A stretch of DNA of 64,000 nucleotides. It comes from Planctomycetota bacterium. Lineage in GTDB: Bacteria > Planctomycetota > Brocadiia > Brocadiales > Brocadiaceae. The number at the start of each line of letters is the position of its first letter. Positions within the stretch are counted from its first letter, which is position 1. The stretch is taken from NCBI GenBank assembly GCA_016873165.1, contig VGXV01000001.1:125643-189642 (forward strand). The letters are read 5' to 3'. The notes under the pieces were generated by a model. It searched no databases, was not told the origin of the DNA, and saw only the letters and a list, made by a program, of their open reading frames with translations. Both the position numbers and the translations under genes were made by a program. Below are positions 1 through 64,000 of the stretch, one piece after another.

Positions 1-830
1 CGATCATTATTGCCTTTCGTTTCTATAACGGTACATCCTGATTTCCTTAATGTCTCGATGTTTTTTGGGGAGGCATTTCTGCTCACTCCGACAATTATTT
101 CACTCTGCTTGGCCGTCCTGACAAGCGCGGATGTTAAAGGAAGCGAGGCCTTGCCATCAACAATTATTCTTTTTGGATTTCTCCCGCCATTAAAGCGGCA
201 TGTCAATAGAGGATCATCTTTCAAAACAGTGTTAATTCCAACCATTACGCCATCAATCTGACTGCGTATTTTATGAACATAACGGCGCGACTCTTCTGAC
301 GTAATCCATTTTGAATCACCGGTAACGGTAGCAATCTTGCCGTCAATAGACATCGCCCATTTTATAATTACATAAGGCATCCCTTTTTGAATTAATTTAA
401 AGAAAGGTGCGTTGATCTTTCTGGCCTGATCCTCCATGACACCCATACGCACTTCTATTCCTGCGGCCTGTAATTGCTTTAACCCTTTGCCTGAGGTGAT
501 CGGGTTAGGGTCCAAAAACGTGGTAACGACTCTTTTAATTCCTGCCCCGATTATCGCGTCAGCACAAGGCGGGGTTTTGCCATGATGAGCACACGGTTCC
601 ATAGTCACATAGAGCGTGGAACCTTTACAATTTGTTCCGGCATCGTTTATCGCGTGTGTTTCTGCGTGAGCCCCTCCATAGTTTTTATGATAACCCTTCC
701 CCACGATTTCATCTTCTTTTACAATAACCGCGCCAACCATCGGATTCGGCTCAACCATCCCTCTGCCTTTCTCCGCAAGTTCCAGGGCAAGCGCCATATA
801 TTTCTCATCACATTCTTTTGCAGGTGGCAT
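1..830 (-). CDS. ribD: RibD, bifunctional riboflavin biosynthesis deaminase/reductase (3' end outside window)
   Basis: Translating the minus strand from an ATG at 830 gives an open frame to the window edge (about 276 residues), so the C-terminus is missing. The N-terminal half is a cytidine-deaminase-fold pyrimidine deaminase: GAHAE at residues 54-57 supplies a zinc-ligand His55 and catalytic Glu57, and EPC (Cys80) with PPC (Cys89) supplies the other ligands. From about residue 155 the reductase domain begins (IKWAMSIDGKIAT). The family deaminates and then reduces the pyrimidine intermediate made by GTP cyclohydrolase II. It lies 57 bp downstream of aroA in the same direction, so co-transcription is possible. 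No strong ribosome binding site is visible. Confidence 0.95.
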   Translation of the reverse strand, partial: MPPAKECDEKYMALALELAEKGRGMVEPNPMVGAVIVKEDEIVGKGYHKNYGGAHAETHAINDAGTNCKGSTLYVTMEPCAHHGKTPPCADAIIGAGIKRVVTTFLDPNPITSGKGLKQLQAAGIEVRMGVMEDQARKINAPFFKLIQKGMPYVIIKWAMSIDGKIATVTGDSKWITSEESRRYVHKIRSQIDGVMVGINTVLKDDPLLTCRFNGGRNPKRIIVDGKASLPLTSALVRTAKQSEIIVGVSRNASPKNIETLRKSGCTVIETKGNND

Positions 831-887
831 AAAAATATATATTATTCCCGAACATCAATTTTCCGAATTTACAGAATAATTAAGCGA

Positions 888-2162
888 TTATCGTAATTTT
901 TCCAGTCTTTGAAAAAAATCAGGAAATGTTTTAGATACACATTCCGGATTTTTAATCACTATACCGTCCGATTTCAATCCTATTAACGCAAAACTCATTG
1001 CCATACGATGATCATCATACGTTTCAATTTCCGCAGGTTTCGGCATGGAAGAAGGTTCGATCTCAAATCCGTCTTCATATTCCACAACCGAAATTCCCAT
1101 TTTTCGCAATTCTTTTACTACCGCGGCTATTCTATCCGTTTCCTTAATTCTCATGGTTTTCACATTACGTACCCGTGTTCTTCCTTGAACATAAACCGCA
1201 ATGGCCGCCAACGTCTGCACCACATCAGGCATATCACCCATATCGATATCGATACCCTGCAACGCCCTGCCGCTCACTTCAATCCAATCTCTCCCCATAG
1301 TAACGTTACACCCCATTTTTTTTAATACATCGGCAAAATGGATGTCTCCCTGCAAAGAATCTCCCCCTACCCCTTCAACCCGCACCCTTCCTCCTGTAAT
1401 GGCAGCAACAGCAAAGAAATAAGACGCCGCAGAAGCATCCCCCTCCACCTCGTAGGAAATTGCCCTGTATCGCTGACCGCTCTTCACAAACAATTTTTTA
1501 TAATCGGTATTTTCTACTGTTACACCGTACTTGTTCATTAAATCAATCGTCATATCCACGTAACGCTTCGATACCAGATCACCTTTCACCTCTATTGTCA
1601 CATCATCCTTTGCATACGGAGAAACCATTAATAAAGCGCTAAAATACTGACTGCTTAAATCACCTTTCACTTTAGCATACCCTCCCTTCAATCCTTTCCC
1701 ATTTACAATAACCGGGGGGCAGCCATTTTCATATTTTGATTTCACCTCAGCGCCAAGTTGATTTAATCCTTCCAGTAAGTCCTGTATAGGCCTTTGTCCC
1801 ATTCGTTCCACACCGCCAATTTCATACACCCCGCACCCCAACGTCAGCATTGCGGTAAGAAATCTCATGGCAGTCCCTGCGTTACCGATGAATAAGTTTG
1901 CTTTCTCTGCAGGAATAGACCCTCCCTTGCCATAAACAGTAAATTTATTTGCTTCTTTCCGTTCCTCAACAGATATCCCTAATGTATTTAAACATGACGC
2001 CATATATTTAGTGTCATCGCTAAAGAGAGCATTATTAATTATTGAGGTTCCATCAGCCAAAGCTGCTGTAATTAATGCCCTATTCGTATAACTTTTTGAA
2101 CCAGGAACCCTAACCACTGCATTTACACTTCCCGTGATAGGTTTTATCTTGATCACATTCAT
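888..2162 (-). CDS. aroA: 3-phosphoshikimate 1-carboxyvinyltransferase (EPSP synthase)
   Basis: The 424-residue protein has the usual length of AroA. It transfers the enolpyruvyl group of PEP to shikimate-3-phosphate, the sixth step of the shikimate pathway, in the cytoplasm. Visible motifs are GSKSYTNR at 21-28 (the phosphate-binding Lys23), GNAGTAMR at 93-100 (PEP site), GQRPIQDL, the late RIKETDR motif, and YDDHRMAMSF near the C-terminus. The start is an ATG followed by VIKIKP; the upstream GGTGG is only a weak ribosome site. The other aromatic genes here (aroDE, aroK) lie about 27 kb away, so the pathway is dispersed. Confidence 0.97.
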   Translation of the reverse strand: MNVIKIKPITGSVNAVVRVPGSKSYTNRALITAALADGTSIINNALFSDDTKYMASCLNTLGISVEERKEANKFTVYGKGGSIPAEKANLFIGNAGTAMRFLTAMLTLGCGVYEIGGVERMGQRPIQDLLEGLNQLGAEVKSKYENGCPPVIVNGKGLKGGYAKVKGDLSSQYFSALLMVSPYAKDDVTIEVKGDLVSKRYVDMTIDLMNKYGVTVENTDYKKLFVKSGQRYRAISYEVEGDASAASYFFAVAAITGGRVRVEGVGGDSLQGDIHFADVLKKMGCNVTMGRDWIEVSGRALQGIDIDMGDMPDVVQTLAAIAVYVQGRTRVRNVKTMRIKETDRIAAVVKELRKMGISVVEYEDGFEIEPSSMPKPAEIETYDDHRMAMSFALIGLKSDGIVIKNPECVSKTFPDFFQRLEKLR

Positions 2163-2472
2163 GCCACCATCCCGTCAATCTAAAAAACTCTTTTCCAGTG
2201 ATATATTAAATTGGACTCTACATACAAATAATTAACAATAAACAAAATCAATATAGCAAACATATGGCGAATTTAAAGCAAATAATCGTTACATAAAACA
2301 CTCCTCCATACACACTCCTCCTTTCAATTCAAAAGAATCATCACCGCAAAAAAAGGTAATAAGATAATAGCATTTGTTACAAAACATATTTATTATATAA
2401 TAAATGCATTAATGACAGATTATACATGTACAGGTTTTAAAGTATCAGGAAAAAGATGTAAAGGAGCTGCGA
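2163..2472. other. Divergent intergenic region between aroA and a secreted-protein gene
   Basis: This 310-bp AT-rich gap separates divergently transcribed genes and must hold both promoters, but no convincing -35/-10 pair can be singled out. An AAGGAG ribosome site at 2461-2466 serves the plus-strand gene. No riboswitch or repeat was recognised. Confidence 0.5.
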
Positions 2473-2838
2473 ATGAATAACAGAATTATTTTATTTGTTT
2501 TTTTTGTGCTTAATATACCCGTTATCGCTTACGGACAATTTATTGATTTAGAATCACAGCAGATACGATTAAAAACCGGGTTACCCAGTGTTTTCACCGT
2601 AAACAATGCAAGGCAGATTTCCGGCAATGACGAAGAAGCGGTGCTGAGTGTTAATATAACTCTGAAAAGCGGCAGGATAGAATCTGTTAGCAAAGACGGA
2701 GGGTACTGGATTATCACCGTTAGAACAAACAGCAAATCCGCCTCTACCTATTTGATAAAAGACAGTCAATTCAAGATCGCAGGAGAAGAATCAAAAAAAG
2801 TTATTGTCAGTTCGATTCATTGGAAAGATGGAAATTAA
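2473..2838 (+). CDS. Small secreted protein of unknown function
   Basis: A 121-residue protein preceded by AAGGAG at a good distance from its ATG. The N-terminus is basic and then hydrophobic (residues 5-20, ending VIAYG), a plausible cleavable signal peptide. The remainder alternates short beta-like stretches (SVNITLKSGRIESV, YWIITVRT) and has no cysteines or metal motif. I do not recognise a family. It ends 39 bp before cobM on the same strand and could be co-transcribed with it, which is not evidence of a shared function. Confidence 0.75.
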   Translation: MNNRIILFVFFVLNIPVIAYGQFIDLESQQIRLKTGLPSVFTVNNARQISGNDEEAVLSVNITLKSGRIESVSKDGGYWIITVRTNSKSASTYLIKDSQFKIAGEESKKVIVSSIHWKDGN

Positions 2839-2877
2839 TACACTGATAACCTCTGCAACTATAAACGGAATTTTCTT

Positions 2878-3618
2878 ATGAAAGTATATTTTGTCGGCGC
2901 GGGACCAGGAGACAAAGATCTCATAACAATAAAAGGTTTTAACCTTCTGAGACGAACGGAATATTGTATATACGCCGGATCACTGGTAAATAAAGAACTG
3001 CTCTCCGCATTGCCTCCCAATGCGAAAAAGTACGATTCTTCCAAAATGAATCTGGAAAATATAGTGGATGTCTTTAAAGAGGCAAAAACAATGAACAAAG
3101 ACCTTGTACGTTTGCATTCCGGAGACCCTGCTATTTACGGCGCAATACAGGAACAAATGCACGCTCTTAATGAACTGGAAATCCCCTACGAAATTGTTCC
3201 TGGAGTGAGCTCTTTTGTTGCGGCAGCCGCCGCGTTGAACCAGGAATTAACTCTTCCGGGCGTCACCCAGACAATTGTAATCACACGCATGGAGGGCAAC
3301 ACCCCCATGCCGGAGAAAGAACATCTCAGCAAACTCGCCCCCTCCACTCCTACCCTCTGTATTTTTCTCAGTATTGAGAAGATATCTGAAATAGTAAAAA
3401 TACTTCTTCCTCATTATGGAAAAGATTGTCCGATTGCAGTCGTCTACAAGGCCTCGTGGCCGGAACAGAAAATAATTCGCTCCCGATTGTCAAACATTGA
3501 AAAAACAGTACAAGACGAAGCGATAACAAAAACCGCCATGATCATCGTAGGACACGTGCTGGATAAGGAATTTGAGCGATCTATCCTCTATAGTGAAAAT
3601 ACCTGCAAGAAGCAATAA
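2878..3618 (+). CDS. cobM: Cobalt-precorrin-4 C11-methyltransferase (CobM/CbiF)
   Basis: A 246-residue SAM-dependent tetrapyrrole methylase of normal length. It methylates C11 of (cobalt-)precorrin-4 in corrin ring synthesis. The diagnostic motifs are VGAGPGD at 6-12, LHSGDPAIYG at 79-88, EIVPGVSS at 105-112 and the late TAMIIVG. The subfamily call rests on the overall pattern (AGSLVNKELL, LPGVTQTIVITR), which is typical of CobM/CbiF. No other cobalamin gene lies within the window, so the corrin pathway must be scattered. No cobalamin riboswitch was recognised upstream. The ribosome site is weak. Confidence 0.92.
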   Translation: MKVYFVGAGPGDKDLITIKGFNLLRRTEYCIYAGSLVNKELLSALPPNAKKYDSSKMNLENIVDVFKEAKTMNKDLVRLHSGDPAIYGAIQEQMHALNELEIPYEIVPGVSSFVAAAAALNQELTLPGVTQTIVITRMEGNTPMPEKEHLSKLAPSTPTLCIFLSIEKISEIVKILLPHYGKDCPIAVVYKASWPEQKIIRSRLSNIEKTVQDEAITKTAMIIVGHVLDKEFERSILYSENTCKKQ

Positions 3619-3720
3619 TGCCCTCATAAAAATAAAGATTCTCCTTGACAATTCAAGGTTTTGCGCTCTATCGCAGAAATCTCTTTCTTTTAAATTTTTT
3701 TTAATTATGCCAGAAAATAC

Positions 3721-3749
3721 TTGATTCGGAATCTTAATTAATGTATTCT
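3721..3749 (+). promoter_or_regulatory. Candidate sigma-70-type promoter for the HU gene
   Basis: TTGATT at 3721-3726 and TATTCT at 3744-3749 are separated by 17 bp, about 70 bp upstream of the HU start. It was identified by eye only; the surrounding AT-richness makes chance matches likely. Confidence 0.35.
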
Positions 3750-3817
3750 AACCCCTATATTAGCTTGTCCTTATGGTAATATCATATACACCATATTTTT
3801 AGAAAGGAGAAAGTTGT

Positions 3818-4093
3818 ATGAATAAACAGGAGTTGGTTGAGCATGTTGCGAAGGAATGTGATGTTTCAAAGGCTTGCGGGGAAAAGGCAGTAAATGCTGT
3901 GTTGAACGGCATAAAACAAGGCGTAAAGAAGTCGAAGGAAGTACGCCTGATTGGTTTTGGAACCTTTTCGGTAAAGAATAGAAAAGCGCGAAAAGGGAGA
4001 AATCCTCAGACAGGAGCAGTTATTAATATAAAAGCAAGCAAAGCTATTAAATTCAGCGCAGGACAAGATTTTAAAAAAGTTGTAGGAAAATAA
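3818..4093 (+). CDS. HU-family nucleoid DNA-binding protein
   Basis: A 91-residue basic protein of exactly the HU/IHF size, which dimerises and bends DNA in the nucleoid. The signature GFGTF is at 46-50 and the DNA-minor-groove arm RNPQTG at 61-66, followed by the conserved C-terminal helix (KASKAIKFSAGQDFKKVV). A strong AAAGGAG precedes the ATG. The gene appears monocistronic, with a candidate promoter upstream and a strong hairpin terminator 25 bp after the stop. HU and IHF subunits cannot be separated by eye; HU-like is the conservative call. Confidence 0.95.
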   Translation: MNKQELVEHVAKECDVSKACGEKAVNAVLNGIKQGVKKSKEVRLIGFGTFSVKNRKARKGRNPQTGAVINIKASKAIKFSAGQDFKKVVGK

Positions 4094-4117
4094 ATAATAA
4101 ATACTTCATAATATTAT

Positions 4118-4152
4118 AAAAAAAAGCAGGCTTAAAAGCCTGCTTTTTTTTT
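4118..4152. terminator. Bidirectional rho-independent terminator between HU gene and typA
   Basis: AAAGCAGGCTT and AAGCCTGCTTT form a perfect stem with a two-base loop, flanked by an A-run on the left and a T-run on the right. It can therefore end both the HU transcript and the convergent typA transcript. Confidence 0.9.
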
Positions 4153-4191
4153 CATAATAAAACGCGAGTTGCATAACAAAAGTTCTTATCA

Positions 4192-6042
4192 TTAAGGAAT
4201 CGACACCTTTTCCTGATTTTGTTGCCTGCGCGTTGTTCTTCTTTCGTTTTCAGTAAGATATTTCTTTCTTAAACGAAACGTCTCAGGAGTAATTTCAACC
4301 AACTCATCATCTTCAATATATTCCAGCGCCATCTCCAGTGAAAATTCCCTGTGAGGTGATAATTTAACGCCTTTTTCCCCTGTAGCCTGCCTGATATTCG
4401 TGGCTTTCTTTGCCCTTATTACATTAACAACAATATCATTTTGCTCACAGTGTTCGCCGACAATCATTCCTTCATACACCTGTTCTCCCGGTTTAACAAA
4501 CATTTCCCCGCGGTCCTGCAAACCTTCCAATGCATACGACGTCACATCTCCCATCGCCATAGAAATCAATACCCCCTGTGTCCTATGCACAATATCCCCT
4601 TTGTAAGGCTCATAATCATGAAAATTATGATGCATAACCGCTTCCCCACGCGTGGAGCTCAGCACACGATTCCTCAGACCTATTAATCCCCGGGAAGGCA
4701 CTTTAAATTCAAAATGTGTGTATTGCTTTTCTGTCTTCATGCTGACAATTTCACCTTTTCGTGCCCCCAGGAGAGAAATCACCTGTCCCTCCATTTCTTT
4801 CGGCACATCTATTACAACGTATTCCACCGGCTCCATTTTTTTGCCGTCTATCTCCTTAAAAATCACTTTCGGCTTGGAAACCTGTAATTCATATCCTTCC
4901 CTGCGCATATTTTCAATTAATATTGAGAGATGCAACAATCCTCGCCCTGAAACGCGAAAAGAATCGGGCGATTCCGTTTCTTCAACCTTGAGAGCGACAT
5001 TTGAGCGTAGTTCTCTGAATAATCTTTCCCTCAAATTTCTACTGGTAACAAATTTACCCTCTTTACCACAAAACGGCGAATTATTAACGGAAAACACCAT
5101 GGAAAGTGTTGGCTCATCGATATGTATCAATGGCATTGCCTGCGGGTTTTCAACAGAAGTGATCGTATCGCTGATATCAATATTCTCAATTCCCGTTAAT
5201 GCGATAATGTCGCCCGCCGTTGCAGACAGTACTTTTTCCCTTGATAACCCCACAAACGCAAATATTTCAGTAATTTTATGAGTGGTTTGTTTGCCTTCTT
5301 TGTCTATCCTTGTAACTTGTTGTCCGGTAGTAATTGTGCCTGAAAAAATCCTGCCTATCCCAATCCTGCCGACATAATCATTATAATCAAGTGAAGCTAT
5401 CTGCATCTGCAAGGGGAAATCGGTATCATAACACGGTTTGGGAACATTTTGCAAAATTGCATCCAGAAGAGGTTTGATAGTAGTATTTTCATCATCAAGA
5501 GATAACTTGGCATAGCCGTTTCTTCCGCTTGCATACACAATTTTAAAATCCAACTGTTCATCGTTGGCTTCGAGCTCCACAAAGAGATCAAATACTTCGT
5601 TGATTACATCCTGACAACGGGCATCCGGACGGTCTATCTTGTTAATCACAACAAGAGGGTTTAAATTGTAGCCAAGGGCTTTTCGAAGAACGAATCTGGT
5701 CTGAGGCATGACCCCTTCCGCCGCATCAACCAGCAGCAACACACCATCCGCCATTTTAAGAACCCGTTCCACTTCTCCGCCAAAATCAGCATGTCCCGGT
5801 GTATCGATAATATTTATTTTCACCCCTTCATAACTAATTGCAGTATTTTTCGCCAATATAGTTATGCCCCGCTCACGCTCCAGGTCGTTTGAATCCATGA
5901 TCCTTTCAGTATGCTGAATCTGCTGATTTACCCTGAATGTGCCGCTCTGTTTAAGCAACTGATCTACTAGGGTAGTCTTGCCATGATCAACATGAGCAAT
6001 GATAGCTACATTACGGACATTGTCTCTTACAATTTTTGCCAT
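4192..6042 (-). CDS. typA: Ribosome-associated GTPase TypA/BipA
   Basis: A translational GTPase of about 616 residues, the normal TypA length. It binds ribosomes and acts in 50S assembly and stress adaptation. AHVDHGKT at 16-23 is the P-loop; [20 protein letters not shown] and NKIDR are the switch and guanine-binding motifs. The C-terminal part carries the TypA-specific stretch [21 protein letters not shown]. The frame stays open for 29 further codons upstream, but the chosen ATG has GAGGAAAAGA directly before it and begins the conserved [11 protein letters not shown]; the upstream residues resemble no TypA N-terminus and overlap a hairpin. Confidence 0.96.
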
Positions 6043-6096
6043 TCTTTTCCTCAAATTTCTTATGGAGACATCAAGATGTTTCCACAGTAAACCAAA

Positions 6097-6127
6097 ATAA
6101 AAAAGCCGCAACGAAGAACGAAGCGGC
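6097..6127 (-). terminator. Terminator-like hairpin downstream of the glycan operon
   Basis: Read on the minus strand, GCCGC and GCGGC pair around a 13-base loop and are followed by TTTTTTATTTT. It lies about 190 bp after the O-antigen ligase stop and 55 bp before the typA start, so it could end the glycan operon or attenuate typA. The stem is short. Confidence 0.55.
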
Positions 6128-6312
6128 ATATAATAATACTTACTATATGTTGGATATAAAATATTTTAACTAGATTATTACAAACATTATTTTTTCTGTC
6201 AATAGAAATAAACAACCACACAACTTTCTGCCACATAACTTTCCGCACTAAACATTCTTCAATTTATATTCCCTGAATGAAAACAAATCCTATCTATCAA
6301 TAGCACTTATAC

Positions 6313-7632
6313 TTAAAGTACCTTTTTCTGGTCATCTGACACACAATGAACAACAAGGAATAACACCCCTATAACATACCAAAGAAATAATGATTCCGGA
6401 GTCTTCCAGAAAATATCCGTTAAACCATGAGAAACAATCGAAACAAGACCTGCCGTAATGCCCACAAGCAGAATATTCTCAAATCTATCCCCGTTCATTG
6501 ATTTTCTCGTTTTTGTCGCACTATAAAATATCCTTATAAACATCCAGAGAAAAATCGCCAGTCCAAATATACCCGCTTCCACCCACATATGCAGGAGGAT
6601 ATTATGGGCATGTGAAAGACCTTCGACCGTCTGTTCTTTCTTCGTATCTGTCTTCTTTTTCTCCTTGACCGTTTTTGCCGTATTGTCTCTAAGAGATTTA
6701 AGAGATTTTTTTTCTTTTTCTTTAATCTCCTTTCTATATGTTTTATAAATATCCCGGAAATTCCTTTTTCCTGGTCCGATCCCCAGCAACGGATAATCGC
6801 GAATAACGGCAATCGCGACCTTCCAGCACATCAATCTTTCTCCCAGAATCTTGTTTGAAGAAAAGAATTTATCATATTGCGTGATAGTTTTTGCATGCGT
6901 GGAATATTTCGATGGCAAAAGTACGAATAACAATGGACACAGCACAATGACAGCAAGAAGCATATACCTTTTTTTCAATGCGAACGCTATATAAAACACG
7001 GCTATCAGATTTGCAACCCAGCTTGTTCTGTTCATTGTCAATACTAATGAATATCCGCTTATTAAAATGAAACCCGTGAGGCAGATGCGAACAAGAACAT
7101 TTCTGTAATAAATAAATAAGCAAATCGCAAGAGGCAGGAATAAGGAAATGTATTTTGCAATACGTGAGTGATATTCAAAGGTGGCAATCAACCTGTCGTC
7201 TCTTATGGCAATTCCCGTATAATACCCGTACAAACCATACCCGCATATCAATCCGCATGTAATAAGCATTGCCTTTACTATGCGTTTAATTTGGTCAATA
7301 CTGTGTATGGTATTAACCATACAAAAAAAGATGATGAAGTATTTGAAATAGTCATGCAACAATGTTTCGAAACAATATTTCGGATTTTTTGAAAAGATGG
7401 ATGTTATTAAAAGGCAAATTATAAATAACACTATGGGAATGTTAAGCGCTGTCTTCTTAAAAACAACTCTTTTTTCACAAACCATCCGATACGCCAAACA
7501 TCCAACCATTGTCATCAGACACAATATTTCAATGACATCAGCGCCGTAAGGAAAAAATGTCAAAATAAAAAAATACGCAATAAATGCGTATTCTGAAATT
7601 TGACTCGTATACTTGATATTTTTTGTATCCAT
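6313..7632 (-). CDS. O-antigen ligase/polymerase family membrane protein
   Basis: A protein of about 439 residues with roughly ten to twelve hydrophobic segments and the Wzy_C (O-antigen ligase) signature in its large late loop: LGIGPGKRNF, then HAHNILLHMWVEAGIFGL. The family joins or polymerises lipid-linked glycans on the periplasmic side of the inner membrane. The loop carries an unusual charged insertion of about 45 residues, rich in Lys and Glu, between these two motifs. It is the last gene of a minus-strand run of four glycosyltransferases. The ATG at 7632 is preferred over an adjacent TTG. Ligase and polymerase cannot be told apart from sequence alone. Confidence 0.88.
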   Translation of the reverse strand: MDTKNIKYTSQISEYAFIAYFFILTFFPYGADVIEILCLMTMVGCLAYRMVCEKRVVFKKTALNIPIVLFIICLLITSIFSKNPKYCFETLLHDYFKYFIIFFCMVNTIHSIDQIKRIVKAMLITCGLICGYGLYGYYTGIAIRDDRLIATFEYHSRIAKYISLFLPLAICLFIYYRNVLVRICLTGFILISGYSLVLTMNRTSWVANLIAVFYIAFALKKRYMLLAVIVLCPLLFVLLPSKYSTHAKTITQYDKFFSSNKILGERLMCWKVAIAVIRDYPLLGIGPGKRNFRDIYKTYRKEIKEKEKKSLKSLRDNTAKTVKEKKKTDTKKEQTVEGLSHAHNILLHMWVEAGIFGLAIFLWMFIRIFYSATKTRKSMNGDRFENILLVGITAGLVSIVSHGLTDIFWKTPESLFLWYVIGVLFLVVHCVSDDQKKVL

Positions 7633-7669
7633 CAAAGTTTATTTTCCAATTTTATACCTGTAATAATTT

Positions 7670-8626
7670 TCACTTCCCTGGTTTTGCCGATCTTAATCCC
7701 ATCCAATCAGGACAAAACAATATATGCCAGAGAAAAAGCCTGTAATAAATGTTCAGCCGGTACCGTAGTTTTCTATTGAGAAATATCACAACAATGTTAC
7801 CAATACTGTTTATAGTCAAATTCAAGAAAATCTTTATCACATAGAAAATCCTGAATAAAACATACACGTTCCGTGAAGAATTCTTCTTAAAATAAAGATA
7901 CAACGACCGGCAATATTCAATTTGTGATTGCCACGGGGCCTTTTTCTTGCTTTCCCCCCCTAAATGACTTACCCTGGCGTCAGGGACATGAAACACTTTC
8001 CATCCTGCCTTTTTCATGCGATAACACCAGTCAGTCTCTTCAAGAAAGAAAAAATAATCTTCATCCAGCCGGCCCACCCGTTCAATTGCCTCGTTTCTCA
8101 CAATAATACACGCCCCAATGACCGATTCCACCTCTCTAGGTTTCGTAACGGTTTGTTTTTTACTCAGGTACTTATCCGGAAACAACCATCGCAATAAACT
8201 TTTATTCAATAATTCCGTCGCCATCGTTGGATAATTGTCAAAACTGTGCTGCTTCATACCGCTTGGTTTCAGCAGTTGAACACCGGCAATTCCTGCATCA
8301 CCATGCGATTCCATAAATGTGTATAAAATCTGCAGAGCGTTTTTCTCCACTATCGCATCGGTATTCAGCAAAATATAATATCTTGCAGAGACAGCCGATA
8401 AGCCCTGATTCACGGCAACCGCAAAACCCCTGTTTTCTCTGTTTTCTATTACGTGTACATCGGCAAATCTGTCGCGCACTGCCACTACACTATCATCCTT
8501 TGATCCGTTGTCCACCACACATATTCCGACAGAACAATCCGTATCAGATTCATAAACAGAAGCAATGCACTTCAACAACAAGTCTCTCGTATTCCAGTTG
8601 ACAATAACAACACACACATCATTCAT
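7670..8626 (-). CDS. GT2-family glycosyltransferase (rhamnosyltransferase-like)
   Basis: A 318-residue GT-A fold enzyme. VVIVNWNTRDLL opens the nucleotide-sugar domain, VDNGSKDDS is the first acidic motif, LLNTDAIVE supplies the DxD-like metal site, and LDEDYFFFLEETDWCYRMKKAGW is the acceptor motif typical of this GT2 subgroup. Hydrophobic C-terminal segments suggest membrane association. Its ATG overlaps the previous gene's stop (ATGA), so the two are translationally coupled. Sugar specificity cannot be read from the sequence. Confidence 0.9.
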   Translation of the reverse strand: MNDVCVVIVNWNTRDLLLKCIASVYESDTDCSVGICVVDNGSKDDSVVAVRDRFADVHVIENRENRGFAVAVNQGLSAVSARYYILLNTDAIVEKNALQILYTFMESHGDAGIAGVQLLKPSGMKQHSFDNYPTMATELLNKSLLRWLFPDKYLSKKQTVTKPREVESVIGACIIVRNEAIERVGRLDEDYFFFLEETDWCYRMKKAGWKVFHVPDARVSHLGGESKKKAPWQSQIEYCRSLYLYFKKNSSRNVYVLFRIFYVIKIFLNLTINSIGNIVVIFLNRKLRYRLNIYYRLFLWHILFCPDWMGLRSAKPGK

Positions 8627-9510
8627 GAATGGAATAAATAATATCTTAAGGTTCTTATATTAATCGGATCTATTTTCAATGACAGACGGAAATTTTCCTT
8701 TGCCGCAGATGCATCACCCATTCGCATATAATGCCTGCCAATCTTAGAATAATGTGCGGCCAAACGCTTCTTGTATATTCTTTTACTAATGCCGTTTTCA
8801 CTATCTTTATACATATTGTATATCTTATCTATAACTACTTGCTGATATTTTAAAACATTATCGCGGTTTTTACTGAGAGATTTGGAACTATGGCGGTATT
8901 TCACCAACGGAGTATTAATGCCAATCGCTTTATAATAGAATGCAATCCTCAGCCACATATCCCAATCCTGGCAATTTACCAGTTCATAATCAAATAACCC
9001 TGCTTTATTAAATACCTCTTTACGAACCACGACGGAAGAACATATCACAAAATTCTGTTCAAAGAACAGTTGGGCAAAGATGTTGCCCGATGGCAATTTC
9101 CCCTTAATCTTTCCCTCACGATACCGGCTTTTCGAATCTACATTGATATGTTTTGAATATACCATGCCAACATCGGGATTTTTCAAGAACTGGTCAATTG
9201 ATAGCTCCAATTTCTCCGGCATCCATATGTCATCGGCATCAAGAAATGCAATAAACTCCCCCTTCGCCGACTCAATACCCAGATTTCTTGCCGTAGGAAG
9301 TCCTTTATTACGGCCCAAATCAATATACCGTATCTTTTCCATGTAAGGCGCCAATACCGACTTTGTATTATCGGTGGAACCGTCATCAATAACAATAATT
9401 TCATACGCCTCATATGTCTGTGCAAGAACAGAATCAATTGACTCCGGCAAATACGTCGCACAGTTGTAAGTAGGCATAATAATGGATACCAGAGGTTTTT
9501 TATTTGTCAT
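8623..9510 (-). CDS. GT2-family glycosyltransferase
   Basis: About 295 residues. VSIIMPTYNCATYLPESIDSV, IDDGSTD and FLDADDIW are the classic GT2 nucleotide-binding and DxD motifs; NCQDWDMWLRIAFYY is the catalytic-base region. The C-terminal 60 residues resemble a single TPR-like helix pair (HYMRMGDASAAKENFRLSLKIDP). The ATG at 9510 is chosen over a GTG six bases upstream. It sits inside the glycan operon, between a GT4 enzyme and another GT2 enzyme, and overlaps the latter by four bases. Confidence 0.9.
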   Translation of the reverse strand: MTNKKPLVSIIMPTYNCATYLPESIDSVLAQTYEAYEIIVIDDGSTDNTKSVLAPYMEKIRYIDLGRNKGLPTARNLGIESAKGEFIAFLDADDIWMPEKLELSIDQFLKNPDVGMVYSKHINVDSKSRYREGKIKGKLPSGNIFAQLFFEQNFVICSSVVVRKEVFNKAGLFDYELVNCQDWDMWLRIAFYYKAIGINTPLVKYRHSSKSLSKNRDNVLKYQQVVIDKIYNMYKDSENGISKRIYKKRLAAHYSKIGRHYMRMGDASAAKENFRLSLKIDPINIRTLRYYLFHS

Positions 9511-9549
9511 TAACACAAATCACATCTTTCTTATAAACCATCCTTCTTG

Positions 9550-10644
9550 TTATTTATGCGTGGCCGCCCACTTAATACATTTTTCATATAATTTGTAAAT
9601 TTCCCTGCCAACATCCTCCAAATCATACAGTCTCCCCTGAACCGCCGATTGCTTTGAAAATTCAGCAAGCACATCTTTATGAGAGGATAAGAATAATAAT
9701 CTTTCCGCAATTTCTTTTGGGTCGTCTCTCACCACAAACCCGTCAATACCATTATGAACAACTTCTTCAACAAAATCGCTCCTCAGGCAAATAATAGGTA
9801 TTCCAAAAGCTTGGCACTGACGCAATGCACGCGCAGTTCCGTCTGAACCGGCAACCGTGTAAAACATCACGTTAAAACAGTGCACCGCGTCCCAGTAATC
9901 CAGCCGCTTGTACCCTCCGAAAATCACAATATCTTCTAATTTATATTTCTTTACCGGCTCCACTGCCAGTTTATTAAGATTGGGCCCTCTTCCCAGCAGT
10001 AAAAATTTAATATTTTTTCCCGATTGCTTAATCAGTTTTGCAACCTCCACCACCAGTTCAAATCTCCTGTGATGCTGCACCCTCATCACAAGTCCAACCA
10101 CAAAATCTTCGTCCCTTAAACCAAATTCAGATCTGATATTCCTTGGTTCTTTTGGTATCTGGCAGACATCCAGCCATGGATTTAAATAAACAACCTCTTT
10201 AAAATCGTTTTGTAACGTATCTTTTAATTTATGACTGAATACCGTAACAACATCCGCCCTTTTACAAATTGTTTTCTTTAAAAAACCGGGAGGGGCAACC
10301 TTAAAGTCAGTAAATATTTTTGCGGCCTTACGTGAATTTCCCAGGTGTACGGCAAGGTCTCTGTCACGAAAGAAATGAATGATATCTGGTTCAAATTCCT
10401 GAACAACCTGCTTTACCACACGCCTGTTTTTCACCAAAGCGCCAATCCCCCCCCGCTTCGCGAGTGTCTGCAGCACTTTAACCCTGTCTGACTCCACATG
10501 AGAAACAAGTCCCGTATCCTGAACTTTAGGCTTGCTCGTTAATAACATAACATCAGCCCTCCTGCTCATATAATTACACAGTTCAACTATCGGCTGCGAG
10601 GGTCCTGTCCACTTATGATCTGAATATTCGTACAATATTTTCAT
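9550..10644 (-). CDS. GT4-family (group 1) glycosyltransferase
   Basis: A 364-residue GT-B fold enzyme. The second domain shows the usual features: FVVGLVMRVQHHRRFEL, KFLLLGRGPN, and GSDGTARALRQCQAFGIPIICL followed by a donor-binding Glu pair (DFVEEVV). The N-terminal domain starts with KILYEYSDHKWTGPSQPI, the usual acceptor-domain glycine-rich opening. It belongs to the same minus-strand glycan operon. Donor and acceptor are unknown. Confidence 0.88.
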   Translation of the reverse strand: MKILYEYSDHKWTGPSQPIVELCNYMSRRADVMLLTSKPKVQDTGLVSHVESDRVKVLQTLAKRGGIGALVKNRRVVKQVVQEFEPDIIHFFRDRDLAVHLGNSRKAAKIFTDFKVAPPGFLKKTICKRADVVTVFSHKLKDTLQNDFKEVVYLNPWLDVCQIPKEPRNIRSEFGLRDEDFVVGLVMRVQHHRRFELVVEVAKLIKQSGKNIKFLLLGRGPNLNKLAVEPVKKYKLEDIVIFGGYKRLDYWDAVHCFNVMFYTVAGSDGTARALRQCQAFGIPIICLRSDFVEEVVHNGIDGFVVRDDPKEIAERLLFLSSHKDVLAEFSKQSAVQGRLYDLEDVGREIYKLYEKCIKWAATHK

Positions 10645-10676
10645 TATTAAAATTTTATGCCAGTTTTTAGACGACT

Positions 10677-11669
10677 CTATACATCCCTGATAACATTTAT
10701 AAATTTCGGCACATTTGCCTCTAATGAATATCCGGCGTCTAACGTCTTTTTCCCTTCCAGCCCCATACGTTTTCTTAGCGCTGCATCAGCAGCGAGGCAT
10801 TTTATCTTTTCCGTCCATTCATCAATGGTTGACGCAAACATGCCGTTCACGCCTTCCTCGACAATCTCCTCATGCACTCCCACCGGAGAGCATACTACAG
10901 GGACGCCAACTGCAAAATACTGAAGCAGTTTGGTTGCGCACTTGCCTCTTGTCCATTCATGATTGGGCAATGGCGCCAAACCAATATCAATGCCTTGCAA
11001 ATCGATATTTTCTTCTTCCTTTGCCCACATTTTTTTTTGCACAGGCATTGTTTCACAATCAAAAAATTCATTGCAGATAATCTTTAGTTCCAGTGATTTG
11101 TTTTTCTCCGCCAACCGGTCAAAAGCAGGTGTCAATTCCTGTATGAAGGGAAGCGATGACTTACTGCCAATCCAGCCAATAGAAATCTTTTCCTTCCGGA
11201 TATCATAATTTTTCAGCGAATACTTGCCCGTATCTATTGTCGTGGGAATAATAGTCACATTGTTATTATACGGCAAAGCTTTTGATTTTAAATATGAGTT
11301 GCCCGCGATTACATGGTCGGAAAACCGCACCGTTCTGGCAAATGTTCTTTGTCTCTTGAATGATTTTCGATATCCGTCTACCGGACTCTTGTACATCACC
11401 GCATCATCAAAATCGTAAATGATTTTAATGCATTTTCTTTTCAAATACCATAACTGCCAGCGACACAGCCTCTTTTTCTGCACATACAATACATCAAAAT
11501 CCTTAATTTGAGAAAACAATTTCATCCACTGCCAGAAAGAATCAGGGAAAAGCGATACTTTATATTCTATCTGCGCTTCGTTTAAATAGGGAAGATATTG
11601 CAACACCCTGTATCTGCTTGCAGGATGTTCCCATTCCTGTATTAAAAAATAGACCCTTTTTGTTTTCAT
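10677..11669 (-). CDS. GT4-family (group 1) glycosyltransferase, first gene of the glycan operon
   Basis: About 330 residues from an ATG starting KTKRVYFLIQEWEHPASRYRV; a TTG 30 bases upstream is less likely. ISIGWIGSKSSLPFI begins the donor domain, and DIGLAPLPNHEWTRGKCATKLLQYFAVGVPVVCSPVG is the sugar-nucleotide site typical of GT4 enzymes. No clear ribosome site is visible at either start. It heads the minus-strand series of five glycan genes, ending at the O-antigen ligase, with gaps of about 30-40 bp or overlaps. Confidence 0.86.
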   Translation of the reverse strand: MKTKRVYFLIQEWEHPASRYRVLQYLPYLNEAQIEYKVSLFPDSFWQWMKLFSQIKDFDVLYVQKKRLCRWQLWYLKRKCIKIIYDFDDAVMYKSPVDGYRKSFKRQRTFARTVRFSDHVIAGNSYLKSKALPYNNNVTIIPTTIDTGKYSLKNYDIRKEKISIGWIGSKSSLPFIQELTPAFDRLAEKNKSLELKIICNEFFDCETMPVQKKMWAKEEENIDLQGIDIGLAPLPNHEWTRGKCATKLLQYFAVGVPVVCSPVGVHEEIVEEGVNGMFASTIDEWTEKIKCLAADAALRKRMGLEGKKTLDAGYSLEANVPKFINVIRDV

Positions 11670-11788
11670 AGCACTATAATTAATAGCTTTGTAGCACAAA
11701 ACCGATAAGGATTATAAATTCCCAGATTTTTGGGAATGTTCCCGCACAGATGGAGGGAAGCATTCCCGATGGAGGTTTAGTTGATGAG

Positions 11789-12646
11789 TTATTGCTGATA
11801 ATTTGAGTAAATCTTTTTCGCACGGTCTGCTACTTGTTTTGCCTCGTTTTCCTTCCCCGTTCCTTTGTAAAATTCTGCCATTTTTTCCAAAATGGTTGCA
11901 ATTAAAGGATGGTCTACGCCGTATTCTTTTTCATATATTTCCAGCGCCTCTTTATAAAGAATCTCGGCCTTTGTGTTTTCACCCTGATAATAATACAGTG
12001 TGGCAAGATTGTTCATTGATGAGGCAATATCGGGATTATCCGGCCCGTAGATTTCTTCTTCAATGGCCAATGCCCTTTTAAGTACCGGAATTGCCTCGGC
12101 ATATTTTTTCTGATCCTGATACAGTTCTCCCAATCTGTTCAGGACATTAATAACACTTGGGTGATACGGGCCATACATATCTTCGTATATTTTGAGAGAT
12201 TGTTGATAAAAAGGCTCGGCTTCGGCATATTTATCCTGAAGGAGATACATTTCCGCCAATTCCTGCTGGACGTAAGCGACATTGGAATGGTCCGGGCCAA
12301 GTGTTTCTTTGTAAATACTGAGCGCCTTATTAAAGAGCGGCTCGGCTTCGGCATATCTGCCGTAGGTGCGGTAGAGAATTCCCAGCAAATTCATTGAAGC
12401 AGCTATGGAGACATGGCCGGGAGGAAACGTTTTCTCCGCAATTTTTAATGCCTCCTGTCCAGACTTTATTCCGTCTGCATATCTCTTGCTTTGCAAAAGA
12501 GAGGCTGTTTCATCATGAAGTTCCTTCCATACATTTTCCTGAGCATATGCAGGCAAAGCATAAGAAAGCACAATCAGTGTTACTGTTAAAAAGAATTTGG
12601 TTCTAAAAAATCTGAGCAATTTCATATTGTTTCCCGGCATTTTCAT
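11789..12646 (-). CDS. Secreted tetratricopeptide-repeat (kinesin-light-chain type) protein
   Basis: About 285 residues. After a signal peptide (FFLTVTLIVLSYALPAYA) come at least five 42-residue TPRs of the TPR_10/12 type, each with the pattern AEPLFNKALSIYKETLGPDHSNVA. Such arrays act as protein-binding scaffolds; the partner is unknown. GGAG lies upstream of the ATG at 12646; a second ATG at 12625 starts directly before the signal-peptide core. The frame remains open for a further 107 codons upstream, but that part merely translates palindromic repeats and is not protein-like. Confidence 0.82.
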   Translation of the reverse strand: MKMPGNNMKLLRFFRTKFFLTVTLIVLSYALPAYAQENVWKELHDETASLLQSKRYADGIKSGQEALKIAEKTFPPGHVSIAASMNLLGILYRTYGRYAEAEPLFNKALSIYKETLGPDHSNVAYVQQELAEMYLLQDKYAEAEPFYQQSLKIYEDMYGPYHPSVINVLNRLGELYQDQKKYAEAIPVLKRALAIEEEIYGPDNPDIASSMNNLATLYYYQGENTKAEILYKEALEIYEKEYGVDHPLIATILEKMAEFYKGTGKENEAKQVADRAKKIYSNYQQ

Positions 12647-12683
12647 AACGGTATTTTCTCCATCTACGGTTTGGCATTTTTTA

Positions 12684-13054
12684 TTAGGCCTTCGGCAACT
12701 TTTAACGGAAGCATTCCCAATTTTTTGTAAATCAAAATAAAGCCGACCATAAAGGATCGGCGCTACCATGCAATATGTGTCGTAGCGCGGGTGGTTTATC
12801 CCCCGCATAATACCTCCACATTTTACAAAAAATCGGGAATGCTCCCCTTTTAACAGAGTAGGGTGGGCATCGCCCACCAAACGTAGAGACGCATTGCTAT
12901 GCGTCTCTACAAGCAACGTGAGACGGTGGGCAATGCCCACCCTACAACGATTGAAATTCCTTATCATTTAATAAGGCTTTCGGCTACTTTTAACAACGCG
13001 GTAGCAAGGCACGCCTTGCCACTACATGAACAGTTTGAAATTCCTTAACGTTAA
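12684..13054 (+). repeat. Two tandem modular intergenic repeats (family with constant ends)
   Basis: The first unit starts with TTAGGCCTTCGGCAACTTTT (from 12685) and ends with TTGAAATTCCTTA (12951-12963). The second starts with AAGGCTTTCGGCTACTTTTA (from 12972) and ends with TTGAAATTCCTTAACGTTAA (from 13034). The first carries the 114-bp repeat, then a GGTGGGC palindrome interrupted by a GAGACGCA palindrome. The second carries a short AAGGC/GCCTT palindrome. Related units with the same end sequences occur elsewhere in the window. The region between the TPR gene and glnN is otherwise empty. Confidence 0.8.
12710..12823 (-). repeat. 114-bp repeat, inverted identical copy at 45893-46006
   Basis: Base-by-base comparison shows no mismatch over 114 bp between this copy (reverse complement) and 45893-46006. 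It contains two hairpins, GCGGG...CCCGC and GCCGA...TCGGC, and ends in the recurrent motif ACAAAAAATTGGGAATGC. No coding role is apparent. Confidence 0.9.
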
Positions 13055-13055
13055 A

Positions 13056-15152
13056 TTACAAATTAAACAAAAGATCGGCATATGTCGGAACCGGCCACAA
13101 TTTCCGGGGGATAATTTTTTCCAATGCGTCTACGTTTTTCCTCAGATTGCCCATTGTGGCAAAAACGGTATCACGACACGCTACCGCCCGTTTATAACTA
13201 TCCTCGATTTCGTGTGCTGCTGTCAGCTCGGCATCAAGTTTTTCAACGTTTCGGTACGCTGCCTCCAGAAGCGTGGATATTTTTGTAAGCAAATCTCTCT
13301 GAACAACAGCAGATACTTTTATCGTGTCTAATTTTTCGATAGTCTCCACGAGCTCTTTGATGAAGTGCAATACCGCAGGAATATACAGGCTTCGCGCCAT
13401 GTCAAGCGCCGCTTTTGCCTCGATATTGATCTGTTTCGTATATTGTTCAAGGTAAATTTCGTAACGGGAGTGCAATTCTTCTTTTGAAAGCACTTTGTAC
13501 TTTTTAAATAAATCAAGGGCTTTTTTATCGGTAAATGTTCTCAGCGCCTCAACCGTAGAACGAATATTCGGCAACCCTCTTCTTTCCGCTTCTTTTACCC
13601 ATTCTTGTGAATAGTTGTTGCCATTAAAAATTATTCTGCCATGTTTCTGCATCGTGTCCCGCACAATCAATGTGGTTTCTTTGTTAATATCCTTTGCCTT
13701 TTCAAGACGGGTTGCAATCTCATCAAGCGCTTCTGCGACAATGGTGTTTAAAACAACACATGGCCCTGAAATGGAAGCGGAAGACGCAACCATTCGAAAT
13801 TCAAATTTATTTCCGGTAAAAGCAAAGGGGGACGTACGGTTTCTATCTGAATTGTCCTTCGGGAGCGGCGGCAAAGTATCTACCCCTATTTCAATTGATG
13901 TGGAGCCTTTTGAAGTCGCTTTTTCACCTTTTGCAATTGCTTCTAAAATGCCCGTCAATTCCTCACCCATAAAAATCGAAATAATTGCCGGAGGCGCTTC
14001 GTTTGCGCCAAGACGATGATCGTTGCCGGAGTTTGCCGCGGATCTTCTCAGGAGATAGGCATGGCTGTCAACCGCCTTTATCAGCGCACAGAGAAAAAGT
14101 AAAAATTGAGCATTTTCATGCGGTGTGGTTCCCGGATCAAGCAGATTCATGCCGTCATCGGTGGCCAACGACCAGTTGGTATGTTTTCCGGAACCGTTTA
14201 CCCCTGCATAAGGTTTTTCATGCAGGAGGCATACGAGGTTATGCCGAAGGGCAACCTTCTGCAATGTCTCCATGACAAGTTGATTCTGGTCGGCCGCTAT
14301 GTTTGTTGAGGTAAAAAGCGGCGCCATTTCAAATTGTGAGGGCGCAACTTCGTTATGTTTTGTTTTCGAAGCAACTCCAAGCTTCCATAGTTCCTTATCG
14401 AGATCCTTCATGAATTCGGCAATACGGTCTTTTATTTGTCCGAAATAATGATCTTCCATTTCCTGGCCTTTGGGAGCAGAGGCGCCAAAAAGTGTTCTGC
14501 CTGCGACAATCAGATCCAATCTTTGCGCAAAGAATTTTTTATCCACAAGAAAATACTCCTGTTCCGCCCCAACCGTTGAAGTGACTTTATGTGAGGTTTT
14601 ATTTCCCAATGCACGCAATACACGGAGCGCTTGTTTTGAGACGACAGACATTGAACGGAGCAACGGCGTTTTCTTATCCAGTGCGACTCCGGTATAGGAA
14701 CAGAATGCTGTCGGGATGCAAAGGGTGACGCCGCCGACCCCATCTTCTTTCAGAAATGCGGGCGATGTGCAATCCCATGCGGTATATCCGCGTGCTTCAA
14801 ACGTGGCACGCAGTCCACCGCTCGGAAAACTCGACGCATCCGGTTCTCCTTTAATAAGCTGTTTGCCGGAGAATTCCATAATTACTCCTCCCTGTGACGT
14901 CGGGGAAATAAACGAATCATGTTTCTCTGCCGTTCTTCCCGTTAATGGCTGAAACCAATGAGTATAATGAGTCGCTCCTCGTTCAATTGCCCAGTCTTTC
15001 ATAGCGCTGGCAACAACGTCCGCAACTTCCGGCGGCAAAGGAATTTCTTTATCAATTGTCTCCTTGAGTAACTTATACGTATCTTTTGGCAAACGTTTTC
15101 TCATGACTTCATCATTAAATACGTTAGAACCAAAAATCTGTGTTACATCCAT
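13056..15152 (-). CDS. glnN: Glutamine synthetase type III
   Basis: A 698-residue protein, matching GSIII (about 700) rather than GSI or GSII (about 350-470). It condenses ammonium and glutamate using ATP, in the cytoplasm, as a dodecamer. Recognisable features are the GSIII N-terminus ([19 protein letters not shown]), the glutamate/ATP site ([18 protein letters not shown]), [13 protein letters not shown], and [16 protein letters not shown], all in family order. An AGGAGG lies just before the ATG. It is divergent from gltBD, forming a GS-GOGAT locus. A sigma-54-like element lies about 150 bp upstream. Confidence 0.97.
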
Positions 15153-15303
15153 TCTGTATCCTCCTAAGGGTATATTTTATGAAGAATAGAAACTCTATTT
15201 ATAGCATTCGTTTTTCACGATTTGTGTTTTAACTATGGCAATCATGATATTTTGCTGCGTTTAATCAATATATGAGAAGTATAAAATATTTCACAACTAA
15301 AAA

Positions 15304-15317
15304 GCAAATCTCATACC
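15304..15317 (-). promoter_or_regulatory. Sigma-54-like -24/-12 element facing glnN
   Basis: Read on the minus strand, AGGTATGAGATTTGCTTT has the invariant GG-N10-GC spacing (GG at 15317-15316, GC at 15305-15304) and a TTTGCTT -12 half. The base before GG is A rather than T, so it is a weaker match than the gltB element. A start near 15292 would leave a leader of about 140 nt. Confidence 0.35.
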
Positions 15318-15561
15318 TCAAAATATCTCTGTAATGATGCTACAAATCAGTTAAAACTGATGAATAAGCGGAAAAGCGTTTTCATTTTTGTTGTTATAGC
15401 GAAAATATTTCGTATATTTTTTTGAACATTATCATAAAAATGCAAAATTTTCGTATTTTTATAATGAAATTAAAAAAACCTTTATTCTTCCGATTATTCG
15501 ATGTCCGTAACATAGGTATTTATCAATACTTATACATTGTGTCATTTGATAGGAATTTATT

Positions 15562-15575
15562 GGTATAAATATTGC
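15562..15575 (+). promoter_or_regulatory. Sigma-54-like -24/-12 element facing gltB
   Basis: TTGGTATAAATATTGCCC has GG at 15562-15563 and GC at 15574-15575, exactly ten bases apart, with the consensus T before GG and TT before GC. The usual CAC after GG is replaced by TAT. Transcription would start near 15587, about 160 nt before the gltB ATG. Confidence 0.45.
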
Positions 15576-15746
15576 CCGTATGATAACACGGCAAAAGGCT
15601 TTTATCGAATGATAAAGGATTTTATATAATTTTTCAGTTTTTTATTATAACAATAAACGATCTTCTGCGGTACTCACTTTCCATAAAATAGATGATGGAA
15701 GAACGTATCGGGAGAAAAAATCTATTAATAAAAGGAAATATCCGAT

Positions 15747-18700
15747 ATGCCTGAAATTAATAATTTTAAAAATGTCAACATGGCGGGATTCCCGGAAGTT
15801 CACGGATTGTATGATCCTAAAAATGAACGAGACGGTTGTGGGGTTGGTTTTGTGGCGCAGATTGACGGAACGCCAAGTCATGCAATAGTTAAAAATGCCA
15901 TACAGGCGCTGATTAATCTGGAACACAGAGGGGCTGTGGGAAGCGACAAGTGCACTGGCGACGGAAGCGGACTTTTAATACGAATTCCTGATGAATTTTT
16001 ACGTCATGAATGTCTTAAACAGGGTATTGCATTGCCACAATCCGGCAAATATGGCGTAGGAATGCTCTACCTTCCTCAAAGAGAAAACCTGAGGGACCGA
16101 TGCAAAAAAATAGTGGAAGAAATAATTAAAAATGAAAATTGCACGCCTATTGGCTGGAGACCGGTGCCGGTAAACAGCGATTGTCTGGGGGAACTCAGCC
16201 GTTCTACATTGCCATCAATTCAACAGGTTTTTCTTACGAATGATTCACTTGAGGGAGATAATATAGAACGAAAATTATATATCATAAAACGCTGTATCGA
16301 AAAGGAAGTCGCTTCATGGGAAAATAATAATGATTACAGCCAGTTCTATATTTGTAGTTTCAGCCATAAAACAATTGTTTATAAGGGGCTGTTGACGGGA
16401 AGCCAGTTGCCGGTATTTTTCCCCGACCTTGTTGATTCCCGTTTTTGTTCTCCATATGCCATCATTCACCAACGATACAGCACAAATACTTTGCCTACGT
16501 GGAACCTTGCGCAGCCTTTCCGGTGTCTTGCGCATAACGGAGAGATAAATACTTTGAGGGGCAATATAAACCAGATGAAGGCAAGGGAAAAAAATCTCAA
16601 ATCCGATCTCTTCGGAGAAGATATGGAAAAAATCAAACCGGTCATACAAAATGAATTCGGCAGCGATTCGTCGATATTTGACAATGTGTTTGAATTGCTT
16701 GTCAATGCGGGAAGATCGCTTGCCCATGCAGCAATGATGATGGTTCCTGAGGCATGCGGAAAAAAATATTATATGAGCGATGATAAACGCTCGTTTTATG
16801 AGTATCATGCCTCATTCATGGAACCGTGGGATGGCCCTGCGGCGATTGTCATTACCGACGGAAGGTATATCGGCGCTATGCTTGACAGAAACGGATTGAG
16901 GCCGGCGCGTTATACCATAACGAAAGACGGCATGATTGTTATGGCATCCGAAACAGGGGTACTTGATATTACCGGCGGGGATATTCGTTACCGCGGCAGA
17001 TTACAGCCGGGAAAAATGCTTTTGGTTGATTTGCAGCAATCCAGGATTGTTCCCGACAATGAAATCAAGGCAAAAGTATCCAGACAATCACCGTACAGAC
17101 GATGGTTAAAGGAAAATCTGATAGAACTTCGCGGTCTCTTAGATCCTTCAGAACTGCCGGAAATCGATTCTCATGCGTTGCACATCCAGCAGCATGCCTT
17201 CGGATATACGGAGGAAGACCTTAATGTGATAATTTCTCCCATGGCAAGCCGGGGGCAAGAGCCTATTGGCGCAATGGGAAATGACACTTCTCTCGCGGTG
17301 CTTTCAAACAAACCTCAGCTATTATTTGATTATTTCAAACAGTTGTTCGCTCAGGTGACAAATCCACCCATCGATCCGTTGCGGGAGGAACTGGTAATGT
17401 CTCTGATGAATTTTTTAGGAAAGAAACAGGGTCTCCTGAGTGAATCACCATTGCATTGCAGACAAATTAAGCTGCCTCATCCCATTTTAACGCCAACAGA
17501 TATGTGGCGCATTCGTAACGCTAATAATTCGGATCTGGTAGTCAGGGAAATAGATATTCTTTTCCCGGCAAAAGGCGGTGGCTCCGCATTAGAATCCTCA
17601 TTGGAAACTCTTTTTAAAGAGGCAGAAAAATGCATTACAGAGGGCGCAAATATACTGATATTAACCGATAAGGGAATGGACAAAGATCACTGCCCTATTC
17701 CTGCGCTTCTTGCCGTTTCCGGGCTTCATCATCATTTGATTAAAAAAGGGATGAGGAATGAGTGCGGATTAATAATAGAGACAGGAGAGGCGAGGGAAGT
17801 AATGCACTTTTCGCTATTAATTGCCTTTGGCATTACGGCAATTTGTCCGCATGTCGCTTTCAGCTCTGTGATGGAATTAGCCGAACAAGGGCTTTTGGAA
17901 GTAAACAAACGCCCTGAGGAAGCGATGGATAGTTACATATCCGCAATCAAAAAAGGTCTTTTAAAGACGTTCAGCCGTATGGGAATTTCAACGATCCGCA
18001 GTTTCTTTGGCTCGCAGATATTTGAAGCAATAGGAATAAATGAACCGGTAATGAATAAATATTTTTGCAACACCGCGTCTCGTATCGGTGGTATCGGCCT
18101 GGAGGAGATTGCGCAGGAAGTTTATGCCCGGCACCGCAATGCGTTCCCCCTTGCCGGCCGGCCAAATGAACTCCTGGAAATCGGAGGTCGTTATTCAGTA
18201 AAACATGGCGGAGAAAAACATCTGTGGAATCCGGAAACTATTTATAAATTACAACATGCTGCAAGAACAGGGAACTATGAGATTTTTAAAGAATATACGC
18301 GCCTGATTGATGATCAGTCGAAAGAACTTGCGACATTACGGGGATTGTTTGGTTTTAAGAAAGGCGTTCCTGTGCCTATCGATGAAGTAGAACCGGTGGA
18401 AAATATTACCAAACGGTTTGTAACCGCAGCAATGTCATTCGGTTCTATCAGTAAAGAAACTCATGAAGCCATTGCAATTGCAATGAATCGTATTGGAGGA
18501 CGAAGCAACTCCGGAGAAGGCGGCGAAGATCCGGTTCGTTACAAAATACTTCCAAATGGCGACAGGAAAATATCAAAAATCAAACAGGTTGCTTCAGGCC
18601 GTTTTGGCGTTACAAGCGAATATCTGGTGAATGCGGAAGAGCTTCAGATAAAAATTGCACAGGGAGCAAAACCGGGAGAAGGAGGGCAACTGCCCGGCCA

Positions 18701-20336
18701 TAAGGTAAGTACCGAAATTGCAAGGGTACGGCATACCACTCCTGGTGTTTCCTTAATTTCCCCGCCTCCCCATCATGATATTTATTCAATTGAAGATTTA
18801 AAGCAAATTATTTATGACCTTCATTCTGCTAATTCAAAAGCAAAGGTATCGGTAAAGCTTGTTTCAGCAGTTGGTGTTGGTACCGTTGCCGCAGGAGTGG
18901 CTAAGGCAAAGGCCGATCTTGTTTTAATCAGCGGATATGACGGAGGCACCGGTGCCTCTCCGTGGTCCAGCATTATGCATGCCGGTGTGCCATGGGAGCT
19001 TGGATTGGCAGAGACGCAACAAGCGCTGGTGGCAAACGGACTTCGTGACCGGATTGTTGTGCAGACGGATGGCCAGATTAAAACGGGAAGAGACGTTGTA
19101 ATCGCCGCCTTGCTTGGCGCGGAAGAATATGGATTCGGCACTACCGTTCTTGTTACGTTAGGATGTGTCATGATGAGAAAATGCCATTTGAATACGTGTC
19201 CGGTAGGTGTGGCCACTCAGGATCCCTCTTTACGCGCAAAATTTTCAGGGCAGGCTGAATATGTCGAATGTTTCTTCCGGTTTATTGCCAGGGAAGTACG
19301 TGAATATATGGCAGCCCTTGGCTTTAGAACAATTGATGAAATGATCGGACGTGTTGATAAGATTGAAGTGAAAAATGCGGAAAATCACTGGAAGGCAAAA
19401 CACCTTGATTTCGGCGCGCTGTTAACACATCCCGCGCCGAGAAATAATACCTCATTGCGTTGCATTCGCAATCAGGATCATGAATTATCTCTCTCCCTGG
19501 ATAACCAGTTAATAAAACTGTCCGAAAACGCTCTTACTCAAAAAGCACGGGTGATCATTGATATGCCCATTCGGAATATAAATCGATCGGCAGGAACAAT
19601 GCTCAGCAGTGAAATTACAAGGAAGTATGGCGCTGCAGGTCTTCCGGAAGATACTATCAGGCTAAACTTCAATGGTTCTGCAGGGCAAAGCCTCGGCGCG
19701 TTTCTCGTACCGGGAATAACAATACATGTTGAAGGCGATGCGAATGATTATGTCGGCAAAGGGATGTGTGGCGGAAAAATAATTGTTAATCCTCCAAAAG
19801 GCGCGGCATTTAAACCCCACGAAAATATTATTGCCGGGAACGTAATCTTGTACGGAGCCACGAAAGGAGAACTCTATCTTCACGGTGTGGCCGGGGAGCG
19901 TTTTGCCGTGAGAAACAGCGGAGCAACGGCAGTGGTAGAAGGTGTTGGCGATCATGGGTGTGAATATATGACAGGCGGCACGGTGGTGGTTATCGGCCAA
20001 ACAGGGGTGAATTTTGGCGCCGGGATGAGTGGCGGCGTGGCATATGTTTACGATGAACATGAATGGTTTGGAATGAAATGCAACCTCGATATGGTTGATC
20101 TGGAAAGCGTATGGGCAAAGGAAGACAGTGATATTCTTAAAAATTTACTGGAAAAACACTATGAATATACTCAGAGCGCGAGGGCAAAAGACATTCTGGA
20201 TAACTGGGAAAGTCGACTTCCTTTATTTGTTAAGGTAATGCCAATGGAATATAAAAAATCACTTGAACGAAAACGGCAGGAAGAGCATGTAGATGATGAG
20301 ACTGTTATGGCAACAGAGGAGGTATATCGTGGGTAA
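15747..20336 (+). CDS. gltB: Glutamate synthase large subunit
   Basis: A 1529-residue protein of standard GltB length. It moves the glutamine amide nitrogen to 2-oxoglutarate. GLYDPKNERDGCGVGF gives the N-terminal nucleophile Cys31, which would be exposed by removing a 30-residue propeptide. The glutaminase domain (31 to about 430) is followed by the central domain, the FMN-binding synthase domain, the iron-sulfur motif CVMMRKCHLNTC near residue 1140, and the C-terminal beta-helix (GxxxGGxxxV repeats, e.g. GAGMSGGVAYVYD). AAAGGA precedes the ATG. gltD begins within its last codons, and glnN is divergent. Confidence 0.98.
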   Translation: MPEINNFKNVNMAGFPEVHGLYDPKNERDGCGVGFVAQIDGTPSHAIVKNAIQALINLEHRGAVGSDKCTGDGSGLLIRIPDEFLRHECLKQGIALPQSGKYGVGMLYLPQRENLRDRCKKIVEEIIKNENCTPIGWRPVPVNSDCLGELSRSTLPSIQQVFLTNDSLEGDNIERKLYIIKRCIEKEVASWENNNDYSQFYICSFSHKTIVYKGLLTGSQLPVFFPDLVDSRFCSPYAIIHQRYSTNTLPTWNLAQPFRCLAHNGEINTLRGNINQMKAREKNLKSDLFGEDMEKIKPVIQNEFGSDSSIFDNVFELLVNAGRSLAHAAMMMVPEACGKKYYMSDDKRSFYEYHASFMEPWDGPAAIVITDGRYIGAMLDRNGLRPARYTITKDGMIVMASETGVLDITGGDIRYRGRLQPGKMLLVDLQQSRIVPDNEIKAKVSRQSPYRRWLKENLIELRGLLDPSELPEIDSHALHIQQHAFGYTEEDLNVIISPMASRGQEPIGAMGNDTSLAVLSNKPQLLFDYFKQLFAQVTNPPIDPLREELVMSLMNFLGKKQGLLSESPLHCRQIKLPHPILTPTDMWRIRNANNSDLVVREIDILFPAKGGGSALESSLETLFKEAEKCITEGANILILTDKGMDKDHCPIPALLAVSGLHHHLIKKGMRNECGLIIETGEAREVMHFSLLIAFGITAICPHVAFSSVMELAEQGLLEVNKRPEEAMDSYISAIKKGLLKTFSRMGISTIRSFFGSQIFEAIGINEPVMNKYFCNTASRIGGIGLEEIAQEVYARHRNAFPLAGRPNELLEIGGRYSVKHGGEKHLWNPETIYKLQHAARTGNYEIFKEYTRLIDDQSKELATLRGLFGFKKGVPVPIDEVEPVENITKRFVTAAMSFGSISKETHEAIAIAMNRIGGRSNSGEGGEDPVRYKILPNGDRKISKIKQVASGRFGVTSEYLVNAEELQIKIAQGAKPGEGGQLPGHKVSTEIARVRHTTPGVSLISPPPHHDIYSIEDLKQIIYDLHSANSKAKVSVKLVSAVGVGTVAAGVAKAKADLVLISGYDGGTGASPWSSIMHAGVPWELGLAETQQALVANGLRDRIVVQTDGQIKTGRDVVIAALLGAEEYGFGTTVLVTLGCVMMRKCHLNTCPVGVATQDPSLRAKFSGQAEYVECFFRFIAREVREYMAALGFRTIDEMIGRVDKIEVKNAENHWKAKHLDFGALLTHPAPRNNTSLRCIRNQDHELSLSLDNQLIKLSENALTQKARVIIDMPIRNINRSAGTMLSSEITRKYGAAGLPEDTIRLNFNGSAGQSLGAFLVPGITIHVEGDANDYVGKGMCGGKIIVNPPKGAAFKPHENIIAGNVILYGATKGELYLHGVAGERFAVRNSGATAVVEGVGDHGCEYMTGGTVVVIGQTGVNFGAGMSGGVAYVYDEHEWFGMKCNLDMVDLESVWAKEDSDILKNLLEKHYEYTQSARAKDILDNWESRLPLFVKVMPMEYKKSLERKRQEEHVDDETVMATEEVYRG

Positions 20337-21756
20337 TCCGACGGGATTTTTAGGAATAAAAAGAAAAAATGGTGAAAAACGTCATGTTAACGATCGTATT
20401 CGGGATTACAAGGAATTTGAGAATACCCTCTTGCCAGGGGAACTGGAAAAGCAGGCAAGCAGGTGCATGGATTGCGGAATACCTACATGTCATTCTTACG
20501 GGTGTCCCGTAAAAAACAGGATTCCCGACTGGAATCATCTGATCTATCGCGGGCAATGGAAACGCGCCCTGATGATCCTCCATTCAACGAATAATTTCCC
20601 TGATTTTACCGGACGTTTGTGTCCTGCGCCGTGTGAAACATCCTGTACCTTATCAATAAACAATGAGGCAGTTTCAATCCGTCAGATTGAAAAGCAAATC
20701 GTGGAAAAGGGATGGGAAGAGGGCTGGATACAACCGCAGCCTGCACCCGTAAAAACAGGAAAACGCGTTGCCGTTATCGGATCTGGGCCTGCCGGTCTTG
20801 CTGCTGCCCAGCAGCTTGCGCGAAAGGGGCATGACGTAGTTGTGTTTGAAAGGGAGGATCGTATCGGCGGTATGCTTCGTTACGGGATTCCTGACTTTAA
20901 AATGGAACGCTGGGTGCTAGACAGAAGATTGCAGCAACTCAAGGCAGAAGGAGTCGTATTTGAGACAAGCGTAGATGTCGGGGTGGATATTTCAGGACGA
21001 TATTTATTGCGTACGTATGATGCCGTGGTTATTTGCATTGGGGCAATGGTTCCCAAAAATCTTGAAATTCCAGGACGCGAACTCCAGGGTGTGCATTATG
21101 CGATGCCGTTTTTAATACAACAAAACAGAAGGAATGCGGGTGGTACTATTCCTGAGCCGGAGGTGATTACGGCAAAAGGAAAACATGTTGTTGTTATTGG
21201 AGGCGGTGATACCGGGTCGGATTGTATTGGAACAAGCATCAGGCAGGGAGCTGCGAGCGTAACTCACTTATATTATCAGGATATCCCCCCTGAAGAAAGA
21301 CCGCTCTGTAATCCATGGCCGCAAAGACCAAAAACTTTCAAGACAAGTTCTTCGCAGGAAGAAGGGTGCAACAGGGTATGGAGATACATGACAAAGACTT
21401 TTGTCGGGGAAAAAGGATACCTTACCGGAGTGAAAGTAGTGGAGCTTGAATGGACGAGGCCTGCGGACGGTTCACGCGGCACGTACACGGAAAAAGGAAA
21501 TTCTGAAAAAATTATCCCGGCAGATTTGGTATTTTTATCAATAGGGTTTCAACATTGTGAGCACGGCCCCCTCCTTATGGACCTGAAACTTGAATTTGAC
21601 AAAAAAGGGAATATAAAAACCGATACGACCATGATGACAACTGTGCCGGGCGTGTTTGCCGCAGGCGATGCAGAACTCGGTGCAACGCTCGTCGTTGATG
21701 CTATTTTCAGAGGACGGCAGGCTGCCGAAGGAGTTCACAAGTATTTAACAACATGA
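20329..21756 (+). CDS. gltD: Glutamate synthase small subunit (NADPH-dependent beta subunit)
   Basis: 475 residues from a GTG that overlaps the gltB stop by eight bases and has AGGAGG seven bases before it; this fits better than the longer frame starting inside gltB. It supplies electrons from NAD(P)H to GltB. The N-terminal iron-sulfur cysteines are Cys46, Cys49, Cys54 and the CPAPCETSC group near 98-106. VAVIGSGPAGLAAA at 147-160 binds FAD, VVVIGGGDTGSDC binds NAD(P), and FAAGDAELGATLVVDAI is the conserved C-terminal FAD contact. Translation is probably coupled to gltB. Confidence 0.97.
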   Translation: MGNPTGFLGIKRKNGEKRHVNDRIRDYKEFENTLLPGELEKQASRCMDCGIPTCHSYGCPVKNRIPDWNHLIYRGQWKRALMILHSTNNFPDFTGRLCPAPCETSCTLSINNEAVSIRQIEKQIVEKGWEEGWIQPQPAPVKTGKRVAVIGSGPAGLAAAQQLARKGHDVVVFEREDRIGGMLRYGIPDFKMERWVLDRRLQQLKAEGVVFETSVDVGVDISGRYLLRTYDAVVICIGAMVPKNLEIPGRELQGVHYAMPFLIQQNRRNAGGTIPEPEVITAKGKHVVVIGGGDTGSDCIGTSIRQGAASVTHLYYQDIPPEERPLCNPWPQRPKTFKTSSSQEEGCNRVWRYMTKTFVGEKGYLTGVKVVELEWTRPADGSRGTYTEKGNSEKIIPADLVFLSIGFQHCEHGPLLMDLKLEFDKKGNIKTDTTMMTTVPGVFAAGDAELGATLVVDAIFRGRQAAEGVHKYLTT

Positions 21757-21802
21757 ATCAATAAAAAAAGATATGAATACGGCGTTTATGACAATGGAAT
21801 GA

Positions 21803-23392
21803 TCATTTATGATATGGCGTAAGAGTAAGGACTTTTCGGTAATGTTGCTCCGCGAGTTCTTGTTGTCCTGACTCCTCGTACGCAATACTTATCAAACGGT
21901 GGTATTTTGAATTATACGGCTGAAGTCTCAGGGCTTTTAATGAATAAGCAATGCACTCCTGTGGGTTTTCCTGCGTTAGGGAATGTAAAGCGGTGTTGTA
22001 ATAATAATGACCAATAAATTTTTTGAATTCACCATACATTCCCCAAAGTGAAACAAAAACAACGGGAACAATTACAAGAATTTTTTTTGATAGTGTAGTA
22101 AAAAAAGCGGGTTCTGTTTTTGTTTCTTCAGATTCACCGGAACAAATCATTCCAAGTCCAATAAAAAAATATACCGATGAAGCGGATGAATGCAAATCGT
22201 AGCTTACCATCGATTGTGATAATGTAGCAATACATCCCGCTGCTGGGGCTAAAAACAGCAATTTTTCTTCCGGAGTAAATCTCCGCCGAAAGTTTTGCAA
22301 TGAACGCTTTGTTATTATAACGAAGAAAACTCCGATGCCACACAAACCAACAATTCCGGTTTCTGTGGCCATATGTAATAATTCGTTGTGAGGATCTATT
22401 GTCAGCCATTGCCATTTCCCTGTTTTATAAAGAGGATATTTAATAAAGTAATTGCCCAGACCTACTCCCCTGATCGGTGCATCACGAAACATATTCAGGG
22501 AGTCCTTCCAGAGGACAAAGCGCAAATTGTCCTTTCTGCTGATTATCGATGAAATGCGCCGCACTGTTTTCTTATGATAAACAGGAAATTTATTCCAAAA
22601 AACAGCAAGTGGTAATAAAAAGATAATCGACAAAATAACTGAAAGCACGATCAGTTTTTTCTTTTGTGCAATTATCAAACCTGTTTTTCTCAAAGGCAAA
22701 TTTTTCGATTTTATTACGATATAATAAATAATAAAAAATATTCCTCCTATGACCGTTGAAACCATACCGCCTCTGCAAAAAGTTACAAAGAGAGCAAGAA
22801 AAGACAGTATGATGCAAGGGATAGTTATTATTTTCAATTTAAAGGAAGTAGTATTTACCAGTATTCCAAGCCCCCATAAAACAGTGATAGATAAATATTG
22901 TGCCAGTATATTATGGTAGCCAAAAAAAGAATATATTCTCTTTTTGGAAAGTTCGCATGGATAAAAAGAAATTAATTCCATGTATTCCATTAAAGCATAT
23001 ATTGAAATAAAACAACTTATTCCGATGCAAACAATAAAGAGCGGCATAATTACACTGCGTGTCCATTTTATTTGTGAAGCCGCCAGAAACAGGGTCAAAA
23101 GGCATGCCCACCTTTTTAATTCATCAAAGCCTTCATGATAGTTTGTGCTATAAGGAATAGTCACGGCAAAACAGGTAAGCAATAGCAATGAAGCCAAAAA
23201 AAGTGACGATGATAATGTTGTTAATAATTTATCGGCAGGGAAAAAAACAATAATGATAATACCGCATGCAAGGAGGGTTGAAACGGCTCTTTTGGGAAGC
23301 AAAAAAGGGTCTTCAGGCGTAAATGGCAAAAAGAATAATGGTGTGATTACCAGAACACTCAGGAGAAGTGTATAGCTAAATTTGTTGATCAT
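21803..23392 (-). CDS. O-antigen ligase-like polymerase with C-terminal TPR
   Basis: About 529 residues with many hydrophobic segments. The Wzy_C region shows RGVGLGNYFIKYP followed by DPHNELLHMATETGIVGL, the same arrangement as in the ligase at 6313. A final 60-residue segment (ECIAYSLKALRLQPYNSKYHRLISIAYEESGQQELAEQHYRKVL) is a TPR pair, a combination seen in lipid-A-core:O-antigen-ligase-like and pilin-glycosylating proteins. The ATG at 23392 begins a membrane segment; the open frame extends 30 codons upstream from a GTG. No glycan genes adjoin it, and its ribosome site is weak. Confidence 0.82.
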   Translation of the reverse strand: MINKFSYTLLLSVLVITPLFFLPFTPEDPFLLPKRAVSTLLACGIIIIVFFPADKLLTTLSSSLFLASLLLLTCFAVTIPYSTNYHEGFDELKRWACLLTLFLAASQIKWTRSVIMPLFIVCIGISCFISIYALMEYMELISFYPCELSKKRIYSFFGYHNILAQYLSITVLWGLGILVNTTSFKLKIITIPCIILSFLALFVTFCRGGMVSTVIGGIFFIIYYIVIKSKNLPLRKTGLIIAQKKKLIVLSVILSIIFLLPLAVFWNKFPVYHKKTVRRISSIISRKDNLRFVLWKDSLNMFRDAPIRGVGLGNYFIKYPLYKTGKWQWLTIDPHNELLHMATETGIVGLCGIGVFFVIITKRSLQNFRRRFTPEEKLLFLAPAAGCIATLSQSMVSYDLHSSASSVYFFIGLGMICSGESEETKTEPAFFTTLSKKILVIVPVVFVSLWGMYGEFKKFIGHYYYNTALHSLTQENPQECIAYSLKALRLQPYNSKYHRLISIAYEESGQQELAEQHYRKVLTLTPYHK

Positions 23393-23519
23393 ATTGTTTT
23401 GATTTGTACTCCTAACGTACGGGCCTATCCGCAAAGGGGAAAGGAGAGACTCTGTGAGTTTATAAAGAGTAGAAAAACACACATGTATGCACCGCCAGAT
23501 CGAGCCGTTTGTCAGAAGC

Positions 23520-23813
23520 TTAAATTCGGTACCTCCAATAACCCGGGCGTCTGCGAAGATGCATAACTGCGACTATGACAATTTTTTCCGCATCAGTTCG
23601 ATACAAAATGCCATATGGGAATCGACGCAGAAGTCTGCGACGGATATTACTTCGAATAATCCTGCCTGATTTTGGATTTTCCACTATGCGATTTACGGTA
23701 TGCTGGACTTCGGCTATAAAATCTTTACCAAGACCGGTTGATTGGTTTTCATAATATTCTGCTGCCTCAATCATTTCATCTCTTGCAGGATCAACAAAAA
23801 CGATCCTTGTCAT
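23520..23813 (-). CDS. ParE/RelE-family toxin
   Basis: 97 residues with the ParE/RelE fold pattern: RIVFVDPARDEMIEAAEYYENQ (helix 1), LGKDFIAEVQHTVNRIVENP (helix 2), GRIIRSNIRRRLLRRFPYGILYR and the terminal strand IVIVAVMHLRRRPGYWR. In ParE the target is gyrase, in RelE ribosomal mRNA; sequence alone does not decide. It overlaps its antitoxin gene by four bases (ATGA), the standard type II arrangement with antitoxin first. Confidence 0.9.
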   Translation of the reverse strand: MTRIVFVDPARDEMIEAAEYYENQSTGLGKDFIAEVQHTVNRIVENPKSGRIIRSNIRRRLLRRFPYGILYRTDAEKIVIVAVMHLRRRPGYWRYRI

Positions 23814-24040
23814 TTAATTCTTTCCCTGGCTTCCTTGAAAACGTGGTCCGCAGGTTTTGCTCCAATTTTTCCATTTCGATAATCCTGGTATCGTTTCTCC
23901 GCTTCCTGTAACCACAATTCTTCTGAATCAATGTCCTGTCCTTGGTCAAGTGTAGAAAGCAAGCGTTCAACCAACAGAGACCTCTCATGCAACGGCAATT
24001 CCATCGCGTCTTTTTCGATATCGCCCAATTTTCTGGCCAT
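23810..24040 (-). CDS. Type II antitoxin of the addiction-module (TIGR02574-like) family
   Basis: 76 residues, acidic and helical. MELPLHERSLLVERLLSTLDQG followed by EELWLQEAEKRYQDYRNGKI is the characteristic pattern of putative addiction-module components that pair with ParE/RelE toxins (the conserved AxxLPxxERxxLxxxLL... and W...EAxxRxxxxxxG). It would neutralise the downstream toxin and repress the pair. A GGAGG ribosome site precedes the ATG. Confidence 0.88.
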   Translation of the reverse strand: MARKLGDIEKDAMELPLHERSLLVERLLSTLDQGQDIDSEELWLQEAEKRYQDYRNGKIGAKPADHVFKEARERIK

Positions 24041-24235
24041 TTTAAAACCTCCGATTACGTTAAGATTATATACTTAGGATCAAACCATTTACCATTATAA
24101 ATTCTGACGTAAAGATAAATAACTTAAATAATGGTATAGAATTGATATATTTTGAGGGAATATAGAGGTTAAGTAAACAATTATTTTCAACTCAGAGGAG
24201 AATTGCTGAGGAAAAAATATTTGGATGTATCACAA

Positions 24236-24285
24236 AAAAACGCATAAGCTAATTTAATAATGATTAAATTAGACTTATGCGTTTT
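24236..24285 (-). terminator. Long hairpin terminator of the 24313 gene
   Basis: AAAACGCATAAG at the left and CTTATGCGTTTT at the right form a 12-bp stem that continues as TAATTTAAT/ATTAAATTA after one bulge. With A/T tracts at both sides it can act in either direction; the nearest gene ends 28 bp away on the minus strand. Confidence 0.8.
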
Positions 24286-24312
24286 ATAGTTAACAAATGA
24301 TAGAATTAATAA

Positions 24313-24732
24313 TTATTTATTTTTTTTGCTTTTCCCTGAAGACTCGATTTCTATTTCAGTAAACCTTGCCCTGCCATCCTTCAGTTGTACGGTGGCTTTT
24401 GCATTTTTGAAGCCTTTCTTTGATGCTGTTAGTTTATATTTATCTTCTTTTAAGTCATCAAAAGCAAATGTTCCGCTACGATCCGTATTAACCTTCTTTT
24501 TCACGCCGGTTTTGTTTCCTTTAAGTTCTATTTGAACAGACTGTAAGTATGACATATAACAGGATTGAAAGTAAACTACCGTACCATAAATGGAGCCTCT
24601 TTTACTGCAGGCACTTTCAACACCATTTGTAATGTCCTTTTCACCCTTCGTACCTGCTGTAAGCGATAATACCAGCGATATGATCAATACAGCGGCAGTA
24701 GGTATTATAAACAAAAATTTGCGTTTACTCAT
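24313..24732 (-). CDS. Secreted protein with carboxypeptidase-regulatory-like (beta-sandwich) domain
   Basis: About 139 residues. After a basic N-terminus, a membrane segment (FLFIIPTAAVLIISLVLSLTAG) acts as signal peptide or anchor. From about residue 45, SIYGTVVYFQS...VQIELKG...VNTDRSGTFAFDDLKEDKYKLTASKKGF is the typical CarboxypepD_reg/CnaB-like repeat pattern (G-x-V, D-x-x-G-x-F-x-F, Y-x-L-x-x-x-K-x-G). Such domains mediate adhesion or stability. The ATG at 24732 has AAAGGAG in place; an upstream ATG at 24756 lacks one. The C-terminus is Lys/Ser-rich. Confidence 0.78.
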   Translation of the reverse strand: MSKRKFLFIIPTAAVLIISLVLSLTAGTKGEKDITNGVESACSKRGSIYGTVVYFQSCYMSYLQSVQIELKGNKTGVKKKVNTDRSGTFAFDDLKEDKYKLTASKKGFKNAKATVQLKDGRARFTEIEIESSGKSKKNK

Positions 24733-24961
24733 ATAACTAGTTCTCCTTTTCGCCATATCAAAATAATGATTGATGTAAAATAATTCCTGATATCGGTTTT
24801 TTTAAAAAGAAATTAAACAAAAAGTTTTGCAATTGTATAAATCTGAAAGGAATAAGTCAAGGGTAAAAAAGAGGTTAAATGTGTTTTTATGCAATACAGG
24901 GACATGATAAAATCGGTTTCCTCCCCTATGATTTTTGATCCGTATTAATTTGCATTAATCT

Positions 24962-26665
24962 TCATTCCTCAGTCTGCAAGGATTTCAATTTGTTATAGAT
25001 TTTCAGTTCCGTTTGAGCCTCTGAATTCATGCCTTTTTCTTTGTAAAGAAACCATAAGTTTTTGTGCGCATCAATATCGTCAGGAGCGATATCCGCCAGT
25101 TTCGAAAAAACTTCGAGCGCCTCATCCTGTTTTCCGATCTTTTTATAGATATTTCCCAAATTGTAATAAGCATTCACAAAAGCCGGATCAATAGTAACCG
25201 CTTGTTCCCATAAGGGGAGTGCGGAAGCATACATATTTTTTTCTGCGTAAGCATTTCCTAATTTGTAACATATCAATGCATTATCAGGATATATCTCAAT
25301 AATTTTTTCCCATGTCTTTATTGCCTTGTCTTTTTTGCCTTTCGCTTCGTATGCGTCTGCAATGTTATTCAACGTGGTATAATCGTCAGGGTTGATTTTA
25401 AGCGCCTTTAACCACAGAGAAATAGCATTATCAATTTTCCCCTGGTTGTAAAATGCAACACCCAGATTAAAATATGCGTCTGCATTCGTTGGATTTATTT
25501 CCAGAGTCTTTTTCCATGCGGTAATGGATTTGGCAATTTCTCCGGTGGCAGCGGATAATTCACCATAATTATAAAATGCTTCCTCATAATTCGGATCATC
25601 AGAAAAGGCGTTTTCATATTCCGCCAGCGCCTTTTCCGGCATGTTACTCTCTGCATAAATTTCCCCAAGTTTAAAATGTGCAGGAGCAATGGCATCGTTG
25701 ATTGCTATTGCTTGTTCAAGCGATTCTATTGCTTCTTTTGAGCTGCCTTCTTTACTGTAAATCAGTCCAAGATTGTAATGTGCCTCTGCAAAATCAGGTT
25801 TTAACCGCAATGCAAAAGCAAAAGCATCTTTTGCCTCTTTTACGTTATTTTGAGCAAAAAGCGCAATTCCCAGATTGTTATAAGCATCAGTATAATTATT
25901 TTTCAGTTGAATGGCAATTTTGTGTGAAAAAATGGATTTTTCAATATCATCCGTTTCATAATAAATAATACCCGAGTAATTATGAGCTTCCGCATCCTTC
26001 GGATTCAAATCGAGCGTTTTTTGAAATTCCATAAGCGCTTTTTTTGAAAGGTTTTTCCTGTAAAATGCGAGTCCCAGACTAAAATGAAAATCGGAATTCT
26101 CCGCATCAAGTGAGATAGCTTTTTTTAAAAACTCTATGCTTTCATTTAATTGATCTTTTTCGAGATGTAAAAGCGCCATAGTGTAATAGGCATCTGCCAC
26201 AGACGGATCTAATTCCAGGCACTTATTGAGAGCAGAAAAAGCTTCTGTAAAATCGTTTTTCTTCTTGTATGCAAGACCAAGATCATTGTATGCCCCTGCT
26301 TTTCCTGAAGTATTAGATTTGTCGTAATACGTGATGGCATTATTTAAATCATTAATAGCTTTCCCAAGTTGATCGGTTTCGAGATAAGCTTTGCCTAAAT
26401 AATGATACAATTCTCCATCCTGATGTATGCCCTGCAATGCAAAATTAAACTCATCAATGGCTTCCTCTGTCATTCCCTTTTTAAAATACGTGATGCCTAA
26501 AGATTTGTGTTCTTTTGCGGATAATGCTCCGGTCAGTTTGCCGGTAATGGAACGCAGATAACCGCCTTTTGTGGTACTCTTATCTTTTGTATCATATGAA
26601 GAACTGCATGCTACCGGGAAAAAAAGAAGAAGATATGCAACACAGCAAAGTCTTTTTATGTTCAT
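24962..26665 (-). CDS. TPR-repeat lipoprotein
   Basis: About 567 residues. VAYLLLFFPVACSS has a lipobox with Cys20, so the protein is probably lipid-anchored. Around thirteen consecutive 34-residue TPRs follow, starting near residue 52 (HKSLGITYFKKGMTEEAIDEFNFAL) and continuing to the C-terminus, with the usual W/L-G-Y-A-F-A-P positions. Partners are unknown; such proteins scaffold envelope complexes. The frame is open for 34 further codons upstream, but these translate a palindromic repeat, so the ATG at 26665 is chosen. The ribosome site is weak. Confidence 0.85.
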   Translation of the reverse strand: MNIKRLCCVAYLLLFFPVACSSSYDTKDKSTTKGGYLRSITGKLTGALSAKEHKSLGITYFKKGMTEEAIDEFNFALQGIHQDGELYHYLGKAYLETDQLGKAINDLNNAITYYDKSNTSGKAGAYNDLGLAYKKKNDFTEAFSALNKCLELDPSVADAYYTMALLHLEKDQLNESIEFLKKAISLDAENSDFHFSLGLAFYRKNLSKKALMEFQKTLDLNPKDAEAHNYSGIIYYETDDIEKSIFSHKIAIQLKNNYTDAYNNLGIALFAQNNVKEAKDAFAFALRLKPDFAEAHYNLGLIYSKEGSSKEAIESLEQAIAINDAIAPAHFKLGEIYAESNMPEKALAEYENAFSDDPNYEEAFYNYGELSAATGEIAKSITAWKKTLEINPTNADAYFNLGVAFYNQGKIDNAISLWLKALKINPDDYTTLNNIADAYEAKGKKDKAIKTWEKIIEIYPDNALICYKLGNAYAEKNMYASALPLWEQAVTIDPAFVNAYYNLGNIYKKIGKQDEALEVFSKLADIAPDDIDAHKNLWFLYKEKGMNSEAQTELKIYNKLKSLQTEE

Positions 26666-26669
26666 GTTT

Positions 26670-26735
26670 AGGAATTTCAATCTTAGTAGGGTGGGCATTG
26701 CCCACCCTACAGTTAAAAGTCGCCGAAGGCCTAAT
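26670..26735 (-). repeat. Short modular intergenic repeat upstream of the TPR lipoprotein gene
   Basis: Read on the minus strand it starts ATTAGGCCTTCGGCGACTTT, contains the palindrome GTAGGGTGGGC-AAT-GCCCACCCTAC, and ends TTGAAATTCC. It is the smallest full member of the family with constant ends described at 12684. Confidence 0.8.
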
Positions 26736-26959
26736 TTGTTTTCAAAATTCAAAATTAAATTTATCAACTATTTAAAGAAATATTACTAGCGCAAAAACAA
26801 TGGAAAAACCCGCAAATTCAATCTAACAAAGTAGGTGATTATTGTCAAATAGATATTGAATGTGGTTAATGTATATATTAGAATCTTGCTCTCGGCTTAA
26901 TTTAAACATATACTTAGTTGAACGTTACTTATACCAGAAATTATACTTTAAACAAATTT

Positions 26960-28465
26960 ATGGATAATATCATTATTTTTGACACTACTCTACGCGATGG
27001 GGAGCAATCTCCGGGCGCCAGTCTTGATATCGGGGAAAAATTGCAGATTGCACGACAGTTGGAGATATTAAACGTTGACGTCATTGAAGCAGGGTTTCCC
27101 ATATCATCTCCCGGGGATTTTCAGTCAGTAAGCAAAATAGCGCAGGAAATTCGCGGAGTATCCGTTGCCGCTCTTGCCCGTGCAATGGAAAAAGATATAG
27201 ACAGCGCAGCGAAGGCTTTGGAAAAAGCGGAAAAACCTCGTATTCATCTTTTTCTCGCCACGTCTGAAATTCACAGAAAATTCAAGTTGCTGAAAGCAAA
27301 AGAAGAAATTATTCATTTGGCTACAAAGGCAGTTGCCTATGCCAGAAAATTCGTGAACGACGTCGAGTTTTCTCCGGAAGACGCTTCACGCACCGAGTTG
27401 GATTTCCTTGTCCAGGTAGTTGAGTCCGTTATCGAAGCGGGCGCTGCAACAGTTAACATACCCGATACCGTTGGTTACGCAGTGCCGGAACACTATGCAT
27501 CGATCATTCGCGGGTTACGGGAAAGGGTAAAGAATATCAATAAAGCGGTAATAAGCGTGCATTGTCATAATGATCTTGGCCTTGCGGTTGCCAATTCTCT
27601 GGCAGCGGTAAAAGCAGGGGCAAAACAGGTGGAATGCACCATAAATGGATTAGGGGAACGGGCAGGGAACGCCGCCCTGGAAGAAGTGGTCATGGCCATA
27701 AAAACACGTCAGGATTATTATGATTGTTCAACACGAATCAAAACAAAGGAATTGATGAATACAAGCCGGCTCGTGAGTGTGCTGACAGGACTGCGTGTTC
27801 AGAGAAATAAAGCGATTGTCGGCGAGAATGCCTTTGCCCACCAATCCGGTGTCCACCAGGATGGAGTGCTTAAGGAAAGAACCACCTATGAAATTATGCA
27901 TCCTGAAGATATAGGGCTTCAGAAAACAAAGATCGTGCTTGGAAAATTATCGGGCAGGCATGCTTTTAGAGAACGCATAAAAGAATTAGGATATGAATTG
28001 ACAGAAATTGAATTTGAAAAGGCTTTTGAGGAATTCAAACGGCTTGCTGACAAGAAAAAAGAGATATTTGATGAAGAAATTGAGGCGATTATTGACGCAG
28101 AAAAGATGGAAATTCCCCATGTCTTCCATCTGGAGAGTTTGAGCATTAATTGCGGACCAAATGCCGTGCCAACCGCCGCAGTTCGTATCAGGTTAAAAGA
28201 CGGGAGCCTGGCAGACAATGCGACAATAGGAGACGGCCCTATCGATGCGCTTTTTAAGGCGATAGACCTTGCCACGGGAATCCCCGGCAAGTTGCTCGAC
28301 TATCATATTCAGGCTATCACCAGTGGAAAGGATGCCATGGGTGAAGTTTACGTAAGCGTTGATATAGACGGAAAGAATGTGAAAGGCCGGGCAGTAAGCA
28401 CGGATATAATAGAAGCAAGCGCAAAAGCATATTTAAATGCAATTAACAAGGTAGCGGCAAGGTAA
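26960..28465 (+). CDS. leuA: 2-isopropylmalate synthase
   Basis: 501 residues. It condenses acetyl-CoA with 2-oxoisovalerate, the first committed step to leucine. [13 protein letters not shown] at 7-19 holds the catalytic Arg12 and metal ligand Asp13; HCHNDLGLA and [14 protein letters not shown] are the metal and substrate motifs. The C-terminal LeuA regulatory domain (from about 390, ending [21 protein letters not shown]) carries the leucine-feedback site. The ATG is chosen because family homology begins there; no ribosome site is obvious. aroDE starts five bases after the stop, implying an operon. A citramalate synthase role cannot be excluded but is less likely. Confidence 0.95.
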
Positions 28466-28470
28466 AACCT

Positions 28471-29955
28471 ATGATCTGTGTTCCAATTGTTGCAAACAAT
28501 ATGAAAGATGCAATTCGCGACATGGAAATTGCATCAAAAGTCGCTGATGTTGTTGAACTGCGTATCGATTACATTTCTGATGTAAACTTACCGCAAATCA
28601 TGGAAAAACGCACGAAGCCGGTGATTGTCACAAACCGTCCCCTGCGTGAAGGAGGAAAATTCAACGGTTCCGAGGAAGAAAGATTCTCTTTGCTGAAACA
28701 GGCAATACAACTACAAGCCGATTATGTTGATATCGAACATGACAGCATACAGGGCGTGAAAAAAACCATAAACAGCCTTCTCACCAGCAGCAAAACAAAA
28801 ATCATTGTCTCGTATCATAATTTTAAAGAAACCCCCGGAAATCTTTCGGAAATATACAACACACTGTTTCAGAGTGGCGCTGATATTGTAAAGATTGTTA
28901 CCCACGCGAATACGATAACGGATACTATTAAAGTATACCGGCTCCTTCAGCAGTTAAAAACACCAACGATTTCATTTTGTATGGGCGAGTATGGAATAAT
29001 CAGCCGTATATTATATAAAGTATTTGGGAGTTATTTAACGTTTGCATCACTCCAAAAGGGAAAAGAATCAGCTCCGGGGCAAATCACTATCGAAGAACTT
29101 TTAAATAAATACAATGTTAAAAACCAAAATAAACATACCGCAGTATATGGTTTGATCGGCAATCCTGTTTCCCATAGCATCAGCCCCATTATTCATAATG
29201 CGCTTTTTCGCGAAATGGGGATGAATTGTATTTACGTCCCTTTTAAGGTTGATAAAATTGATGCGTTTATTACTGAATTTAAAAAACTAAATGTCATGGG
29301 GTACAGTGTTACTATTCCCCATAAAGAATCGGTACTCCCTTGCCTTGATGATGTTGATCCGATTATCAAAAAAATCGGCGCGGTAAATACGGTAGTAAAT
29401 AAAAATAATCGTTTAATCGGCTATAATACCGATTTAGAGGCTGCTATTTCCACACTGACAGATTTAGTAAACATATCTGGTCCCGCCTCAACAGAGTCCT
29501 ATTTTAAAAATAAGAAGATTGCCATTGTTGGCGCCGGGGGTGTTGCCCGTACGATAGCATTCGGGCTAAAAAGATACGGAGCCGATATTACGCTTATGAG
29601 CAGAAATTCTGCACGGACGCAATCGCTTGCCAGGGAAGTTGGCTGTTCTTTTGCCAATATGGACGGTCTTCAAAATTTACAAACGGAAATATTAATTAAT
29701 GCAACGCCGGTGGGCATGTATCCATCTGTTAATGAAACTCCGGTTGATGCAAAATATCTTAAATCCGATATGATAGTATTTGATACTATTTACAATCCGG
29801 CAGAAACAAAATTATTAAAAGACGCAAAAGAAAGAGGGTGTAAAACGGTAGGAGGAATGCCGATGTTTATACGTCAGGCATCCGCACAGTTTAAATTGTG
29901 GATGAAGGTGGAACCTCCCATTGATATAATAGAAAAAATTGCATACATGAATTAG
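28471..29955 (+). CDS. aroDE: Bifunctional 3-dehydroquinate dehydratase (type I)/shikimate dehydrogenase
   Basis: 494 residues in two domains. Residues 1-215 are type I dehydroquinase, with His116 (SYHNFKETP) and Schiff-base Lys141 (DIVKIVTHAN). From about 225, VYGLIGNPVSHSISP, TIPHKES, AVNTVVN, GYNTD, the NADP-binding GAGGVAR and the late FDTIYNPAETKLL are shikimate dehydrogenase motifs. The enzyme would turn 3-dehydroquinate into shikimate without releasing dehydroshikimate to another protein. Such fusions are known from plants, chlamydiae and some planctomycetes. It lies between leuA and aroK on the same strand. Confidence 0.95.
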   Translation: MICVPIVANNMKDAIRDMEIASKVADVVELRIDYISDVNLPQIMEKRTKPVIVTNRPLREGGKFNGSEEERFSLLKQAIQLQADYVDIEHDSIQGVKKTINSLLTSSKTKIIVSYHNFKETPGNLSEIYNTLFQSGADIVKIVTHANTITDTIKVYRLLQQLKTPTISFCMGEYGIISRILYKVFGSYLTFASLQKGKESAPGQITIEELLNKYNVKNQNKHTAVYGLIGNPVSHSISPIIHNALFREMGMNCIYVPFKVDKIDAFITEFKKLNVMGYSVTIPHKESVLPCLDDVDPIIKKIGAVNTVVNKNNRLIGYNTDLEAAISTLTDLVNISGPASTESYFKNKKIAIVGAGGVARTIAFGLKRYGADITLMSRNSARTQSLAREVGCSFANMDGLQNLQTEILINATPVGMYPSVNETPVDAKYLKSDMIVFDTIYNPAETKLLKDAKERGCKTVGGMPMFIRQASAQFKLWMKVEPPIDIIEKIAYMN

Positions 29956-30049
29956 CAAATAAGCTGGATTATAATTGTTTTTACCTTACGAAAAGCAGCA
30001 GGGTGTCTGATAACATTTAATGATAACAAAAGTATTTTGAGGAAAAAAC

Positions 30050-30577
30050 TTGAACATATTTTTAATCGGTTTCCGGGGCACCGGAAAAACTTCCGTAGGC
30101 AAAATACTTGCCCAACGGTTAAAGAGAGAATATATCGATGCTGATGTGTATCTGGAACAACAAGAAGGAAAAACGATAAAAGACATTTTTGCGGAAAGCG
30201 GGGAAAAAAAATTCCGGGAAATCGAATCGAAAATAATTGCTGAATTATGCTTACAAAACAACCTGATTGTGGCTACGGGCGGTGGAGTTGTTCTTAACGA
30301 TGAGAATGTAAACAGAATGAAAAAGTCCGGAGTTGCTATTCTTCTTGAAGCAGATGCTGATACTCTTTTTAAGAGGATAAAAGGGGATGTTTCGACAAAC
30401 ACGAAAAGACCGAGCCTCACACAATTTGACGAATATCAGGAAATCAAGTATCTTTTGGAAAAAAGAAAACCACTGTACGACAAGGCGGCTGATTTCATCG
30501 TAAACACTGCACGGATTTCAATAGATGATGCGGCAGGTAAAATAATGTCTTTTATTCAGAACTATGTAAAAAAATAA
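30050..30577 (+). CDS. aroK: Shikimate kinase
   Basis: 175 residues, normal length. It phosphorylates shikimate at O3. GFRGTGKTS at 7-15 is the Walker A motif, DADVYLEQQEGKTIKDIF holds the shikimate-binding Asp, FREIES contains the conserved Arg, and VVATGGGVV is the Walker-B-like substrate loop. The start is a TTG with GAGG eight bases upstream; no ATG is available near the conserved N-terminus. It follows aroDE by 94 bp and completes the leuA-aroDE-aroK run. Confidence 0.93.
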   Translation: MNIFLIGFRGTGKTSVGKILAQRLKREYIDADVYLEQQEGKTIKDIFAESGEKKFREIESKIIAELCLQNNLIVATGGGVVLNDENVNRMKKSGVAILLEADADTLFKRIKGDVSTNTKRPSLTQFDEYQEIKYLLEKRKPLYDKAADFIVNTARISIDDAAGKIMSFIQNYVKK

Positions 30578-30591
30578 AAGTGCGTTATATA

Positions 30592-30733
30592 GTCAAACAA
30601 AACTGGTTTTCGATTAGTCTTTTAATGCTTCGACTCCGCTCAGCATGACGAAGCTGTCATCCTGAGCGGAGTCGAAGGGTTGTGTTTCTGAGTAAAAACT
30701 TATTTGATATTTCGAAAACCAGATTTGTTTGAC
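30592..30733. mobile_element. MITE-like element, 142 bp, flanked by TA
   Basis: The ends are inverted repeats: GTCAAACAAAACTGGTTTTC at the left and GTCAAACAAATCTGGTTTTC reading in from the right (one mismatch in 22). TA flanks both ends, as expected for TA-targeting IS630/mariner-type transposition. The interior is a CTTCGACTCCGCTCAGC palindrome also found at 40687, 43970 and 47766. No coding capacity. The right end supplies the G of the TAG stop of the neighbouring gene. Confidence 0.75.
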
Positions 30734-31035
30734 TACAACCTGGAACTATTTATTTCCTTAACCAATATTCGAATTAATTTTTCGTAAGATTTAAAAACGG
30801 TTTCCTTATCCTTTTTATCAATAAGTTTTAAAGGGTGTTTTTCTATTTCGGTCAGAAGATTATCTATCATAGCCGAAATTGAAGATGGGGAAGTTTTATC
30901 AAATAAAGGAGATTTTGAGAGATCCGATTCCTGTATGTCTTCTTTAATAATGCGACTTTTCTTTGCGGAAGATTTTTCACGTGAAGTGGATTTTTTTGGT
31001 TGTCCACCGGGTGTGGATTTGTTTTTTTCACTCAT
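30733..31035 (-). CDS. Small charged hypothetical protein, C-terminus set by a MITE junction
   Basis: 100 residues with GGGGAGA before the ATG. Residues 1-35 are Lys/Ser-rich and probably disordered (PKKSTSREKSSAKKSR); residues 55-97 look like two amphipathic helices (ISAMIDNLLTEIEKH, DKETVFKSYEKLIRILVKEI). I do not recognise a family. The stop codon is formed by the TA target plus the first base of the MITE-like element, so the original C-terminus may have been longer. Confidence 0.65.
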   Translation of the reverse strand: MSEKNKSTPGGQPKKSTSREKSSAKKSRIIKEDIQESDLSKSPLFDKTSPSSISAMIDNLLTEIEKHPLKLIDKKDKETVFKSYEKLIRILVKEINSSRL

Positions 31036-31484
31036 CTTTATCTCTCCCCTGAAAAATTTTTAGTCACCTCAATACTAATTATTATTTTCATAAGTGTACA
31101 TGTATACAGATATTAACTATCAAAATCAACATTTTTTTCCCTGAATTTCGCCGATGTCTCACCTTTATGCTTTCTACGCGCTGATATGCCACCACTTCTT
31201 ATTGCAGGAAAAATGTAAAATAGATTTGAGAATATACTCTATTTTCATTATAATTAATTTTATTAATGTATCTATCTCATATTGGCATAAACACATAGGG
31301 AATATGTTGTGGTGTTGATAGTTGTTAATAGCTCAATGTACCAAGTAAATTAACTCTTCATGCTTCGCATTACATTCACTTTTAATTTTCCTTTTTGCCT
31401 TTCTTTTCCATTTCTTAATACCGTAATAAAAATTATACGTTATGACAATTCTATCTCCGTGTTTAATAAATTGATTAAACAATT
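31036..31484. other. Non-coding AT-rich gap before dgkA
   Basis: This 449-bp stretch between divergent genes shows no protein-like frame, repeat family member or hairpin terminator. It presumably holds the promoters of both neighbours; none could be assigned by eye. Confidence 0.5.
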
Positions 31485-31844
31485 ATGAAACGTCTGTGGA
31501 TGGCATTGATATATTCCTTGCAGGGTTTAAAAGATACTTTTATTGCTGAACGCGCTTTTCAACAGGAGATTATCGCTACGTGTATATTAATGCCTCTCGC
31601 GATGTATATACCTGTTTCGTTCTCTTTAAAACTTTTGTTAATCGTTTGCAATATTATTGTTCTTATCGTTGAACTTTTGAATTCCTCTATAGAACTAATG
31701 GCCGATATTGTTTCTCCCGAATTTAATATAAAAGTAAAACGCGCAAAAGACTGCGGAAGCGCAGCAGTCTTCTTAAGTTTGGTAAGTTGGTTTATTGTAT
31801 GGATGGCTGCTGTGTTTCAATTGTTACCTACTATAAAACTTTAA
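31485..31844 (+). CDS. dgkA: Diacylglycerol kinase (prokaryotic DgkA type)
   Basis: 119 residues, the standard size of the trimeric membrane kinase. It phosphorylates diacylglycerol to phosphatidate in the inner membrane. Family features: SLQGLKDTFIAERAFQQEI (amphipathic N-terminal helix with the catalytic Glu), three hydrophobic segments, VELLNSSIELMAD with the catalytic Glu and Asn, and RAKDCGSAAVFL. No ribosome site is evident. It lies 23 bp before a sulfatase-fold transferase gene, and the pair makes functional sense because such transferases release diacylglycerol. Confidence 0.93.
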   Translation: MKRLWMALIYSLQGLKDTFIAERAFQQEIIATCILMPLAMYIPVSFSLKLLLIVCNIIVLIVELLNSSIELMADIVSPEFNIKVKRAKDCGSAAVFLSLVSWFIVWMAAVFQLLPTIKL

Positions 31845-31867
31845 AAAGAAGTATAACTTAACATCTT

Positions 31868-34018
31868 ATGAAAAAACATTTTTTCAACAAAGCATTTGTC
31901 ACCCCGCTCATATTTCTGTGGATATTTATGAGTGTGACGAGGGTTTGGTATTTATACAGGGGTGGATTGCCGGCAGATACTACGATAATTACCGGAGGTA
32001 TTTATCCTTTTTTTCTTGGCTTTGTGAGGGACGGCGCGGTAGTCAGTTCTTTGCTCATACCCATCCAGCTTTTGTATCTCCTTAAAGTGGCAGAGATAAT
32101 GCCGGACAGTATCATAAAATTTTTAGGAATATCGGTAAAAGTATTTTTTTCCGTGCTTCTTGCAATTATGATGGCTGATGTCGAATTCTTCAGATATTTT
32201 GGCTTTCATTGCAATATTACACATCTTAATTTTCTCAATTACACAGGTCATATTTCAAGTTCATTTTTTGAGTTTTCCAATCCTTTGTGCATGATTTTTG
32301 AACTTCTCATATTCCCCGGAATATTTCTTTTCGTCAATTTGGTTTTCTCAATAAGAAGGCTTGAAAGTGTATTTTTATCACGTTATTCTTTTTGCATTTC
32401 GCTTCTTATTCTGGCTATCGGAATCGTTGTTCAATATGTGCCACTGAAAACGGCGCTTATTACAAATCTGACGGAAAATTACAATATCGCATTTGTCAAA
32501 CATCTGGTTTTTGGTGATGAAATAAAGGGAAGACATTCACAACCTATCGAAGAAATATTGGATACCATGCCGCTGAACGATGAGCAAAAAAAGGGTCAGA
32601 AATGGATATATCCTGACCCCGAATATCCGTTATTAAAAGCAACTTTGCATCATTTGAGCAAACTTGGGATACTGCCGGATGCGGTGAATAACGAAGATAA
32701 AGACGGTGACGGGTATGCATTGAAGGATGATTGCAATGACCTTGATGAAACCATACATCCGGGAGCGAATGATATTCCGAGAAATGGAATAGATGAAGAT
32801 TGCTCCGGATGCGACGCGGAACCGCCAAACATTATTCTCATTCACTGGGAAGGTGTGAGGGCTGTTAATGTGGATTGCATTGGCTATTCTGTGCCATCGA
32901 CCCCAAGATTTTGTGAAATAACCGATAAACATGGCGTGCTTTTTACGAATGCGTATTGCAATGGCACTCAGACGAGATGGTCTCTTATTTCTGTATATTG
33001 CTCAATACTTCCCCGCCTTTCGACTGAATGGATTTTTCAGCATAATCTGCATTTGAATTTATTGTCTTTCCCGGAAATTTTGAAACGACGGGGGTATGAG
33101 ACAATGTATATTCATGGCGGCAATATTGGGTTTGGGAATCATTTAAGCAGATTTACCGGATGGTTTGAAACCAGATATGACCGGACAAATGAGCCGATAA
33201 AAGATATGGAAATGTTTAACTGGGGATTAAAAGACAGAGATCTGTTTGAATTTGTGTATGATTATATGGAGAATCGCGACGATCCGCGCCCTTTCTTTAT
33301 GACAATACAAACAATTTCCATGCATCATCCGTTTAAATTGCCGGAAAAGGAATTTGAAATGAACGATCATGATGATGTGAAAAACCAATTGTCGAATGTC
33401 GCATGGTATTCTGACGATGCTATGGGCGATTTTTTAGAAAAGGTATTATCAAACGACAAATTAGAAAATACTATCATTATTGTTGCAAGCGATCATGGCA
33501 TTAATTGGTTTTATCCCCACCCGGAAAGAGAACAAAATATGCTGTGGGAAGATCTGGTATGGGTGCCAATAGCCCTTATCGGGAAAAACTGGAATATTGA
33601 GCCCGGACAAAAAATTGATGAGATCAGGCAATTGGCAGATATCGGACCAACCATTCTTGACAGATTGGGTATAGAAATTCCCAACCCATTTATCGGACAT
33701 TCTCTTCTGAGACGCTTTGAGGGTCGCGATCCAAAGGCATTTTTTGCAACGGCGAACGGCGGAGCATCGGCGGGAGTTCGTTTTAAAAATCATAAATATT
33801 TCACCCATTTCGATACAAAAAAAGAATATTTATATGACATGGAAAATGATCGTGAAGAAAAATGTAATTTATCTGAAGATCCTAATTACACATCACAACT
33901 GAAATTATACAATAGCATGGTATCTGATGTTTACTCGCAAAGCACGGAACTGATTAAAGAAAACAGGATATGGGATTGGGAGTATTGGATAGAATATGAA
34001 AATAACCGCAGGGAATAA
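31868..34018 (+). CDS. Sulfatase-fold membrane protein (LTA-synthase-like) with MopE-type metal-binding linker
   Basis: 716 residues. Residues 1-210 contain about five transmembrane segments. Residues 276-315 (NEDKDGDGYALKDDCND...IHPGANDIPRNGIDEDCSG) match the repeated Asp-rich MopE-type putative metal-binding motif. From residue 320, PNIILIHWEGVRAVNVDCIGYSVPSTPRF starts an alkaline-phosphatase/sulfatase fold, with a candidate nucleophile Thr in NGTQTRWS, no C/S-x-P-x-R formylglycine motif, and the metal site VASDHG. This favours a phosphoglycerol/phosphoethanolamine transferase acting in the periplasm over a true sulfatase. The substrate is unknown. It lies directly after dgkA. Confidence 0.85.
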   Translation: MKKHFFNKAFVTPLIFLWIFMSVTRVWYLYRGGLPADTTIITGGIYPFFLGFVRDGAVVSSLLIPIQLLYLLKVAEIMPDSIIKFLGISVKVFFSVLLAIMMADVEFFRYFGFHCNITHLNFLNYTGHISSSFFEFSNPLCMIFELLIFPGIFLFVNLVFSIRRLESVFLSRYSFCISLLILAIGIVVQYVPLKTALITNLTENYNIAFVKHLVFGDEIKGRHSQPIEEILDTMPLNDEQKKGQKWIYPDPEYPLLKATLHHLSKLGILPDAVNNEDKDGDGYALKDDCNDLDETIHPGANDIPRNGIDEDCSGCDAEPPNIILIHWEGVRAVNVDCIGYSVPSTPRFCEITDKHGVLFTNAYCNGTQTRWSLISVYCSILPRLSTEWIFQHNLHLNLLSFPEILKRRGYETMYIHGGNIGFGNHLSRFTGWFETRYDRTNEPIKDMEMFNWGLKDRDLFEFVYDYMENRDDPRPFFMTIQTISMHHPFKLPEKEFEMNDHDDVKNQLSNVAWYSDDAMGDFLEKVLSNDKLENTIIIVASDHGINWFYPHPEREQNMLWEDLVWVPIALIGKNWNIEPGQKIDEIRQLADIGPTILDRLGIEIPNPFIGHSLLRRFEGRDPKAFFATANGGASAGVRFKNHKYFTHFDTKKEYLYDMENDREEKCNLSEDPNYTSQLKLYNSMVSDVYSQSTELIKENRIWDWEYWIEYENNRRE

Positions 34019-34026
34019 ACCTAAAA

Positions 34027-34182
34027 ATGGAAAAATCGCGGTTCCATCAATTTTTTTTGCACCACAATAAATTCGAATCTTCCGGTTTTGCTGAATGGTT
34101 TTTTTATCCCGGAATGTTGTTTAACGATCTTCAGAAATGGTGGACAATATTGTTCATGCATACCAAACATAATATTGAATAA
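34027..34182 (+). pseudogene. Truncated paralogue of the M23-like gene at 36131
   Basis: Starting at an ATG eight bases after the transferase stop, the frame encodes EKSRFHQFFLHHN, then SGFAEWFFYPGML and NDLQKWWT, closely matching residues 10-48 of the protein at 36131. Similarity stops abruptly after KWWT, followed by 12 unrelated codons and a stop. All metal-binding residues are lost. At DNA level the two share long identical tracts (e.g. AACGATCTTCAGAAATGGTG), but amino-acid changes show the duplication is not very recent. Confidence 0.85.
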
Positions 34183-34785
34183 TAAAAATATATTCGTGAC
34201 AACATATACGGCAAAACATACCGCCATCTGCCCTTGGATTCAGTATTTAGTCGTTTTTTGTCGAGGGAAAATATCCGATTTTGTAATTACACACCCCGTC
34301 GGCTGCGCTGCCACCCCTTTTTTAGAAGGGATTATACCTTGCATACGTTTCCTATTAACGTGCAAGTCGCCTCTATTAACATTGAAAGGCTAAACATTAA
34401 AATAAACGGCGATGTCACTATTTTCTTTATTGTTGGGTTTCGTGCCTCAACCCAACCTTATAACTGGTCAGGATTGCAGCGAAAAAGCGGCCGCTCGTGT
34501 GCAAATACAATTTGCCCATGAAAGAAAATCTTCCGCATGGGAACTCATTCCATTCGTGAAGTAATGCCTGCGGTATTGGGCTATCAATTCAATATTACCG
34601 GGACCACTGCATGAACAGTTTAAAATTCCTTAATATTAAAATAAACGGTCACTATCACTATTATCTGAATAATTAAGTATGGTGTCCCCGGAATTCCAGA
34701 ATTCAAATGTTTTATTGATTTTATTTTTATTTTCTCTATACTCATGAAATTATGCCTTTTCAATCATATTATCTGGAGAAACATT
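34183..34785. other. Non-coding region with palindromic repeats
   Basis: About 600 bp without a credible gene. A hairpin GTTGGGTT-TCGTGCC-TCAACCCAAC lies near 34433-34459, and GAACAGTTTAAAATTCCTTA at 34613-34632 is an isolated right end of the modular repeat family. The segment lies between a truncated duplicate and a toxin-antitoxin island and is probably insertion debris. Confidence 0.55.
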
Positions 34786-35013
34786 ATGGAAAAAATAACG
34801 GTAAACCCAAAGATACTTGGCGGAAAACCCATCATAAAAGGAACACGGATTACGGTAGAGTTTATTCTTGAGCTATTAGCATCTGATGTATCTGAAGAAG
34901 AAATATTGAAAGATTATCCCCATCTGACACAAGAAGATATTCAAGCCTGCTTACGCTATGCAGCCCGCTCATGTAAAAATGAGATTTATCTTGAATTGGA
35001 AACGAACCAATGA
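34786..35013 (+). CDS. DUF433 antitoxin
   Basis: 75 residues from an ATG with CTGGAGA upstream. ITVNPKILGGKPIIKGTRITVEFILELLASDVSEEEILKDYPHLTQEDIQACL is the textbook DUF433 pattern (GxPxIxGTRIxV..., then a C-terminal HTH). DUF433 proteins act as antitoxins and DNA-binding repressors for DUF5615/PIN-like toxins. It overlaps the next gene by four bases (ATGA). Confidence 0.92.
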   Translation: MEKITVNPKILGGKPIIKGTRITVEFILELLASDVSEEEILKDYPHLTQEDIQACLRYAARSCKNEIYLELETNQ

Positions 35014-35393
35014 AGTTTTGTGAAATAAGGATTCTCACAGATGAAAATATATCACCCAAGGTTGCCGCTTTTTTGAGAGAACGCGGTATTGATGTAATCG
35101 ATGTAAAAGAAAAAAACTGGCAGGGAAAAGAGGATGAAGAAATCCTTGATATTGCATATCAGGAACAAAGGTTTGTGCTTACCCACGATTCAGACTTCGG
35201 GACACTTGCCATCAATGAAGGAAAACAAAATTATGGAATTATCTATCTCAGATTAAGAAGTGTAAATCAGCATAATGTAATAAAGGTGTGCAACCACCTT
35301 TTACAATTAGATACATCATTTCCCTCAGGCACGATTCTTGTAGTTGAGGAGACACGGATACGAATGAGAAATTTAGAAATAGACAATATCTGA
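35010..35393 (+). CDS. DUF5615 PIN-like toxin (Mut7-C-type RNase fold)
   Basis: 127 residues. ILTDENISPKVAAFLRERGIDV starts the PIN-like fold with Asp and Glu acidic residues; IAYQEQRFVLTHDSDFG carries the second acidic cluster, and NYGIIYLRL is the core strand. Together with the DUF433 gene it is a complete type II toxin-antitoxin pair; the toxin is expected to be an RNase. It overlaps the antitoxin gene and is probably translationally coupled to it. Acidic active-site residues appear intact. Confidence 0.9.
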   Translation: MKFCEIRILTDENISPKVAAFLRERGIDVIDVKEKNWQGKEDEEILDIAYQEQRFVLTHDSDFGTLAINEGKQNYGIIYLRLRSVNQHNVIKVCNHLLQLDTSFPSGTILVVEETRIRMRNLEIDNI

Positions 35394-35520
35394 TCAAATG
35401 GAAAATTCCTTCCATTACTTTTCCTCCACAATTTCCCCTTATTCGTTTTCTCAATTTCACAACTGCTCATCAACAGGCAACGGTAATGTAGAAGATAAGA
35501 GGATTGGAGAACGAAAAAAC

Positions 35521-35769
35521 TTGAATTTTTTTGTAGAAGAAGATATTCGTAAGGAACTGGATGAATTAGTTCCAGCCGGACAGAAAAGCAAGATAATTAA
35601 TGAGGCGTTACGGAAGGAGTTGCTCAGAATAAGGCGAGAAAAAGTCACGAAAAAACTTGAGTTATTAAAACCCAAGGGGCCAAAAGTTTCACAAAAAGAA
35701 ATAGTTAAGCTTTTGAAACAGGACAGGAGGCGGAAATTTTTAAAATCTTTGTGCCTGATGCCTCTATAA
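35521..35769 (+). CDS. Probable antitoxin of a PIN-domain module (partner degraded)
   Basis: About 82 residues from a TTG (the frame stays open further upstream, but that part is not protein-like). LNFFVEEDIRKELDELVPAGQKSKIINEALRKELLR resembles a ribbon-helix-helix N-terminus, and the Lys-rich tail resembles the toxin-binding part of PIN-partner antitoxins. The last codons run over the ribosome site of the downstream PIN remnant. The start is uncertain: a weak TTGGAG lies 11 bases upstream. It may be functionless now that its toxin is damaged. Confidence 0.55.
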   Translation: MNFFVEEDIRKELDELVPAGQKSKIINEALRKELLRIRREKVTKKLELLKPKGPKVSQKEIVKLLKQDRRRKFLKSLCLMPL

Positions 35770-36062
35770 TCCTGAAATGGGTATTGGAAAACGACGAAAA
35801 TAATCGCGATAATGCAGTAGCGCTCCTTAGGGGATGGGTAGAACAAGAACACGAGTTTGTCTTGATGAAAGAATACAGAGGAGTTGCCTTTTTACCACAA
35901 TGGATAGACTATATTGTGAAAACAGGTAATTATAATTTGCCGAATACCTTATTTATACATTGCAACATACGTATGCAACTGTCTGTCATTCCAGAATTGA
36001 TAGGGAATCCAGTATTTTTCCGGATTCCTGCTTTCACGGGAATGACATGTTTGTATCCCTGA
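35736..36062 (+). pseudogene. Degraded PIN-domain toxin gene
   Basis: KIFVPDASIILKWVLENDENNRDNAVALLRGWVEQEHEFVL is a PIN N-terminus with the first active-site Asp. It is then joined directly to MKEYRGVAFLPQW, whereas a full PIN domain has about 80 more residues containing the other acidic positions, so an internal deletion is inferred. An AGGAGG lies five bases before ATT TTT AAA ATC TTT GTG, suggesting the original start was ATG mutated to ATT. The tail runs into a palindromic repeat. Confidence 0.7.
35985..36046. repeat. GTCATTCC palindromic repeat
   Basis: GTCATTCC...GGGAATCCAG and CGGATTCCTG...GGGAATGAC form an imperfect inverted repeat of about 62 bp, a common type of dispersed bacterial intergenic palindrome. 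It forms the 3' part of the PIN pseudogene reading frame. Confidence 0.7.
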
Positions 36063-36130
36063 TCAAGACATTCGGTGACAAGTCTGATTAATGATGCTGT
36101 GTTTAATTGTTGAGTTAACTAAAAACCATT

Positions 36131-36787
36131 TTGATGAATAATCCCTCTGTGTCTGTTATAGAAAAATCGCGGTTCCATCATTTTTTCCTCCACCATAATA
36201 ACATGGATCATTCGGGATTTAATGAATGGGTTTTTTACCAGGGAATGTTGTTGAACGATCTTCAGAAATGGTGGACAAATGAAGGCGTTCGTCCCTCGCC
36301 GCATGAAGGAATTGATTTCTGTTTTTACCGTGATGCTGTGGGATTTATCCGCACTCTTAACAAGAAAACAAAAATCCCGGCACTCTTTTCAGGAAAGGTG
36401 GTGCATATCCACAATGATTTTCTGGGAAAGTCTCTTTATGTACAACATAATTTCCATGACGAACAAGGGCGCACTCTTTTTACCATATACGGTCATGTTA
36501 TTCCCGCGGCTGGTCTTGCTCTAAGAGATATTTTGCGTGAAGGAGATATACTTGCGACTGTTGCAAATGTTACTGAAAACTCAAAAATGCTCCCCCATCT
36601 GCATATCACGGTTGCGTGGGTATCTGATTCTGTTCCTTACGAAAATCTCGACTGGTCAATAATAAATAATCCGCGTATGGCAACCCTCTGCAATCCCATT
36701 GATTTTATCGATTGCAAATTTACGGTTGAAAAGGAAAAATACAAACCAAAGATTTCTTTGTCAGGAGAACATCATGGATACAGATAA
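36131..36787 (+). CDS. M23-like (LytM-fold) metallopeptidase-domain protein
   Basis: 218 residues. The LytM zinc motif is present: HEGID (His57, Asp61) and HLHIT (His155, His157), with YGHV (His121) in the position of the usual third catalytic His, and GKVVHIHNDFLGKSLYVQH forming the core beta strands. Classical members cut peptidoglycan peptide bridges, but there is no signal peptide or membrane segment here, so the location and substrate are unclear. A truncated paralogue precedes it at 34027. It overlaps the next gene by 14 bases. The start is uncertain because no ribosome site is visible. Confidence 0.75.
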   Translation: MMNNPSVSVIEKSRFHHFFLHHNNMDHSGFNEWVFYQGMLLNDLQKWWTNEGVRPSPHEGIDFCFYRDAVGFIRTLNKKTKIPALFSGKVVHIHNDFLGKSLYVQHNFHDEQGRTLFTIYGHVIPAAGLALRDILREGDILATVANVTENSKMLPHLHITVAWVSDSVPYENLDWSIINNPRMATLCNPIDFIDCKFTVEKEKYKPKISLSGEHHGYR

Positions 36788-37502
36788 CAACATAATAAAT
36801 GTCTTTTATAAGCTGGAGTTTGAGGACGGGAACTTTTTCGAATTTGATATTAATTTAAAACTCAGAGATAAAAACCAACATTCACCGGAAAAACCCTCAT
36901 GGACGAAGCTTGATTTCAATAAATGCCCTTCCTGTCCCCTTGATTCTGCGATTCATTCACATTGTCCGGCTGCATTATCGATTGTTCCGCTTATTAAAAA
37001 CTTCAACAAAATGGCATCTTATGAGAAGGTAAACTGTCTTGTGAAGGATGGTGAACGTTTTTGTCATGCGGAGACATCGTTACAACAAGCCATTTCATCC
37101 ATTATGGGACTTTATCTTGCCACATCATCCTGTCCGATACTGGAAAAACTTCAACCCATGGCAAGATTCCATCTCCCGTTCGCTTCTCATTATGAAACTA
37201 CTTACAGGGCAGTAAGCATGTATCTGTTAGCAGAATATTTCAGGTCCGTAAATAACAAACAACACATTCCTTTTAGTCTTAAACCTCTTATTGAACTTTA
37301 TAAGACAATCAATGTTGTAAACAACTCGCTTGCCAGGAGAATTAAAAGCGCGTGCGAAAACGATGCTTCCATAAATAGCCTCATTATCCTTGATGTATTC
37401 GCCCAGATGATTCCTTACGAGATTGAAAATGATTTAAAAAATCTTGAAGAATTATTTGCTCCCTATCTAAAACAACCGGATACTTTACCAAAGTCAGCAT
37501 AG
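36774..37502 (+). CDS. Conserved protein with Cys-rich CP-x-CPL motif (DUF6901-like)
   Basis: 242 residues; CAGGAGAA precedes an ATG that lies inside the end of the M23-like gene, so the pair is translationally coupled. The N-terminus is a small beta domain (INVFYKLEFEDGNFFEFDINL), then WTKLDFNKCPSCPLDSAIHSHCPAAL carries three cysteines that could bind metal, and the remaining 150 residues look helical. From memory it resembles proteins labelled DUF6901; I could not confirm this. Function unknown. The cysteine triad with His suggests a metal or iron-sulfur site. Confidence 0.7.
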   Translation: MDTDNNIINVFYKLEFEDGNFFEFDINLKLRDKNQHSPEKPSWTKLDFNKCPSCPLDSAIHSHCPAALSIVPLIKNFNKMASYEKVNCLVKDGERFCHAETSLQQAISSIMGLYLATSSCPILEKLQPMARFHLPFASHYETTYRAVSMYLLAEYFRSVNNKQHIPFSLKPLIELYKTINVVNNSLARRIKSACENDASINSLIILDVFAQMIPYEIENDLKNLEELFAPYLKQPDTLPKSA

Positions 37503-37505
37503 CCA

Positions 37506-38423
37506 TTATTTTGCCATAGTACTATTTTTCAATCTCATCCTCCTGAAAAATGTCTTTCGATCATTTCTATTTGCCGGAGGAAACCCTTCAACCGGAGGAT
37601 TCACATTTCTTAACGGTTCATCACATTGCATACATACCTTAAATGACACCCCATCGCGCATCAGCTTCCGTTTCCGGTCTGCAATTTCGCAAATTTCGCT
37701 TTCAATAAGATTTCCCACTATAGTTTCACCGGAAAGGTCGTGACAACATGCAAGCACATCTCCCTCCCATGTAATAAACGTATGGTATCGTATAAGTCCG
37801 CAACATCCTGTTTTTTGTCCATAGTCCCGCTGTTTATATATGCCGGGCGCTTTTAAATTACCGCCACGTCCATGACACGCGACCATAGAGGACGGAACTC
37901 CCAATTTCTTCCATAATAACAGATACGATTCGTTTTCATCAGGATTCATTTCGGTGCGTATCCCTGTTATTCTTATCCCTACATTTCCGGCACAGAGATT
38001 TATCAATTCCCGCGCTCGTTCAATTGCCTGATCAAAAGATATTTGCGGGCACAGTTTTTCAAAGACAATTTTTCGAATACTGGGAAAAGAGAGGGTGATG
38101 GAATTTGGCCTTGCATCGACAAGCGCATAAGGTGCATTGCCATTTAAAGACGCCGGATTTACCACGATACCAACGTCCCCTCCGCTCTCTCGTATGTGCT
38201 GTATCCATTCAAATACTTTCGGATGTGATAATGGATCACCCATGCCGGAAAATGTTATAAGACTACCTTCCCTGATAAGTTTTTCGCTTATCACCCGAAA
38301 TGTTTCATTACTCATCATTCCGCCTGGCCGTGTTATTGCATCACGCGGACATATACGGCATTGCACGTTGCACACATTAGTAATCTCCATATCAACAGAC
38401 ACAAAAGCCCACTCAGACGGCAT
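37506..38423 (-). CDS. Radical SAM protein with C-terminal cysteine cluster
   Basis: 305 residues from an ATG with AGGGAGAA upstream; the frame is open for 60 more codons inside the previous gene. ITNVCNVQCRICPRD holds the CxxxCxxC cluster ligands Cys18, Cys22 and Cys25. SGMGDPLSHP is the GGE-like SAM motif. The C-terminal region has TGCCGL, LACCHD and CMQC, consistent with a SPASM-type auxiliary cluster domain. The substrate is unknown. It overlaps the WbsX-like gene by 11 bases, so the two are tightly coupled, suggesting a role in glycan or peptide modification. Confidence 0.85.
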   Translation of the reverse strand: MPSEWAFVSVDMEITNVCNVQCRICPRDAITRPGGMMSNETFRVISEKLIREGSLITFSGMGDPLSHPKVFEWIQHIRESGGDVGIVVNPASLNGNAPYALVDARPNSITLSFPSIRKIVFEKLCPQISFDQAIERARELINLCAGNVGIRITGIRTEMNPDENESYLLLWKKLGVPSSMVACHGRGGNLKAPGIYKQRDYGQKTGCCGLIRYHTFITWEGDVLACCHDLSGETIVGNLIESEICEIADRKRKLMRDGVSFKVCMQCDEPLRNVNPPVEGFPPANRNDRKTFFRRMRLKNSTMAK

Positions 38424-39522
38424 TACTTTTCTCCCTTCGCACGGCCTCAAGCCATTCCGTACCAAAACGGGTATCCGGTTCCAGATAATGACCTTCGCTC
38501 CACTCGTTCCATGATGCGATAAAACAAAGCTGGTTATGATTATTGCATTTCGTATAACGAATCGCTTTGCCAAGAAATTCTGAAAATAGTTTTGGATGTT
38601 CATTCACCACAATAGGCCACCATGGGTAGCGAAAAGGTTTTTGCTGCCCGTGTATTTCTCCGCGGGGTGACGCATCCCATCCGGGAGATACCGAGGGATA
38701 ATAGGCAAGGTCTGACATCTCCGCAAAAGAATGCCATTCACTGCTTCGCATATCGGTTAATTCACCGTAATCCTGTAAATACTTCCCTTTCCATTCCGGC
38801 AGCCACACATAGTGACTTACACTGTCAAAACCTGCTTTTTTGAATTCTCGTATCATTGCAACTGACGGATTAATTGCCATGAGGTGTAATCCCCGATACC
38901 CTTTTTTAATAAGATACTCTTTTGCCCGTTTTATCGCTTTATGCGCACATTCCACGCCAAGTTGCCGCAAAAAAAAGGTGCTGTCGAAAATGGAAAACAT
39001 CGGCATATTTTCTATAAGGAAATAATTTGGTCGGGAAAAATATCTTTCTTCACAATACTGAATCAATTCCATAAAGTCATCAGGATCGGTGTAGACCAAT
39101 CTTCCCGGATCTATTTCCGGCCCCTGATCATTCTTTACGGGCAAAACACCACGGGGCATTCTGTTTGCCCACATAAGCGCAAAGGGAAAATCTTTTCCCC
39201 CTCCCTGTCCGAGAAAACCACTATCCAGCGCCGCGTCTAATACACGTATTCCCCTTGACCAGAAAAATCCATAGATAAAAAAATCCACCCCGTACTCACG
39301 GGCAAGACACACTTGTTTGTTTGCGGAAGAAGGAAGTGCATCATCGTACGTGCCGTAGAGTGGAATTCGGGGTTGCTGGTGTCCGTCAAAACGCTCCGGA
39401 GCATTCAGCACAAGTTCCCATTCACTCCAGCAGGGAGGAAAGCGCCTGTCCCGTTCAGGGCATGTATGCCAGCCGGGATATACATACGCGCCAATAGTTA
39501 AGCGATTATTTAATTTACACAA
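38413..39522 (-). CDS. WbsX-like family protein (GH99-like TIM barrel)
   Basis: 369 residues. IGAYVYPGWH starts the fold, REYGVDFFIYGFFW, FALMWANR and the C-terminal FIASWNEWSEGHYLEPD with its paired Trp, Asn and Glu are typical of the glycosyltransferase WbsX/GH99-like group often found in O-antigen clusters. It probably acts on a surface glycan. The start is a TTG (CKLNNRLTIGAYV) with GAGG 12 bases upstream; no ATG fits. It is coupled to the radical SAM gene by an overlap. Confidence 0.82.
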   Translation of the reverse strand: MCKLNNRLTIGAYVYPGWHTCPERDRRFPPCWSEWELVLNAPERFDGHQQPRIPLYGTYDDALPSSANKQVCLAREYGVDFFIYGFFWSRGIRVLDAALDSGFLGQGGGKDFPFALMWANRMPRGVLPVKNDQGPEIDPGRLVYTDPDDFMELIQYCEERYFSRPNYFLIENMPMFSIFDSTFFLRQLGVECAHKAIKRAKEYLIKKGYRGLHLMAINPSVAMIREFKKAGFDSVSHYVWLPEWKGKYLQDYGELTDMRSSEWHSFAEMSDLAYYPSVSPGWDASPRGEIHGQQKPFRYPWWPIVVNEHPKLFSEFLGKAIRYTKCNNHNQLCFIASWNEWSEGHYLEPDTRFGTEWLEAVRREKSNAV

Positions 39523-39622
39523 CGGTTATCTTTTCCTCAGAATAATCAAGGGAAATGAAAATAAACGCATATTGTTTCGGGAGGTTACCGTAAAGGGAAA
39601 TGAATAGAGAGAGGAAAAAAAA

Positions 39623-40606
39623 TCATGACAGCCGCTGTGCCATAAAAGCCGCAATTTCTTTGAATATTGTTTTATTATCCACCGGGATATCATTGATAGT
39701 ATTGTATGCCTCTTTCACTAAATCATCCGCATAATCCTGGGCATATCGCATCGCGTCATGTTGCCGGTACATTCCCAGCACCCATTCTATATCGTCTGCG
39801 GTTGTCTCTTCCCTTGGTTTCAACATGATTTCACGCAACTTTTTTTTCTGTTCCGCCGGGGCAACCTGCAATACATAAGAATAGAGAAAACTTGCTTTCC
39901 CTTCTTTTATATCGGAACCAACAACTCCCCCCCTGCCTTTTCCATGTGTCAGATCAATGAGATCGTCACGTATCTGGAATGCCGGGCCCATATTTTTACC
40001 AAGCGTCCATATCTTTTCCACCACATCATTTGACGCTCCGGATACAATAGCCCCTCCTACCATTCCGCAGGCAAGATAGTACCCCGTCTTGAGTTCCACC
40101 ATCTTCATATAATCACCCACGGTAAAATCTTCCGCGGCACGTGCGTTAATGTCAAGCGCCTGCCCCTCTACTGTTTTTTCACAAGTCAGCGTCAATACCT
40201 CTAACAATTTTAACTTTTTCTCCAGATCAACAGGGCTTGCAAGCGTGCTCCTGTATGCGCAGGCAAGAAGGTAATCACCGGCGTTTATGGCATTTGCTAT
40301 TCCGTATTTTACCCATACCGTAGGCTGATCTCTCCTTACCGTGTCACCATCCTCAATATCATCATGCATAAGAAACATGTTATGCAACACTTCTATTGCA
40401 AGGGCAAAACTTATCGCGTCATCAGGATTCCCTCCCAATGCTTCACAGGTAATGAGGCATAGAGCCGGTCGCACCCGTTTTCCTTTTGTGCTCATGTGAT
40501 ACCATATCGGTTCACTGAGATAGTTTTGCTCATTCACAGGTATCAGATCTTTGAGCATATCGTCAATCTTTGCTCCATAGGTCTTTATCGAATCCTCTAT
40601 GCCCAT
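39623..40606 (-). CDS. Polyprenyl diphosphate synthase (geranylgeranyl/octaprenyl type)
   Basis: 327 residues of the trans-isoprenyl synthase family, which extends allylic diphosphates with isopentenyl diphosphate. The first aspartate-rich motif is DDIED at 82-86, preceded by LMH; GKRVRPAL at 42-49 is the substrate-binding Lys/Arg region; FQIRDDLIDL near 215 is the second, altered Asp-rich motif. Product length cannot be fixed safely: the residues before DDIED (NMFLMH) lack very bulky blockers. A GGATG ribosome site is weak. The product could serve quinone or lipid-carrier synthesis. Confidence 0.9.
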   Translation of the reverse strand: MGIEDSIKTYGAKIDDMLKDLIPVNEQNYLSEPIWYHMSTKGKRVRPALCLITCEALGGNPDDAISFALAIEVLHNMFLMHDDIEDGDTVRRDQPTVWVKYGIANAINAGDYLLACAYRSTLASPVDLEKKLKLLEVLTLTCEKTVEGQALDINARAAEDFTVGDYMKMVELKTGYYLACGMVGGAIVSGASNDVVEKIWTLGKNMGPAFQIRDDLIDLTHGKGRGGVVGSDIKEGKASFLYSYVLQVAPAEQKKKLREIMLKPREETTADDIEWVLGMYRQHDAMRYAQDYADDLVKEAYNTINDIPVDNKTIFKEIAAFMAQRLS

Positions 40607-40644
40607 TATGTTTTCATCCTTTCAACAACTCCGTTGTTTAAACA

Positions 40645-40817
40645 GGGAGCATTCACAAATTGTTGTAAAATTCCTTATAGAAATGTATGCTTCGACTTCG
40701 CTCAGCATGACCGTCTTTGTAACCCTGAGCGGAGCCGAAGGGCTATGTTTCTAAAGTATTGTCTTTAAGCCGATATCTCACAACGTTATTCTTTCGCTAC
40801 AATTTGTGAATGCTCCC
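40645..40817. repeat. Inverted-repeat-bounded element around a CTTCGACT palindrome
   Basis: GGGAGCATTCACAAATTGT at the left recurs as ACAATTTGTGAATGCTCCC at the right (19 bp perfect), enclosing 135 bp with the CGCTCAGCATGAC/CCTGAGCG palindrome. The structure is MITE-like, but no target duplication is evident. It fills the gap between the prenyl synthase gene and efp. Confidence 0.65.
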
Positions 40818-40843
40818 TATCTTAAGTTTTAATACCGGCAGCG

Positions 40844-41407
40844 CTATTCCCTGCCCAGAAATTCTCCGGTTCTTGTATCTACCTTTACCTTTTCACCGTT
40901 ATTTATAAACAACGGCACTTTAATGACAAGCCCTGTCTCCAGTTTGGCCGGTTTATAAACATTTACCACAGTATCGCCCTTCTTCCCCGGATCGGTTTCC
41001 ACTATTTCCAGAATAACTGATGTCGGCATCTCTACCGATATCGCTTTATCTTCATAGAAAGCTATTCTTATCTGGGTATTTAACTTCATATAGGGAATGG
41101 CATCTTCCACTGCTTCTTTTTGCAACAGTATCTGCTCATAATTCTCCGTATCCATAAAGCAGTAACCATCTCCGTCCTTATACAGATATTCCATGGTGCG
41201 ATAATCGAGGAATATGTCTTCAACTTTGTCGGTTGACCGAAAACGTTTCTGAACAATGTTCCCCTGTCTTAAGTTTCTCAATTTTGCCTGTACCATGCCG
41301 CGCCAATTTCCCGGCGTTACGTGCTGAGTTTCCACAACCAGATACAAGTCATTATCAAGCTTTATCACGCCGCCCTTCTTCATTTCCGTTGCGCTAATCA
41401 ATTTCAT
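40844..41407 (-). CDS. efp: Elongation factor P with a non-canonical tip loop
   Basis: 187 residues, normal EF-P length with three beta domains. It relieves ribosome stalling at proline runs. The ATG at 41407 has AGGAG upstream and begins the conserved MKLISATEMKKG; a longer frame overlaps hemW. The loop that normally carries the modified Lys or Arg reads THVTPGNWRGMVQAKLRN, so position 34 is Asn, while KLRNL and the C-terminal GDTVVNVYKPAKLETG are conserved. The usual lysylation or rhamnosylation site is therefore missing. It follows hemW closely. Confidence 0.95.
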   Translation of the reverse strand: MKLISATEMKKGGVIKLDNDLYLVVETQHVTPGNWRGMVQAKLRNLRQGNIVQKRFRSTDKVEDIFLDYRTMEYLYKDGDGYCFMDTENYEQILLQKEAVEDAIPYMKLNTQIRIAFYEDKAISVEMPTSVILEIVETDPGKKGDTVVNVYKPAKLETGLVIKVPLFINNGEKVKVDTRTGEFLGRE

Positions 41408-41426
41408 TACTCCTAAAAAACACTTT

Positions 41427-42566
41427 TTATAAAAATTCCGCCATAACACTATCGGCCACAAACAAGCCTTTTTCCGTTAGTTTCAGCCGTTCATCATCAT
41501 CATTTAATAACCCAAGACGTTTCAGATCACTAATCTGTGCTCCGAATTGTTCCCCTATTTTGTAACCAAACCGGTCATAAAAATCCTTCCCTGACATACC
41601 ACGCATCATACGCAGGGCCATTACAATTGTTTCAGATGCGAATGTATGCAGAGGCAAAGATTCGCGAAATACTTTTACATTCGTACTTTCCTCTATTCCT
41701 TTTATATAATGTGAGACACTTCTTTCATTCATAGACCTTTCGCCATCAATAAAAGAATACGCCCCGGCGCCTACACCCAAATACTCTTTATTATTCCAGT
41801 AATTAATATTGTGGGAACACTCGTACCCGGGTTTTGCAAAGTTAGATATCTCGTAATGACAATAATTATTTTCCCGCAGGAAACGCATTGCCGTCTGATA
41901 CATCTCCAGTTCAACATCTTCATCCAGCTTGATTACTAATCCGTTTCTTGCCTTTTTCACTAACGGAGTCTCTCCTTCGTATGTGAGTGCGTACGTTGAT
42001 ATATGCTCCGGCTTCAGTTCCACGACCCTTTGCAAATCCTGCATCCACTCATCCAACGTCTGCCCGGGATAGCCAAAGATTAAATCGACATTGATATTTT
42101 TAAACCCTTCGGAAACAAGCAGCTCAACACACTTAGTTGCAATTGCGCCTGAATGTATTCTTCCGAGAAATTTTAAATAGTCATCCTGAAATGATTGAAT
42201 ACCGACACTTATACGGTTAACGCCATAATCTCTTAGCAATTTCATTTTATTCTTCGTTAGCGTGCCTGGATTTGCTTCTACCGTATATTCAAATGCTTTT
42301 TTATTTTTAATATGTTTGTTAACGATACTCAGTAAAGTTTTTATCTGGTTCTCGTTTACTATTGTAGGAGTTCCCCCTCCAATATACACGGTATCATAAC
42401 TATATTTTCCCTCAAATACATTTAACTCCCTTTCGACAGCATGTAAATAATGATCGATGATACCCGATTCAGACACAACTGAATTGAAATCACAATAATC
42501 ACACTTTTTAGCACAAAAGGGAATGTGAATGTAGAGGGATGATAACGGTTGTTTTGTTCTATTCAT
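41427..42566 (-). CDS. hemW: HemW-type radical SAM haem chaperone (HemN-like)
   Basis: 379 residues. LYIHIPFCAKKCDYCDF gives the cluster ligands Cys18, Cys22 and Cys25; IGGGTPT is the SAM motif; NVDLIFGYPGQT and the HemN C-terminal domain follow. The length and the absence of the HemN N-terminal extension favour HemW, which inserts haem into respiratory enzymes, over true coproporphyrinogen dehydrogenase. It starts directly after the stop of the glycosyltransferase gene (TAAATG), so the two are probably co-transcribed. A haem-delivery role would suit a cytochrome-rich organism. Confidence 0.9.
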   Translation of the reverse strand: MNRTKQPLSSLYIHIPFCAKKCDYCDFNSVVSESGIIDHYLHAVERELNVFEGKYSYDTVYIGGGTPTIVNENQIKTLLSIVNKHIKNKKAFEYTVEANPGTLTKNKMKLLRDYGVNRISVGIQSFQDDYLKFLGRIHSGAIATKCVELLVSEGFKNINVDLIFGYPGQTLDEWMQDLQRVVELKPEHISTYALTYEGETPLVKKARNGLVIKLDEDVELEMYQTAMRFLRENNYCHYEISNFAKPGYECSHNINYWNNKEYLGVGAGAYSFIDGERSMNERSVSHYIKGIEESTNVKVFRESLPLHTFASETIVMALRMMRGMSGKDFYDRFGYKIGEQFGAQISDLKRLGLLNDDDERLKLTEKGLFVADSVMAEFL

Positions 42567-43307
42567 TTATGTAAATAAACCTTTTTTCTTTCCCGCGTCA
42601 CTATACATATCTTTTAGTTCTGTTTTTATAATATTTTTATAATATTCCAACCTCTTTTGAGCATCTTCCAGATTGCCATGAAACCGTTTTGTAAGGTCTT
42701 TATAGATTAGTTTAACAGGCAATTCCCTTATTTCCAAACCCTTCTTCCATGCCTGTATCCATAATTGCACCGGCATGCCGTATCCGTGTTCCGTCAGGGT
42801 CAAATCCTTTAACTTTTCCACCTTATATGCCTTAAAGCCACAAAAAGCATCCGTAATGCGAAATCCGGTAATATCATTGAGAATCCTGGTAACTTCCCTG
42901 TTAATACGGTAACGGTCGTGAGGCACTTCCTGATCAACATTCACGGGAAGAAGATAGCGCGACCCTGAAAGTATATCATAATCACGAAAGGGAATTCTGC
43001 TTAAAAATTGCTGGATTTCTTCCGGTTCATGCTGTCCGTCAGCATCTATCGTCACAAGATAATCATACGTATTATCAATCGCAAAACGAAACGCATCGAT
43101 AATCGTTTTCCCGTATCCTAAATTTCTTTTATGTCTGATAACATATATATCATGTATGTCTTTTAAACCATTTCCAATATCCTCTGTCGAACCATCGTCC
43201 AGCGCCAGAACATCAACAGAATACTTTTTTACCTTTTGGATAATATCATACACATCACTCTCATTAAAAACCGGTATTGCCACTAAATTCTTTGTTTTTT
43301 CCATCAT
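42567..43307 (-). CDS. GT2-family glycosyltransferase, dolichol-phosphate-mannose-synthase-like
   Basis: 246 residues. LVAIPVFNE, ALDDGSTEDI, TIDADGQHEPEEIQ and LSGSRYL are DPM1/GT2 motifs; the DxD is DAD in TIDADGQ. No C-terminal membrane segments are present, so it is the short, soluble subtype that charges polyprenyl phosphate with a hexose. Two adjacent ATGs are possible starts. It lies upstream of hemW on the same strand. Confidence 0.87.
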   Translation of the reverse strand: MMEKTKNLVAIPVFNESDVYDIIQKVKKYSVDVLALDDGSTEDIGNGLKDIHDIYVIRHKRNLGYGKTIIDAFRFAIDNTYDYLVTIDADGQHEPEEIQQFLSRIPFRDYDILSGSRYLLPVNVDQEVPHDRYRINREVTRILNDITGFRITDAFCGFKAYKVEKLKDLTLTEHGYGMPVQLWIQAWKKGLEIRELPVKLIYKDLTKRFHGNLEDAQKRLEYYKNIIKTELKDMYSDAGKKKGLFT

Positions 43308-43379
43308 GTATTATTTCTTATCCGAACAAGTCGGAAGATTCTTAAAGGGGAATTTACGATTTAAAATTTACAAATTACG

Positions 43380-43458
43380 ATTTAAGACTTTCGGTTTTAA
43401 TGTAAAGCGAGGAGACTCTTCGCTCTACAAACACGATTTTGAAATTCCTTAACGTTAA
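43380..43458 (+). repeat. Modular intergenic repeat, short form
   Basis: GACTTTCGGTTTTAATGTAA at the left, the palindrome AGCGAGGAGACTCTTCGCT in the middle, and TTGAAATTCCTTAACGTTAA at the right (from 43438), which is identical over those 20 bases to the right end at 13034. Confidence 0.65.
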
Positions 43459-43486
43459 AGTGGTATTTACATCAGGCAGGATACGG

Positions 43487-43798
43487 TTACTTCATAAGGG
43501 AGTGAATCCTCTTGGTGTCTTGCAATGCCTTTTCCATTGGCACAAGCGGTGTAATTTCTATGTCGGTAAAAAAGGGAAAGAGCGGCAGTTTTGCCACAAT
43601 TTCTTCCACTTCTTCATTTGATTCCGCATCGATAATTGCGGCTGCGCCTCTCCTGCCTGATAGTTTTCCTCCTGCCACAATCTTCCCCCGCCTCTGGAAA
43701 CGCGCAAAATACTCCCACTCTTTTATTACGTACCCCAAAAAATCCTTTACCGGCATTTGCGGCATTTGTTTTACTTCTACTTTTAAAAGAAACAGCAT
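43487..43798 (-). CDS. Muconolactone-isomerase-like small domain protein
   Basis: 103 residues. FLLKVEVKQMPQMP, LGYVIKEWEYFARFQRRGKIVAGGKLSGRRGAAAIIDAESNEEVEEIVAKLPLFPFFTDIEITPLVPMEKAL matches the MIase dimeric alpha/beta barrel pattern (GKIxxGG...A...DAES...L...LP...IxPL). In most genomes these are of unknown function, not muconolactone isomerases. AAGG lies before the ATG. It is monocistronic, between two repeat-filled gaps. Confidence 0.8.
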   Translation of the reverse strand: MLFLLKVEVKQMPQMPVKDFLGYVIKEWEYFARFQRRGKIVAGGKLSGRRGAAAIIDAESNEEVEEIVAKLPLFPFFTDIEITPLVPMEKALQDTKRIHSLMK

Positions 43799-43847
43799 CT
43801 CGTTTTACCTTTCAATCGTTAAAAGTTCTTTTGATACGGATTAACCA

Positions 43848-44186
43848 TTTAATTAGTCCTTCGGTAACTTTTATTTAATACAACTGTAGGGCGAGCCTGC
43901 CTGGCGATAGGCAGGGCTTTACCCTTGCCGGGAGCAGTCCCGGTTTCTTGTAACTTATCATTTATTATGCTTCGGCTCCGCTCAGCATGACGCTTAGAGT
44001 CACCCTGAGCGGAGTCGAAGGGTTGAGTTTCTCAGTGTGTTGAGGAGCTTTTCATATCAGAATATATGTTAATTGTTTTTTTTACAAGAAATCGGGAACG
44101 CTCCCGCCTTGCTTATCCTCTGTATGCGTTCACGGAATTGCAACCCTAAAGGATTGCCCTGCATGAACAGATTGAAATTCCTTAAC
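43848..44186 (+). repeat. Long modular intergenic repeat with several palindromes
   Basis: Starts TTTAATTAGTCCTTCGGTAA and ends TTGAAATTCCTTAACATAAA (from 44171). The interior contains CCTGCCTGGCGATAGGCAGG, CCGGGAGCAGTCCCGG, a CTCCGCTCAGCATGAC/CCTGAGCGGAG palindrome at 43975-44018, and ACAAGAAATCGGGAACGCTC. No gene is present in this 470-bp gap upstream of fabG's 3' end. Confidence 0.7.
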
Positions 44187-44269
44187 ATAAATTGTATTCT
44201 TTTCCTTTGTAGCTCCGTGCCTCTGTGAGAGAATTCATCTCATTTGAAAAAAATATTGCTTCCCGGATG

Positions 44270-45013
44270 CTACATTGCCAACCCGCCATCAACATTAATT
44301 ACCTGCCCGGTAATGTATTTTGCATCTTCCGATACCAGGAATCTTACCAATTTTGCGACTTCCTCCGGCAATCCGAATCTTTTTACCGGAATCATGTCAA
44401 TCATCTTTGTTTTGTACTCCTGCGGCAAAACATTGGTCATATCCGTATCAATAAATCCACAGGCAATGGCATTTACGGTAATATTTGCCTTGCCCACTTC
44501 TTTTGCCAGAGCCTTTGTAAAACCGATCATACCTGCCTTTGAGGAAGAATAATTCACCTGGCCTGCCATCCCCATAATGCCGCTCACCGATGTTATATTG
44601 ACGATGCTTCCGGCTTTCTGCTTTATCATCTGCATTATTAATGCCTTTGAGAAATTATATACGCTTTTAAGATTGGTATTTATGACGTCATCCCAGTCAC
44701 TTTCCGCCATAAGCGCCAGGAGCTTGTCGCGGGTTATTCCCGCGTTATTTACTAAGAAATCTATCTTTCCGAAGGAGTCTTTCACGGCCTTCACCATATC
44801 TTTCGCTCCTTCAAAACTCACCGCATCTACCTGAAATGACAACCCCTTAACTCCAAGCGTTTCAATCTCTTTCAGCAGTGCATTGGCAGCATCAGCGCTC
44901 TTACTATAATTAAAGGCTACGTTGCAACCATTCTTTGCAAGCTCCAACACTATTGCCTTTCCAATTCCCCGGGTACCGCCTGTGACAATGGCTACTTTAT
45001 CCTTTAATAGCAT
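44270..45013 (-). CDS. fabG: 3-oxoacyl-[acyl-carrier-protein] reductase
   Basis: 247 residues of the short-chain dehydrogenase family. TGGTRGIGKA at 11-20 binds NADP, NNAG is at 89-92, and the catalytic Ser142, Tyr155 and Lys159 are present (ITSVSG, YSSSKAG); the C-terminal ITGQVINVDGGLAM is typical of FabG. It reduces 3-oxoacyl-ACP in fatty acid elongation. It stands alone, without fabD or acpP neighbours, so it could be one of several paralogues serving other lipids. Confidence 0.92.
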   Translation of the reverse strand: MLLKDKVAIVTGGTRGIGKAIVLELAKNGCNVAFNYSKSADAANALLKEIETLGVKGLSFQVDAVSFEGAKDMVKAVKDSFGKIDFLVNNAGITRDKLLALMAESDWDDVINTNLKSVYNFSKALIMQMIKQKAGSIVNITSVSGIMGMAGQVNYSSSKAGMIGFTKALAKEVGKANITVNAIACGFIDTDMTNVLPQEYKTKMIDMIPVKRFGLPEEVAKLVRFLVSEDAKYITGQVINVDGGLAM

Positions 45014-45189
45014 AAAAATTCTCCCATATTAGTGTATTACCGTTAATAAATAATAAAACATCGTGACTTATAGTAAGGAAATGATTTTTGAAATGCAAGG
45101 CAAAAAAACTGCCGGATATCGTAAAAGAATTGCCTGTTTTCTGATGTTTTCCACTAAAAACATTCACCACACAGCAGCGTTACCAATAA

Positions 45190-45783
45190 TTAACGCCCTT
45201 CGTTGCTTTTCAACCACTCCCATCCGGAATCGATTAATGATTTTAGTGATTTTAAGTCTTCTAAAGAGTTAAAGCTGCATACAGCTTCAGCATCACCACT
45301 CCCTGAGGCAAAACCTTTCCACGCATACCCGTCCTGGGAAAACCCTACTTTGAATCTGTCTTTCGTGGTAAATGCAACCTCAGTATTTATCCTGCGCACA
45401 GCTTTCCATTTTTCAGACAGACTTATCATATATTCCAGCGCTTTGGACACATTTTCAATTTCGTCCATATCAACAAATACAACTTTTCTCCGCTCATTCC
45501 TTCCGCTCTCGAGAACAGCAATGTAAAAACCGCTTACTTTTTGACTCCCAATGACCGGTTCATATGCGGCAATTGCTTTTATTTCCACATTTGACCCATA
45601 CGTGCCTTCCACCATTCCCAAGGTACTGCTTTCTTTTATGATTAATGTATCATCTTTTGAAAGAAATGTCTCTATTTTCGTAGCAGAAGCTTTCTGTTCT
45701 GCAAACAAAAAGGATGCTGAAGGCATTAAGATAAACAGAAATATTATAATGAATATGCCAAATATACTACTTTGTTTTTTCAT
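45190..45783 (-). CDS. Secreted protein of unknown function
   Basis: 197 residues. A strong signal peptide (IFGIFIIIFLFILMPSASFLFA) precedes a soluble domain that alternates strands and helices: KIETFLSKDDTLIIKES, EIKAIAAYEPVIGSQKVSGFYIAVLESGRNERRKVVFVDMDE, then a helix ENVSKALEYMISLSEKW and a beta-rich end (VGFSQDGYAW). No cysteine or metal motif apart from one Cys. I do not recognise the family. It is monocistronic. Confidence 0.72.
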   Translation of the reverse strand: MKKQSSIFGIFIIIFLFILMPSASFLFAEQKASATKIETFLSKDDTLIIKESSTLGMVEGTYGSNVEIKAIAAYEPVIGSQKVSGFYIAVLESGRNERRKVVFVDMDEIENVSKALEYMISLSEKWKAVRRINTEVAFTTKDRFKVGFSQDGYAWKGFASGSGDAEAVCSFNSLEDLKSLKSLIDSGWEWLKSNEGR

Positions 45784-45892
45784 AAATTAGTCTTATTGAA
45801 TGTTGTCGCATATGCAAAAAAACATAAAGCAAATTTAAGTTAACGGCTCGTTCTGATCTCCGGTAGTTTAAGAAATTACGCTGAATAGTTAC

Positions 45893-46006
45893 AAATGTGG
45901 AGGTATTATGCGGGGGATAAACCACCCGCGCTACGACACATATTGCATGGTAGCGCCGATCCTTTATGGTCGGCTTTATTTTGATTTACAAAAAATTGGG
46001 AATGCT
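45893..46006 (+). repeat. 114-bp repeat, second copy
   Basis: Identical without mismatch to the reverse complement of 12710-12823. It fills part of the gap between the secreted-protein gene and the integron-type cassettes; the rest of that gap holds two 23-bp direct repeats and an attC site. Confidence 0.9.
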
Positions 46007-46046
46007 CCCGTAACAAATTGCCTTCTCTTATCAACAAGTTAATCAC

Positions 46047-46094
46047 TAATCAAGGTGTGGCCCCCATTCTGTAATCAAGGCGTGACCCCCATTC
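46047..46094 (+). repeat. Two 23-bp direct repeats next to the attC site
   Basis: TAATCAAGGTGTGGCCCCCA... and TAATCAAGGCGTGACCCCCA... begin at 46047 and 46072, 25 bp apart, with two mismatches in 23 bases. Their origin is unknown; they could be remnant transposon ends. Confidence 0.75.
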
Positions 46095-46106
46095 CTACCA
46101 TAAAGA

Positions 46107-46172
46107 ACCTAACGTTAAAACTCACAGGTGCGGCGGTTGTTTCGCCACATCCTGTGGAGTGATTTGTTATGC
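46107..46172 (-). other. attC-like integron recombination site at the end of the mazEF-type cassette
   Basis: Read on the minus strand: R'' GCATAAC, 5-nt spacer, L'' ACTCCACAGG, a central region whose GGCG and CGCC can pair, L' CCTGTGAGT, 6-nt spacer, R' GTTAGGT (a perfect GTTRRRY). L'' and L' are complementary except for one extra base, the usual extrahelical base. Total 66 bp. The toxin stop codon lies inside R'', as is common for integron cassettes. Confidence 0.8.
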
Positions 46173-46505
46173 CCCTATTATTTCATTTAGTCCTTCAATG
46201 ACTTGTTCTAATTCTTCCGTATCCGCTTTGGCAATCATTTTCCCTATTCTATCAACGGAAAGAGTCCTGATCTGACTTATTTTAACCCACGACCGTTTAG
46301 GCAAATCTGCTGTTTTCAATTCAAGAGTGAGCGGAAACCCTGCACGTTGAGGCTGACTGGTAATAGACACGGCAATAACAGTTCCCGATCGTTCATTAAA
46401 AATTTCGTGACTCAAAATCAAAACAGGCCGTAAGCCTGCCTGCTCACGACCCCGCACAGGGTTTAAATCTGCCCACCTGATATCACCCCTTAGTATTCGG
46501 GCCAT
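46167..46505 (-). CDS. MazF/PemK-family toxin (integron cassette gene)
   Basis: 112 residues. RGDIRWADLNPVRGREQAGLRPVLILS carries the MazF core: GDIxxADL, the Gly-x-Glu-Gln loop and RPxLxLS. IAVSITSQ and WVKISQIRTLSVDRIGKMIAK provide the conserved core strands and Ser/Thr. The family cuts mRNA at short motifs. The gene overlaps its antitoxin gene by 16 bases and its stop codon is part of an attC-like site. Confidence 0.92.
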   Translation of the reverse strand: MARILRGDIRWADLNPVRGREQAGLRPVLILSHEIFNERSGTVIAVSITSQPQRAGFPLTLELKTADLPKRSWVKISQIRTLSVDRIGKMIAKADTEELEQVIEGLNEIIGA

Positions 46506-46732
46506 TGGCTCAAATCCTCAGTTAAACCTTCCTCCGCCATTGCTTTTTCAAAGGGAATGTCGAGCTTGGCACATTCTTTAGCTAAACGAGTGCGTTTAAG
46601 ACGTTTCAGTTTTTCTTCTACCGCTTCCTGTATTGCCTGGCTGCGATTTTGAAAAACATGCTCACTAACGAGTCTATCTATGTCTTCGATAAATTGTTCG
46701 TCTAATGTAATGGCAATTTTTGTTTTTCTCAT
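46490..46732 (-). CDS. Ribbon-helix-helix antitoxin of the MazF-type toxin
   Basis: 80 residues. TKIAITLDEQFIEDIDRLVSEHVFQNRSQAIQEAVEEKLKRL is a ribbon-helix-helix DNA-binding domain; the acidic end (AMAEEGLTEDLSQWPEY) is the likely toxin-binding tail. GGAGGTAA precedes the ATG. The two genes form the only cargo of a cassette of about 684 bp running from the attC boundary near 46796 to the one near 46113. Confidence 0.9.
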   Translation of the reverse strand: MRKTKIAITLDEQFIEDIDRLVSEHVFQNRSQAIQEAVEEKLKRLKRTRLAKECAKLDIPFEKAMAEEGLTEDLSQWPEY

Positions 46733-46790
46733 GATTTACCTCCGGTATTACATTATATCATACCAATGGATTTGTCAATATTTTTCAAGG

Positions 46791-46881
46791 GCATAACGAC
46801 CGGGCTCAGGCGCGCGGGCAATCACGCAGGAATAAAACCAAAACCGGTTTATTCCGCGTTGCCTGAAGCTGATTGTTCAAC
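46791..46881 (-). other. attC-like integron recombination site at the end of the HEPN-candidate cassette
   Basis: Read on the minus strand: R'' GTTGAAC, 5-nt spacer, L'' GCTTCAGGC, a central region with the hairpin GGAATAAACC/GGTTTTATTCC, L' GCCTGAGC, 6-nt spacer, R' GTTATGC. L'' and L' are complementary apart from one extra T. Spacer lengths equal those of the site at 46107. R' deviates from GTTRRRY at one base. Total 91 bp. Confidence 0.72.
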
Positions 46882-47463
46882 CGTCCCATCAATCCATTCT
46901 GATTCATGTTTTGCTTCAATGGCACCAAGTATCATCCAGCAAATAAACTTTGTGATGTGCTTAAGCCAAGTAGCTCTTTGAGCATCTGTTAAATTTCTTG
47001 CTTGTTTTGGCTCATCTGCATTTAGACGTATCAGATTGTCAATAGTGTTTCTATCGATGGCGAGCGTGTGAGCAACTTGATTACGCAGTTTATTTATTAT
47101 GTCGATGCTAGGCATGAAGAGAGGATCAGCCGGAAACCCAAGCAGGTGTAATAGAGTCTGCTTTTGTTTGAATGTAAACCGTTCGCTTTCTATAATGCCT
47201 TCAGTCGGGGCAATGATATCTATATATTGATTGAACATGAACTCAACCATGAGATGACATTTCAGAATTACGATATCAAGAGTACGTGGTTTCGAGAGAT
47301 GTGTTTTAAGTAATTTATTAAGGTCTGCCGCAAGTTTATTTAGTCGTTCTTTTCGTTCAGCAATGGTTACATAATCCGACGCGGTCATGCCTACCCCTAT
47401 GCCGCGTTTGCGAAAGTCCTCAGCCTCTTGCATACTAGGGCTAGATCGATGGAATTTAGTCAT
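46849..47463 (-). CDS. Hypothetical protein with HEPN-like RxxxxH motif (integron cassette gene)
   Basis: 204 residues, mostly helical. INKLRNQVAH places Arg127 and His132 in the Rx4H arrangement of HEPN RNase domains, near a long N-terminal helical region (DIVILKCHLMVEFMFNQYID) with the typical acidic/polar face. This suggests a HEPN-type RNase or C-terminal sensor, but homology was not tested. The last eight codons and the stop lie within an attC-like site, which is usual for cassette genes. The start is uncertain: ATGs exist at residues 1, 11 and 26 and no ribosome site is clear. Confidence 0.6.
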   Translation of the reverse strand: MTKFHRSSPSMQEAEDFRKRGIGVGMTASDYVTIAERKERLNKLAADLNKLLKTHLSKPRTLDIVILKCHLMVEFMFNQYIDIIAPTEGIIESERFTFKQKQTLLHLLGFPADPLFMPSIDIINKLRNQVAHTLAIDRNTIDNLIRLNADEPKQARNLTDAQRATWLKHITKFICWMILGAIEAKHESEWIDGTVEQSASGNAE

Positions 47464-48088
47464 TTTTTTTATTATTTATTTGGGTTGAACAATAATTATA
47501 CAGTCTGTATAAACCAACCGGCAACCCATCGACCGGGCTTCAGACACCGTGACCTCTTTTGCTCTAAACATGAGTATAGATCATCGTCATGCTTAGGAGA
47601 TGATAAAAGATTGCTTTTCTTTGAAATCAAGTATGGTATGGGAGCATTCCCGATTTTTTGCAACCGTTTATGGGATCGGTGTGGGTAGGGTGGATAAAGG
47701 CGCTGGTTTTTGCGCCGTATCCACCAACAATTATCGCATAAATGGTGGATTCGCTCCGCTTAATCCACCCTACAAGGCTCCGCTCAGCATGACATGCTTT
47801 TTTATAGATAACATTCACGGTCACCCTGAGCCCTTCGCTTATGTCATGCTGAGCGGAGTCGAAGCATCTTTTACCGCTCAGGATAAACTCCGTCGAAGGG
47901 CTGCGTTTTCCTGTAAATTGAAGATGTTTTCATATCCGGCATGATATACGGTAGTCGATTTTTCACAAAAAATCGGGAATGCCCCCGTATGGTATCTCCG
48001 GAATTCCCATAGAGACGCATAGCAATGCGTCTCTACGTTTGATGGGTAATGCCCACCCTGCTCTGTTAAAAGTTCCTGAAGTTCCAAT
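47464..48088. repeat. Composite of nested palindromic repeats, no gene
   Basis: About 625 bp. It begins with ATCGACCGGGCTTCAGAC near 47527, which resembles part of the neighbouring attC site. Then come GGGTAGGGTGGATAA...TTAATCCACCCTAC (about 47680-47773), CTCCGCTCAGCATGAC, CCCTGAGC and GTCATGCTGAGCGGAG palindromes (47766-47903), ACAAAAAATCGGGAATGC (from 47965), TAGAGACGCATAGCAATGCG (from 48012) and the left end of the modular repeat in reverse (CTGTTAAAAGTTCC, 48061-48074). No protein-like frame. Confidence 0.7.
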
Positions 48089-48598
48089 TTATTTCCTTAT
48101 GTTCCCCGTAAACACGAAATCATTATCGGCAACTCCCACATGGCACCCGATGCATACTTCTCCCTTTCCTTCCAGTTTAACTTCCCCGTCCGGTTTGTAT
48201 TTGACCCAGTACCAGTCGTTTCCCTTCGGATTGAAACCCTTCGCCTTGTACATTACCGTCAATAACGACACCTTCTTTTCTTCCGTATAAATTTCTTTTA
48301 TGAGGAGGGAACCATTGGGAAACATTCCTTTCTTGTTGACAATCGTATCCAGCGCAAGGTCGTTTACATACAGCCGCAGTATATCACCCGGAGGCATAGT
48401 GCTCTCATAGATACCTTCCTTTCCAGGCCATGCCGGATAGCGCCCGTAGGGATTTTCCTTTGTCATATATTCCCATAATTTCCGTGCATTTATTGTTTCA
48501 CTTGGAAATGGCGCCTCGGCAGTTCCTGTTTTATGCTGCATACAGAACATGGCCGCCAGCGCAATAATAAGAGAGCATATCATTTTGCCTTTGTTCAC
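48089..48598 (-). CDS. Cytochrome P460-family c-type cytochrome
   Basis: 169 residues from a GTG with AAGGAC upstream; an earlier GTG lies inside the hicB-like gene. A signal peptide (MICSLIIALAAMFCMQ) sends it to the periplasmic side (or anammoxosome). ARKLWEYM, PPGDILRLYVND, KKGMFPNGSLLIKEIY and WYWVKYKPDGEV are cytochrome_P460 domain features, with the haem c motif CIGCH at 149-153 near the C-terminus. P460 cytochromes oxidise hydroxylamine or NO using a Lys-crosslinked haem; Lys101 or a nearby Lys could be that link, which I infer and cannot prove. Confidence 0.8.
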   Translation of the reverse strand: MNKGKMICSLIIALAAMFCMQHKTGTAEAPFPSETINARKLWEYMTKENPYGRYPAWPGKEGIYESTMPPGDILRLYVNDLALDTIVNKKGMFPNGSLLIKEIYTEEKKVSLLTVMYKAKGFNPKGNDWYWVKYKPDGEVKLEGKGEVCIGCHVGVADNDFVFTGNIRK

Positions 48599-48623
48599 TT
48601 TATTTTGTCCTTCTTGAATTTTC

Positions 48624-48800
48624 TTAAAAAACACCCGCTCTCAATTTTATCTTTAATATGAAGCCTATAGCGTCTTTGATATTCGCCAATACCTCCTCAT
48701 ACGCATCTCCTTGTGTATAACAACCCTGGAGTTCAGGACAAAAGGCAAAATAACCATCACTGTCTTTTTCGATTACCACCGAAAATTTATATGTACTCAT
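48624..48800 (-). CDS. HicB-like small protein
   Basis: 58 residues with GGAGG before the ATG. STYKFSVVIEKDSDGYFAFCPELQGCYTQGDAYEEVLANIKDAIGFIL is the HicB-fold antitoxin domain (usually partnered with a HicA RNA-binding toxin). No HicA-like gene is next to it, and it lacks the usual C-terminal DNA-binding extension, so it is an orphan. It precedes the P460 gene by about 25 bases. Confidence 0.82.
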   Translation of the reverse strand: MSTYKFSVVIEKDSDGYFAFCPELQGCYTQGDAYEEVLANIKDAIGFILKIKLRAGVF

Positions 48801-48887
48801 ATGTTTGACCTCCTCCATTGCCGGAATTTTTCTAAAAATAAAATTATTGTCATGAATTACCCCTTCTTTTGAATTTCGCTGATATCC

Positions 48888-49112
48888 CTACTTTTTTATC
48901 GCATAAGCCCACGCAATCATTCCCCCTTCCATGAGCTTCACGTTTTTAAACCCTTCGTTAATATACTAAGGCGTACCGCATGATGCATCCGATATATCAG
49001 CTTCTTCTGAAATAAGCGATATCTCAGCATCGGGGTCTTCCCTCCCTGCCTCCGCAGCAGTCTTTGTCCCCGACGCCACAGCGCCTATAATAACCAGTCG
49101 TTTTGGATTCAT
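48888..49112 (-). pseudogene. Remnant of an FAD oxidoreductase-rhodanese fusion (CoA-disulfide-reductase-like)
   Basis: From an ATG at 49112 the frame encodes NPKRLVIIGAVASGTKTAAEAGREDPDAEI...ASCGTP, the FAD-binding N-terminus of CoA-disulfide-reductase-type enzymes. A TAG follows, then, still in frame, YINEGFKNVKLMEGGMIAWAYAIKK and a stop, which is the C-terminus of a rhodanese domain. About 500 residues normally between the two are absent. This is therefore an internal, in-frame deletion plus a nonsense codon where a Tyr is expected. Confidence 0.8.
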
Positions 49113-49159
49113 TTTTAATCTCTTAAAACATTACCATGATATCCCATTTTCCATCTGCT

Positions 49160-49762
49160 CTACTCCTCTTTTTTCGTTTTATACTCACAGATAATCCGCC
49201 GTACATCCTCAATTTCAAACCCGTACGCTTTTCGCAGTTTACCCAATCGTTCATTTTTGTCCACGTCCACCGGTATTCCAAGCTTTTCAATGATATATGC
49301 AACAGATATCTCCGCTTCTTTTGCAACTTCAGCCAATGTCATTGATCCCCATACCTGAATCTTCTCGTGGTCACGCGTTAAACATATATCACATCCCGGG
49401 GTTTTTTCTTTTGTCGATTCCACAGGACTCAATAACGGAGATACTGCAAATGCCAGTACACCCATGAATCCAATAATGCCCAATGCGACCCGTATTCCAG
49501 AACCTTTACGTTCTTTGCCGGTGAGAATATTCACCACCCAGCGCCAATGCAGAAACAAATGTGCCGTCAAACAAGATAAAAAAACGACTGAAATCCAGAA
49601 ATGGATATTCCCCCATTCGTGCCGGTCCATTCCCCAGATAGACTTAAAACGTCTGCTCCCGGCAGGAAGGATATAGTGCATCAATATACCGGTGGTGGTT
49701 AAGAGGACAAAACCAACAAAAGCTGTAGCATCTACGATGATGTTTTGTCGTGAACGTTTCAT
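49160..49762 (-). CDS. DUF4405 membrane protein (cytochrome-b-like) with C-terminal helical domain
   Basis: 200 residues. Three membrane segments are visible (12-32, 50-72, 84-106) with conserved His residues at LMHYILP, NIHFWIS and AHLFLHW that could bind haem b. A soluble C-terminal domain (MTLAEVAKEAEISVAYIIEKLGIPVDVDKNERLGKLRKAYGFEIEDVRRII) matches the helical domain often attached to DUF4405. AAAGG precedes the ATG. Its electron partner is unknown; SQR and a P460 cytochrome are close by. Confidence 0.82.
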   Translation of the reverse strand: MKRSRQNIIVDATAFVGFVLLTTTGILMHYILPAGSRRFKSIWGMDRHEWGNIHFWISVVFLSCLTAHLFLHWRWVVNILTGKERKGSGIRVALGIIGFMGVLAFAVSPLLSPVESTKEKTPGCDICLTRDHEKIQVWGSMTLAEVAKEAEISVAYIIEKLGIPVDVDKNERLGKLRKAYGFEIEDVRRIICEYKTKKEE

Positions 49763-49831
49763 TTTATACCTTTCTGAGAAATAAGTGTTATAAACACTAT
49801 TATTCTATTGTTTCCGGATATAATAACAACA

Positions 49832-49862
49832 AAAAACCCGACTTCTAAAACGGTCGGGTTCT
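49832..49862 (-). terminator. Rho-independent terminator upstream of the DUF4405 gene
   Basis: AACCCGAC (49835-49842) pairs with GTCGGGTT (49853-49860) around a 10-base loop; on the minus strand a TTTTTTGTTG tract follows. It lies between the SQR gene and the DUF4405 gene and would end the SQR transcript. Confidence 0.8.
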
Positions 49863-49885
49863 CTTGTTAATGCTATTCAAACATA

Positions 49886-50020
49886 GTCAAATAAATCCGG
49901 TTTCCGAAATATTTTTGTGCTGTCGGGAGTTTCCTCCTGACAGCAATCTACGCCGTATCAAGGCGGCAGGAGACAACTCCCGCCGCTACTGTTCTCAATT
50001 TTTGAAAATCAGATTTATTG
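49886..50020. mobile_element. Diverged relative of the TA-flanked MITE-like element
   Basis: The left end GTCAAATAAATCCGGTTTCC differs from the right end of the 30592 element at three of 22 positions; the right end is more decayed (ACAATAAATCTGATTTTC reading inwards). TA precedes and follows. The interior palindrome (CTGTCGGGAGTTTCCTCC...GGCAGGAGACAACTCCCGCC) differs from that of the 30592 copy. Confidence 0.6.
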
Positions 50021-50330
50021 TAGCATTTTAGCTTTTTTTGAAAAAATTGCCCATGTCTTAACTCCATGCTTCAGCCTGGTGTTAAGGGGGAAGTAATCAT
50101 TGGCTTCAGCACTGAGGTGAAGTTAGCCCAATACTTTTTACTGTACCAGAAGATCATGGCTAAAGCCGGTGTATTTATTGTGGATATCTCCGCACTAAAG
50201 TGCGGAGTTAATGGATGTGAAATTTGCTCCATGCGCCAATATAAGAGGTGCCTTATAAAACAAAGGAAACCAAAGTCTTTTTCAAAAAGCTAGAGTGTTA
50301 CAAAATCTTTAAATTTCTCAAAGTAACAGG
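50021..50330. other. Non-coding stretch after the SQR gene
   Basis: 310 bp downstream of the SQR stop. A perfect hairpin CTCCGCACT-AA-AGTGCGGAG lies near 50187-50206. A 75-codon open frame on the plus strand has no recognisable protein features and is not annotated. Confidence 0.5.
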
Positions 50331-51527
50331 TTATGCACGCCCCCTCAGCATCCCATGCCAGTACATCCTTGGCAAAACATATGCTTTTAAGAAATACATA
50401 CTGTAACGTTCCTGCGCCTGGTCAAAGGGGAAGGTCTCTTTCGGATTTTTGTCATAATCAAACTCGGCGAGAATCAGGCTTCCGTATCCGGTTACAATAG
50501 GGCAGGCAGTATAACCGTCATAAGAATCATTCAGTGGCTTCCCACTGATTTTTGATAACAAATTACGAACAAGCGCCGGCGCCTGCTTCCGGATAGCAGC
50601 CGCAGTTTTTGATGTGGGAAGGCTGCTGCAGTCACCGATGCCAAAAATATTCTCATAACGGTTATGCTGTAACGTATCTTTATTCACATCCACCCACCCG
50701 TTTGCATCCGCAATCGGGCTTTTTTTTAAAAAGTCAGGAGCGCTCATCGGCGGGGTAACATGTATCATATCATATTTCATCACAACTTCTTCTCCCGTGT
50801 CAACCTTCCTGAATATAGCCTCTTTCCTGTCAGGCCGCAATCCGGCAAGATTGTGCTGATACTTTACCTCGATTCCTTTCTTTTTGGCCACATCCACAAG
50901 CGCATCTGCATATTTTTTTACCGCGAAAATCACCCCTTGCGGGAGTGCAAAGGTAATACCACTCTTTTCCCGCACGCCTGATTTCCGGAAATAGTGTTCT
51001 GCCAAATAACAAATTTTCTGAGGGGCTCCGCCGCACTTGATGGGAGTGTCAGGCTGGGTAAAGATGGCGTTTCCACCCCTGAAATTTCGAATATTTTCCC
51101 AGGTTGAATCTACCGTTTGATATGAATAATTGCTACAGACGCCGGTTTTCCCGATTGATTCATTAAGACCGGGAATTTTGTTCCAGTCGAGCTGAATGCC
51201 TGCCGCCACTATCAAATAATCGTATCCGATTACTTTTCCTGATTCAGTAATAAGATTATTCTTCTCCGGATCAAGCTGAACGACCGTATCTTTAATCCAT
51301 GCAACGTTACCGGGAATAAAATCTTTTGTTTCCCGTTCAGATATTTCACGGGGAAATACTCCGGCGCCAACAAGCGTCCAGAGCGGCTGATAATAATGCT
51401 TCTCCGAAGGCTCTATAATGGCAATATCCGGGGGATTATTCTCCCGGCATAACCGCGATGCTACCGTAATGCCCGCAGCGCCACCACCACCAACAATTAC
51501 TACCTGATAGGCATCTCTCTCTTTCAT
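50331..51527 (-). CDS. sqr: Sulfide:quinone oxidoreductase (type II-like)
   Basis: 398 residues. VVIVGGGGAAGITVASRL binds FAD, HYYQPLWTLVGAGV is the SQR signature near the flavin, and the redox cysteines are Cys165 (TPIKCGGAPQK) and Cys342 (YTACPIV). The FIG-like ENIFGIGDCSSLPTSKTAAAIRKQ is the C-terminal FAD motif. Two rather than three active-site cysteines and the PIKCGGAPQKI sequence fit type II. It oxidises sulfide and passes electrons to quinone at the membrane. GGAG lies nine bases before the ATG at 51527. It is followed by DUF1641 upstream, the usual partner. Confidence 0.93.
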   Translation of the reverse strand: MKERDAYQVVIVGGGGAAGITVASRLCRENNPPDIAIIEPSEKHYYQPLWTLVGAGVFPREISERETKDFIPGNVAWIKDTVVQLDPEKNNLITESGKVIGYDYLIVAAGIQLDWNKIPGLNESIGKTGVCSNYSYQTVDSTWENIRNFRGGNAIFTQPDTPIKCGGAPQKICYLAEHYFRKSGVREKSGITFALPQGVIFAVKKYADALVDVAKKKGIEVKYQHNLAGLRPDRKEAIFRKVDTGEEVVMKYDMIHVTPPMSAPDFLKKSPIADANGWVDVNKDTLQHNRYENIFGIGDCSSLPTSKTAAAIRKQAPALVRNLLSKISGKPLNDSYDGYTACPIVTGYGSLILAEFDYDKNPKETFPFDQAQERYSMYFLKAYVLPRMYWHGMLRGRA

Positions 51528-51581
51528 TAATATGATCTCCTGCATAGATAATTTTATAGAGGGTAGTTTGTTTTCTTCTTA

Positions 51582-52292
51582 TTACAATTGATTATCATTA
51601 AGCAAACGTCCAAATCGTTTGCCAAAACTAATGAGAAATCCCAGCGCGCGTTGCAGATCACAATTCCCTATCGCTTTTATAAGTCCTATAAATCCGATTT
51701 TTCCAGGACGGTCTTCCCTACATTCCGCCAGTGCGCATCCGGCTTGTGCCACAACATTTACCGCTTTGGGGTTCAGGACGCCGGAACTCATGAGTGATTT
51801 CAATTCATCAGATTTGAGAAGTTCGTTCAGTTTTGCTGCCGCATCTTTTCCTTGTTTCATAATCATCCCGAAATCGATTCCTGAATGTTCTGTATTCTTG
51901 CACAGTTCATCGAACGAATCCATAATCATTGCTATGGTGTCAGGCAATCTTTCGATTTTTCCCAGGAGGGGCATCAAGAGGTCTATTTTTTTAATTAATT
52001 GGGAAAGGGTATCGAGCTTTTTGGGATCGGTAAGCTGGATTAACAATTCGCTCATTTTTTTAAACCGTTCATCAATATCGATTCCCGCCTTTGCAGCATT
52101 TCGGTAATACTCATCTGCTGCATCGGTTGTTATCGCCATCAATGCAGGAATTTTTTTGGCAATATATTCAATATTTGATATTGATCTTTCAAGAGAATCA
52201 ATACGACCTGATACCTGCGTTAAGAGTTCTGCAATTAAGGAAATATCAGCACTCTGTTGTGCTACAGGTTCATTCGACTTTTCATATTCCAT
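51582..52292 (-). CDS. DUF1641 protein linked to SQR
   Basis: 236 residues, mostly helical. The C-terminal GKIGFIGLIKAIGNCDLQRALGFLISFGKRFG is the DUF1641 hallmark. This family is found next to SQR and formate-dehydrogenase genes in many bacteria, and its function is unproven. N-terminal ISLIAELLTQVSGRIDSLERSI and the central DKK..LSQLIKKIDLLMPLLGKIERLPDTI suggest coiled or helical repeats. It lies 54 bp upstream of sqr in the same direction, so co-transcription is likely. Confidence 0.88.
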   Translation of the reverse strand: MEYEKSNEPVAQQSADISLIAELLTQVSGRIDSLERSISNIEYIAKKIPALMAITTDAADEYYRNAAKAGIDIDERFKKMSELLIQLTDPKKLDTLSQLIKKIDLLMPLLGKIERLPDTIAMIMDSFDELCKNTEHSGIDFGMIMKQGKDAAAKLNELLKSDELKSLMSSGVLNPKAVNVVAQAGCALAECREDRPGKIGFIGLIKAIGNCDLQRALGFLISFGKRFGRLLNDNQL

Positions 52293-52346
52293 ATTGTATC
52301 CCCATTTTTTTATTCTATAGTCAAAAGAGTCAAGAGTATCATGTCT

Positions 52347-52520
52347 TTAGATGTGTATTTCAATAACGTGTGTTATCTTCATTCCCTGACTTCTTGCTAT
52401 GTCAAGATAGTCCTGCACATCTCTTTTCGGGTCAATGACTGCCGCAACCTTTGCGGCGGGACAGCCAATCACATACGACAGGCAGCCGATCCCCGGCACT
52501 TCAATTTGTTTGAAATGCAT
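52347..52520 (-). pseudogene. Truncated MBL-fold persulfide-dioxygenase-like gene
   Basis: AAGGAGAA and an ATG start HFKQIEVPGIGCLSYVIG...VAAVIDPKRDVQDYLDIARSQGMKITHVIEIHI, then a stop. This is the N-terminal 55 residues of the ETHE1/MBL-rhodanese family. The metal-binding HxHxDH that should directly follow is gone. It lies at the head of the SQR/DUF1641 locus, where an intact persulfide dioxygenase would be expected. Confidence 0.8.
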
Positions 52521-52676
52521 GTTAATTCTCCTTGTCGTAAAAATAAGTAACAGCTTTATTATGTATTCAGTACAAGGTTTGGAACCGAGGCGGTCAACAC
52601 GGACAAACAGGGTTTGTCCGTGCCACCCTGTTATCAATTTTAAAACACACTTTTGCCACTTTTTACAAAATAAATA

Positions 52677-53519
52677 TCACTTTCTCCTCCATCCGCTCCA
52701 GACAGGAATGCCGTTTTCATTCCGAAGCATTAATACCGCATCGTCCTTCTTAACATGTGCGGCAATGATTGCCGGTTTCCCTTCAAAATTAATCCTTGAG
52801 CCTTTCACTTCAATCATATCATTCTGCTCTATAACCATATCCTGATTTTCAATGTACCATGCGGGACCCAGGTGGACTGCTATCTCTTCCTTATCGGTTT
52901 TTACCGTCAGGTGCACGCCGCCGGACATCCCTTTCACAGGGATAATCCTTTCTACCTTGGTCACCTCTCCGCAAATGGTTTCAATGGTTTTGGGATCGTA
53001 CATCCTTCCATATTGACTCCCGGCTCCCCAGCCGCCCTGGCCTTTCCAGTTTATATTCCTTCTCCATCCGCTCCATGCAGGAATACCATTTTCATCCCGA
53101 AGCACCAGACTATCTTCCCCTTTTTTAATTTCGGCAGCGATAATAATTGTTTTCGTTTCCAGTTCGATTCTTGAACCCTTCACTTCTATTTTGTCTTTCG
53201 GCTCAATCTTAGTATCCTGGTTTTCAATATACCATGCAGGCCCAAGATGAACGGGAATTTCTTCCTTGTCCGTTTTTACCAGCAAGTGCACACCTCCGGA
53301 CATGCCTCTCGCAGGAGTAACTATATCAACACTCACCACCTCTCCTTTAATTGTCTCTATAGTGCCCGTATCAAACAATCTCCCATATTGTTCCCCTACA
53401 CCCCACCCGTAACCTCCTCCTTTTCCCTTTTTCCCCCACTGTGGTTGAGAGAACAATTCATTTGACATAAATAATCCCGATATCAGAACCACTGCCATAA
53501 CCACACACATTTTCTTCAT
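52677..53519 (-). CDS. Secreted protein with two tandem copies of a beta domain
   Basis: 280 residues. A signal peptide (VVMAVVLISGLFMSNELFS) is followed by two copies of a domain of about 110 residues (about 45-153 and 172-280). Each runs YGR...TIETI.GEV, GMSGGVHL.VKTDKEEI, VHLGPAWYIENQD, IEVKGSRI and ends LRxENGIPxWSGWRR. The layout suggests an OB-like small beta barrel. The copies differ at about a third of positions. I recall similar single-domain proteins in deltaproteobacteria, without known function. AAAGGAG lies 12 bases before the ATG. Confidence 0.75.
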   Translation of the reverse strand: MKKMCVVMAVVLISGLFMSNELFSQPQWGKKGKGGGYGWGVGEQYGRLFDTGTIETIKGEVVSVDIVTPARGMSGGVHLLVKTDKEEIPVHLGPAWYIENQDTKIEPKDKIEVKGSRIELETKTIIIAAEIKKGEDSLVLRDENGIPAWSGWRRNINWKGQGGWGAGSQYGRMYDPKTIETICGEVTKVERIIPVKGMSGGVHLTVKTDKEEIAVHLGPAWYIENQDMVIEQNDMIEVKGSRINFEGKPAIIAAHVKKDDAVLMLRNENGIPVWSGWRRK

Positions 53520-53582
53520 TTTCTCATAAACTCCTTTCTTTTTTCATCTTTCACTACAAAATAGTATACTTTTATTATTTCA

Positions 53583-53700
53583 ATGTTAAGGAATTTCAAA
53601 CTTTGTAGGGTGGGCATTGCCCACCGTCTCACGTTGCTTACCTTTTTTGGTGGGCGATGCCCACCCTACTCTGTTAAAAGTTGCCGAATATCTAATTTAA
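53583..53700 (-). repeat. Modular intergenic repeat, close relative of that at 12849
   Basis: Read on the minus strand it matches 12849-12962 (TTTTAACAGAGTAGGGTGGG, ... GGTGGGCAATGCCCACCCTA, TTGAAATTCCTTAA), but lacks the inserted CGTAGAGACGCATTGC palindrome, having AAAAGGTA instead. It occupies the space between the secreted duplicated protein gene and the NUMOD1 gene. Confidence 0.8.
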
Positions 53701-54176
53701 TTAATTCCGTTGATAACTTTAAAATACATCTTCAGGAGGAAGAAAGGATGGAATAAGGCAAGAAAAAAGAATTTGCACCGATAAACGGTAAAGGAGTCTT
53801 TGGCATGCTCGATATCGCTATTACACTTGCCACATCTTCTATTTGCCGGATCAATGCTGACAAATATTTTGTCACAAAGAAGACATTTTCTGATTTTTGC
53901 TTTTTTATGTTGCTGCTTTATTTTTTTCAATTTATTTGCACATATTCTTTTTCCCATTACTTTATTTACAAATAATGATGAACTGCGTCTCATTTCACCG
54001 GCATTTTCTATGATTTCCCAAACAAAACCTCTCCCGGATCCTTTTTTCTTATTTATGCAATAACTGATCGTAGCTTTGCTGACGCCGGTAAATTTCGACG
54101 CCTCTGAAAGAGAAGAAAATATATTGAGCACTTCACCGCTTCTGGCATCAATTTGTTTTATTTTCTTTGTTTCCAT
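53697..54176 (-). CDS. NUMOD1-domain protein with C-terminal zinc-ribbon-like motif
   Basis: 159 residues. The first 55 residues (IKQIDARSGEVLNIFSSLSEASKFTGVSKATISYCINKKKGSGRGFVWEII) match NUMOD1, the DNA-binding helix-turn-helix module of HNH homing endonucleases. No nuclease domain follows; instead KCLLCDKIFVSIDPANRRCGKC gives a four-cysteine zinc ribbon and a hydrophobic C-terminal segment (FFFLALFHPFFLLKMYF). It may be a stand-alone DNA-binding protein or a remnant. It is upstream of the 53583 repeat and downstream of a response regulator. Confidence 0.72.
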   Translation of the reverse strand: METKKIKQIDARSGEVLNIFSSLSEASKFTGVSKATISYCINKKKGSGRGFVWEIIENAGEMRRSSSLFVNKVMGKRICANKLKKIKQQHKKAKIRKCLLCDKIFVSIDPANRRCGKCNSDIEHAKDSFTVYRCKFFFLALFHPFFLLKMYFKVINGIN

Positions 54177-54204
54177 AATATTTTTATTTTTTAATGATTA
54201 TTAA

Positions 54205-54594
54205 TCATTGCTCTGAATATCCCATTCCGTTAAGTATTTCCCTTGTTTCTAATAATTCTTTTATCTTATTTTTTAATTCTTTAAGATCGGAGGATTTTGT
54301 TATATATGCGTCAGCCGGCCATGAAAAGAAGCTTGCCTTATAACAACTATACGCGGTGTTAATAATGACCGGTATTTTTTTGTGGTTGCTTAATATTTTC
54401 CCCATTGACTCAAGTCCATCCATTTTTGGCATGACAATATCCATTACGATCAAGTCAGGTATATAATCATTTACCATGTTTATACCATCTATGCCATCTC
54501 TTGCAGTGATAACATTGTATCCCTCATTTTGCAATTCCTGTTCATACAATAAGAGTTGATTTTGATTATCTTCAACTACGAGAATGGTTTTCAT
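54205..54594 (-). CDS. Single-domain response regulator
   Basis: 129 residues, a bare receiver domain. ILVVEDNQNQ gives the acidic pocket (Glu8, Asp9), LIVMDIVMPKMDG holds the phosphorylated Asp52, VIINTAYS the switch Thr, and AYITKSSD the Lys. No output domain. AAGGAGAT lies nine bases before the ATG. It would relay phosphate to another protein. No histidine kinase gene adjoins it: the HD-GYP protein upstream on the same strand has no kinase domain. Confidence 0.92.
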   Translation of the reverse strand: MKTILVVEDNQNQLLLYEQELQNEGYNVITARDGIDGINMVNDYIPDLIVMDIVMPKMDGLESMGKILSNHKKIPVIINTAYSCYKASFFSWPADAYITKSSDLKELKNKIKELLETREILNGMGYSEQ

Positions 54595-54642
54595 ATACAA
54601 GATCTCCTTTACAACTCCTTAATTGAACAATGCAACAGGTTT

Positions 54643-54671
54643 AAAAACGGGAGATAAAACTCCCGCTTTTT
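54643..54671. terminator. Bidirectional hairpin terminator before the response regulator gene
   Basis: CGGGAG (54648-54653) and CTCCCG (54660-54665) pair, with an A-run before and a T-run after, so both strands have terminator form. On the minus strand it would insulate the response regulator from upstream transcription. Confidence 0.65.
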
Positions 54672-55136
54672 AATTCGTCCCAAAGCTCTCTGGCTTTGGA
54701 TCGCCTGTCTGCCGTCAGGCAGGTTTGCTTCTCATAAGAGGAGGTACGAGCATCCTTCACAATTGTGTTCCCAGGCAGAGACAGGTATGAAACCTGTCTC
54801 TGCCTGGGAACAAGAATGGTGGATTTGCAAAAATTTGGGAAATGCTCCCTATAACAACAATATGCAGTGTTAATAATGACTTGGTATTCTTCTGTGTTTG
54901 CTTAAAAAATGCCGTTTTATTGCCTCTTAAAGGTCAAGAGACTGTCAGCGATGCGGATGGTAGCAACGAATAAGGTTTTTCTTATCATGTAATAATTGAG
55001 TATGATCAATAACAGGTTATTTATTCATTTCAGAACAACTCAAATGCTACAGTATATATTTAATTTAACAATACCCTAATTAGAGCAGACCTTTATTAAT
55101 ATACTCAAAAGGATGTGTTGAAATACAGATTAAGCG
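54672..55136. other. Non-coding gap with stacked hairpins
   Basis: About 465 bp. CCTGTCTGCCGTCAGGCAGG (54705-54724) and CCAGGCAGAGACAGG...CCTGTCTCTGCCTGG (54772-54808) are strong inverted repeats, followed by GCAAAAATTTGGGAAATGCT, a diverged copy of a motif common between genes here. A second partial copy of ATAACAACTATACGCGGTGTTAATAATGAC (inside the response regulator gene, near 54340) appears as ATAACAACAATATGCAGTGT at 54853-54872. Confidence 0.65.
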
Positions 55137-56834
55137 CTACGACATGCCCTGATCATCTTTATACTCTTCTGCTATTTCAGAAAATATAGGTTCTATTCCC
55201 AAAAATGCATTCACAATCACCGGATCAAATTGAGCGCCGGAACATGCTTCGATTTCTTTTACCGCATCTTCATGAGTCCACGCCTGTTTGTAGGGACGAT
55301 TGCATCGCAAGGCATCGTATGTGTCTGCAAGGGCAATAATCCTTGCATACAATGGTATTTCCTCACCTTTTAATCCCTGCGGATACCCGGTGCCGTCAAA
55401 TTTTTCGTGATGCATATAAACGATGCCGGCAGCCATTTCCATCATGGGTTTTTCTTTTAACATTTCATACCCCAAAAGTGTGTGAGTTTTCATTGTTTCA
55501 TATTTTTTTTTCGTCAATTTTTTTTTATCAAGCAGTATCGTGTCGGCAATTCCTATCTTTCCAATATCATGCAGCGCGGAAAACATTTCAATATCTTCAC
55601 AATATTTTTTCGGCATACCAAGATGTTCCGCAATTCGCCGTGAATACATCCCCACACGTATTATATGCCGTTCCGATTCTTTATCTCTCGCCTCCGCAAT
55701 ATCCGCTACGGCACGGTAAACTTCCATGTGGATTTTTAATTCATCTTTTCGTCTGTCTGTAATGTCTAGAGGGAACCAAATAGTATTAACAATAGTGCCT
55801 TTTGAATCGAAAACAGAATTCACTATTAAATGCACCCACACAAGATAGCCTTCTTTTGTTTTGGTTGGCAACTCACCTTCCCAACAGGTAAGTTCGGGAT
55901 TTGATATGGAACCCCATAACCCTTTTAAAAAAGTGTCATACTCACCTTCCGAAATCCCCAGACCGGAACAGGCCGAACGGTCGGGAATAATGATGCTGAC
56001 ATTTTTTCCCTTCATTTCATCCGGAGAAAAACCATACATCTTTTCAAAGGCTGGATTAACAAATACGATCTTTCCTTCGTTGTCAGTTATTGTTATTCCG
56101 CGTGTTGAATTATACAGTCCCTCAAAATAAAGTCTGCGTTCTGCATTTGCCTTCGACAGATGTTTATTGATCTGATCCAATTCAGTATTCACCGTTTGCA
56201 GACTGCGATCATATTTTCTTATAATAAAACCAGTAAAAATATATGTTACAAATCCAAGGATAAACGGCGCTATGCCGCTAATAAGTGCCAGCGGATAGAC
56301 AAATTTTTTTGTTTTGTTTTTCAACTCATAAAAATTCTGATGAACAAAAAGACGAAAATCCGTATTCTCAATAAGAGACATTGCAACAATAGTGGCGGTA
56401 TCGCCTTTATAAAAGATTCCTTCAAAGGTGTTATTTTCTGCAAAATCCTGATATCTGTAATTTTCAAAACTATTTAATTTTGAAAATACTCCATCGTTTA
56501 TATTTATGTTACTTCCCAGTTCAAGGCCGGGCATTGCAACTACTTTTCCTTCTCTATCCACAGCACAGGCATAACCCCTGTTCGGAATTATCATTTCATT
56601 GCAGATGTTTTGCAGTAAATGAATTTGTCTCGGCCCTGGCATTCCGGATAACATATATTTTGCAAAACATTTTATAACTGTGTTTGCCATGGTTTTGTTA
56701 TCATGCGCAATCTGATGTTTCAATTCGCGCAAAACAGATTTGTATGACGCATTTACAAACACCGCGGAGCCCATTAAAGCTATTAACAGAACAATTACCG
56801 ATATTTTCCATTGTATTCTTGATTTCATACGCAT
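55137..56834 (-). CDS. PAS-domain HD-GYP cyclic-di-GMP phosphodiesterase, membrane sensor
   Basis: 565 residues. Membrane segments at 11-28 and 181-205 enclose a periplasmic sensor region of about 150 residues. A PAS domain spans about 236-360 (ITITDNEGKIVFVNPAFEKMYGFSPDEM), and the HD-GYP domain follows: HD at 422-423 in LHDIGKIGI, and HHEKFDGTGYPQGLKG at 475-490. All catalytic residues are present, so it should hydrolyse cyclic di-GMP in response to a periplasmic or PAS-sensed signal. No ribosome site is obvious before the ATG. Confidence 0.92.
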   Translation of the reverse strand: MRMKSRIQWKISVIVLLIALMGSAVFVNASYKSVLRELKHQIAHDNKTMANTVIKCFAKYMLSGMPGPRQIHLLQNICNEMIIPNRGYACAVDREGKVVAMPGLELGSNININDGVFSKLNSFENYRYQDFAENNTFEGIFYKGDTATIVAMSLIENTDFRLFVHQNFYELKNKTKKFVYPLALISGIAPFILGFVTYIFTGFIIRKYDRSLQTVNTELDQINKHLSKANAERRLYFEGLYNSTRGITITDNEGKIVFVNPAFEKMYGFSPDEMKGKNVSIIIPDRSACSGLGISEGEYDTFLKGLWGSISNPELTCWEGELPTKTKEGYLVWVHLIVNSVFDSKGTIVNTIWFPLDITDRRKDELKIHMEVYRAVADIAEARDKESERHIIRVGMYSRRIAEHLGMPKKYCEDIEMFSALHDIGKIGIADTILLDKKKLTKKKYETMKTHTLLGYEMLKEKPMMEMAAGIVYMHHEKFDGTGYPQGLKGEEIPLYARIIALADTYDALRCNRPYKQAWTHEDAVKEIEACSGAQFDPVIVNAFLGIEPIFSEIAEEYKDDQGMS

Positions 56835-56969
56835 ACCTTATGCCTTATGCATTATGCATTATAAAAATAAAGGGGCAACATTATTGCTAATGCCACCCCT
56901 TCACATAATTATTATAAGAAGAATTCAGAAACAATTTATTTTTCTGTTAATTCACAATCAGGTGTACTA

Positions 56970-57545
56970 TTATTTTTCATCACTCTCTTCATCGCCGCTA
57001 TCAACTTCACCTTCTTCCGCAGCGCCTTCTTCTCCATCAGCTTCTTCAACAGAGCCTTCGTCATCACCATTTTCTTCTTCATCGTTATCTTCTTCTTCAT
57101 CACCACCTTCTGCATCTTCTTCGTCTTCAGCCGATTCCCCTTCAACTTTTTCCTTAATCTCGGCTTTTTTGGCTTCTACCTTCTCTTTTATCTCCTCCCG
57201 TTTTGCTTCTACTGCTTCTTTAATCTCAGTTTTTTTTGCCTCAACATCTTCTTTTATCTTTGCTCTTTTTTCTTCTACAACTTCTTTCGGTTCTGCTTTC
57301 TTCTTTATCTCCGCTTTTTTTACTTCATGTTCAATCTTCTTTTTTTCCTTTTTTACCGCATGCTCTGTCTTTTTCTTTTCATTTTTTGCTTTTTCCCTTG
57401 CATGTTTTTCTTCCGGAGATAACTTCTTGTGCTCCTCCTTTTCCAATTCTTCGTATGTTTTAGCATCCACCTTCACTACAGGACTTTGCAACCATAAAAC
57501 AGAAAATACAAACGTTGCAAATACAGCAAAAAAAACTTTCCTCAT
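56970..57545 (-). CDS. Secreted protein with Lys/Glu coiled-coil and acidic tail
   Basis: 191 residues from an ATG with GGAG five bases upstream; the frame continues 68 codons further without likely coding content. A signal peptide (RKVFFAVFATFVFSVLWLQS) is followed by a highly charged, helical region (40-135) with repeated EAKKxEIKExVEA heptad-like units, then 50 residues that are almost all Glu, Asp and Gly. It contains no aromatic core. Likely extended or disordered. I do not recognise a family. The charge segregation (basic then acidic) is striking. Confidence 0.72.
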   Translation of the reverse strand: MRKVFFAVFATFVFSVLWLQSPVVKVDAKTYEELEKEEHKKLSPEEKHAREKAKNEKKKTEHAVKKEKKKIEHEVKKAEIKKKAEPKEVVEEKRAKIKEDVEAKKTEIKEAVEAKREEIKEKVEAKKAEIKEKVEGESAEDEEDAEGGDEEEDNDEEENGDDEGSVEEADGEEGAAEEGEVDSGDEESDEK

Positions 57546-57973
57546 TACAGCTCCTTCACAAAAAATGTTCATAAAACTAAAGGGACTTACCTCCCCGATT
57601 CTATCGATATGATCTTTAATAATTGCAACCCCGGAATCTTCCCAAAAACGACAGAGCTTCCTGCAAATACCAGTCGTTTCTAAGTGTCGATTTGACAAGA
57701 GTATGTCACTCGATGTGTAAATGTTATATAAATCAACAGAGTTTGTCAAGCAGGTTTATAGAAGATCATGAGAGAAGAAACAACGTCATAATTTTCAGTA
57801 ATATTTATCTATTCCATACAAAATGTGTCATATGAAAATCTTAAATTTAAAAATTCCTCTCACTCTCAGCTTTACAATAGTTACATACATATATTATACT
57901 TTTACTTACCATAAACATTGTCACACTAAGCCCAAAAATAGATACCGAAGAAAGCAAATGCCCTACTCTTAAT
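57546..57973. other. Divergent intergenic region before the YgiQ gene
   Basis: About 430 bp between divergent genes, AT-rich, with no repeat family member or clear hairpin. It presumably contains both promoters. No assignment made. Confidence 0.5.
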
Positions 57974-59908
57974 ATGATTACCGTTATGAAAGAACAAAAC
58001 GATATATTGAAGTGGCTTCCCGTTACCAAAAAGGAAATGGAAATGCGCGGAGGGGATCAACCTGATGTTATCCTTATTTCGGGTGACGCGTACGTTGATC
58101 ATCCGTCATTTGGCGCCGCGGTAATCGGCAGGGTTATCGAAAAAGAAGGATTTTCGGTAGCCATTATTCCCCAACCAAACTGGCGTGATGATCTGCGTGA
58201 TTTTAAAATATTCGGCGCGCCGAGGTATTTTTTTGGAGTAACCTCAGGCTGTATGGACTCTATGATAAACCACTACACCGCGAATAAACGACTCCGCTCT
58301 GCCGATGCGTACAGTCCCGGTGGCAAAGCCGGGCTGCGGCCGGATTATGCCGTCACCACGTACACAAAAATATTGAAATCCCTTTATCCCGATACTCCCG
58401 TCATTATAGGAGGCATTGAGGCTTCTTTGCGCAGGGTGACGCATTATGATTACTGGTCGGATAAACTTATGCCTACCATTCTTGAAACGAGCGGAGCCGA
58501 TTTGCTGGTATACGGAATGGGAGAAATGGCCCTAAGAGAAATACTCAAACTTTTGAAAAAAGGAGTGCCCTTTCACCAACTAACTATGGTGAAACAAACA
58601 GGCTATCTCAGAAGTCAACATACCGGCATTCCAAAAAATAAGCATTGGAATGATATACATATCCATTCCCACCAAAAATGTCTCGAAGATAAAAAAAACT
58701 ACGCAATCAATTTTAAATGGATAGAGCAGGAGTCGAACAAAGTATTCGCAAATCGCATTCTTCAGGACATCGGAGACAAAACGTTGATCATCAATCCCCC
58801 CTTTCCGACGATGACCGAAGATGAAATTGACGCCTCCTTCGATTTGCCTTACACGAGACTTCCCCATCCGAAATATCAAACGCTTGGCGCCATTCCTGCA
58901 TATGAGATGATTAAATTCTCGATCAACATGCACCGCGGATGTTTTGGCGGGTGCAGCTTCTGCACAATATCGGCACATCAGGGAAAATTTATCGCCAGCC
59001 GTTCCGAGTCTTCTATTATGAGGGAAGTGGATCAGGTAACCGATATGCCCGATTTTAAGGGCTATATTTCAGACCTCGGGGGGCCTTCCGCCAACATGTA
59101 TAAAATGAAAGGCAGAATTCAGAAAATATGCGATGAATGCCTCAGGCCATCGTGCATTTATCCGGCAGTATGCGATAATCTCAATACAAATCATTCCCAG
59201 ATAACTGATATTTACCGTAAAGTAGACGCGCATCCGAAAGTGAAAAAGGCGTTTGTCGGGAGCGGAATCCGCCATGATCTGTTGACAAAAAGTTTCAACA
59301 AAAAAGCGGATAAATCCATTTACGAATACACGGTGCAACTGTTAACCCGGCACGTATCCGGCCGACTCAAAGTCGCCCCTGAGCACACTTCACCCGAAAT
59401 CCTCAATATAATGCGAAAACCATCATTTGAACATTTTCGGGAATTTACACAAATATTTAACCGTATCGATAAACAACATGGACTGAACCAGCAGCTTGTC
59501 CCTTACTTCATCTCCAGCCATCCCGGATGCAAAGAAAAAGACATGGCAACCCTTGCCGCAGAAACCAGGGAACTTGGTTTTCATCTCGAACAGGTACAGG
59601 ACTTCACCCCCACGCCAATGACCGTTGCGACCGTTATGTACTATTCCGGCTACCATCCTTATACGCTGAAAGAATATTACGTACCGAAATCGATCCGCGA
59701 AAAGAAGGAGCAACACCGTTTCTTTTTCTGGTACAAAAAGGAAAATCAGGATTGGATACGAAAGAAACTCTTTGAATTGCAAAAACAGGATTTGCTCAAA
59801 ATACTATTTCCCTTCAGGAAGACGGAATCACTCCAACACAAAAAACCCGTCGGGGGAAAAATGCCATACCCGCCGCAAAAACACAAACAGAGAAAGAAGG
59901 CGTTTTAA
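57974..59908 (+). CDS. YgiQ-family radical SAM protein
   Basis: 644 residues, the standard length of YgiQ (UPF0313). The N-terminal B12-binding-like region (PDVILISGDAYVDHPSFGAAVIGR, TPVIIGGIEASLRRVTHYDYWSDK) is family-specific. The radical SAM cluster is HRGCFGGCSFC with Cys323, Cys327 and Cys330. The late HVSGRLKVAPEHTS and YFISSHPGC, and the Pro/Lys-rich tail, are also typical. The reaction is unknown. The first ATG is used; a second one (Met5) is equally plausible, as no ribosome site is clear. Confidence 0.93.
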   Translation: MITVMKEQNDILKWLPVTKKEMEMRGGDQPDVILISGDAYVDHPSFGAAVIGRVIEKEGFSVAIIPQPNWRDDLRDFKIFGAPRYFFGVTSGCMDSMINHYTANKRLRSADAYSPGGKAGLRPDYAVTTYTKILKSLYPDTPVIIGGIEASLRRVTHYDYWSDKLMPTILETSGADLLVYGMGEMALREILKLLKKGVPFHQLTMVKQTGYLRSQHTGIPKNKHWNDIHIHSHQKCLEDKKNYAINFKWIEQESNKVFANRILQDIGDKTLIINPPFPTMTEDEIDASFDLPYTRLPHPKYQTLGAIPAYEMIKFSINMHRGCFGGCSFCTISAHQGKFIASRSESSIMREVDQVTDMPDFKGYISDLGGPSANMYKMKGRIQKICDECLRPSCIYPAVCDNLNTNHSQITDIYRKVDAHPKVKKAFVGSGIRHDLLTKSFNKKADKSIYEYTVQLLTRHVSGRLKVAPEHTSPEILNIMRKPSFEHFREFTQIFNRIDKQHGLNQQLVPYFISSHPGCKEKDMATLAAETRELGFHLEQVQDFTPTPMTVATVMYYSGYHPYTLKEYYVPKSIREKKEQHRFFFWYKKENQDWIRKKLFELQKQDLLKILFPFRKTESLQHKKPVGGKMPYPPQKHKQRKKAF

Positions 59909-59953
59909 GGTAAACGGCGTTGTTACTATTTTTTCTCGCCGTTTTTTTAGCAG

Positions 59954-60504
<551 letters not shown>

Positions 60505-60665
60505 TTATACCTCCTTTCTTTTTCAATCATAACGTAGATTACACTGCCTAAATGCGGCATGACAATACGGCGCCCACTCACACTTGATGCTGTGAATCTT
60601 ATCAAATTCGTTTCTTACGTCAACTTCATTATTATAAAAAAACTCATTCTAAAAAGAGATTGCCA

Positions 60666-61139
60666 TCATTCATGGTGGTACTTTTCATTCCTAATGATGG
60701 TCATTGCCCGGTAGAGTTGTTCAACGAAGAAAAGGCGTACCATCTGGTGGGAGAATGTCATCCGTGATAATGATGCTGTTAAATTCGCCCTTTTTTTTAT
60801 CTGCGCCGCAAGCCCATACGATCCTCCAGTCACAAACTTGACTGACCTGATACCAGAATTCATCTTTTGCTGCAAAAAATCTGCAAATTCAACAGAGGTG
60901 AGTTCCTTTCCTTTTTCATCTAATATCACAACAAAATCAGTAGGAATAATAAGTTTTTCGAGTGCTGCGGCCTCTTTCTCTTTTACCATTTCCGGCGTTT
61001 TACTACTGGCCGGTTTTGCAGCAGGAATTTCAACGATATCAAATGAACAATAATGTTTTAATCTGTCCGCATAAACAGATATCCCTTTCTTCAAGTAGTC
61101 ATCTTCCGTTTTTCCTATTACTATCAATTCAATCTTCAT
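60666..61139 (-). CDS. rlmH: 23S rRNA (pseudouridine1915-N3)-methyltransferase
   Basis: 157 residues, the standard RlmH length; a small SPOUT methyltransferase with a trefoil knot. It methylates pseudouridine 1915 of helix 69 in 23S rRNA. KFVTGGSYGL is the SAM loop (canonical GG-x-x-G), followed by SLSRMTFSHQMVRLFFVEQLYRAMTI and the conserved C-terminal YHHE. AAGACTTG lies before the ATG, a weak ribosome site. Monocistronic, with divergent queE downstream of its promoter side. Confidence 0.95.
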   Translation of the reverse strand: MKIELIVIGKTEDDYLKKGISVYADRLKHYCSFDIVEIPAAKPASSKTPEMVKEKEAAALEKLIIPTDFVVILDEKGKELTSVEFADFLQQKMNSGIRSVKFVTGGSYGLAAQIKKRANLTASLSRMTFSHQMVRLFFVEQLYRAMTIIRNEKYHHE

Positions 61140-61309
61140 ACAAGTCTTCTTTATTTATGTTGTATTTGCTGCTTAATATTATTGAGATATCGAAACAACC
61201 TCTATAATTATTTACTTTAAGCCACGACAGGAAAAGTGTCCAGTTATTATTTGCACAAATACATGGTCATCTATTGCAATTAATAACACTTTGCTGATAA
61301 TATTGCAGT

Positions 61310-61945
61310 ATGGTAATTAATGAAATATTCACGAGCATACAGGGAGAGACGTCTTTTGCCGGTCTTCCCTTTGTGTTTGTCAGGCTAACCGGGTGCAATA
61401 TGCGCTGCGGTTATTGCGACACGCAATATGCCTATGAAGAAGGCATCGAGATGTCAATTTCTTCCATTATTGACAAGGTGGACTCATTCGGATTGAAATC
61501 AGTATGCGTCACCGGAGGAGAACCGCTGGCAAATTCGAATACACCAATGCTTATTCAAGAATTGCTTAATAAGAATTATACCGTACTTGTTGAAACCAAC
61601 GGAAGCTATGACGTCAGTATATTGCCGAATGAAGCAATAAAGATTATGGATCTAAAGTGTCCTGACAGCGGGATGAGCAAAATGATGCACTGGGAAAACA
61701 TATCGTATTTGACAAAAAAAGATGAGATAAAATTTGTCCTCTCTTCACGAAAAGACTATGAATGGGCACGATCAATGATTGTCAAGCACCATCTGGCAGA
61801 TGTTGCCAATGTTCTCATGAGCGCTGTTTTTGGGATTATTCAGCCTTCTCTCATTGCATCATGGATTTTAGAGGATCGCCTTAACGTGCGGCTGCAACTT
61901 CAACTGCATAAGTATATCTGGGGACATGAAACAAGGGGCGTATAA
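61310..61945 (+). CDS. queE: 7-carboxy-7-deazaguanine synthase
   Basis: 211 residues. It rearranges 6-carboxy-tetrahydropterin to the 7-deazapurine ring in preQ0 synthesis. FTSIQGETSFAGLPFVFVRLTGCNMRCGYCDTQYA shows the substrate loop and the CxxxCxxC motif (Cys29, Cys33, Cys36); VTGGEPL is the SAM motif and MDLKCPDSGM the second conserved site. Start ATG lies just after the region shared with rlmH; no strong ribosome site is visible. queC follows three bases after the stop. Confidence 0.95.
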   Translation: MVINEIFTSIQGETSFAGLPFVFVRLTGCNMRCGYCDTQYAYEEGIEMSISSIIDKVDSFGLKSVCVTGGEPLANSNTPMLIQELLNKNYTVLVETNGSYDVSILPNEAIKIMDLKCPDSGMSKMMHWENISYLTKKDEIKFVLSSRKDYEWARSMIVKHHLADVANVLMSAVFGIIQPSLIASWILEDRLNVRLQLQLHKYIWGHETRGV

Positions 61946-61948
61946 AGT

Positions 61949-62626
61949 ATGACAAGAAAAGATACTGCTATTGTACTTGCCAGCGGCGGACTGGATAGTT
62001 GTGTGACTGTTGCAATCGCAAATGAAGTATATGATCTCGCATTATTACATATTAACTACGGGCAACGAACAGAATCAAAAGAGCTTTCCGCATTTCATGA
62101 AATAGCGTCATATTATAACGTTCCTGATGAACGAATTCTCATTGCCAACATCGATTATTTCAGAAAAATAGGCGGGTCAAGCCTTACTGACACGAAGATA
62201 CCTGTTCAGGAGGCAGACCCCGACAGCAAAGAAATTCCCACAACATATGTGCCATTCCGAAACACCCTGTTTCTTTCCGTAGCGGTTTCGTGGGCAGAAG
62301 TTATTGGCGCCGGGAGGGTATTTATCGGCGTTGTGGCGCAGGACAGCCCTGGATATCCCGATTGCAAACCATTGTACTATGAAGCGTTTAACAAACTGAT
62401 CGTTGCAGGAACAAAACCAGAAACCCGTGTGACAGTAGAAACTCCGCTTATTTTTAAAACAAAGGCAGAGATTGTAACGTTGGGGATGTCATTGAAGGCG
62501 CCGCTTCATCTTAGCTGGTCGTGTTACAAAAACACTGAAAAGGCATGCGGTGTTTGCCATAGCTGTTACTTGCGGTTAAAGGCATTCAGGGAATCTGGTC
62601 ACAAAGACCCTATTGAATACGAATAA
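61949..62626 (+). CDS. queC: 7-cyano-7-deazaguanine synthase
   Basis: 225 residues, standard QueC length. It converts 7-carboxy-7-deazaguanine to preQ0 with ATP and ammonia. LASGGLDSCVT (SGGLDS at 12-17) is the PP-loop; the C-terminal zinc site has CYKN, CGVCHSC; and FIGVVAQDSPGYPDCKP is the family-conserved substrate loop. It is separated from queE by three bases and ends 14 bases before the convergent hemA. Confidence 0.96.
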   Translation: MTRKDTAIVLASGGLDSCVTVAIANEVYDLALLHINYGQRTESKELSAFHEIASYYNVPDERILIANIDYFRKIGGSSLTDTKIPVQEADPDSKEIPTTYVPFRNTLFLSVAVSWAEVIGAGRVFIGVVAQDSPGYPDCKPLYYEAFNKLIVAGTKPETRVTVETPLIFKTKAEIVTLGMSLKAPLHLSWSCYKNTEKACGVCHSCYLRLKAFRESGHKDPIEYE

Positions 62627-62640
62627 CTTCAATAGCAGGG

Positions 62641-63930
62641 TTATTTATTTGAATCTTCCGGATGGTAATGAAAAATGCCAAAGAGTTTTTTGATGGTTTC
62701 CACGTATCGGTATCCTCCTCCGTTTCTTGCTTCCTGCTTTGCCACCTTGGCAGGATGATGCAGGAGTTTATTGAGGGTTCTTTCCATAGTATACACCACC
62801 TGATTCCAGTCCTCATCATTAATATTTTTCAATTTTGGTCTCAAGCGGTTTAATTCGTCTTTTCCTATGGAATGGAAATTGTTTCTTAATAGTGTAATCG
62901 CGGGTTCAATCTTTATTTGTTCAAGCCGCGCCATAAAGTGTTCAACTTCTTTTTCTATGATTTCCCGGCATTTTTCTATTTCACGGGTTCTGTCGTCAAT
63001 ATTCTGGTTTACGACAGTTTGCAAATCGTCAATATTATATAAATACACATTGTCAATATTTCCCACCCCCGGTTCTATATCTCTTGGAACGGCGATGTCG
63101 ATAAGGAAAATGGGATTTCCCCTTCGGTGTTTAATTGCTTCTTTTACCTGATCGGTATGAATTACGTAATGCGGCGCAGAGGTAGAGGTAATAATAATAT
63201 CCGCTTTTGAGAGATATTCCCCAAGCAATTCATATTTGATGGCCTGCCCCTGAAACGCATCGGCAATGGCCTGCGCACGTTCAAAGGTGCGGTTGGCAAC
63301 AATAATCGTCCGGGCGCCCTCTTCATACAGGTGTTTCAGCAAAAGCTCGCACATCTCGCCAGCCCCCACCACCAGCACCATTTTGCCGGTAAAATCCTGG
63401 AATATTTTTTCGGCAAATTCAACGGCAACTGAGCTAATGGAAACCTTACCCTGTCCTATGGACGTATTGGTGTGAATTGTTTTGGAAAGATTTAAAGCCT
63501 GCTGGAATAGCTGATTAAGAATTTTGCCTGTTGATTCCTCCACACAGGCAAGCGTATATGCTTCTTTTACCTGCGAAAGGATTTGCGACTCCCCGATCAC
63601 CATAGAATCTATGCTGGAACTCACGTGGAAGAGATGCGTCACCGCGCGGTCATCTTTATAATGATACATATACTGGGAAAATTCATTTTCCCCGATTTTG
63701 TGAAATTCCGCGAGAAACGAGAGGATGTCTTCCAATTTTACCGCATCGGAAGCGGACGATGCATACATTTCTACCCGATTACAGGTAGACAAAATAACTG
63801 CCTCCGAAGAAGGATATTTTTGTGTAAACAATGACAAAGCGCTTGAAACACTATTGTTATTAAATGCAAGCTTTTCCCTGATCTCAACCGGAGCAGATTT
63901 ATGATTTAATCCTACTACTAAAATACTCAT
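62641..63930 (-). CDS. hemA: Glutamyl-tRNA reductase
   Basis: 429 residues. It reduces glutamyl-tRNA to glutamate-1-semialdehyde, the first step of C5 tetrapyrrole synthesis. VVGLNHKSAPVEIREKL opens the catalytic domain, STCNR carries the nucleophile Cys50, and VVGAGEMCELLLKHL binds NADPH; a helical dimerisation domain forms the C-terminus. Together with hemW and cobM it shows haem and corrin demand. A ribosome site is not clear at the ATG. It converges on queC with a 14-base gap lacking a hairpin. Confidence 0.96.
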   Translation of the reverse strand: MSILVVGLNHKSAPVEIREKLAFNNNSVSSALSLFTQKYPSSEAVILSTCNRVEMYASSASDAVKLEDILSFLAEFHKIGENEFSQYMYHYKDDRAVTHLFHVSSSIDSMVIGESQILSQVKEAYTLACVEESTGKILNQLFQQALNLSKTIHTNTSIGQGKVSISSVAVEFAEKIFQDFTGKMVLVVGAGEMCELLLKHLYEEGARTIIVANRTFERAQAIADAFQGQAIKYELLGEYLSKADIIITSTSAPHYVIHTDQVKEAIKHRRGNPIFLIDIAVPRDIEPGVGNIDNVYLYNIDDLQTVVNQNIDDRTREIEKCREIIEKEVEHFMARLEQIKIEPAITLLRNNFHSIGKDELNRLRPKLKNINDEDWNQVVYTMERTLNKLLHHPAKVAKQEARNGGGYRYVETIKKLFGIFHYHPEDSNK

Positions 63931-64000
63931 GATTCAATCAATCCTTTTTGCCAATCAAAAATAACTTTTGCTTTAAACTTTCTCTCTATGTATCTATTTT

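What the first reader, a model, noticed from the sequence alone, without database searches (positions are those of the whole stretch)
12710..12823. 114-bp sequence present twice without mismatch, inverted, 33 kb apart
12710-12823 and the reverse complement of 45893-46006 are identical at every base, although both lie in non-coding DNA that should drift. The sequence holds two hairpins and a terminal ACAAAAAATTGGGAATGC motif. Either the copies are very recent, they are homogenised by gene conversion, or the sequence is functional (for example a structured RNA).
Basis: seen in the sequence. Interest (0 to 1): 0.6.

Follow-up and report, generated by a model that had tools for sequence, protein, structure and literature searches.

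The report
Recently multiplied miniature transposon (MITE) family
The 114-bp repeat is part of a 140-bp non-coding "hitch-hiker" transposon (a MITE) that has recently spread to about 30 places in this anammox bacterium's genome, so the perfect match reflects recent jumping rather than a conserved RNA; the mildly unusual part is that relatives with the same ends carry many different hairpin sequences inside.

Summary
In detail: the two 114-bp blocks are identical. They are two of about 30 copies of one mobile element in this genome (a Kuenenia-type anammox bacterium). Copy 1 is a complete 140-bp MITE (12707-12846) with ~26-bp terminal inverted repeats (GGGAGCATTCCCAATTTTTTGTAAA) and a perfect 8-bp target-site duplication (CTTTTAAC). 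Copy 2 (46009-45893, minus) has lost its right end. Genome-wide, 26 full-length copies were found; 16 are identical to the consensus and 22 carry their own 8-9-bp duplication. The identity therefore reflects a recent transposition burst.

The "two hairpins" are a pair of GTAG-type REP palindromes nested inside the MITE. There is no Rfam match and no compensating change. The same terminal repeats occur across Brocadiaceae and in some other Brocadiales: 84 sampled insertions with duplications fall into 34 interior types, and most interiors hold strong hairpins (median fold z about -5, against -0.8 for flanking DNA). No autonomous transposase with these ends was found, so the driving enzyme (inferred DDE-type) is unknown.

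Verdict: an ordinary MITE in kind, undescribed as far as I could search, with a mildly interesting pattern of shared ends and changing REP-like cores.

The parts
12707..12846 (+). MITE copy 1, complete, 140 bp, non-coding
   Evidence: 26-28 bp inverted repeats at both ends, 8-bp duplication, 98.6% identical to the family consensus
12699..12706 (+). left target-site duplication CTTTTAAC of copy 1
12847..12854 (+). right target-site duplication CTTTTAAC of copy 1
12707..12732 (+). left terminal inverted repeat (GGAAGCATTCCCAATTTTTTGTAAAT)
12821..12846 (-). right terminal inverted repeat (GGGAGCATTCCCGATTTTTTGTAAAA read on the minus strand)
12742..12766 (-). GTAG-type REP palindrome a (GCCGACCATAAAGGATCGGC + GCTAC tag)
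   Evidence: free-standing relatives in L064, L065, L069
12782..12806 (+). GTAG-type REP palindrome b (GTAGCGCGGGTGGTTTATCCCCCGC), tail-to-tail with a
   Evidence: dozens of copies in other Brocadiaceae
45893..46009 (-). MITE copy 2, 117 bp, 100% identical to consensus positions 1-117, right terminal repeat missing
45984..46009 (-). left terminal inverted repeat of copy 2
47640..47986 (+). sibling MITE, 347 bp, same terminal repeats, different hairpin interior, 9-bp duplication GTATGGTAT
43930..44105 (+). sibling MITE, 176 bp, older (diverged ends, no clean duplication), interior palindrome around CTTCGGCTCCGCTCAG
40645..40817 (+). sibling MITE-like element, 173 bp, more diverged ends, no duplication

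Best explanation
The repeat is a non-autonomous miniature inverted-repeat transposable element of 140 bp. Shown: ~26-bp terminal inverted repeats, no coding capacity, 8-9-bp target-site duplications, about 30 near-identical copies at unrelated sites, and absence of the full element from two congeneric genomes. Inferred: a transposase of DDE type, supplied in trans by a parent element that is lost or unassembled, recognises the terminal repeats and inserts the element at mostly A+T-rich sites with staggered 8-9-bp cuts. One master sequence multiplied recently, which is why two copies 33 kb apart are identical. The interior is a tail-to-tail pair of GTAG-type REP palindromes carried as passengers. 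Copy 2 later lost its right end where it abuts another dispersed repeat of about 46 bp.
For: About 30 copies, nearly all 93-99% identical to the query, in the own genome. 26 full-length copies, 16 identical to consensus, 22 with 8-9-bp target-site duplications that differ between copies; 15 of the 22 interrupt no open frame of 100 codons or more. Terminal repeats 89% complementary over 28 bp. The terminal-repeat pattern occurs 10 times in the window against 0.12 expected, and 167 times in the genome against 0 for the reversed control pattern. Matches in the two congeners G001 and G002 cover only the terminal repeat, and both flanking genes of copy 1 are present there without the element. 84 distinct insertions with duplications across related genomes share these ends.
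Against: No transposase gene flanked by these terminal repeats was found. ISL3 and IS1595 searches of G000, G001, G002 and G056 gave no gene flanked by them. The IS1634-like gene between two such repeats in G001 is a nested insertion with its own ends. Sixty of the 71 smallest contigs of the own genome held no such pair. Unpaired repeats had no transposase beside them. IS256, ISKra4, ISLre2 and other families were not tested. Four of 26 full-length copies show no duplication (one lies at a contig end).
Confidence: 0.94

Rival explanations
1. A structured non-coding RNA or cis-regulatory RNA under selection, kept identical because its fold matters.
For: Both strands fold far better than shuffled sequence (z -8.5 and -7.7). 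Both window copies lie between co-directional genes.
Against: The fold follows from terminal inverted repeats plus two REP palindromes. No Rfam family reached its threshold anywhere in the window. The 12 substitutions among copies contain no compensating pair. Copies occur at unrelated sites with target-site duplications and the full element is missing from both congeners. No transcription data were available.
Confidence: 0.03
2. A REPIN mobilised by a RAYT (Y1 tyrosine transposase), with the outer repeats only incidental.
For: The interior is a pair of GTAG-type REPs with free-standing relatives in other Brocadiaceae. The genome has 13 Y1_Tnp matches, several about 330 aa long.
Against: The repeated unit ends exactly at the terminal inverted repeats, and 22 of 26 copies carry 8-9-bp target-site duplications, which Y1 transposases do not make (established knowledge). 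Elements with the same ends but without these REPs carry the same kind of duplication. In this genome the REP core is essentially confined to the MITE. The Y1 genes examined lack flanking REPs, except one with a MITE copy nearby.
Confidence: 0.03
3. Old repeats kept identical by gene conversion.
For: Near-identity of many dispersed copies fits conversion in principle.
Against: Other, diverged elements with the same ends persist in the same genome without being homogenised. Target-site duplications are still mostly perfect, which points to recent insertion.
Confidence: 0.05

Closest known systems
Bacterial MITEs (e.g. Nezha of cyanobacteria, Correia/NEMIS, RUP, MITEAba12)
   Same: Short, non-coding, ~26-bp terminal inverted repeats, target-site duplications, many near-identical copies, mostly between genes.
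   Different: No parent insertion sequence identified; the terminal-repeat sequence was not found in the paper library in a relevant context and appears nearly confined to Brocadiales.
GTAG-tagged REPs / REPINs (Di Nocera et al. 2013, PMC3733652; Bertels and Rainey 2011, PMC3116915)
   Same: The interior is a pair of imperfect palindromes with GTAG tags facing each other (tail-to-tail dimer).
   Different: The dimer travels inside a terminal-inverted-repeat element with target-site duplications, not as an independent REPIN.
Anabaena variabilis GTAG-15 dimers inside long palindromes (PMC3733652, section 7)
   Same: A REP dimer nested within an inverted repeat, present in many copies.
   Different: There one REP family sits in one type of long palindrome, with no target-site duplications described in the passage read; here one terminal-repeat type carries at least 34 different interiors.

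Membership tests
Bacterial MITE | short (about 70-600 bp) with no coding capacity | tested here: met
   140 bp; longest open frame 46 codons
Bacterial MITE | terminal inverted repeats | tested here: met
   28-bp arms 89% complementary in copy 1
Bacterial MITE | target-site duplication of constant length | tested here: met
   22 of 26 full copies, 8-9 bp; 84 insertions in related genomes, 36 of 8 bp and 48 of 9 bp
Bacterial MITE | multiple dispersed copies | tested here: met
   about 30 copies on many contigs
Bacterial MITE | an autonomous insertion sequence with matching ends | tested here: inconclusive
   not found among ISL3, IS1595, small contigs or unpaired repeats; other families not tested
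GTAG REP / REPIN (interior only) | imperfect palindrome with a GTAG tag, paired in inverted orientation | tested here: met
   12742-12766 and 12782-12806
GTAG REP / REPIN (interior only) | association with a RAYT gene | tested here: inconclusive
   RAYT-length Y1 genes exist but have no flanking REPs, except one about 0.6 kb from a MITE copy
Structured RNA family | match to a known family or covariation | tested here: not met
   no Rfam match; no compensating changes among copies, though variation is low

The most novel reading that the evidence does not exclude
A single terminal-repeat type acts as a general vehicle in anammox bacteria: one trans-acting transposase moves many short elements whose cores are exchangeable hairpins (REPs and other palindromes), either because hairpin elements insert preferentially into the MITEs or because a hairpin core aids transposition or persistence.
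Probability: 0.3. Interest if true: 0.5.

Novelty: new member of a known kind. Interest (0 to 1): 0.3.

Why it matters
It removes a false lead (a conserved RNA) and shows that a transposon burst has recently reshaped intergenic DNA in a Kuenenia-type anammox genome. Such natural insertions could serve as strain markers in organisms that are hard to grow and manipulate. The pattern of shared ends with changing hairpins offers a concrete way to ask how REP palindromes spread within and between genomes.

Tried and rejected
Structured RNA: no Rfam match and no covariation. Parent transposase: ISL3 genes in G001 and IS1595 genes in G000 and G002 lack these ends; an IS1634-like gene lying between two such repeats in G001 is a nested insertion with its own ends; the C41 candidate has one such repeat upstream of a Y1 gene and no good partner; 60 of the 71 smallest own contigs held no pair; unpaired repeats lie next to ordinary genes. 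Horizontal transfer: a 99% copy in another genus (G021) lies on a contig that is 100% identical to the own genome over at least 13.6 kb and about 93% identical further out, so a binning error or a shared strain fragment is likelier than transfer; it is not used as evidence. A copy in G013 (90%) showed no match to the flanks of the own copies and stands. Viral contigs held no match to the terminal repeat. Literature searches for the terminal repeat and for MITEs in Kuenenia or anammox bacteria found nothing relevant. A possible gene disruption at L013 turned out to lie just upstream of the likely start codon.

Full report
Observation. The two 114-bp blocks (12710-12823 and the reverse complement of 45893-46006) are identical and the exact match stops at both ends. 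Extending the view outwards shows a second inverted repeat just right of the first block (12822-12849 against 12704-12731, 89% complementary), so the reported block is most of a larger element.

The element. Copy 1 is 140 bp (12707-12846) between CTTTTAAC and CTTTTAAC, an 8-bp target-site duplication. In the whole genome (4.05 Mb, 191 contigs) there are about 30 full or partial copies. Aligned in both orientations, 26 are full length, 16 of them are identical to the consensus, and 22 have target-site duplications of 8-9 bp, different from site to site. Copy 2 is identical to the consensus over positions 1-117 and then ends. Its right side adjoins a separate repeat of about 46 bp (45849-45892, minus) that is itself dispersed in dozens of copies in G001. 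The window pair is therefore not special; most copies in the genome would match each other equally well.

Where it comes from. Two congeners (G001 and G002; G002 positions match the Candidatus Kuenenia hertensis records) have the genes on both sides of copy 1 but not the element, and their matches to it are only the terminal repeat. The intergenic sequence there is too diverged to show an exact empty site. A 99% copy in G021 was set aside: the contig carrying it is identical to the own genome over at least 13.6 kb. A 90% copy, lacking the first 15 bases, lies in G013 with no match to the flanks of own copies.

Interior. Positions 36-60 and 76-100 are two GTAG-tagged palindromes facing each other across 15 bases. 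The second is found in dozens of copies in other Brocadiaceae, and the pair also occurs there without these terminal repeats (L064, L065). In the own genome the core occurs essentially only inside the MITE. REP dimers inside inverted repeats have a precedent in Anabaena variabilis (PMC3733652).

A wider family. The same ends occur across Brocadiaceae and in a few genomes of another family of the order (22 of 62 genomes of the order have exact pattern matches). In the DNA sampled, 84 distinct insertions have an 8- or 9-bp duplication with at most one mismatch. Their interiors fall into 34 clusters at 75% identity over 75% of length, and 29 of the 34 fold with z below -2. For 33 representatives the interiors have median z -5.0, against -0.8 for 63 flanking stretches of the same length (Mann-Whitney p 3e-11). 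Caveats: the flanks include coding DNA, the sample was gathered by searching for these ends in selected genomes, and some longer elements are nested mosaics (for example the 140-bp element inside a 346-bp one, L020). The claim that hairpin cores are exchangeable passengers is an inference.

Mechanism. Shown: ends, duplications, copy number, near-identity, non-coding nature. Inferred: movement by a DDE-type transposase acting in trans, because fixed-length duplications are typical of DDE enzymes and Y1 enzymes make none (established knowledge). Not shown: the transposase itself. The terminal repeats within one mismatch that were examined in the own genome belong to short elements or truncated ones, so an intact parent is probably absent from, or unassembled in, this genome.

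RNA reading. No Rfam family, no compensating changes among the 12 substitutions (low power because copies are so alike), unrelated insertion sites, and an obvious non-RNA source for the fold. If read through by transcription the element would still form a very stable hairpin (-60 to -68 kcal/mol) and could affect neighbouring messages; this was not tested.

Verdict. I found no earlier description of this family in the papers I could search.

Noticed in passing
45849-45892 (minus): A dispersed repeat of about 46 bp (GTAACTATTCAGCGTAATTTCTTAAACTACCGGAGATCAGAACG) borders truncated copy 2; it has at least 30 copies in both orientations in congener G001. Its nature is unknown.
   Followed up: partly
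12855-12950: Directly right of copy 1 lie further palindromes (GGTGGGCATCGCCCACC, GTAGAGACGCATTGCTATGCGTCTCTAC, GGTGGGCAATGCCCACC); the second recurs at 48009-48036.
   Followed up: partly
L066 1440-1600, also L067, L068, L072: Another MITE-like repeat with different ends (about AACAATTTAGCTTTTTGAAAAA) also holds the same GTAG-type REPs in other Brocadiaceae.
   Followed up: no
L297 (G021 contig 9) against L296 (own C9): A contig in a genome assigned to another genus is 100% identical to the own genome over at least 13.6 kb and about 93% further out: probable binning error, strain chimera or recombination tract.
   Followed up: partly
46167-46732 (minus): A PemK/MazF-type toxin gene with an upstream ribbon-helix-helix protein gene, a probable toxin-antitoxin pair, beside copy 2.
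   Followed up: no
L137 1568-3590: An IS1634-like insertion sequence (578-aa transposase) inserted beside or into a member of the same MITE superfamily in G001.
   Followed up: partly

Follow-up and report, generated by a model that had tools for sequence, protein, structure and literature searches.

A family of probably mobile intergenic repeats with constant ends and exchangeable palindromic interiors in Brocadiaceae genomes

BOX (boxA-boxBn-boxC; boxE/boxF), known from Streptococcus pneumoniae and S. suis, is the closest precedent for the repeat family described here (F1); the resemblance is one of design only, and F1 is not claimed as a member. Both are intergenic and multi-copy and consist of constant end modules around variable middles, and S. 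suis has the same boxB modules enclosed by two different pairs of ends (PMC3049150). BOX, however, has terminal inverted repeats, target duplications and one repeated kind of middle, whereas F1 has no detectable duplication and at least 8 unrelated palindromic middles, some of which also occur in other frames. Compared with BOX, the cores of F1 are more diverse and interchangeable, and its modules are common to several frames.

Other described systems share further features with F1. PATEs and the ends of IS200/IS605 elements similarly lack clear inverted repeats and carry a hairpin near the left end, a short fixed left target without duplication and a non-coding length (PMC3119063, PMC7290912); F1 differs in that no linked TnpA or TnpB gene was found, in its inconstant right palindrome and in its hairpin-free right end of 20 nt. 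Other small repeats insert into the palindromes of PATEs, and SMR-A, the short mobile repeats of Haloquadratum, likewise lie inside palindromes of other mobile elements (PMC3119063), whereas the interiors of F1 often replace a core instead of interrupting it and are only putative as independent elements. REPs tagged with GTAG are known in Planctomycetes (PMC3733652), and together with REPINs and BIMEs they resemble F1 in their GTAG (and CTAC) tagged palindromes and mosaic arrangement (PMC3733652, PMC2817692). In F1, by contrast, it is the ends, which are not palindromic, that stay constant; several interiors are untagged, and no RAYT gene of G000 was found flanked by the repeats. MITEs are, like F1, short, non-coding, intergenic, multi-copy and presumably moved in trans, but F1 shows only a 5-bp imperfect inversion and no duplication, which sets it apart from the families F2 and F3 of the same genomes. 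A published description of F1 was not found in the open literature searched, which omits most subscription journals.

The window, which is the whole stretch of 64,000 nucleotides that was analysed, corresponds to C1:125643-189642 of the source genome G000, a draft of 4.05 Mb in 191 contigs that probably belongs to a Kuenenia-like anammox bacterium. In profiles the left end L reads TTAGGCCTTCGGCRACTTTTAAC and the right end R TTTGAAATTCCTWAACRTTAA, and F1 denotes the units formed by the two. The units predicted earlier, with their constant left and right ends, are all present with small coordinate shifts. Unit 1 (12684..12970, + strand) contains L at 12684-12706 (matched site 12684-12705), a nested F2 element at 12707-12846, the palindromes GTGGGC, AGACGC and GTGGGC at 12862-12878, 12884-12909 and 12925-12941, and R at 12951-12970. 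It is followed head to tail by unit 2 (12972..13054, +), with L at 12972-12993, a GGCAAGG palindrome and R at 13035-13054. Where this pair stands (12684-13054), G001 has an empty TTAAATTA site. The longest reading of an ORF for a TPR protein (11789-12967, -) enters unit 1, the repeat sequence of which could be mis-annotated as the N-terminus of that protein.

One GTGGGC palindrome is enclosed by the unit at 26661..26734 (-; L 26713-26734, R 26661-26680) and two by that at 53580..53695 (-; L 53674-53695, a weaker match; R 53580-53599). The unit at 43853..44191 (+; L 43853-43874, R 44172-44191) surrounds a likely nested F2 copy at 43930-44105, which holds a CTCCGCTCAG palindrome. Near 43380 the predicted unit (43382..43458, +, interior GCGAGGAGACTCTTCGC) retains an intact R at 43439-43458, but its left end is degenerate. 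The isolated right end, placed before at 34613, lies at 34620..34639 (+) with 2 mismatches and is accompanied by the tail of a GGCAAGG-type interior, CCACTGCATGAACAGT. A degenerate remnant at 48010..48090 (-, inverted repeat) has AGACGC and GTGGGC palindromes and a decayed L.

At up to 3 mismatches G000 contains 60 L sites and 88 R sites genome-wide, against 1 and 6 for reversed control patterns in the same genome. In a genome-wide search for both ends in order, 36 of the 60 L sites are followed by an R on their own strand at a distance of no more than 350 bp, where 0.23 are expected by chance; the ends thus co-occur in order beyond chance across the genome. The sole L–R neighbours on opposite strands within 800 bp are 450 bp apart. 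Twelve L sites stand at a fixed spacing of -42/-43 behind an R, so that tandem units abut head to tail. L–R spacings are mostly 31-118 nt, and the units are short (mostly about 70-170 bp), non-coding and without a gene. They are almost always intergenic, and the arrangement of the neighbouring genes (36 >>, 28 <<, 11 ><, 9 <>) indicates no preferred orientation. An intergenic position, stable hairpins and stem changes that preserve pairing would also be expected if the units were regulators, terminators or mRNA stabilisers under selection and not mobile DNA. Such a functional RNA is nevertheless very improbable given the indifference to gene orientation, the tandem stacking, the empty sites in sister species and the fact that a comparison of the window with Rfam gave no match at gathering thresholds. 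A terminator reading in particular was dropped because gene arrangement is unpreferred and R has no T tract.

From left to right, an F1 unit consists of the target TTWA(A), (A)TTAG, the left hairpin, RACTTTTAAC, at least one palindrome and then the right end. The left end is constant as proposed, but as a hairpin-bearing structure and not as one fixed sequence: TTAG (or TCAG) precedes a hairpin of varying stem, which is followed by RACTTT(T). The stems include GCC/GGC, the wobble pair GTC/GGC, GCTGCC/GGCAGC and GTTGGGTTTT/AAAACCCAAC, and one copy has a compensated GAC/GTC in place of GCC/GGC. R is a conserved end of 20 nt without a hairpin. The palindrome before R is variable, being missing or decayed in some copies, and lies at least 25 nt from the right border. 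Terminal inversion in the profiles is limited to TTAGG/CCTWA, which is imperfect and offset by 2-3 nt. An integron attC reading of CCTWAACRTTAA was dropped because the G required by GTTRRRY is A in 64% of copies.

The interiors in G000 belong to at least 8 unrelated classes, mostly palindromic. The predicted modular family with exchangeable interiors is supported by the genome-wide data and by the between-species data below. Between L and R, the GGCAAGG interior occupies 41 nt and one GTGGGC palindrome about 32; GTGGGC-AGACGC-GTGGGC is longer at about 98, as are CGCCGGCC at 75 and CGAAGC at 64. Further classes include CTCCGCTCAG, CCCACCCCTAACCCC, CCCCCTTAG and others. The palindromes are often tagged GTAG...CTAC, the GTAG tag being present in interior classes A, B, C, D and E and absent from F, G, H and J. 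In other genera the same ends enclose other palindromes, and the central palindromes keep their pairing while their sequence changes from genus to genus; Brocadia, for instance, has GTAGTGGCAATTCATGAATTGCCACTAC and Kuenenia GTAGTGGCAAGGCGCGCCTTGCCACTAC. The '114-bp repeat' of the original prediction is not an interior class; it is a nested 140-bp inverted-repeat element with ends GGGAGCATTCCC...GGGAATGCTCCC and an exact 8-bp duplication, CTTTTAAC.

For comparison with sister species, the flanks of 21 unit clusters were placed in G002 (roughly 80-85% identity) or G001. Empty or short sites occur in relatives at eight loci, each of which may reflect gain or loss. Besides the site of units 1 and 2 they include TGAAATTA at C3:128043, TTTAATTA at C1:96547 and TTTAATGT at C21:38566, with further examples at C3:134359, C1:95197, C24:29852 and C36:27058. 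The empty sites show that F1 inserts at an AT-rich, nearly palindromic TTWAATTA, and the profile of the left flank gives the short fixed target TTWAA. No copy-specific target-site duplication was detected at F1 at several offsets and lengths. An 8-bp duplication of TTWAATTA was considered and rejected, as the flanks are alike on average, yet the left copy does not follow the right one from unit to unit. The exact 8-9 bp duplications of F2 and F3 serve as positive controls for this test, which F1 fails. At C3:134359 (L075) the unit lies in the 3' end of a gene and alters its final codons: the product ends in ..CQKFLKGDTT in G002 and in ..CQKFLNV in G000. The native sequence at this position, GAAATTCCTGAA, resembles the R end. 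Replication-linked orientation of the units is not significant in the complete genome G001.

At the empty sites the mobile boundary coincides with L and R. This bears on whether the palindromes themselves could be the mobile parts, moved by RAYTs, with L and R as nothing but preferred landing sequences. The GTAG-palindrome-CTAC form of many interiors is the tag of GTAG REPs, and Y1/RAYT-like genes exist in these genomes, the Y1 proteins being about 330 aa, the size of a RAYT. Several interior classes have no GTAG, however, and around the 13 Y1 genes of G000 a search for interior palindromes gave only a single GGCAAGG copy near one gene fragment. Together with the position of the boundary, this makes a REP or REPIN origin highly doubtful.

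The preferred reading, with a probability of roughly 0.6, is that F1 is a transposase-less mobile element moved in trans, with exchangeable cores that are probably replaced in place. The two ends would be recognised by an enzyme supplied in trans, and the core would be free to change; units insert between genes at TTWAATTA, without detectable duplication, and copies can stack head to tail. A more specific possibility, judged unlikely, is that F1 is a PATE-type element reduced to the ends of an IS200/IS605-like (HUH, single-strand) transposon. The left hairpin would then act as the left palindrome and the last central palindrome as the right one, and TTWAA would be the target that the enzyme reads. 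The asymmetric ends, the hairpin directly behind TTAG, the conserved TTWAA flank, the missing duplication and the Y1 proteins encoded in these genomes agree with it, and PATEs similarly have near-terminal palindromes, no duplications and a 5' target of 4-5 bp (PMC3119063). Against it, none of 43 Y1 loci from a subset of Brocadiaceae genomes is flanked by L and R, and TnpB is essentially absent, with one weak sub-threshold match in six genomes. The inconstant right palindrome, set well back from the border, also speaks against it, as does the lack of replication-linked orientation in G001, though this is not a requirement. Among the stretches examined for a long, gene-bearing L...R copy, three spans were seen and none is convincing.

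Core turnover is seen at four clear orthologous loci, where both species have a unit in identical place and orientation but with different cores. At C1:152303 (window 26661-26734) G000 has GTGGGC and G002 an interior of the CCCACCCC type; the other three are C18:60192 (GTGGGC/AGACGC versus CTCCGCTCGG), C24:25696 (GTGGGC versus CATGCTGAGCGG) and C8:81040 (GTGGGC versus AGACGC, with the left ends lost). Three weaker loci are degenerate or related (C1:138326 in G002, C3:123611 and C2:15382), and at C2:15382 an identical GTGGGC module is present in both species in a different arrangement. At none of the compared loci is the complete interior identical in both species. Orientation agrees at 7/7 co-occupied sites, a small number for which the orthologous alleles were read by eye.

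Non-autonomous elements often have only their ends in common. The interior classes could accordingly be separate elements that share one enzyme and inserted independently at common TTWAATTA sites, with no exchange of cores. The target is specific enough for reuse and some sites are empty in one species, and such repeated use of hot spots is a possibility, albeit a doubtful one. The agreement in orientation, despite a nearly palindromic target, argues against random re-insertion without proving exchange, and weakly favours exchange in place over loss and re-insertion at the same site. On its own, independent insertion leaves unexplained the recurrence of modules in frames that have different ends. 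Under the preferred reading, that of a frame moved in trans, the cores are probably replaced in place, since the frame stays at one site in one orientation even where two species differ in their interiors. Hairpin modules of different units may recombine, or a template switch may occur between them, with nested insertions as a possible aid; the recurrence of some modules inside three other MITE-like families suggests such an exchange.

The first of these families, F2, has GGGAGCATTCCCGATTTTTTGTAA inverted ends and cores of 98-496 bp; it is found in the window at 12707-12846, 40645-40817, 43930-44105 and 47640-47986, and across its 19 distinct copies, which have exact 8-9 bp duplications, the cores are very diverse. 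F3 (window 60339-60479), with inverted ends GTAACACTTTAGTTTTTTGAAAAA, has varied cores that include CCCTGACAGGGTT and GGCAAGG palindromes, and exact 8-9 bp duplications flank 16 of 29 copies when the borders are moved outward by at most 4 bp. F4 (ends TAGTCAAACAAA) is an inverted repeat, TAGTCAAACAAAACTGG, represented at 30590-30735 with a CTCCGCTCAG core; it has TA on its flanks, which looks like an IS630/mariner-type target. The GGCAAGG module is common to F1 and F3, the CTCCGCTCAG module to F1, F2 and F4, and the GGTGGATT/AATCCACC and CCCTGACAGGGTT palindromes to F1, F2 and F3. Nesting, as in the likely F2 copy inside 43853-44191, may account for part of this sharing.

The sharing suggests that a short palindrome is able to pass from one mobile frame to another, unrelated one. 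This is relevant to a long-standing question, the origin of the cores in MITEs, BOX and BIME-type mosaics. Tentatively, anammox genomes might hold a common pool of small palindromic cassettes. Several unrelated transposase-less repeat families would exchange these in place and in register, perhaps through gene conversion or through template switching driven by hairpins, with the result that ends and cores would evolve independently. Orthologous F1 sites allow core replacement to be followed. Because F1 interiors differ between copies and species, and some also sit in unrelated repeat families, Kuenenia or Brocadia strain series allow the shuffling of small DNA modules to be tested directly.

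F1 is a Brocadiaceae-wide repeat, numbering dozens to hundreds of copies in anammox bacteria. At no more than 2 mismatches L was recovered from 31 of the 33 Brocadiaceae genomes and, outside that family, is present in 8 genomes of one genus of another family (f4) of the same order; it is absent from the sampled genomes of three further families of the order (f2, f3 and f5). A sample of 294 genomes from the phylum gave 14 positives, all of them Brocadiaceae, and L was not found in the sampled Planctomycetota outside the order. Among 84,980 species genomes the named carriers of the exact left-end core are Brocadia pituitae, Brocadia sp. WS118, Kuenenia hertensis and two MAGs, B4_bin.26 from the Brocadiaceae and another from the Planctomycetota. 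R sites number 239 in G014, 129 in G024 and 64 in G020, and control patterns gave few matches. G014, which belongs to genus g6 of the Brocadiaceae, has the most R sites of the genomes counted; it may have been active recently and may hold an autonomous partner.
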